Shown one piece after another: positions 1 to 21,204 of a DNA stretch of 21,204 nt. Each line of letters begins with the position of its first letter. Position 1 is the stretch's first letter. Under the pieces are notes generated by a model. The model had not been told where the DNA came from. It saw nothing but the letters and a program-made list of their open reading frames with translations, and made no database searches. The position numbers and the translations under genes were made by a program. This stretch comes from a virus, in IMG/VR virus record IMGVR_UViG_3300037264_000528, positions 1 to 21,204 of that record; one strand, given 5' to 3'.

Positions 1-29
1 CCTATGATAGCGCCAACTTATAAATAAAC

Positions 30-57
30 AAAAAAAAGCCCAACCTTTCGGTTGGGC
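30..57 (-). terminator. Rho-independent terminator after the capsid gene
   Basis: A perfect 8-bp stem (38-45 pairs with 50-57) is closed by a four-base loop that reads GAAA on the minus strand. On the minus strand it is followed by eight consecutive T residues (37 down to 30). It lies 20 bases beyond the stop codon of the major capsid gene, so it probably ends the long minus-strand structural operon. Stem, stable tetraloop and T-tract are all seen directly. Confidence 0.92.
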
Positions 58-77
58 AATTTTGAATAGATTTTCGA

Positions 78-1202
78 TTAGACGATAATACCAACAACGG
101 CGCGGGCATCAAGACAGATACGACCTTCTTCAAGGAATCCGTAGAAACCAACCTTTTCGACGCGAGAACCATACATGTCGAACTGACCATCAGGCATAAC
201 GTTGAATGTACCACCACCAGACTCGGCTTGGCGAGCAACTGGGCGAAGGAATACTCCGCGAGTATTATCGATACCAACACAAATCTGTTGTGTGGCTTGT
301 GTGAAACCAACCTGACCAGTAGCAAACGTGTTGAACAACACATTATACTTTTGGTTAAGACCGAACTCGGTTAGTTCGATGAGGTTAACTCCATAGATGG
401 ATTGCATACCCGCGTTGGCGTAAATTTCGTCACGCATACGCTCAGATAGGAACTGATCGCGCTTAACGTCAGCACCAGAAGCAGCAGCCGCCGTGGTGTT
501 AATCGCATTGTAAGCGAAAGCACGAACATACTGCTTGATTTCAGGCGAGATATACAAATCAGTGATACCGTTTGTATAAGGCTGAACTGGCGTGTTACCA
601 GAATAGGACTCGTTAATCCTCTTAATACGAGTCATGAGAACGTTCAAATCATTCAAGAGGAAAGTACCTGCGGTACCTGCATTGATGACGTGCTGTAGAT
701 TACCAGAAGAAACAGTCGCGGTGCGAGCTTCGGCCAAAGCCTTAAGAACGACGGCCCAACCGTTACGCTCTTGCTTAATCAATACTTCATTGACCATGCG
801 CTCGATAGCCTTACTGATGACATCCAAACGGCTCTTGCGTGCGTACTTCTTGTTAAAAGATACGGCGCTGTCAAGACGATAGGTACCAAACTTCAGTTCC
901 TTAACGCCTTCAACCTGTGAGGTCGGCATACCACCAGCCATGTTCTGTGCCCACACAGTAACATAACCCGCCCCTTCGTTGTAGAATAGGTCGAGTGGGA
1001 TTGATGGGTCGCTATCTTCATCATAAGCTACATCACGATAAATGCGAGCTACTGAGCCTTGAGTCATGAGAACTTCATGGATTACAGGACCCAAGAAGGC
1101 TGCAATGGCTTCTGTGGCTTCACGAGCTACGGTTGGATTCTTAGAACCCATCGCCTTAATTAGCTCAATCTGCTCTGGTGTATTCTTTAGTTGGATTTGC
1201 AT
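78..1202 (-). CDS. Major capsid protein (HK97-fold type, probable)
   Basis: This 374-residue protein is probably the main shell subunit of the phage head. The inference rests on three points: it is the last gene of the head module, it follows a prohead protease/scaffold gene and a candidate decoration gene, and its size and composition suit an HK97-fold capsid protein. The N-terminal 60 or so residues look like a helical N-arm, followed by mixed alpha/beta sequence with a long helix around residues 120-160. No signal peptide or membrane segment is present. The ATG at 1202 has an AAGGA ribosome-binding site about 12 bases upstream. A strong terminator follows the stop, as expected for a highly expressed gene. 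I recognise the family by general resemblance to phage capsid proteins, not by a short diagnostic motif. A structure prediction showing the HK97 fold would settle it. Confidence 0.78.
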   Translation of the reverse strand: MQIQLKNTPEQIELIKAMGSKNPTVAREATEAIAAFLGPVIHEVLMTQGSVARIYRDVAYDEDSDPSIPLDLFYNEGAGYVTVWAQNMAGGMPTSQVEGVKELKFGTYRLDSAVSFNKKYARKSRLDVISKAIERMVNEVLIKQERNGWAVVLKALAEARTATVSSGNLQHVINAGTAGTFLLNDLNVLMTRIKRINESYSGNTPVQPYTNGITDLYISPEIKQYVRAFAYNAINTTAAAASGADVKRDQFLSERMRDEIYANAGMQSIYGVNLIELTEFGLNQKYNVLFNTFATGQVGFTQATQQICVGIDNTRGVFLRPVARQAESGGGTFNVMPDGQFDMYGSRVEKVGFYGFLEEGRICLDARAVVGIIV

Positions 1203-1233
1203 AAATTTATTTTCCTTTTATTTGTTAATCTTA

Positions 1234-1845
1234 TTAGTTCGGGCGGATATCTAACAATACTAATGCTGTCTTCGACATATCCGATCCGTTAAATAAACCA
1301 GTACCAGGCGCACCTGTGATTCCGAGGAACTTACCAACAATGTTGGCGGTCACACCAGAACTAGCGATTGTGCCGTTGGCTCCTAGATAAGCCGTATTAC
1401 CTGCGGCAATGGCTACGCCACCGACCACAGAAACACCGCTGTATAGGAATATTCCGCGAGTAACAATCGGAACAGCTTGTCCAGAAATCGCAGCTTCCAT
1501 TTCGGCAGCTTTACGAGGGTTAAACCTGAGAGGCATTTGGTTTTCGTCAAGTTCGCGAACGTCAAACAATAGCATACCGAACGGCTTATCGCCTGTTTCT
1601 GCTACGGTTACTTTTGGAACGACCCCGTAGCGTTGAGCTACAAAGTTATTGACGCTGAAAGCGCCCATGTTTCCAAGCATTTCAATTGGTTCGGCATCCG
1701 CTCGGAAACCGTCACCCGCGATTTTTACAAACGTACCCTTGGTCGCAAGGATTTGAAGGGGAGTCTCAACTACTGCGCCTGAGTAGGCATAGAAATTGAT
1801 TACATCCTTTTCGTCATAGTCTCTGAATGGTCTTAGTGTTGGCAT
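1234..1845 (-). CDS. Candidate head decoration/stabilisation protein
   Basis: This 203-residue protein lies directly upstream of the capsid gene with a 31-base gap and has one of the clearest ribosome-binding sites in the window (TAGGAGAA, 1860 down to 1853, seven bases before the ATG). The sequence is rich in Gly, Ala, Val and Thr with short alternating hydrophobic stretches, suggesting a beta-rich fold. The C-terminal third (about residues 135-200) is especially Gly/Ala/Val-rich. It has no signal peptide or enzyme motif. Small beta-rich proteins encoded between the protease/scaffold and capsid genes are often decoration proteins, and the strong ribosome-binding site fits a high-copy virion component. 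The functional call is therefore from position and composition. It could also be a head-tail connector or a different minor capsid protein. Confidence 0.5.
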   Translation of the reverse strand: MPTLRPFRDYDEKDVINFYAYSGAVVETPLQILATKGTFVKIAGDGFRADAEPIEMLGNMGAFSVNNFVAQRYGVVPKVTVAETGDKPFGMLLFDVRELDENQMPLRFNPRKAAEMEAAISGQAVPIVTRGIFLYSGVSVVGGVAIAAGNTAYLGANGTIASSGVTANIVGKFLGITGAPGTGLFNGSDMSKTALVLLDIRPN

Positions 1846-1875
1846 AATTATATTCTCCTAAAATTGATTGTATTG

Positions 1876-3525
1876 TTATTTGGTTACGATTACATTTTCG
1901 CGAGCAAAAGCTATTTGAGCCTTTTCACGTAAAGTTTGAGTAGCAGCAGAGCCATTTGGCAGACCGCCCTTGGCTTCTTTAGCTGCTTCGACGAAAGCGG
2001 CAACAGCTTCCTTGGCTTTAGCTTCTTTCTCGGCTTCTGTTGCTTCAGCGGCTTTGGCCTTCTTTTTGGAACAGGATTCTTCGCCTTCTTCTTCTTTACC
2101 TTCTTCACCCTTTTTGGCGAATGGTGGGGCTTTCTTAGCATAACCCTTAAGTAGGATTTTTGCCTTGGCTTGCCATTTCTTAAAATCTTCGTCAGACGCA
2201 ATAGCTTTGATATCTTCTACGATAGCCGAGCGTGCTTCGTCATCTAGTTCGTAAGCTTCGGAAATCTCAGACATACGACCATTGAATAGTTCAACTTGTT
2301 CGCGGGCAAGTTTTTCAGCACTTAGAGATTCTACTTGCTTGGTGAGCTTACCAACGTTATCAGTGACTTTGACCAATTCATCTTTTGCTTCTTTAACAGA
2401 AGTCTCGGCTGTAGAAAGTTTGTTAGTGAACTCTCCCTTTTGCTTCTCCCATAAGTCGCTACCCTTTTTAAGTTCTGAACTAATAAATTCTGAAACTGCT
2501 GAAGCTACTGCTGTTGGAGCAACATCTTTCAAGCTTGCTTCGCTAATGTCTTGGAGTGACGTGATTTTCATAACTTGTTGTATTCTTTCTGTTTTTACAT
2601 TTGTTTCGAGTGTGTGGGAAATTATATTTTCTTTTTTCTTATCAGATACCCCAGCAAAAGCGGGAGGATTAGTAATACCAACCTCGTCTTTAGGAGATAT
2701 AGTAGGAGGAATATCGTTATTGACGTGTTCTTTCGTAGGTGGTTGACCTATAGCAGGTTCGATTTCTAAACCTACTTTAGCTACAGCAGGGGTAGCTACG
2801 CCCTTAACTTCGGCAGCAGGTTTTTCAGTAAAACCGATACCAATGGGCAACACATCATATGATGGCATACGAAAAGCAAATAAGTCTTGAAACTTACCAT
2901 CGCCGCCAAGAGCAATTAACTTATTTTGGGCACTTTCTACTTCTTTGGGATCGTCAATAATCTTAGTCGCCTCAGACAGATTCTTTTTACCGCCTTCAAA
3001 GAGGGCAATACGATAGCCAGTAAAACCAAGCTCCCAACTAGCAGAAACTTCCATATAACTATCAGAAGTAGGATCACTAGAAGCTTCAATATAATCAGCT
3101 AGGTCAGGAGATACCAAACGCCAAACAATACCACCAAGAGTAATATTAAACGGAGCCGTCATCTTGGAGGCTTCTTCTTCACTTAATGGTTTATCCGAAC
3201 CAAAGGCACTAAAGCCTGCCGTGAGAATCATGCCAATGACTTTTTGACGATTATGCTCAACATTAATAGGCTTATTAATAAAACTCTTATACATGGCTAA
3301 GGCTGTAGAGGTATCAATAATATCAGTATTTTTGTTGACGCGGTTTACGACACAAGCATTAAACGCTACAGGAAGAAGATCGTGATTTTTAGCCGTGTCA
3401 ATTCCAGGAAGGAATTTACTAACTTCATCCAGTGAAGCTATGGCGAGAAATTTATCCGTTTCGGCAGAAACCATAGGACGGATTACCAGTTTGGCAAACG
3501 TCGTTTCAAATGGATACTTTTTCAT
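1876..3525 (-). CDS. Prohead protease fused to scaffold-like domain
   Basis: This 549-residue protein appears to combine capsid maturation protease and internal scaffold. Residues 1 to about 235 form a compact domain with a conserved His in NVEHNR (His91) and Ser-containing DSYMEVSAS (Ser156/Ser161). This resembles the His and Ser motifs of phage prohead proteases related to herpesvirus assemblin. Residues 240-318 are a Pro/Thr/Lys-rich linker. Residues 319-549 are charged and helical, with a probable coiled coil at about 357-412 and a Lys/Glu/Ala-rich tail at 470-520, as in scaffold or prohead core proteins. The ATG at 3525 is preferred: it lies 30 bases after the previous stop with an AGGTG further upstream. 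An in-frame ATG at 3594 would overlap the previous gene and has no ribosome-binding site. The protease would cleave scaffold and capsid N-termini during head maturation. The precise catalytic residues are inferred. Confidence 0.77.
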   Translation of the reverse strand: MKKYPFETTFAKLVIRPMVSAETDKFLAIASLDEVSKFLPGIDTAKNHDLLPVAFNACVVNRVNKNTDIIDTSTALAMYKSFINKPINVEHNRQKVIGMILTAGFSAFGSDKPLSEEEASKMTAPFNITLGGIVWRLVSPDLADYIEASSDPTSDSYMEVSASWELGFTGYRIALFEGGKKNLSEATKIIDDPKEVESAQNKLIALGGDGKFQDLFAFRMPSYDVLPIGIGFTEKPAAEVKGVATPAVAKVGLEIEPAIGQPPTKEHVNNDIPPTISPKDEVGITNPPAFAGVSDKKKENIISHTLETNVKTERIQQVMKITSLQDISEASLKDVAPTAVASAVSEFISSELKKGSDLWEKQKGEFTNKLSTAETSVKEAKDELVKVTDNVGKLTKQVESLSAEKLAREQVELFNGRMSEISEAYELDDEARSAIVEDIKAIASDEDFKKWQAKAKILLKGYAKKAPPFAKKGEEGKEEEGEESCSKKKAKAAEATEAEKEAKAKEAVAAFVEAAKEAKGGLPNGSAATQTLREKAQIAFARENVIVTK

Positions 3526-3554
3526 GTCGTGATAAATTACACCTAAAATAGCCT

Positions 3555-5192
3555 TTAACACCCCGCTACTACACTCTGACACGGTGAATACCATGTACGA
3601 ATAAAAGCAGGAGTAATTTGACCGCCCAATTCTTGATAGAAATAGCCAGACGGGTAATACGAACCTAATGGGCCATATTCATATTCTTCAAGAGGTAGTT
3701 CAATAGTTTTGTTGGTTGTATTTATACCAGGATATCTGGCCTCACGGTTTTCAAACAAAACATCAAAAAATGGTATGTAAGTAACATAATAATTATCATA
3801 ATAAGCTAATACCAAACTTCTTATGGGTGAAGAACGATTTCCAGGAAGTCCTACAAATACTCTACCTTGATCACTGAGGATGTGGTTGTTACCAAAAAAT
3901 TCAAAACCTAACGTCCCAGTGCGGTAACGAGAAGCTATGTGTTTCGCATCGATATCTGGCGGCTCTAACATGGCGACTTGACTAATGTTTGTATTGGTGA
4001 TCGTATCCACATATAGATAATCACCCATCCCATTGACAAGATCGTTAGAAATTGCGTCTATCCGATAATCAGTAGGATCAGGAAAATATGCCAAATCTCC
4101 ACGGCGTCTGACATTTTCAAGTCTCGTCTGAAAGTCAGGATACATTTCGGTGGTAGGCGTTGAATGCCAGTTCATCACCCCTGATCCAGACACGGGAGTA
4201 GGTAAGACACTAGCAGATTCAACGGCATATCGACCACCACTTACTCGGTTAACTAAAAATTGCAAAACATCAGTAGAAAAATATGCAGCAATTTTTTCTA
4301 CAGGACAGGATGGTTCTAACGGAGCGCCCCAAGCGGGAATAAATGATTCACCATATTCTACCGTGGTTAGTTGGGGACGAAACGTAGTATAATCAGTAAT
4401 ACCATCAGCAATTAGTTTTAATCCATGATGAACTAAATTACCTTTCCCATGTAATGCACCCGTCCAGTTTGTCACAGACGTAGAATTCACGATATCAAAG
4501 GCTAGATCATGAATACCCGTTTGAAAATACAAATCTAAATCATACGTAATAATCAGGTAATCATCAATGGAAACAGAAATGTCCTTTAGTACTCGCGCAA
4601 ACGCTTTATCTCCGTAACATAGAGATTTACTATATAACGAACCATAGGCAATAGACGATCCGTCTAAACCGTGGTCATTGGCAGTGATACCATAATCATC
4701 GTTATATTCGTAACAATGACAACCCCAACTGTTACGATACTGATCATAAATAAACGGCCTACCAGGAGTGACCATGAATTCTCTATAGGTAACAGCGGAA
4801 GTAAAATAAGTATCTACTGCGGCAGGCACACGCCATCCACGCGATAATCTTAACATCCCTGATTGTTCTAAAAAACCACAGGTATTTGGTTCATATTGAC
4901 TTGTCCCAGCGCAATCTTTACCACCAATGTAAGAATAGGCGTTAACGGGGGCAGTTAGTCCTGTGGTACCCCAACCGCCATTCAACGATGCTAGTATGCT
5001 ATTGGCGGTATTGCTAGTCCCTAACGAAACATAACGAAAGCAATCAGCAAAAGCATAAACACTAGGATAGGTTAATCCTGTAGATGTAATGAAATTGGGC
5101 ACATAATCAGTAGCATACTTTAATTTTCCACCCGAAGCATAGACAGAAAATTTAAATCGACCTTGTAAACTGATCTCATCATTAAACCTCAT
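3555..5192 (-). CDS. Large virion surface/fibre-like protein, paralogue A
   Basis: This 545-residue protein is related to its upstream neighbour. Both share an N-terminal block at about residues 10-58, with matching NFIT, GL, YPS, YAF and DCFRY elements and then SLG. A second match is REFMVTPG at 137-144 against GEFMVSP, followed by similarly spaced hydrophobic strands. The rest is rich in Tyr, Gly, Ser, Thr and Asn, with many short beta-like strands and several cysteines, as in phage fibre, receptor-binding or head-surface proteins. There is no signal peptide or catalytic motif. The ATG lies three bases after the stop of the upstream gene without a ribosome-binding site, suggesting translational coupling. 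It sits between the portal and protease genes, so it could be a head or neck appendage rather than a tail fibre. The shared N-terminal block may be the virion attachment domain. Confidence 0.6.
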   Translation of the reverse strand: MRFNDEISLQGRFKFSVYASGGKLKYATDYVPNFITSTGLTYPSVYAFADCFRYVSLGTSNTANSILASLNGGWGTTGLTAPVNAYSYIGGKDCAGTSQYEPNTCGFLEQSGMLRLSRGWRVPAAVDTYFTSAVTYREFMVTPGRPFIYDQYRNSWGCHCYEYNDDYGITANDHGLDGSSIAYGSLYSKSLCYGDKAFARVLKDISVSIDDYLIITYDLDLYFQTGIHDLAFDIVNSTSVTNWTGALHGKGNLVHHGLKLIADGITDYTTFRPQLTTVEYGESFIPAWGAPLEPSCPVEKIAAYFSTDVLQFLVNRVSGGRYAVESASVLPTPVSGSGVMNWHSTPTTEMYPDFQTRLENVRRRGDLAYFPDPTDYRIDAISNDLVNGMGDYLYVDTITNTNISQVAMLEPPDIDAKHIASRYRTGTLGFEFFGNNHILSDQGRVFVGLPGNRSSPIRSLVLAYYDNYYVTYIPFFDVLFENREARYPGINTTNKTIELPLEEYEYGPLGSYYPSGYFYQELGGQITPAFIRTWYSPCQSVVAGC

Positions 5193-5195
5193 AAA

Positions 5196-7559
5196 TTAGG
5201 TATGCTCGGTTGGCCTACAATTAAGTGCCGTACCACAATCTGCCGACCAAGCAATATCAAAATACAAATCAAGTCCATTATCGACGCTTAATCCAGGATA
5301 ATATCCGCCCGTCATTTGATTATGTAGATGATAGGTATCAATACCACTGTTATTAGGATATCCGTGGTTAGGTAGTAAACGATATCCAGATGTACCGATA
5401 TTTTCTACATGATAAACGTATCCAGTAGGACGGACAAATCCCGAAGATGCTAAAATAGCACGACCAGCAGTATCTTGACTTGCCCTGTCATTAACAATAG
5501 TGCCAGTTACGGGTCCTGTATAAAATCTAATTTCAGCAAACTTAACTTGAATTTGATGCGCCGAATTAAAATCTGGCCAGTATATCGGAGCAGAGTTGGT
5601 TGGCTCAGTTAATGGCGCACGATTACCATCATTATTGACGGCACTATGTTCAATAATCCCACAATCTATTTGTTTGTTCCAAAAAGTCCTATCTGCACAA
5701 ACACCATATACCCCACCCCATCCCGAACAGTTACTAGTAATAAACGAAGCATCGCCAGAAGAATATAATGGAGAAGATGGAGTCCCGTTTAAAGCTACAC
5801 CTGTAAAAGTATAACCCACAAATCGAGTATCATATGGCTGAGGTACCGCTGAAAAGGCAGGATGCGTAGCATCAATACCCGCGTTATCAACATTCGCTAT
5901 GGCATATGGCCCTTGAAACGTTTTGCGATGATAAATACGTTGAATATTCTCAGGCACAGAACCCGTATTATCTATAAACAATGAAACATAACAGTCTGCT
6001 ACATTATGTCCTCTATCGGTTAAATATACATCGGAAATTAAACGATAATGAGCCATAGTACTACGACCCACAGAATCGAAAAATAACATGTCTACGGTAG
6101 GATATAATACTTTGTTAGGAAACGCAGCCGTGCTTGAGTTAAAGGCATGAACTAAAGAACCAAAACGAGTGTTGCTACCCATACTGGAAACGGGAGGGAA
6201 CATAGTTCGTCTCGTCGCAGTTTGTGTGCGCCCTGTCGCTGCATTAAAAGGTAATCTATATATCCGAGTAGAAAAAATAGCTTTTTGCCCCAACTCTGGT
6301 TCAGTATGAATAATACCTGTCAGCCCAGCCTTTGCGTAAGATATCTCTTGATCATCAATGGTGTCATTGACCTCCTGATAAGAAATATTGCTCATGTCAG
6401 TAAGGTTGGTCGTTGAATAGTCGCGAACACTAGGGGTGTTTAACGGATAGGTAGTAGACTTGGCCCCTAGTCTGATATTATAAGGTAATGGTACTGCACT
6501 GTCAGGAATAGCAGTAGCAATTTTCTCGGTGGCATCATTGGCCCTGTTGTAATAGGTGTTTTTAACAGAATAACTTGCACTCGCTAGACCATCAGGCCCA
6601 GCCCAACTAAAATCCCCCACACCATTATGTAAACCTATTGAAGTCATTAAACCGTTAGATTGATAAGCCAGAGTCGTATCAGTTTGAGCATTACCGTCTA
6701 ATGGATTAACATCAAATTCCGCGTTGTCAGGAGATAAATAAAAGGTCGCGTTATTTAAATCGGAAAGATAGGGTTCCATGATCATCCCAAGTCTTGGAAC
6801 GTAGGAATTTCCGTTTCTATCAATACACATTAAACCAGGATATACTTGACGATAATAACCAGATAGTAAACCCCAACTCGCGACCAAGGGTTTATCGTTT
6901 GAAATATCAGCATTACCTGTATAAAAAGCCCCTTGGTCGAATCGCGTAAGTCCTGTGTTCTGTAAACGAACCTTGAGTTGATAATTGATGACGGCACGCC
7001 AACCAATCGGAATAGATAACTGACGAGTAATACGACTAAAAGCATATTTCCCCGCTGAATTGCCAGATGAAGGAGAAACCATGAACTCGCCAATGACTAG
7101 GTTCTCACCCATGACTACTGCATCTGTGCCTGTAGGTATAGACCATGAGCGAAAATAAGAAAATCCGCCAGGCAATAACAACGTTCCACAAGGAGAAGCA
7201 GCGGTCGTATTTCCTATTTCATATCCTTCCCAATTGATATATTGTCCCCGTTGCTGCGTGGGCAGAGTGCCTTCACCTGAAGTAACGAGATAGGTATTTA
7301 CGTTGTTGCCAATACTTAAACCTGTAGTCTGAGAAGTTTGGTCTTCTTTAGTAAATCCATAATTAGGAGTATTACCACCGATACTATACCCTAAAGAAAG
7401 ATAACGAAAACAGTCAACAAAAGCGTATTGAGAAGGATAAATTAAACCCGACGCGGTAATAAAGTTGTTAAACCAGTCAGTACTTTCTACCATTTTCTTA
7501 CCACTGTAAAGGTCTACTTTAAATGCCCCTTCCATGCCATATTGTATTTGCGCTTTCAT
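5196..7559 (-). CDS. Large virion surface/fibre-like protein, paralogue B
   Basis: At 787 residues this is the longest protein in the window. Its N-terminus (about 11-57) matches the neighbouring 545-residue protein: FKV-LYSGKK, then TDWFNNFIT, SGL, YPSQYAF and DCFRYLSLG. Similarity continues through GEFMVSP (157-163) and a strand-rich stretch to about residue 270, after which the proteins diverge and this one is some 240 residues longer. Composition is Asn/Thr/Ser/Gly/Tyr-rich with few Lys and no long helices, typical of extended beta-structured virion appendages. No lyase or peptidase motif was recognised. The start has only a weak AAGAA-type site. I infer a shared anchoring domain with divergent distal regions, possibly for different receptors. 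A non-adsorption structural role remains possible. Confidence 0.6.
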   Translation of the reverse strand: MKAQIQYGMEGAFKVDLYSGKKMVESTDWFNNFITASGLIYPSQYAFVDCFRYLSLGYSIGGNTPNYGFTKEDQTSQTTGLSIGNNVNTYLVTSGEGTLPTQQRGQYINWEGYEIGNTTAASPCGTLLLPGGFSYFRSWSIPTGTDAVVMGENLVIGEFMVSPSSGNSAGKYAFSRITRQLSIPIGWRAVINYQLKVRLQNTGLTRFDQGAFYTGNADISNDKPLVASWGLLSGYYRQVYPGLMCIDRNGNSYVPRLGMIMEPYLSDLNNATFYLSPDNAEFDVNPLDGNAQTDTTLAYQSNGLMTSIGLHNGVGDFSWAGPDGLASASYSVKNTYYNRANDATEKIATAIPDSAVPLPYNIRLGAKSTTYPLNTPSVRDYSTTNLTDMSNISYQEVNDTIDDQEISYAKAGLTGIIHTEPELGQKAIFSTRIYRLPFNAATGRTQTATRRTMFPPVSSMGSNTRFGSLVHAFNSSTAAFPNKVLYPTVDMLFFDSVGRSTMAHYRLISDVYLTDRGHNVADCYVSLFIDNTGSVPENIQRIYHRKTFQGPYAIANVDNAGIDATHPAFSAVPQPYDTRFVGYTFTGVALNGTPSSPLYSSGDASFITSNCSGWGGVYGVCADRTFWNKQIDCGIIEHSAVNNDGNRAPLTEPTNSAPIYWPDFNSAHQIQVKFAEIRFYTGPVTGTIVNDRASQDTAGRAILASSGFVRPTGYVYHVENIGTSGYRLLPNHGYPNNSGIDTYHLHNQMTGGYYPGLSVDNGLDLYFDIAWSADCGTALNCRPTEHT

Positions 7560-7577
7560 TTCTTATTATTTTACACT

Positions 7578-8315
7578 TCAAACCTCTGTAAAGTGATAAC
7601 CAAAACTGCTCATTAAAAATCCTACATTGCCGCTACCCGAGATACTACGAGCCAAACGTGCAGTCAAAATCTCATAGGTAAAAGACGAAAAAGTGAATCC
7701 CACATTTCCACTACCACCCGTAATCCGTTGAGTTAATCCTCCTGATATGTTAATCGAGTATTGAGATAAATCCCAATTATTCGGTCGGTATTCTCCCGTC
7801 ACAAACAAGGAATAGGCAGCAAGAGTATCATGTAAACCACTTTCACAATAGCCCGAATAACCGCCACTTAAACTGGCTAAATTCTGTAAACCACTTTCAC
7901 AATATCCTGAAAAGCCGCCACTCAAAGTAGGAACATCAAATAAACCTGACGCTACTTCTCCCGTTGTATTTATCCCATATGTTCCTGAATCTCCTATTAA
8001 GACAGAAAATCCACCTGAGAAATTGAGAGCATAATTGAAGCTTTCATTATAAGCGGAGTCATATTGACCAGATATTCTGACTCGATATTTGGGAGACAGA
8101 CCAGTTCCATAATCGTCATCTAAATTCCATACGAAACCTGCGGCACCACCGATGGCTAATTCGCGAGTAACATAAAAACCTGTCCACTCTGTATAATGTG
8201 GACTAGATATTGGAGTATCTGGTCCATCCCAAACACAATATCTCGCGAAATCGGGACCTTCCCAACTAAAACAACCACTACCCGTTATCTCGCTTTGATA
8301 AAAGCCAAAAGCCAT
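7578..8315 (-). CDS. Gly/Ser-rich repeat protein, probable virion component
   Basis: This 245-residue protein has two internal duplications. An 18-residue unit occurs back to back at residues 131-148 and 149-166, sharing LSGG-SGYCESGL. A second element, GSGNVGF followed by SSF, occurs at 201-212 and 227-238. Gly, Ser, Tyr and Phe dominate, and aromatic residues alternate with small ones, suggesting a beta-solenoid or beta-sandwich. Cysteines recur in the repeats (Cys139 and Cys157) and near the N-terminus (Cys15 and Cys27). A TAAGGT ribosome-binding site precedes the ATG, which abuts the portal stop codon, placing the gene in the head operon. I do not recognise a family. A structural or adaptor role is inferred from its setting between the portal and large virion-protein genes. 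Confidence 0.55.
   Translation of the reverse strand: MAFGFYQSEITGSGCFSWEGPDFARYCVWDGPDTPISSPHYTEWTGFYVTRELAIGGAAGFVWNLDDDYGTGLSPKYRVRISGQYDSAYNESFNYALNFSGGFSVLIGDSGTYGINTTGEVASGLFDVPTLSGGFSGYCESGLQNLASLSGGYSGYCESGLHDTLAAYSLFVTGEYRPNNWDLSQYSINISGGLTQRITGGSGNVGFTFSSFTYEILTARLARSISGSGNVGFLMSSFGYHFTEV
7831..7926 (-). repeat. Two-copy 54-bp tandem repeat inside the repeat-protein gene
   Basis: Copies starting at 7831 and 7885 are offset by 54 bases. Their first 20 bases are identical and the next 22 differ at five positions. The period equals 18 codons, so the reading frame is kept and the duplication encodes the LSGG-SGYCESGL units of the 245-residue protein. The near-identity suggests a fairly recent duplication or selection to keep both copies. 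Confidence 0.85.
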
Positions 8316-10301
8316 TTAGACCTTACTTGCTAGCAGAACACTAGCTAAATAATTGTCTAATTGATGAGCGGTAGCGATTTTATTAACCTCTAAGACTCTA
8401 ATGTTGTTAGTATCTTCGGGGTTAGTGCAATAATCATTTACTTTGGTCATCCATTCGCTCGGTTCTTCATTAGACATAATGAGTTCGACCACTCCTTGTG
8501 AGACTTCTTTTTGGAGTTTAGACATCCGTTTCACCTTATGAGTTTCTTTAAAATGAGCCATCACCGCGTTTTCTAATTGTTGAGCAACAAGCAAATTGTC
8601 AGAAACCTTTCTCAGACTAAATTGGGTTTCGGATGCGCTGGTACCAATGGGACTAAGTTTTTTGACGGTTTTTGGTCCCGTAGAACCTTCTGGTCTACCT
8701 GTTTCGTTAGGGTCTTTAGGCCCGCCAATTAATGGCGTGTATAAACCCTTATCCCGTTTTTTCATATAGTCTTTCTGTTCCTCATCAGCCAAAGTAGGAT
8801 CAGGTAAAACTCCTGTATGTAAGGCGCGATATCCCTGTTCAGGAGTGAGGATACCAATTTCCATAAGACGAGCATAAATTTTGTTCATGGTCGAGTTATC
8901 TTTCAGTTCAATAGCTTCAAAGGAAGGGGTAGGATAGTTTTTAAACTTTAAAGACTTGGCTACTCGGCGCATTTCAGGAAGAAGGAAGTTATTTAAAAAG
9001 GCTTGCTGTCCCTGTTCTAAACGCGAAATAAACAACTCAACTTTTTGTTGTTGATTGGCAAATTTATCACTACTAGCGAATACGTTGTTTAGACCGATAT
9101 TAATATCTTCGTTAACTGTCTCGTATTTTTTAGGATCGAGTAGTTCAGCAATTTTAGGAATAATGAACTCAGCTTTAGTAGTATAATCAGCAATTAACAC
9201 TCGCCCAACAGACTGATTGGCGAATAGTCTTCTCAAAGATTCAATATGACGAGGATTGATACCTCCTTTATCGGGTTCTGCGCCCGTAGTCACCAAAAGA
9301 ATAATCTGTTGCATGGTGCGCGAAATCGCCATGTCCATTTTGCGTAGTTCCGCTTTAAAGTTGATATCCTCCAAAACAGGATAGCCCATAGGTACTGCGA
9401 AGGGTTCGTAATCCTGCTTCTTATAGAATACCATGGAGACTTTAGTTGGATCAAGTGGAATATTGATGGTACGGCTACCTGTCTTAATTTGCTTTTGAAT
9501 TTCGGGCGGTAAATCTTTAAAGACCGCAATATCTTCTTCGCTTTTAGGAGTGCGGAGTTGTGCGATCTCAAAATCAGTTAGAATTTTAAAATAGATTCCA
9601 TAAGCAAAATTCAAAGTAGACATCATTTGAATATCGCTGGGATTTAAAATGATATACCGTGCGGGAATTCTCATTGGCTCGATGTGAAGCTCGTCTGGCG
9701 TAACCTTCAGACTGTTAGGCGAGAGATAAGGAGATTCCTTCATGTCTAAAGCGGCAAAAGCTTGGTTCATTTTCCTAACGTCGCCAGGTTGTGCGTCGGC
9801 ATCAAAACGGTAAATGAATACATTACCCGAACGATAATACTCACGAAAAAATTTATCTTGTAAATCCCACAAGTTTACCTTTTTAAACAGGGCTTCAAAG
9901 AAATCTCGCGATTGCTGACTCCCACCTTGTAATACCAATGGACTCACTGAAAACTCAGTCATTAAATCAATGATGTTTCTAAACAAAGCGAAGTTGTAAT
10001 AACATTTTTGACACAATACTACAGCATCACGAATATCAATAGAAGATTTACTGTTGCCATATGATGCGCTAGAATAACGGAAAGGGACTAGCCCATCTTC
10101 GATGTTAGAGAAACGATTCGTGCGCTGAATCGTACCCGCAATGTTGCGTCGAGTCAACGTTTGCGTAGGTTCCTCGGCGGCGGTAGCGACCATCATGGGT
10201 TCATATTCTGAGGCATTGGCGGCAGCTTTGGCAGCGGCTTTCTGTGCAAGATTTGAATCTTGGCCATTACTTGTTGATATTGTTAATTTCTTTCTTGCCA
10301 T
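8316..10301 (-). CDS. Portal protein
   Basis: This 661-residue protein is the head portal, the dodecameric ring through which DNA enters and leaves. The body shows features of phage portals. A helical segment with NLWDLQDKFFREYYRSGNVF (about 143-162) is followed by the strand IYRF. Then come R-YIILNPSDIQ, a long charged helix (LRKMDMAISRTMQQ) and the motif GLNNVF. A later pair of helices carries RLEQGQQAFLNNFLLPEMRR. The first 45 residues are Ala-rich and probably disordered. After about residue 545 a Gly/Pro/Thr linker leads to a helical C-terminal extension of some 100 residues that could contact terminase or internal proteins. A TAGGT ribosome-binding site lies about 8 bases before the ATG. 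It lies two genes downstream of the large terminase, with a fibre gene between them. The gene is full length. Confidence 0.9.
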   Translation of the reverse strand: MARKKLTISTSNGQDSNLAQKAAAKAAANASEYEPMMVATAAEEPTQTLTRRNIAGTIQRTNRFSNIEDGLVPFRYSSASYGNSKSSIDIRDAVVLCQKCYYNFALFRNIIDLMTEFSVSPLVLQGGSQQSRDFFEALFKKVNLWDLQDKFFREYYRSGNVFIYRFDADAQPGDVRKMNQAFAALDMKESPYLSPNSLKVTPDELHIEPMRIPARYIILNPSDIQMMSTLNFAYGIYFKILTDFEIAQLRTPKSEEDIAVFKDLPPEIQKQIKTGSRTINIPLDPTKVSMVFYKKQDYEPFAVPMGYPVLEDINFKAELRKMDMAISRTMQQIILLVTTGAEPDKGGINPRHIESLRRLFANQSVGRVLIADYTTKAEFIIPKIAELLDPKKYETVNEDINIGLNNVFASSDKFANQQQKVELFISRLEQGQQAFLNNFLLPEMRRVAKSLKFKNYPTPSFEAIELKDNSTMNKIYARLMEIGILTPEQGYRALHTGVLPDPTLADEEQKDYMKKRDKGLYTPLIGGPKDPNETGRPEGSTGPKTVKKLSPIGTSASETQFSLRKVSDNLLVAQQLENAVMAHFKETHKVKRMSKLQKEVSQGVVELIMSNEEPSEWMTKVNDYCTNPEDTNNIRVLEVNKIATAHQLDNYLASVLLASKV

Positions 10302-10311
10302 AAAGTACCTA

Positions 10312-12591
10312 TTATACGTAATTTAACGTGTATGTGCAGTAATATTGTGGAATAGCGGCCACATCCGCCCAGCGTACAAAAGTATAAATACTCGTTTCTG
10401 TAGGATTAGGCCCAGGAGCCGTTACATTATACGGGAATTTAATGGTTGTATCCCAATAGATTAAAGTATATTCGTCATTACGTTTTGATGAGTTATTTTT
10501 AATCTTTAACTGCACTGTCTGACCTGATGAAATATATGCTGGATTAAACGCAATAGTCGTAGCGTCGTCTACTAGAGATAAATCTAAAGCACTATATGAA
10601 CTACAAGCAATAGTATTAGTTGCTCCACCTACTAATCCTGATACAGTTGGACTGACTCTAAAAATAGGATATCCTGTATTTCCCGCGATACCCTGTGGAC
10701 CGATGGGACCTTGTGCGCCACTAGCACCACTAATACCTTGTGATCCTAAACCTCCCAAGTTTAAATTCATCAAACTATATTGATTCCAATAAGTATAACC
10801 ACCACTGGTACCTACGGGAGGATATGGTGAACCGTTAATAACCACTTTAATCCATCCCGCTGTAGAATCATAACCACTAACTTCGGCATAGAAGTATTTA
10901 GTGGAACCATAGTTGTTATCAGCAAATACAACTTTTTGCCAAGTAGAATAAGCCTTATTCTTTAAAACATCATGTTGAAACCAGATAGCATCTCCTGGAA
11001 CAAAACGCATTTCGTCACCTGTCTTGTATAACCAAGTGATAGAACCGCTATTCACCTTATTAAAAGATGGACTAATGCCAGAGGTAGCATTAATCTCGTT
11101 AGTAAAGAAGGATGAATAATATTTATCCGCAATGCCCTCGGGACCCGTTGGCCCTGTTGCGCCTGAACCAGCAGGTCCAGTTGCTCCTACTGTTCCAGCG
11201 GGACCAGTAGGCCCGCCCGCAGGCATGGTAATATATTCTGAGTTAGTACCATCAGAGAATTGAAACCTTATCTGAGTACCATCCGAAGGATTACGATAGA
11301 CTCCTGTTACGCTAACGCCAGGTGCCCCACCCGCTCCCAAAGGTCCAATTTCTCCTTGCGCACCATCTAGTCCAGGAGAACCTTGCGCACCTGTCGGACC
11401 TGTAGGACCAAAGTAACCAATAGCTAAACTCCCTAATACTAATCCTCCTAAATTAACTTCGGTACTACCATCGAATAGTGAGCCATCTAAAGCATAACGA
11501 GCAAAACCATACTTGTATCCTGTAGCTGCGCTATATTTAACATTAAAAGAGATAGAAGATTTATAGGGGTCTTCTGAAGTATTCCACATAACTTCACTAT
11601 CTTTAATACGAGTAGCTAACGTAGCAGAGGTAATCCCGTTAGACTCAGGATAGATAATACGACCCGTATACGTACCAGTAGAGTCAGCAGTTAATGACCA
11701 AACTGTGAAACGCATGTATCCCGAAGTACCGCTTTCGTCTTGAAAGAAATTGGTGTTATAGGTCGCAGCAGGAATACCATAAATTGCAGACATGGCAGGA
11801 GTAATAGTAATGCCCGTAGTCTGTAATCCGCTTTGTCCAATGGTATAACGCATACCTTTAATCAGCGTGATAGTCGGATTAGAAGTTACATATGGATCGA
11901 TGTTGTAAATAGTGACTTGAGGGGTAAGAGTAAGATTACTCTTAATCATCATACCTGTCAACTTATCACAATCAATTAAAATACCACCAGCGGTACCTTG
12001 TGGACCAGTAGCACCACTCGGTAGGAAAATGCCCGAACCTGTAGTCTTGTTAGAATACAATGGTAAAATATAAGATGCTCCGCTTGGAAGAAAACCCGTT
12101 AAGTTAATACCTGTTCCCGTGGCTCCACTAGGCAAAGGAATTACCTCACCACTTGTATTATTGGAATAGAGAAATCTTACACCGCCGCTTTGTCCTACCG
12201 CTCCTGTAATACCGATACCAGTTGCTCCTGTTGCTCCTGTAGTACCATAACCCGTTGGTCCAGTAGGTCCAATAATAGAAACTCCTTGACTGGTCGCAGC
12301 CAAAGTAAACTCGTTGACTCTAATGACCGCACCCAAACCTGAAGTATACGCAGTAAAGAAATTGGGTCCAAAAAAGATACCGCTACCAGAAGGAACTCGT
12401 AGATTATGAGCAAAGATATCTTTGAAAGGTAAACCTGATAAACCTAAACCAAAACGGCCCGATCCTGTAGGATAAATGTTTTGTCCACTAAAGGCTAGTC
12501 CAGAACTCTGTAAGATAGGGAACATCGCTTGTGCAATGTAGCCAGATATATCTGGTTGACTTAACTGGCGTAATCTTATGAGTGAGTCCAT
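10312..12591 (-). CDS. Collagen-like fibre protein
   Basis: This 759-residue protein alternates globular regions with Gly-X-Y tracts at about residues 108-136, 193-202, 395-425, 459-486 and 615-640, rich in GPTG, GATG and GPAG units. Such tracts form collagen-type triple helices in phage fibres. The N-terminal 100 residues contain SGQNIYPTGSG and PSGSGIFFG elements and may form the attachment or trimerisation head. A short module (LYSN, T-G, then LPSGATG) occurs twice at about 141-160 and 178-196. The C-terminal 120 residues form a separate domain that could be the tip. An AAGG site lies close to the ATG. It lies between large terminase and portal genes, an unusual place for a tail fibre, so a head- or neck-attached fibre is plausible. 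The collagen-like tracts are certain; its position in the virion is inferred. Confidence 0.9.
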   Translation of the reverse strand: MDSLIRLRQLSQPDISGYIAQAMFPILQSSGLAFSGQNIYPTGSGRFGLGLSGLPFKDIFAHNLRVPSGSGIFFGPNFFTAYTSGLGAVIRVNEFTLAATSQGVSIIGPTGPTGYGTTGATGATGIGITGAVGQSGGVRFLYSNNTSGEVIPLPSGATGTGINLTGFLPSGASYILPLYSNKTTGSGIFLPSGATGPQGTAGGILIDCDKLTGMMIKSNLTLTPQVTIYNIDPYVTSNPTITLIKGMRYTIGQSGLQTTGITITPAMSAIYGIPAATYNTNFFQDESGTSGYMRFTVWSLTADSTGTYTGRIIYPESNGITSATLATRIKDSEVMWNTSEDPYKSSISFNVKYSAATGYKYGFARYALDGSLFDGSTEVNLGGLVLGSLAIGYFGPTGPTGAQGSPGLDGAQGEIGPLGAGGAPGVSVTGVYRNPSDGTQIRFQFSDGTNSEYITMPAGGPTGPAGTVGATGPAGSGATGPTGPEGIADKYYSSFFTNEINATSGISPSFNKVNSGSITWLYKTGDEMRFVPGDAIWFQHDVLKNKAYSTWQKVVFADNNYGSTKYFYAEVSGYDSTAGWIKVVINGSPYPPVGTSGGYTYWNQYSLMNLNLGGLGSQGISGASGAQGPIGPQGIAGNTGYPIFRVSPTVSGLVGGATNTIACSSYSALDLSLVDDATTIAFNPAYISSGQTVQLKIKNNSSKRNDEYTLIYWDTTIKFPYNVTAPGPNPTETSIYTFVRWADVAAIPQYYCTYTLNYV

Positions 12592-12618
12592 AGACCTTAA
12601 TTACTATTTACACTAAAA

Positions 12619-14478
12619 TCAAACAAAAATCGGTTCAAAGGTTTCATAACTTTGGGCGGGCGTATGGGTTATGTCATGATAACACTTCATACACCACGCT
12701 CCAAGCATGATAGCAGTATAATTGTCTCGGCGCATACGAGATGGGGTACTGTCCTTCTTCATGATATTAGGTAAATCAAAACTTTGTATACCTCGGGTGC
12801 TGGTTTTAACCTCAATGGCTGAACATTGATATCTTGTTTGTTGAATCAGTTCTTCTTGGCGATCAATAAAGTAGGTCATAGGCGATTCCCATTTTTCCAG
12901 AGAAGAAACATCAATAATTTTGTCGATTTCCAGATTGGTATCTGTGGCGCGATTAAAAGAATTCACACTACCCTTAATACTTCCGCCGAACCAAAGTTTT
13001 TTGAAATCAAAACATGTTTGTAACCATTCGTTACCTTTACGAATGAAATCAGAAGTAAAGTATTGGTTAAACACGATACGCCCGCCTATTTTATTGTAAG
13101 ATCGTTGAGCTTTACGTAGTTCTTCGTTGTATTCTTCGCCGTCCTTTTCAGCCGCGAAGTCGAAAATCTTCAAATCTATTCTAGCATTACGAAACAATTC
13201 ACTTTCGTTTGCGGCCTCGATAAATTGATACCCAGCATAGTCGATAATGATCATCTCCACGTTGAAATTGGTTAAAATGTAAAACAAATACTTGATATGC
13301 TCCTTGAGGTCTTTACCTGATTCTCCATAAGAATGAACGACAGTGCCGCTGGCTTTATCCCCCTCGTCCAACTCAATAACACACATGGCAAAATCATCAC
13401 CCGTAGGTGAATTGGAAGCGTTAGGGTCAATCGAAAGGATATACTTGCGATCTTTCGCCCCACGTAAGAGTAGAGTAGGTTCTTCGCCATCTGGAACGGT
13501 ACACGCCAGCATCTTATTCATGGAGAAATAGCTATCTGAACCATCTAGAAATTGCGCACAGTATTCGCGCTTAAAGGTCATCAAATTCGACTCATTACTT
13601 TGTGCTAACTCAATGATACTCTTATCAATACGATCAATCGGGACGGCTTCCCAAGATAATTGCGAAATAAAGTAAGTTGCGTTGTTCTCGGGCATGTCGG
13701 GACTCATTATCTGCTTGCGATATTCCTCGTATTTCTTGTACAAATATTCACAAGTATAACTGGCAGAGGATAATCCGATTAGTTTCTTATTGTTTTTGAA
13801 CTGGGTCCTCTGTTCGTCAGTAATGATACCCTTTTTTACCAATTCGTCTTCCCGCGCACGGATGCGCTTGCGTCGGCGCATGTCTTTGGGCACAACTAAG
13901 TAAGGAATCAGGACTTTCTCCACCAAATCCTCAGACATTAGCAAAAATTCATCAATGAGTAGAATATCGGCGCGGAAACCACGAATCTTTTCGCCGTTTA
14001 GAGGAATGGCAATGATTTCGCCTCCATTCACGCTCCATCGAAACTCATCGTTACGTCGAATCTTAACGCCCATAGCTTGAGCTAACATGACTGCTTCTGG
14101 CGATTCGCTGATCTTTTCAATATGATTGAAAATAAACCTAGCAGTACGAAAAGTTGGCCCCGCCACGAGAATAGTTGTATTCGGATTGAAGATACACTGC
14201 AAAATACAATAAACTGCCGCCGTCCACGTCTTGGAAACACCACGACCCCACACGCAGAGAGTGAAGTTATTCTGCATCATACCTTTAAGAGTAATGATCT
14301 GGTCAGGATATAAATCAATGCCCGTCAACAAGGACGTAGTTAGACCCAGGTTTCGGTAAAGAAACTTGATTAAACTTATCTGAGCTTCTTTATCCTCTAG
14401 TTCTCCCTTTAATAACTTAACCTCTTGGTTAAAGTCCTTGATGGGGACGGTATTGTATTTTGGAGGATCGTACCACAC
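12619..14478 (-). CDS. terL: Terminase large subunit (DNA packaging ATPase/nuclease)
   Basis: This 619-residue protein powers DNA translocation into the procapsid and cuts the concatemer. The ATPase domain has a Walker A motif GRGVSKT at 78-84, with Ser in place of the usual Gly before Lys83, then Walker B LLIDEF (173-178) with Glu177, and a coupling motif GLSSAS (235-240). The C-terminal RNase H-like nuclease domain shows acidic residues at Asp351 (SIDP), Asp413 (IIIDYAG) and probably Asp585 (RRDNYTAIMLGAW). Length is normal for large terminases. The start is a GTG four bases after the stop of the nuclease gene, with no clear ribosome-binding site. The next in-frame Met is too close to Walker A, so GTG with translational coupling is the best reading. 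Confidence 0.95.
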   Translation of the reverse strand: MWYDPPKYNTVPIKDFNQEVKLLKGELEDKEAQISLIKFLYRNLGLTTSLLTGIDLYPDQIITLKGMMQNNFTLCVWGRGVSKTWTAAVYCILQCIFNPNTTILVAGPTFRTARFIFNHIEKISESPEAVMLAQAMGVKIRRNDEFRWSVNGGEIIAIPLNGEKIRGFRADILLIDEFLLMSEDLVEKVLIPYLVVPKDMRRRKRIRAREDELVKKGIITDEQRTQFKNNKKLIGLSSASYTCEYLYKKYEEYRKQIMSPDMPENNATYFISQLSWEAVPIDRIDKSIIELAQSNESNLMTFKREYCAQFLDGSDSYFSMNKMLACTVPDGEEPTLLLRGAKDRKYILSIDPNASNSPTGDDFAMCVIELDEGDKASGTVVHSYGESGKDLKEHIKYLFYILTNFNVEMIIIDYAGYQFIEAANESELFRNARIDLKIFDFAAEKDGEEYNEELRKAQRSYNKIGGRIVFNQYFTSDFIRKGNEWLQTCFDFKKLWFGGSIKGSVNSFNRATDTNLEIDKIIDVSSLEKWESPMTYFIDRQEELIQQTRYQCSAIEVKTSTRGIQSFDLPNIMKKDSTPSRMRRDNYTAIMLGAWCMKCYHDITHTPAQSYETFEPIFV

Positions 14479-14482
14479 AAAT

Positions 14483-15421
14483 TTAAATGAGTTTTTTACT
14501 ATCGTAAAGGAACTGTAAATCTACTTGTTTATATTCGCCATTGGAACGGAAAATCCGCTCAATGGCTTGTGCGGCTTCCTTACGATCAGCCACAAACAAG
14601 AACTGCACGGTAGGATAGGTCTGACAAATCTGACGCATATTATGAAAAACATATTCAGGACTGATATGAACATCCATGTTCTTCAAGACATTAGTATAGA
14701 AGTCATAAACACTTTCCAAAGAACTCTCCACCAACACCACTAAATAGAATCCTGCCTCTTGAGAGCGTTCGATCTCTTTGATAAAGCGCACGTAGCCTGA
14801 TGAGATGGTAGTATAGAAGTCATTTAACGACTTGCGTTCAATACAACAATAATCAGTAAACTCATCGTCGTTTAAGCGATAGTCGCCAAATTTAAGCGCC
14901 TCATAGTTGCGCACAAGAGTAGGAAATACGAGGGGCTGCTGCTCGCGGGTATCACAAAGAATATGATGCTGGGCGGTGAAACGCTTCGCAGGTAGGAGGA
15001 ATTCCAACTGAGTATGCTTGAGCTTAAAGCCTAGTTCCTGACAGGCAAGGTAATAGTTGCCAAAAAGCGTATTAAGATAGAGCATCCCAGGAATAGGGAG
15101 GGTGCGCAATTCAACTTGGCTAGGAGCGAAGGTGAGGACTTTACGTGCTTTCCGCATAGACAAAAACTGTCGCACATATGCCTTAGCCTCCGTCCGAGAT
15201 ACCAGAGCAAGCCACTGCTTGAGATTAGCGCGAGTGTTAAAATCAGCAGATAAGTAGAACTCTCGATTCTTAAATCTAATAATCTTGTTGTCAAACTTGT
15301 CATATCTAGCATAATGTTTTTGATAATATGCGGCCTGACTCATCTGGTGCGACTTTAGATGACGGTGCAATGCCACTTCGCTATCGTACCCCCTCAAACA
15401 TTCTTTACACTGATTATCCAT
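14483..15421 (-). CDS. C2H2 zinc-finger/ERCC4-type nuclease
   Basis: This 312-residue protein starts with a classic C2H2 finger (Cys5, Cys8, His21, His25) followed by a Tyr-rich segment (YYQKHYARYD). After a middle region comes an ERCC4/XPF-type nuclease domain at about 153-240: CDTRE (Asp157), FGDY (Asp180), IERK (Glu195, Lys197) and Asp201. This is the GD...ERK signature of nucleases that cut branched or flap DNA. All acidic residues expected for metal binding appear present. The start chosen is the ATG at 15421, which overlaps the upstream stop by eight bases and has an AAGGG site; a longer reading from 15502 would run deep inside the upstream gene. It lies between a candidate small terminase and the large terminase, so I infer a role in clearing branched DNA during packaging or recombination. 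The enzyme class is well supported; the role is not. Confidence 0.85.
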   Translation of the reverse strand: MDNQCKECLRGYDSEVALHRHLKSHQMSQAAYYQKHYARYDKFDNKIIRFKNREFYLSADFNTRANLKQWLALVSRTEAKAYVRQFLSMRKARKVLTFAPSQVELRTLPIPGMLYLNTLFGNYYLACQELGFKLKHTQLEFLLPAKRFTAQHHILCDTREQQPLVFPTLVRNYEALKFGDYRLNDDEFTDYCCIERKSLNDFYTTISSGYVRFIKEIERSQEAGFYLVVLVESSLESVYDFYTNVLKNMDVHISPEYVFHNMRQICQTYPTVQFLFVADRKEAAQAIERIFRSNGEYKQVDLQFLYDSKKLI

Positions 15422-16538
15422 TTTGTATCCCTTCTTTTCGCAAGCCCATGATGCGCGCTTTGATATCTGGTAAACTAGAAAGCTTGACGATTTCCTCGCC
15501 AATCGCCTCCTGTTCTTTTTCGGCCAAAGCGATCAGTTCGACACGTTCTTCCTCCTGTTTCCACAGTTGCACCAAGTTTAAAATAGTAGCATTATCGCTG
15601 ATTTGCTTGGACATGCGCTCGCTGCGCTGTTGTTTCAGCCCATCGAGTAAATCTTGTTCTCGTTTTTTGCATAAGTTCAGTTCTGTGCTGGCTTTACCGA
15701 TTGCTTCGACCAAGGAAATCGAGATTTTCATGGTATCAGGATCATTACCAGAAATAGTCTCTAGAAGGTTCTGTAATCGAGTGCTACGTCGTTGAATTTC
15801 AAAGCCTTGGACAACGTGGTTAGCGTATTCGATGTATTGATCAACTTCTTCCTGCTGTAAATCCAGTTTATCATGTGTGGCGCGAATAAACGCATCTTCG
15901 GCCAGCTTGCGTTTGGTTTCCGTATCGAAGGTATTCATTTGAGCCACGAAACGATAGGTCTGCATGTAGCCCATCAAGGTATGGACATTCTTTTTTTGAG
16001 TAGGAGTAATCTTTTTGCGATCTTCTACAAACAAAATATACTTGTTGATGCGGGCGAGCGTGGCGTCGAAGGTTTTAGGCGGATCGTAGTCGCCCATGGG
16101 AACTTCGTTAATATCTTCTTCACTAAACAGGGCGCGAGGATTAAGCGTCTTAATGTATTCGTTAACGGCGCGAGTTTCACTGTTAAGATTGCTCAGATTA
16201 TTGTTACTAAACAAAATCTTTGCCATCTCCAACGCATTCATGGTCGCTAGATTATTCTTAACATAGGTCTGCTGATTTTCATTCAGGGTAATCGCGGGGC
16301 GAATGGGAGTATAGTTAGTCAGGGTGCGGGCTTTTAGATTACGCTTGGCCAAGAACTGTTGTACAAGGCGAGCTTGCGCACTGCGCCCATCAAACTCGGC
16401 CCCAAAAACATGCTGCATGATTTCTTTTAACGAGGGCGGATTTTCAGGAGTTTTGTTCCAAAGATCAATGATCATCTGCTCTTGCGCAGGGGTCAAGTTC
16501 TCAGGATCGGGCGCTTCTAATGTATTTTCATCAGCCAT
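15414..16538 (-). CDS. Two-HTH protein, candidate small terminase subunit
   Basis: This 374-residue protein has two helix-turn-helix-like segments in its N-terminal third. One is at about 20-65 (LKEIMQHVFG, then GRSAQARLVQQFL) and a similar one at 84-130 (EMAKILF, then SETRAVNEYI). The C-terminal half is highly charged and helical, with a probable coiled coil at about 300-350. Small terminases typically combine DNA-binding HTH and oligomerising coiled-coil regions and lie just upstream of the large subunit; here one nuclease gene intervenes. At 374 residues it is long for the family, and a transcription or replication regulator is an alternative. The ATG at 16538, one base after the preceding stop, is preferred over an upstream GTG at 16559 that overlaps that gene. 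There is no strong ribosome-binding site, so coupling is likely. Confidence 0.45.
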   Translation of the reverse strand: MADENTLEAPDPENLTPAQEQMIIDLWNKTPENPPSLKEIMQHVFGAEFDGRSAQARLVQQFLAKRNLKARTLTNYTPIRPAITLNENQQTYVKNNLATMNALEMAKILFSNNNLSNLNSETRAVNEYIKTLNPRALFSEEDINEVPMGDYDPPKTFDATLARINKYILFVEDRKKITPTQKKNVHTLMGYMQTYRFVAQMNTFDTETKRKLAEDAFIRATHDKLDLQQEEVDQYIEYANHVVQGFEIQRRSTRLQNLLETISGNDPDTMKISISLVEAIGKASTELNLCKKREQDLLDGLKQQRSERMSKQISDNATILNLVQLWKQEEERVELIALAEKEQEAIGEEIVKLSSLPDIKARIMGLRKEGIQNG

Positions 16539-16539
16539 A

Positions 16540-17223
16540 CTAAATAATATCGATATCACCGTTATTCAAGCAGCGATGAGCTTTGGTAATAATACCCTTA
16601 CGAATGTTACGAATTTGTTTATATCCTGGGCGACGACCCCGCTCGTTAGAAATATAACCCAACTTCTTAGCCACAACATCTTCATCTTCCCCTAAAATGA
16701 ATAATCCCTCATAGACTTGCCATTCAATCGGTTTAAGGATTTCCTTCATTTTGGCGTGCATAGATTCGATGTGTCGAAATACATTAGAACCTTCATCGAA
16801 AATGTTACTGACCTCATTGACATGATTTTCCATGGAAACAGGCATTTTAATAAACGTGGCGGGCTGTTTACGTTTCTGCCAATTGGCATATAGGGGGCAA
16901 CCACTACATTGAGTAGTATAAATTTTACATCCCGTATTATCAACCGACGCATCGCATTTTAAACAGGGGCGTGCGTAGTTGGAATAGTTGTTACGAATGA
17001 GATTGCGAATTTGATTGGTGATGACCGAATTGAGCCAAGGTTGAATCGGTTTGCTGGCTTGATATTGTGACCATTTACGAAAGATGTGAATCCGAATAAT
17101 CTGCGAAACATCATCGAAGTCCATCCAATTTAAAGAAGTAAGATTCCATTTGTGTTTGCGTTTGGCAATCTCTGTATCAATAACATCAATATATTCTTCA
17201 AAAGAGGGGGCTTTATTTGTCAT
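16540..17223 (-). CDS. Sigma-factor-like protein with a zinc-binding insert
   Basis: This 227-residue protein resembles a minimal sigma-70-type factor. Residues 30-80 look like region 2, with DVSQIIRIHIFRKW, then PWLNSVITNQIRNLIRN, the helix that in this family binds core polymerase and the -10 element. Residues 155-220 resemble region 4: a helix-turn-helix with VAKKLGYISNERGRRPG and a basic recognition helix. Between them is a five-cysteine cluster (Cys87, Cys90, Cys99, Cys106, Cys109) in CxxC-x8-C-x6-CxxC spacing, a likely zinc site not found in standard sigma factors. It could serve late transcription as gp55 does in T4-type phages, driving the very operon it lies in. Its ATG overlaps the stop of the zinc-ribbon gene by 11 bases, so the two are coupled. 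Homology to sigma is by pattern, and another DNA-binding role is possible. Confidence 0.72.
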   Translation of the reverse strand: MTNKAPSFEEYIDVIDTEIAKRKHKWNLTSLNWMDFDDVSQIIRIHIFRKWSQYQASKPIQPWLNSVITNQIRNLIRNNYSNYARPCLKCDASVDNTGCKIYTTQCSGCPLYANWQKRKQPATFIKMPVSMENHVNEVSNIFDEGSNVFRHIESMHAKMKEILKPIEWQVYEGLFILGEDEDVVAKKLGYISNERGRRPGYKQIRNIRKGIITKAHRCLNNGDIDII

Positions 17224-17602
17224 TTCTTAAAGTTCCTGCTTCTTTTTGAAACAGAGCCAAAGCCTGTTCGGGGTCAATACCCCCACGTTTAAAGGTATCA
17301 TTAGGGTCTAATGGCTGGGCATTGGCCATGGCAACTCCAATCGTTTCTCCAATGGGGCGATCTTTGATGATTTCTACTTGCAGACCCGCTTGACGAAGGT
17401 TAATATGTTCCAAACGATCTATGTAATCATCATCGTCGTCGTCTTTAGCCACGGCAAATGGCGCGAAACTGGGGGTAGCAGGTTTAGGTGGGGGAGTTGG
17501 GGTGGCGGCAAGGGAAGATAAACTTGTGCCACAACCGCCACAAAATTTATCACCAACGTTTAGTTTCTTGCCGCAATGATGGCAAAATTTATTCATGCTC
17601 AT
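17213..17602 (-). CDS. Zinc-ribbon protein, possible transcription partner
   Basis: This 129-residue protein opens with a compact zinc ribbon made of two CxxC knuckles (Cys7/Cys10 and Cys21/Cys24). A Pro/Ala/Thr-rich linker (about 33-50) follows, then six consecutive Asp residues (54-59) and a helical segment rich in Leu, Ile and Glu. The C-terminal 40 residues contain a short DPEQALALFQKEAG helix. It is the first gene of the minus-strand block and overlaps the sigma-like gene by 11 bases, so the two products are probably made together. Acidic linkers and zinc ribbons are common in transcription accessory factors, so a co-activator or polymerase-binding role is a reasonable guess. A role in packaging or as a general adaptor is also open. 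A second ATG at 17596 is an alternative start, and neither has a strong ribosome-binding site. Confidence 0.7.
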   Translation of the reverse strand: MSMNKFCHHCGKKLNVGDKFCGGCGTSLSSLAATPTPPPKPATPSFAPFAVAKDDDDDDYIDRLEHINLRQAGLQVEIIKDRPIGETIGVAMANAQPLDPNDTFKRGGIDPEQALALFQKEAGTLRNDK

Positions 17603-17665
17603 ACTTAATTCTAATGGTTTTAAAGGTTTTCTAATACTTTTTCTATACTGGCGTTACTATGAGAT
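17603..17665. promoter_or_regulatory. Divergent intergenic region heading the late block
   Basis: This 63-base AT-rich gap lies between the divergent starts of the zinc-ribbon gene (minus) and glycosyltransferase gene (plus), so it must carry or adjoin promoters for both. On the minus strand two similar AT-rich elements occur, TATAGA (17647-17642) and TATTAGAAAA (17636-17627), which could be -10-type sites. On the plus strand TATACT (17644-17649) is a possible -10. No good -35 element was found for any of them, so the exact promoters cannot be fixed; a phage-specific sigma factor may use a different consensus. Confidence 0.45.
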
Positions 17666-18625
17666 ATGAATAAGTTAGCTGTGGCGCTCATGACGAAGAA
17701 CGAATCCCACGTCATAGAAAGATGCTTGGGGAGTATTCTGAGCCTAGAACCAGATTTAGTTGTCATAACGGATACAGGATCACAAGACGACACGGTTGTA
17801 AAAGCTGGACTGTTTTTACAACATAACAAAATAAAATTTCAAATCTACCAAGAACCTTTTATCGACTTTGGTTATAATCGGTCCTTACTTCTCAAATACA
17901 CTAGAAAAGCCTCAGAAGTAGAATATACTTTGATGCTCGACGCCGATGACAGTATCGAATATAGTCCTGACTATGACGCCCTTACGTTTAGAAATTCTCT
18001 CCATTTGGAAGCTTATGAAGTGAAGTATCACGACTCAATTCTTTCTTACTATCTACCCAAGTTGACTTCAAACCATAGAGACTTTAACTATTTGGGGGTT
18101 ACGCACGAATATTTAAACACCGATAACACTTCGGTAGGGCAAACTACTTTTATTACCACTTTCCAACATAATGATGGTTCTCGCCGCCTAAATAACACGA
18201 AACATACTGACGACATTCGTTTATTGGAAAGAGCCTTACAGACCGATGATGGGTTACGCTCGCGCTATCTGTTTTACTTGGCACAGGCTTATCGTGCCCG
18301 CCATGATAATGCCGCCGCCCTGCAATACTACTACGAAAGACTTCGGGCGGGTGGATGGGTTGAAGAAATCTTCTATAGTCACTATCAATTAGGGCAAATT
18401 TATCAAGAAATGGGTAATGAGTATTTTGACAATTGTGTATCTCACTATCTGACGGCTTATACAACCTGTCGCCAGCGCGTGGAATCGTTGGTGAACCTCT
18501 ATTATTACTTGTTACAACAGAATAAAAAATTATGGGCAGAGTCTATATGGGAAGTGATTAGAACCGTTAAACGCCCAAGTCAAGGATTATTTTTAGAAGA
18601 TCGAAAATATGAACTTATCCACTAA
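17666..18625 (+). CDS. Family 2 glycosyltransferase with helical repeat tail
   Basis: This 319-residue protein has a GT-A fold start: ALMTKNE (7-13) followed by a strand ending in TDTGS (Asp36), where the nucleotide-sugar binds, and the DxD-type motif LDADD (91-95) that holds the metal and diphosphate. FGYNR (68-72) is also typical of this subgroup. After about residue 200 the sequence turns into amphipathic helix pairs (YLFYLAQAYRARHDNAAALQ, then YQLGQIYQEMGN) resembling TPR repeats, which could bind a protein partner. There is no membrane segment, so it is cytoplasmic. Candidate acceptors are virion proteins, phage DNA bases or host surface precursors, and the sequence does not say which. 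It is transcribed away from the structural block and overlaps the next gene by 17 bases. Confidence 0.9.
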   Translation: MNKLAVALMTKNESHVIERCLGSILSLEPDLVVITDTGSQDDTVVKAGLFLQHNKIKFQIYQEPFIDFGYNRSLLLKYTRKASEVEYTLMLDADDSIEYSPDYDALTFRNSLHLEAYEVKYHDSILSYYLPKLTSNHRDFNYLGVTHEYLNTDNTSVGQTTFITTFQHNDGSRRLNNTKHTDDIRLLERALQTDDGLRSRYLFYLAQAYRARHDNAAALQYYYERLRAGGWVEEIFYSHYQLGQIYQEMGNEYFDNCVSHYLTAYTTCRQRVESLVNLYYYLLQQNKKLWAESIWEVIRTVKRPSQGLFLEDRKYELIH

Positions 18626-19082
18626 ACCGTTCCAACAACTTAGTATTGAAGATAAGGCGCGATTTTTTGTGCATATTCAGTCTTTACTGGTGAAGTATCA
18701 TCCCAATAGCGATTTTATTTTTCGTCAAGATAACTCTGTCAAGCGTATCGCCCAAGCCAAGGATTTATTCGTGAAGTATAAGGGGCTTTGTTATGCCGAC
18801 GAGAACATTGCGATCCTTTTTAACAAAATATTCATTTCGGACCCCACCGATGCGATTAAGGCCCTACGCGAAAACATGTTCCAGCCGCCCAATGAGAACT
18901 ATAATGGCGTGTCACTTGATTTTGTCGTGTTTCGGAGCATGAATGATTGTCTCGATTTCTGCAAGAGCCAATATGACCCACAAATCAGACACATCATCTA
19001 TAGTAAAACAGGACGACCACAGATTTATCGCGCCGAGGACTTGATTGCGCGAACGTTACACCTTCCTATTGGTGTGCCTTAA
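18609..19082 (+). CDS. Conserved-looking protein of unknown function (157 aa)
   Basis: This 157-residue protein starts inside the end of the glycosyltransferase gene (17-base overlap) with a purine-rich AGAAG site upstream, indicating coupled translation. It looks soluble, with charged helices in the N-terminal half (RFFVHIQSLLVKYHP, RIAQAKDLFVKYKG) and a mixed alpha/beta C-terminal half with two cysteines in LDFCKSQYD and NDC. No catalytic or metal motif was recognised. Its stop codon lies inside the end of the oppositely oriented phoH-like gene (17-base overlap). A link with the glycosyltransferase is inferred from the shared transcript only. Confidence 0.7.
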   Translation: MNLSTKPFQQLSIEDKARFFVHIQSLLVKYHPNSDFIFRQDNSVKRIAQAKDLFVKYKGLCYADENIAILFNKIFISDPTDAIKALRENMFQPPNENYNGVSLDFVVFRSMNDCLDFCKSQYDPQIRHIIYSKTGRPQIYRAEDLIARTLHLPIGVP

Positions 19083-19788
19083 GGTGTTTGAACTTCTTGA
19101 CTAAGAACTTTACCAATTCCGAGCGCATAATGTCTTCTTCCGTGAAAGTAAAGGTCACGACGCCGTGATCCTTACTATCCTGATCTTGAAACAACTCAAA
19201 AGCTTGAGCGAAAGCGCCCGACTTGCCGTTAATGTCACTTTGCATAGGATCAGCCAAGACAAAACACTTACTATACTTGCCCAAGCGGGTCAGGACAGTA
19301 ATTAGTTCCTTTTGGGTCATATTCTGAGCCTCGTCAATGATAACCGCCCGCGCATTCCAGTTCTGGCCGCGCACGAAATTAACAGGTTGAATATCAATGC
19401 GGTCTTCTTTCGCCAGCATATTAATGTCTGAGTATTTTAACAGTTCTTCCAGCTTATCATTGAAGGGAATGCCATAGTAGGCCATTTTATCCTTGACTTC
19501 CCCAGGCAAGTAGCCCAACTTGGAGTCAGAGCTTTCCACTGCCGAACGCAAATAAAGGATATCTGATACTCGATGATCGTTCAGTAGCTCCAAGGCGGCG
19601 TAGGAAGCAAGCAACGTTTTGGCCGTGCCTGCGGGACCATTCACAAAGATAATTGAGTTATGTTTGTCGAGGGCCAGTTCTAAAAAGGTTTTTTGGTTGG
19701 GTGTCCAATTTAAGGGACGAATCGTAAGACGGGAACTTATCTTATCGCGCTGAGGAACAACGGGCGACAGGTCTTTTTTATGTTTCAT
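19066..19788 (-). CDS. phoH: PhoH-like ATPase
   Basis: This 240-residue P-loop ATPase matches the PhoH family over its length: Walker A GPAGTAKT (51-58), the conserved LYLRSAVESSDSKLGYLPG stretch (78-96), Walker B VIIDEAQNM (149-157), and LADPMQSD (178-185) near the sensor position. PhoH-like proteins are common in phages. They are often thought to act as RNA or DNA helicases or in nucleotide stress, but their role in infection is unresolved. No RNA-binding KH domain or PIN nuclease domain is fused, so this is the short phage form. The start has no obvious ribosome-binding site; the leader from the candidate promoter would be only about 12 bases. The 3' end overlaps the convergent 157-codon gene. 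Confidence 0.95.
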   Translation of the reverse strand: MKHKKDLSPVVPQRDKISSRLTIRPLNWTPNQKTFLELALDKHNSIIFVNGPAGTAKTLLASYAALELLNDHRVSDILYLRSAVESSDSKLGYLPGEVKDKMAYYGIPFNDKLEELLKYSDINMLAKEDRIDIQPVNFVRGQNWNARAVIIDEAQNMTQKELITVLTRLGKYSKCFVLADPMQSDINGKSGAFAQAFELFQDQDSKDHGVVTFTFTEEDIMRSELVKFLVKKFKHLKAHQ

Positions 19789-19806
19789 ATTAAAGAACTA
19801 CAATCT

Positions 19807-19834
19807 ATATTACACTAAGCGCGTGTAATAACAA
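19807..19834 (-). promoter_or_regulatory. Candidate phoH promoter
   Basis: On the minus strand a TTGTTA -35-like element (19834-19829) is separated by 16 bases from a TAATAT -10-like element (19812-19807), each matching four of six consensus positions. Transcription would start near 19800, about 12 bases before the phoH ATG. The whole spacer is filled by an inverted repeat, so binding there would block polymerase. Confidence 0.4.
19808..19830. promoter_or_regulatory. Perfect 8-bp inverted repeat, probable operator
   Basis: TATTACAC (19808-19815) and its exact complement GTGTAATA (19823-19830) flank a seven-base spacer. This is the form expected of a site for a dimeric HTH repressor. It sits in the 46-base gap between divergent phoH and the small plus-strand gene and covers the candidate phoH promoter, so it could control both genes. 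No T-tract follows on either strand, so it is not a terminator. Confidence 0.6.
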
Positions 19835-20050
19835 ATGAATATGTATATCTCGGGAAATAAATCTAACATGGCTTCACGTTTACACCAACTCGGTACGGGC
19901 GCGAGCCAACTCGTTTCCTTCCGCACGGAAGGACGATCTTATTTAACGGGTACATATGATCGCTTACTCTCAGGTAAATGGGAGCGCGAGGCTCGCCAGC
20001 AACAGTTCCGCTTTAGTGGCGCGGCAGGATTGACTACTCAGCAATTCTAA
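19835..20050 (+). CDS. Small hypothetical protein (71 aa)
   Basis: The 71-residue product has a Gln/Arg/Ser-rich composition (SRLHQLGTGASQLVSFRTEG; EREARQQQFRFSG) without membrane segment, cysteines or known motif. It is net basic. It starts 46 bases from the divergent phoH start, directly beside the inverted repeat. The evidence that it is a gene is an intact reading frame in a position otherwise empty and sensible amino acid composition. Against it is the lack of a ribosome-binding site before the ATG at 19835. The alternative start at 19868 (MASRLHQ) has a GGGAA about 13 bases upstream. I do not recognise it. Confidence 0.5.
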   Translation: MNMYISGNKSNMASRLHQLGTGASQLVSFRTEGRSYLTGTYDRLLSGKWEREARQQQFRFSGAAGLTTQQF

Positions 20051-20232
20051 TATTTAAGTTTTAATATGTTTTTACTTCCCATTAAAAGGGGCCGTTCCGT
20101 TTTTTCACTTTGACATTTCCAGCGTGGTGAGGATTTGGGGTTTACTTTTGGTTTTCGTAAAAAAGGCGATAATGAACACAGCCACCTGGTCGCAAACGTG
20201 TTCGTGTGTGTCAAAATTTTTCTGAAAAGTGC
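20051..20232. other. Short non-coding gap, no clear feature
   Basis: About 180 bases between the small plus-strand gene and the GC-rich hairpin. It contains T-rich runs (for example 20099-20104) and weak short inverted repeats, but no convincing gene, tRNA, promoter or terminator for the plus-strand gene. A 79-codon minus-strand reading frame across it has an improbable composition and runs through the hairpin, so it is not called. Confidence 0.5.
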
Positions 20233-20259
20233 CCCTCCCCCGTGCCTAGCGGGGGAGGG
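20233..20259 (-). terminator. GC-rich hairpin terminator of the 163-codon gene
   Basis: A 10-bp nearly all-GC stem (20233-20242 with 20250-20259) and a seven-base loop lie 14 bases beyond the stop of the 163-codon gene. In the minus direction a short TTTT follows a few bases after the stem. The stem is very stable but the T-tract is poor, so it may act as an imperfect terminator or as an RNA 3' end stabiliser. Confidence 0.6.
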
Positions 20260-20272
20260 AGTTTGAGGTTTA

Positions 20273-20764
20273 CTATTCGCGCCCAACGGACAACACCGTT
20301 TGTGGCTTCACGTTGAACACCGTTGGTGCCTCGTCCCGTTCGCGAAATTCCGAAGCCAAACAAAGGGGGCGAACAAATGATTCGTCAACTTCGTTGCCGT
20401 CAACGAAGTAAACCGTACTGCGTACCATGTTGCGCAGAGTACCCGCCGCAAGGCGGCAGTACTCCTGCCCCTTGTGGTCAATAATCAATCCTTCACGCCC
20501 CTTGCGCCATTCGCCCCAAGGCAATGATTCAACTTCGCCACGTTCGCCCGCTTCAATGGCATTGCGCACGGTGGCAATGTTCGCGTAGTCCACACCGTAC
20601 CTCACGCCTACGCGTACCCGCTTTGACACACTCTGCGTGGTTGTTTTGAGTGTTTTGAGCGGGCGAAGCCATTCAACGTACACACTCGCGCCTCGATTAG
20701 CCACTGTACCCAAAGCGGAAAACACTTGCTCCGCGTTGCCGTTGCCGTTCAGTTCGATTCTCAT
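20273..20764 (-). CDS. Hypothetical protein from a GC-richer segment (163 aa)
   Basis: This 163-residue protein has a mixed alpha/beta pattern. The N-terminal third contains a strand VYVEWLRPLKTLKT and a Thr/Ser/Lys-rich link. The middle has RVRVGVRYGVDYANI followed by a helix with NAIEAGERGEVE and LPWGEW. The C-terminal part has strands around GLIIDHKGQEYCRL and VYFVDGNEV, then PLCLASEF. It has no signal peptide or membrane segment, and I assign no function. The coding sequence is visibly richer in G+C than the rest of the window, with many GCC, CGC and CGT codons. The start has a purine-rich AAGAAAG stretch, and tandem 10-bp repeats lie 17-46 bases upstream of the ATG. A stable hairpin follows the stop, so it is probably a separately controlled single-gene unit under the repeat-rich region upstream. 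Confidence 0.72.
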   Translation of the reverse strand: MRIELNGNGNAEQVFSALGTVANRGASVYVEWLRPLKTLKTTTQSVSKRVRVGVRYGVDYANIATVRNAIEAGERGEVESLPWGEWRKGREGLIIDHKGQEYCRLAAGTLRNMVRSTVYFVDGNEVDESFVRPLCLASEFRERDEAPTVFNVKPQTVLSVGRE

Positions 20765-20780
20765 TTTGTTTTTCTTTCTT

Positions 20781-20810
20781 GGTTTACCGTTGTTTACCGT
20801 GCTTTACTTT
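20781..20810. repeat. Three tandem 10-bp repeats before the 163-codon gene
   Basis: Units beginning at 20781, 20791 and 20801 read GGTTTACCGT, TGTTTACCGT and GCTTTACTTT. The first two share nine of ten bases; the third is degenerate. A 10-bp period places each copy on the same helix face, as in cooperative protein-binding sites. They lie just upstream of the minus-strand ATG at 20764. Confidence 0.65.
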
Positions 20811-20842
20811 CTCATGTACGCCAGGAAAGCGCAACACGAATA

Positions 20843-20865
20843 AGTACGGATAGACTATCCGTACT
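20843..20865. repeat. Perfect 11-bp palindrome with one-base centre
   Basis: The arm AGTACGGATAG (20843-20853) and its complement CTATCCGTACT (20855-20865) flank a single A. It is the most symmetrical member of the repeat family in this region, and its core GTACGGATAG recurs nearby in both orientations. There is no T-tract on either strand, so it is more likely a protein-binding site than a terminator. Confidence 0.85.
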
Positions 20866-20878
20866 AATACTTAAGTAA

Positions 20879-20929
20879 TAGGCGCACCTAACTTGTCCGT
20901 AGTAGTACGGATGCCAGGAATAGCGCCTA
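20879..20929. repeat. Nested inverted repeat (large stem-loop A)
   Basis: Outer arms TAGGCGC (20879-20885) and GCGCCTA (20923-20929) enclose inner arms TCCGTA (20896-20901) and TACGGA (20906-20911). In DNA this could extrude as a cruciform. In RNA it would form a branched leader hairpin upstream of the 163-codon gene. Nearby, GCCAGGAATAGCGC (20913-20926) has a close relative GCCAGGAAAGCGC at 20820-20832. Confidence 0.6.
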
Positions 20930-20936
20930 GCATGAT

Positions 20937-20960
20937 TCGTGCCAACACAAATCGTGCCAA
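20937..20960. repeat. Two direct copies of TCGTGCCAA
   Basis: Identical nine-base copies at 20937-20945 and 20952-20960 with a 15-base period. They lie between the two motif clusters and near the candidate minus-strand promoter, and may be part of the same control region. Confidence 0.55.
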
Positions 20961-20971
20961 GTTCAGTTTTT

Positions 20972-20999
20972 ACGATACCTTGCGGGGGCACGCTGTCAA
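20972..20999 (-). promoter_or_regulatory. Candidate promoter for the 163-codon gene
   Basis: On the minus strand a perfect consensus -35 hexamer TTGACA (20999-20994) is followed, after 16 bases, by TATCGT (20977-20972), which matches four of six -10 positions. Transcription would start near 20965 and give a leader of about 200 bases running through both palindromic elements and the tandem 10-bp repeats before the ATG at 20764. Confidence 0.4.
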
Positions 21000-21027
21000 G
21001 TATACTAAAAAACGCATAGCACGTCCC

Positions 21028-21096
21028 ATGCCAAGTCCTATCCGTACTAATACGTATGCGTAGTTGTACGGATACGCTATCCGTACTCTTTGGCAT
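21028..21096. repeat. Nested inverted repeat (element B) around three motif copies
   Basis: Outer arms ATGCCAA (21028-21034) and TTGGCAT (21090-21096) bracket three iteron-like motif copies: two in one orientation at 21038 and 21077, and one inverted at 21066. It mirrors the architecture of the nested repeat at 20843-20929, suggesting two related composite sites. Confidence 0.55.
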
Positions 21097-21111
21097 AGAC
21101 AAGTCACCATG

Positions 21112-21136
21112 TTTCATGTAGTCTTAAAACATGAAA
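21112..21136. repeat. 8-bp inverted repeat over the right-edge start codon
   Basis: TTTCATGT (21112-21119) and ACATGAAA (21129-21136) flank a nine-base spacer. The right arm includes the ATG at 21131 of the possible plus-strand gene. It could be an operator or an RNA hairpin that masks the start. Confidence 0.5.
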
Positions 21137-21204
21137 ATGAATCGTGATTGGAATCGAAAGGAAGAAAATTTGGCTCTAGCCATTGTGTTTTTTATGGCTG
21201 GTCT
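21131..21204 (+). CDS. Possible partial gene running off the right edge
   Basis: From the ATG at 21131 the frame is open to the window end (24 full codons). It begins with charged residues (MKMNRDWNRKEEN) and passes into a hydrophobic stretch (LALAIVFFMAG) that may start a membrane helix. There is no ribosome-binding site, and the start lies inside an inverted repeat; the ATG at 21137 is an alternative. Too short to assign, and the call depends on sequence beyond the window. Confidence 0.3.
   Translation, partial: MKMNRDWNRKEENLALAIVFFMAG

Follow-up and report, generated by a model that had tools for sequence, protein, structure and literature searches.

Candidate sigma-54-type promoter elements and lineage-specific dyads in a proposed divergent control region of a tailed phage

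Here, we describe a repeat-rich region in a fragment of phage DNA and favor, at about even confidence, its interpretation as a divergent control region of a tailed phage, in which promoter sites of the host sigma-54 type are flanked by lineage-specific dyads that bind a regulator. Both the repeats and the promoter-type elements are present, the repeats are confined within the window (the whole 21,204-base stretch analyzed, a 21.2-kb fragment) to the space that separates two divergently oriented reading frames, and in two relatives the leftward gene is likewise accompanied by elements of this promoter class. The initial annotation drew attention to the repeats as a candidate phage origin or multi-site operator but missed the −24/−12 elements at 20929–20945, 20944–20960 and 21018–21034 (minus strand). 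The sigma-54-type signature, which recurs in many phages, is more interesting content than the repeats themselves. The features of the region and its flanks are as follows.

20273–20764, minus strand: leftward gene for a 163-aa phage protein of unassigned function, downstream of the sigma-54-type elements, with homologues in viral contigs
20765–21130, no strand: divergent intergenic control region, from the start of gene 20273–20764 (minus) to the frame starting at 21131 (plus)
20783–20807, plus strand: tandem 10-bp repeat TTTACCGTNN, seen in the sequence
20843–20865, no strand: palindrome P1, AGTACGGATAG-A-CTATCCGTACT, with half-sites 20844–20852 and 20856–20864
20894–20913, no strand: imperfect dyad Q1, TGTCCGTAG-TA-GTACGGATG, repeat family D1
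20929–20945, minus strand: sigma-54-type element S2, TTGGCACGAATCATGCT, top score of the window, 18.8 bits (E. coli matrix)
20944–20960, minus strand: degenerate sigma-54-type element, TTGGCACGATTTGTGTT, without the −12 GC, 14.4 bits
20972–20999, minus strand: weak sigma-70-like match TTGACA-16-TATCGT, 10/12
21018–21034, minus strand: sigma-54-type element S1, TTGGCATGGGACGTGCT, 12.5 bits (E. coli matrix) and 20.1 bits (viral-array matrix)
21039–21047, plus strand: single half-site TATCCGTAC, inside the second copy of the 16-base direct repeat
21055–21074, no strand: imperfect dyad Q2, TATGCGTAG-TT-GTACGGATA, family D1, right half-site common with P2
21066–21086, no strand: dyad P2, GTACGGATA-CGC-TATCCGTAC, family D2, centre 222 bp from P1
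21112–21136, no strand: 8-bp inverted repeat TTTCATGT/ACATGAAA, flanking the start codon at 21131
21131–21204, plus strand: start of the divergent frame, cut by the contig end; 24 residues, weak match to phrog_30744 (E 0.038)

The repeats of the region are genuine and exceed chance expectation. Five exact copies of the 9-mer half-site TATCCGTAC and a sixth with one mismatch (20905–20913) all fall within 20765–21130, and an exact search across the whole 21,204-base record returned no exact copy outside it, bearing out the confinement that the initial annotation had asked about. The commonest 9-mer of the region occurs five times, compared with a maximum of four in any of 2,000 dinucleotide-preserving shuffles, and 11-bp arms such as those of the 23-bp palindrome, which are perfect around a single central base, were reached in only two of the 2,000. 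The 10-mer CTATCCGTAC or its complement is present in four exact copies (20855, 21038 and 21077 on the plus strand, 20844 on the minus strand), so that the earlier figure of at least six motif copies was too high, although the repetition it described is real. The perfect palindrome, the 16-base direct repeat CTATCCGTACTAATAC (20855–20870 and 21038–21053), the tandem 10-bp repeats and the 8-bp inverted repeat are all present as first described.

The half-sites are arranged as two composite elements. The first consists of P1 (20843–20865) followed by Q1 (20894–20913), and the second of the single half-site (21039–21047), Q2 (21055–21074) and P2 (21066–21086), with Q2 and P2 sharing a half-site. 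Both follow the order palindrome, spacer, half-site, each read from the opposite strand. P2 is a near-copy of the 23-bp palindrome, and the 222 bp between the centres of P1 and P2 equal 21.1 turns at 10.5 bp. The region holds several dyad copies (P1, Q1, Q2 and P2) plus a single half-site, as expected of a multi-site operator. As the half-sites are exact, the palindrome centres vary and some half-sites stand single, protein binding to these elements would suit them better than the formation of RNA hairpins.

The region itself is probably non-coding. Its sole long frame (20812–21117, minus strand, 101 aa) is composed of the repeats and has no Pfam match, and readings of the region as an Rfam family, a tRNA or a CRISPR gave nothing above threshold. 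The product of the leftward gene matched nothing in Pfam or PHROG; its predicted fold resembles only uncharacterised phage proteins (BFVD), and its predicted structure has no counterpart in the PDB. We considered this product as the dyad-binding protein and rejected it, since the model lacks a known DNA-binding fold and all of its BFVD matches are uncharacterised. No regulator gene was recognised beside the region within the window, where the contig stops at 21204. Elsewhere in the window, a GC-rich hairpin (CCCCTCCCCC...GGGGGAGGG, 20228–20263) between the convergent gene ends of 19835–20050 and 20273–20764 is probably a terminator, and gene 16540–17223, which matches sigma-70 region 2 (E 1e-5) and is kept across relatives, is likely to encode a phage sigma factor, separate from sigma-54.

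The sigma-54 −24/−12 consensus is TGGCAC-N5-7-TTGCT (PMC12316311). When the window was scored with a matrix built from 41 E. coli sigma-54 ChIP-seq sites and motifs (PMC4591121), its three best scores fell at 20929, 20944 and 21018, all on the minus strand and aimed at the leftward gene. Sites of at least 12 bits are in modest excess (4 compared with 1.4 in shuffles), and the strength of the result lies less in this count than in the clustering of the three top scores of 21.2 kb within 106 bp. A second matrix, trained on unrelated viral arrays, selected the same three window sites and no other above 7 bits. S1 and S2 keep the 10-bp GG/GC spacing in a TGGCAY-N6-TGCW context and score 12.5 and 18.8 bits (training median 16.2), with each departing from the TTGC box by one base. 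S2 and S1 point to the start of gene 20273–20764 from 165 and 254 bp away, respectively; relative to S2, P2 lies 131 bp upstream and P1 75 bp downstream, and the distance from P2 down to S1 is 42 bp. Sigma-70-like sites, by comparison, are near chance level (three in 1.5 kb, compared with 1.9 in shuffles).

Under the interpretation we favor, the leftward gene would be driven from one or two host-sigma-54-type promoters (20929–20945 and 21018–21034, minus strand). Sigma-54 polymerase forms a closed complex that remains silent until opened by an AAA+ activator, which usually binds 70–150 bp upstream (PMC3844500), and the polymerase would be parked at S1 and S2 in this form until such opening. 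P1 with Q1 and P2 with Q2 would be the sites of a dimeric regulator, downstream (P1) and upstream (P2) of S2, and the distances of P2 and P1 from S2 and S1 would suit enhancer sites or a looping operator, through which the dyads and the polymerase sites may act jointly. The activator would be supplied by the host or by phage DNA beyond the fragments.

Neither RpoN nor an activator was found in the 68 phage records searched. The only domain match among them, to PF00158 in one relative (G016), was rejected as an activator since by sequence it is a RuvB-like helicase. RpoN is present in one of the two MAGs that carry a related terminase. The occurrence of a phage contig in a MAG is, however, weak evidence of a host, and we discarded host assignment through these terminase matches as unreliable.

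The window belongs to a set of relatives that share a gene block of phoH, a sigma-like gene, an ERCC4-type nuclease, terminase and portal, several of which carry iterated TTGGCACG-N4-TTGCT, that is, the sigma-54 −24/−12 consensus. Allowing at most one mismatch, we counted 57 sites with this pattern in 21 related records, compared with 2 for the reversed pattern, and both window sites lie inside the region. The spacing is equally specific: in relatives not chosen by motif, TGGCAY is separated from TGCW by 6 bp in 38 cases and by each other distance in 0–5. In one relative (G001), the three best sites occupy the stretch adjoining the homologue of gene 20273–20764, with the best of them pointing away from it, and another (G020) has ten sites within 600 bp upstream of the homologue.

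By scanning for the family of gene 20273–20764 we recovered 48 viral loci, and clustered sigma-54-type sites lie near the family gene in only two, those sharing the window's gene block. We therefore rejected the promoter motif as a general companion of the family; as only the gene-block loci have clustered sites, the motif appears to follow the phage lineage, and perhaps the host, rather than the gene. The half-site TATCCGTAC is absent from all 48 loci, and the P1 palindrome, the dyads and their arrangement were not found in any relative examined in phage and IMG/VR searches, where the region and palindrome gave a single match (L113), about as expected by chance. What is kept beside the gene in the two whole-block relatives is the sigma-54-type promoter element, not the dyads. 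The initial annotation held that its reading would fail if the repeats were not conserved in close relatives with the same flanking genes, and at the sequence level they are not (0 of 48 loci). The relatives examined are distant, and the dyads may simply be lineage-specific.

The sigma-54-type element also occurs as tandem copies in several unrelated groups of phages, with 98 viral stretches carrying them where well under one is expected by chance (an estimate for about 5e10 bases at equal base frequencies). Across the 80 listed loci of the 98 (L131–L210) there are 468 sites, compared with 9 for the reversed control; as these loci were picked by motif, the independent evidence is their diversity rather than the site totals. 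By gene content they fall into several groups, T7-like and Astrithrvirus-like phages included. Their arrays comprise two to nine or more tandem copies, often in divergent spaces and with some inverted pairs, show spacing peaks at 26–28 and 43–47 bp, and tolerate the same variants as sigma-54, Y before TGGC and W after TGC. Unrelated phoH-bearing control loci showed no excess (4 matches compared with 2.3 in shuffles over 547 kb). Array orientation relative to flanking genes is weakly biased (68 to 56 by site, with 30 of 45 one-way clusters in agreement), with genes taken as simple open frames rather than curated calls and most records being fragments. Divergent spaces are enriched for arrays, and inverted pairs and convergent spaces also occur.

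Among the Astrithrvirus relatives scanned, a cultured Pectobacterium phage, DU_PP_III (L232), has one strong site near its right end (11169–11185, 16.6 bits), and the Salmonella phages Astrid and assan have no site of 13 bits or more, indicating that a host with rpoN does not guarantee site use. In an Astrithrvirus-like 10.4-kb contig (L153), sigma-54-type sites lie near the ends (13–29 and 10212–10418). Long palindromes accompany arrays in other phages in modest excess, partly composed of poly-C/poly-G; in one locus (L142, 535–561) a palindrome with 13-bp arms, TGCGAATGAGAATGATTCTCATTCGCA, looks Fur-box-like and adjoins a sigma-54-type array. In the open literature searched, with subscription papers outside its scope, we found no report of phages using sigma-54 promoter arrays; one study proposes a sigma-54-like phage protein, not promoters (PMC7693777).

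The region could instead be a plain multi-site phage operator, at which a repressor or activator on the TATCCGTAC dyads controls sigma-70-type promoters and the −24/−12 matches go unused. The presence of dyads and lone half-sites between divergent frames, the TTGACA-16-TATCGT match between the two composite elements, and a P1–P2 distance suitable for a loop are all consistent with this model. However, the sigma-70 match is near chance level, and a plain operator explains neither why the three best sigma-54 matrix matches fall in the region nor why two block relatives also carry sites of this class next to the leftward gene; we consider it unlikely, if by no means negligible. An RNA-level function, with the palindromes acting as leader hairpins (attenuator or terminator), is far less probable still. 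On the minus strand P1 has a terminator-like score, it would fall within the leader of the leftward gene, and both composite elements fold as RNA better than shuffles (z −2.6 to −3.9). Any palindrome folds well as RNA on either strand by construction, however, the T run after P1 is weak, single half-sites have no hairpin partner, and no Rfam match exceeded threshold. We give equally little credence to a replication origin with the repeats as iterons or as the origin for a phage initiator. The clustering of repeats and palindromes in non-coding DNA between divergent frames would fit, but the spacing of the repeats is irregular and they are mostly inverted, with no evenly spaced direct repeats; there is no GC-skew switch near the region, a check proposed initially, and no replication or initiator gene beside it in the window, which ends at 21204; and relatives with the same neighbouring gene lack the repeats. 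The origin half of the original proposal thus went unsupported, and its operator half fits the dyads and single half-sites confined to this divergent space.

A different use of the same elements would be a sigma-54 trap, in which −24/−12 elements bind the polymerase without producing transcripts and draw the enzyme off host genes. Sigma-54 polymerase does form silent closed complexes (PMC3844500), as many as nine tandem copies occur in other phages, with some inverted pairs, orientation is weakly tied to genes, and no phage activator is encoded. Yet the window has just two good sites, both aimed at one gene start. Two sites in a genome would sequester little polymerase, and with divergent spaces also enriched, a trap is quite improbable here. 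In the array-bearing phages it is a live rival given the only moderate orientation support, the inverted pairs and the convergent spaces.

The host-sigma-54 interpretation is supported by half-sites that are confined and above chance, by the three best E. coli-matrix scores and the agreement of the viral-array matrix, by the 57-to-2 site ratio, exact N6 spacing and G001 and G020 sites among relatives, and by tandem pairs in 98 viral stretches set against no excess in the phoH controls. Counting against it are the absence of the dyads and their arrangement from relatives, the one-base TTGC departure of S1 and S2 and the modest excess at 12 bits or more, the weak orientation bias with its inverted pairs, convergent spaces and outward-pointing best site in G001, and the lack of RpoN or an activator in the 68 phage records.

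Bacterial sigma-54 (RpoN) promoters, such as E. coli glnA, pspA and hypA, resemble these elements in the TGGCAY-N6-TGC motif with exact GG-N10-GC spacing, in window scores that fall inside the range seen for mapped E. coli sites, and in palindromic sites at enhancer distance. They differ in that the elements here are phage-borne candidates, sometimes in tandem arrays spaced 26–28 or 43–47 bp, and found in phage records without an activator or RpoN. The lambda OR/OL and P22 operators likewise have dyads repeated within a divergent intergenic space, but in the window no repressor gene is seen alongside, half-sites also occur singly, and the promoter elements are sigma-54-type rather than clearly sigma-70-type. 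Phage and plasmid iteron origins share the clustered short repeats in non-coding DNA, whereas the window has dyads instead of evenly spaced direct repeats, and neither initiator gene nor skew switch.

The usual account of phage transcription invokes sigma-70 promoters, phage polymerases or phage sigma factors. We tentatively propose, as a possibility that is more doubtful than our interpretation of the window, that many unrelated, mostly uncultured phages carry clustered −24/−12 elements and exploit host sigma-54 polymerase, either using a host stress or nitrogen activator to time their genes or trapping the enzyme in silent complexes, and that the window is a small example with lineage-specific dyads as enhancer or operator. 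Since sigma-54 promoters require an activator and ATP, phages that use them would place their genes under a host sensory signal, or else could tie up the host enzyme, and the motif statistics, which span several unrelated groups of phages, make sigma-54 use directly testable.

The relatives also showed features apart from the promoter elements. L104 (1871–3670 and 7830–10955) has phoH and the large terminase gene each interrupted by ~1 kb of inserted sequence, as do L105 and L112, a pattern that resembles splitting by introns or inteins. A 269-aa frame beside phoH in another relative (L110, 3537–4346) looks, by eye alone, like a LAGLIDADG homing endonuclease.
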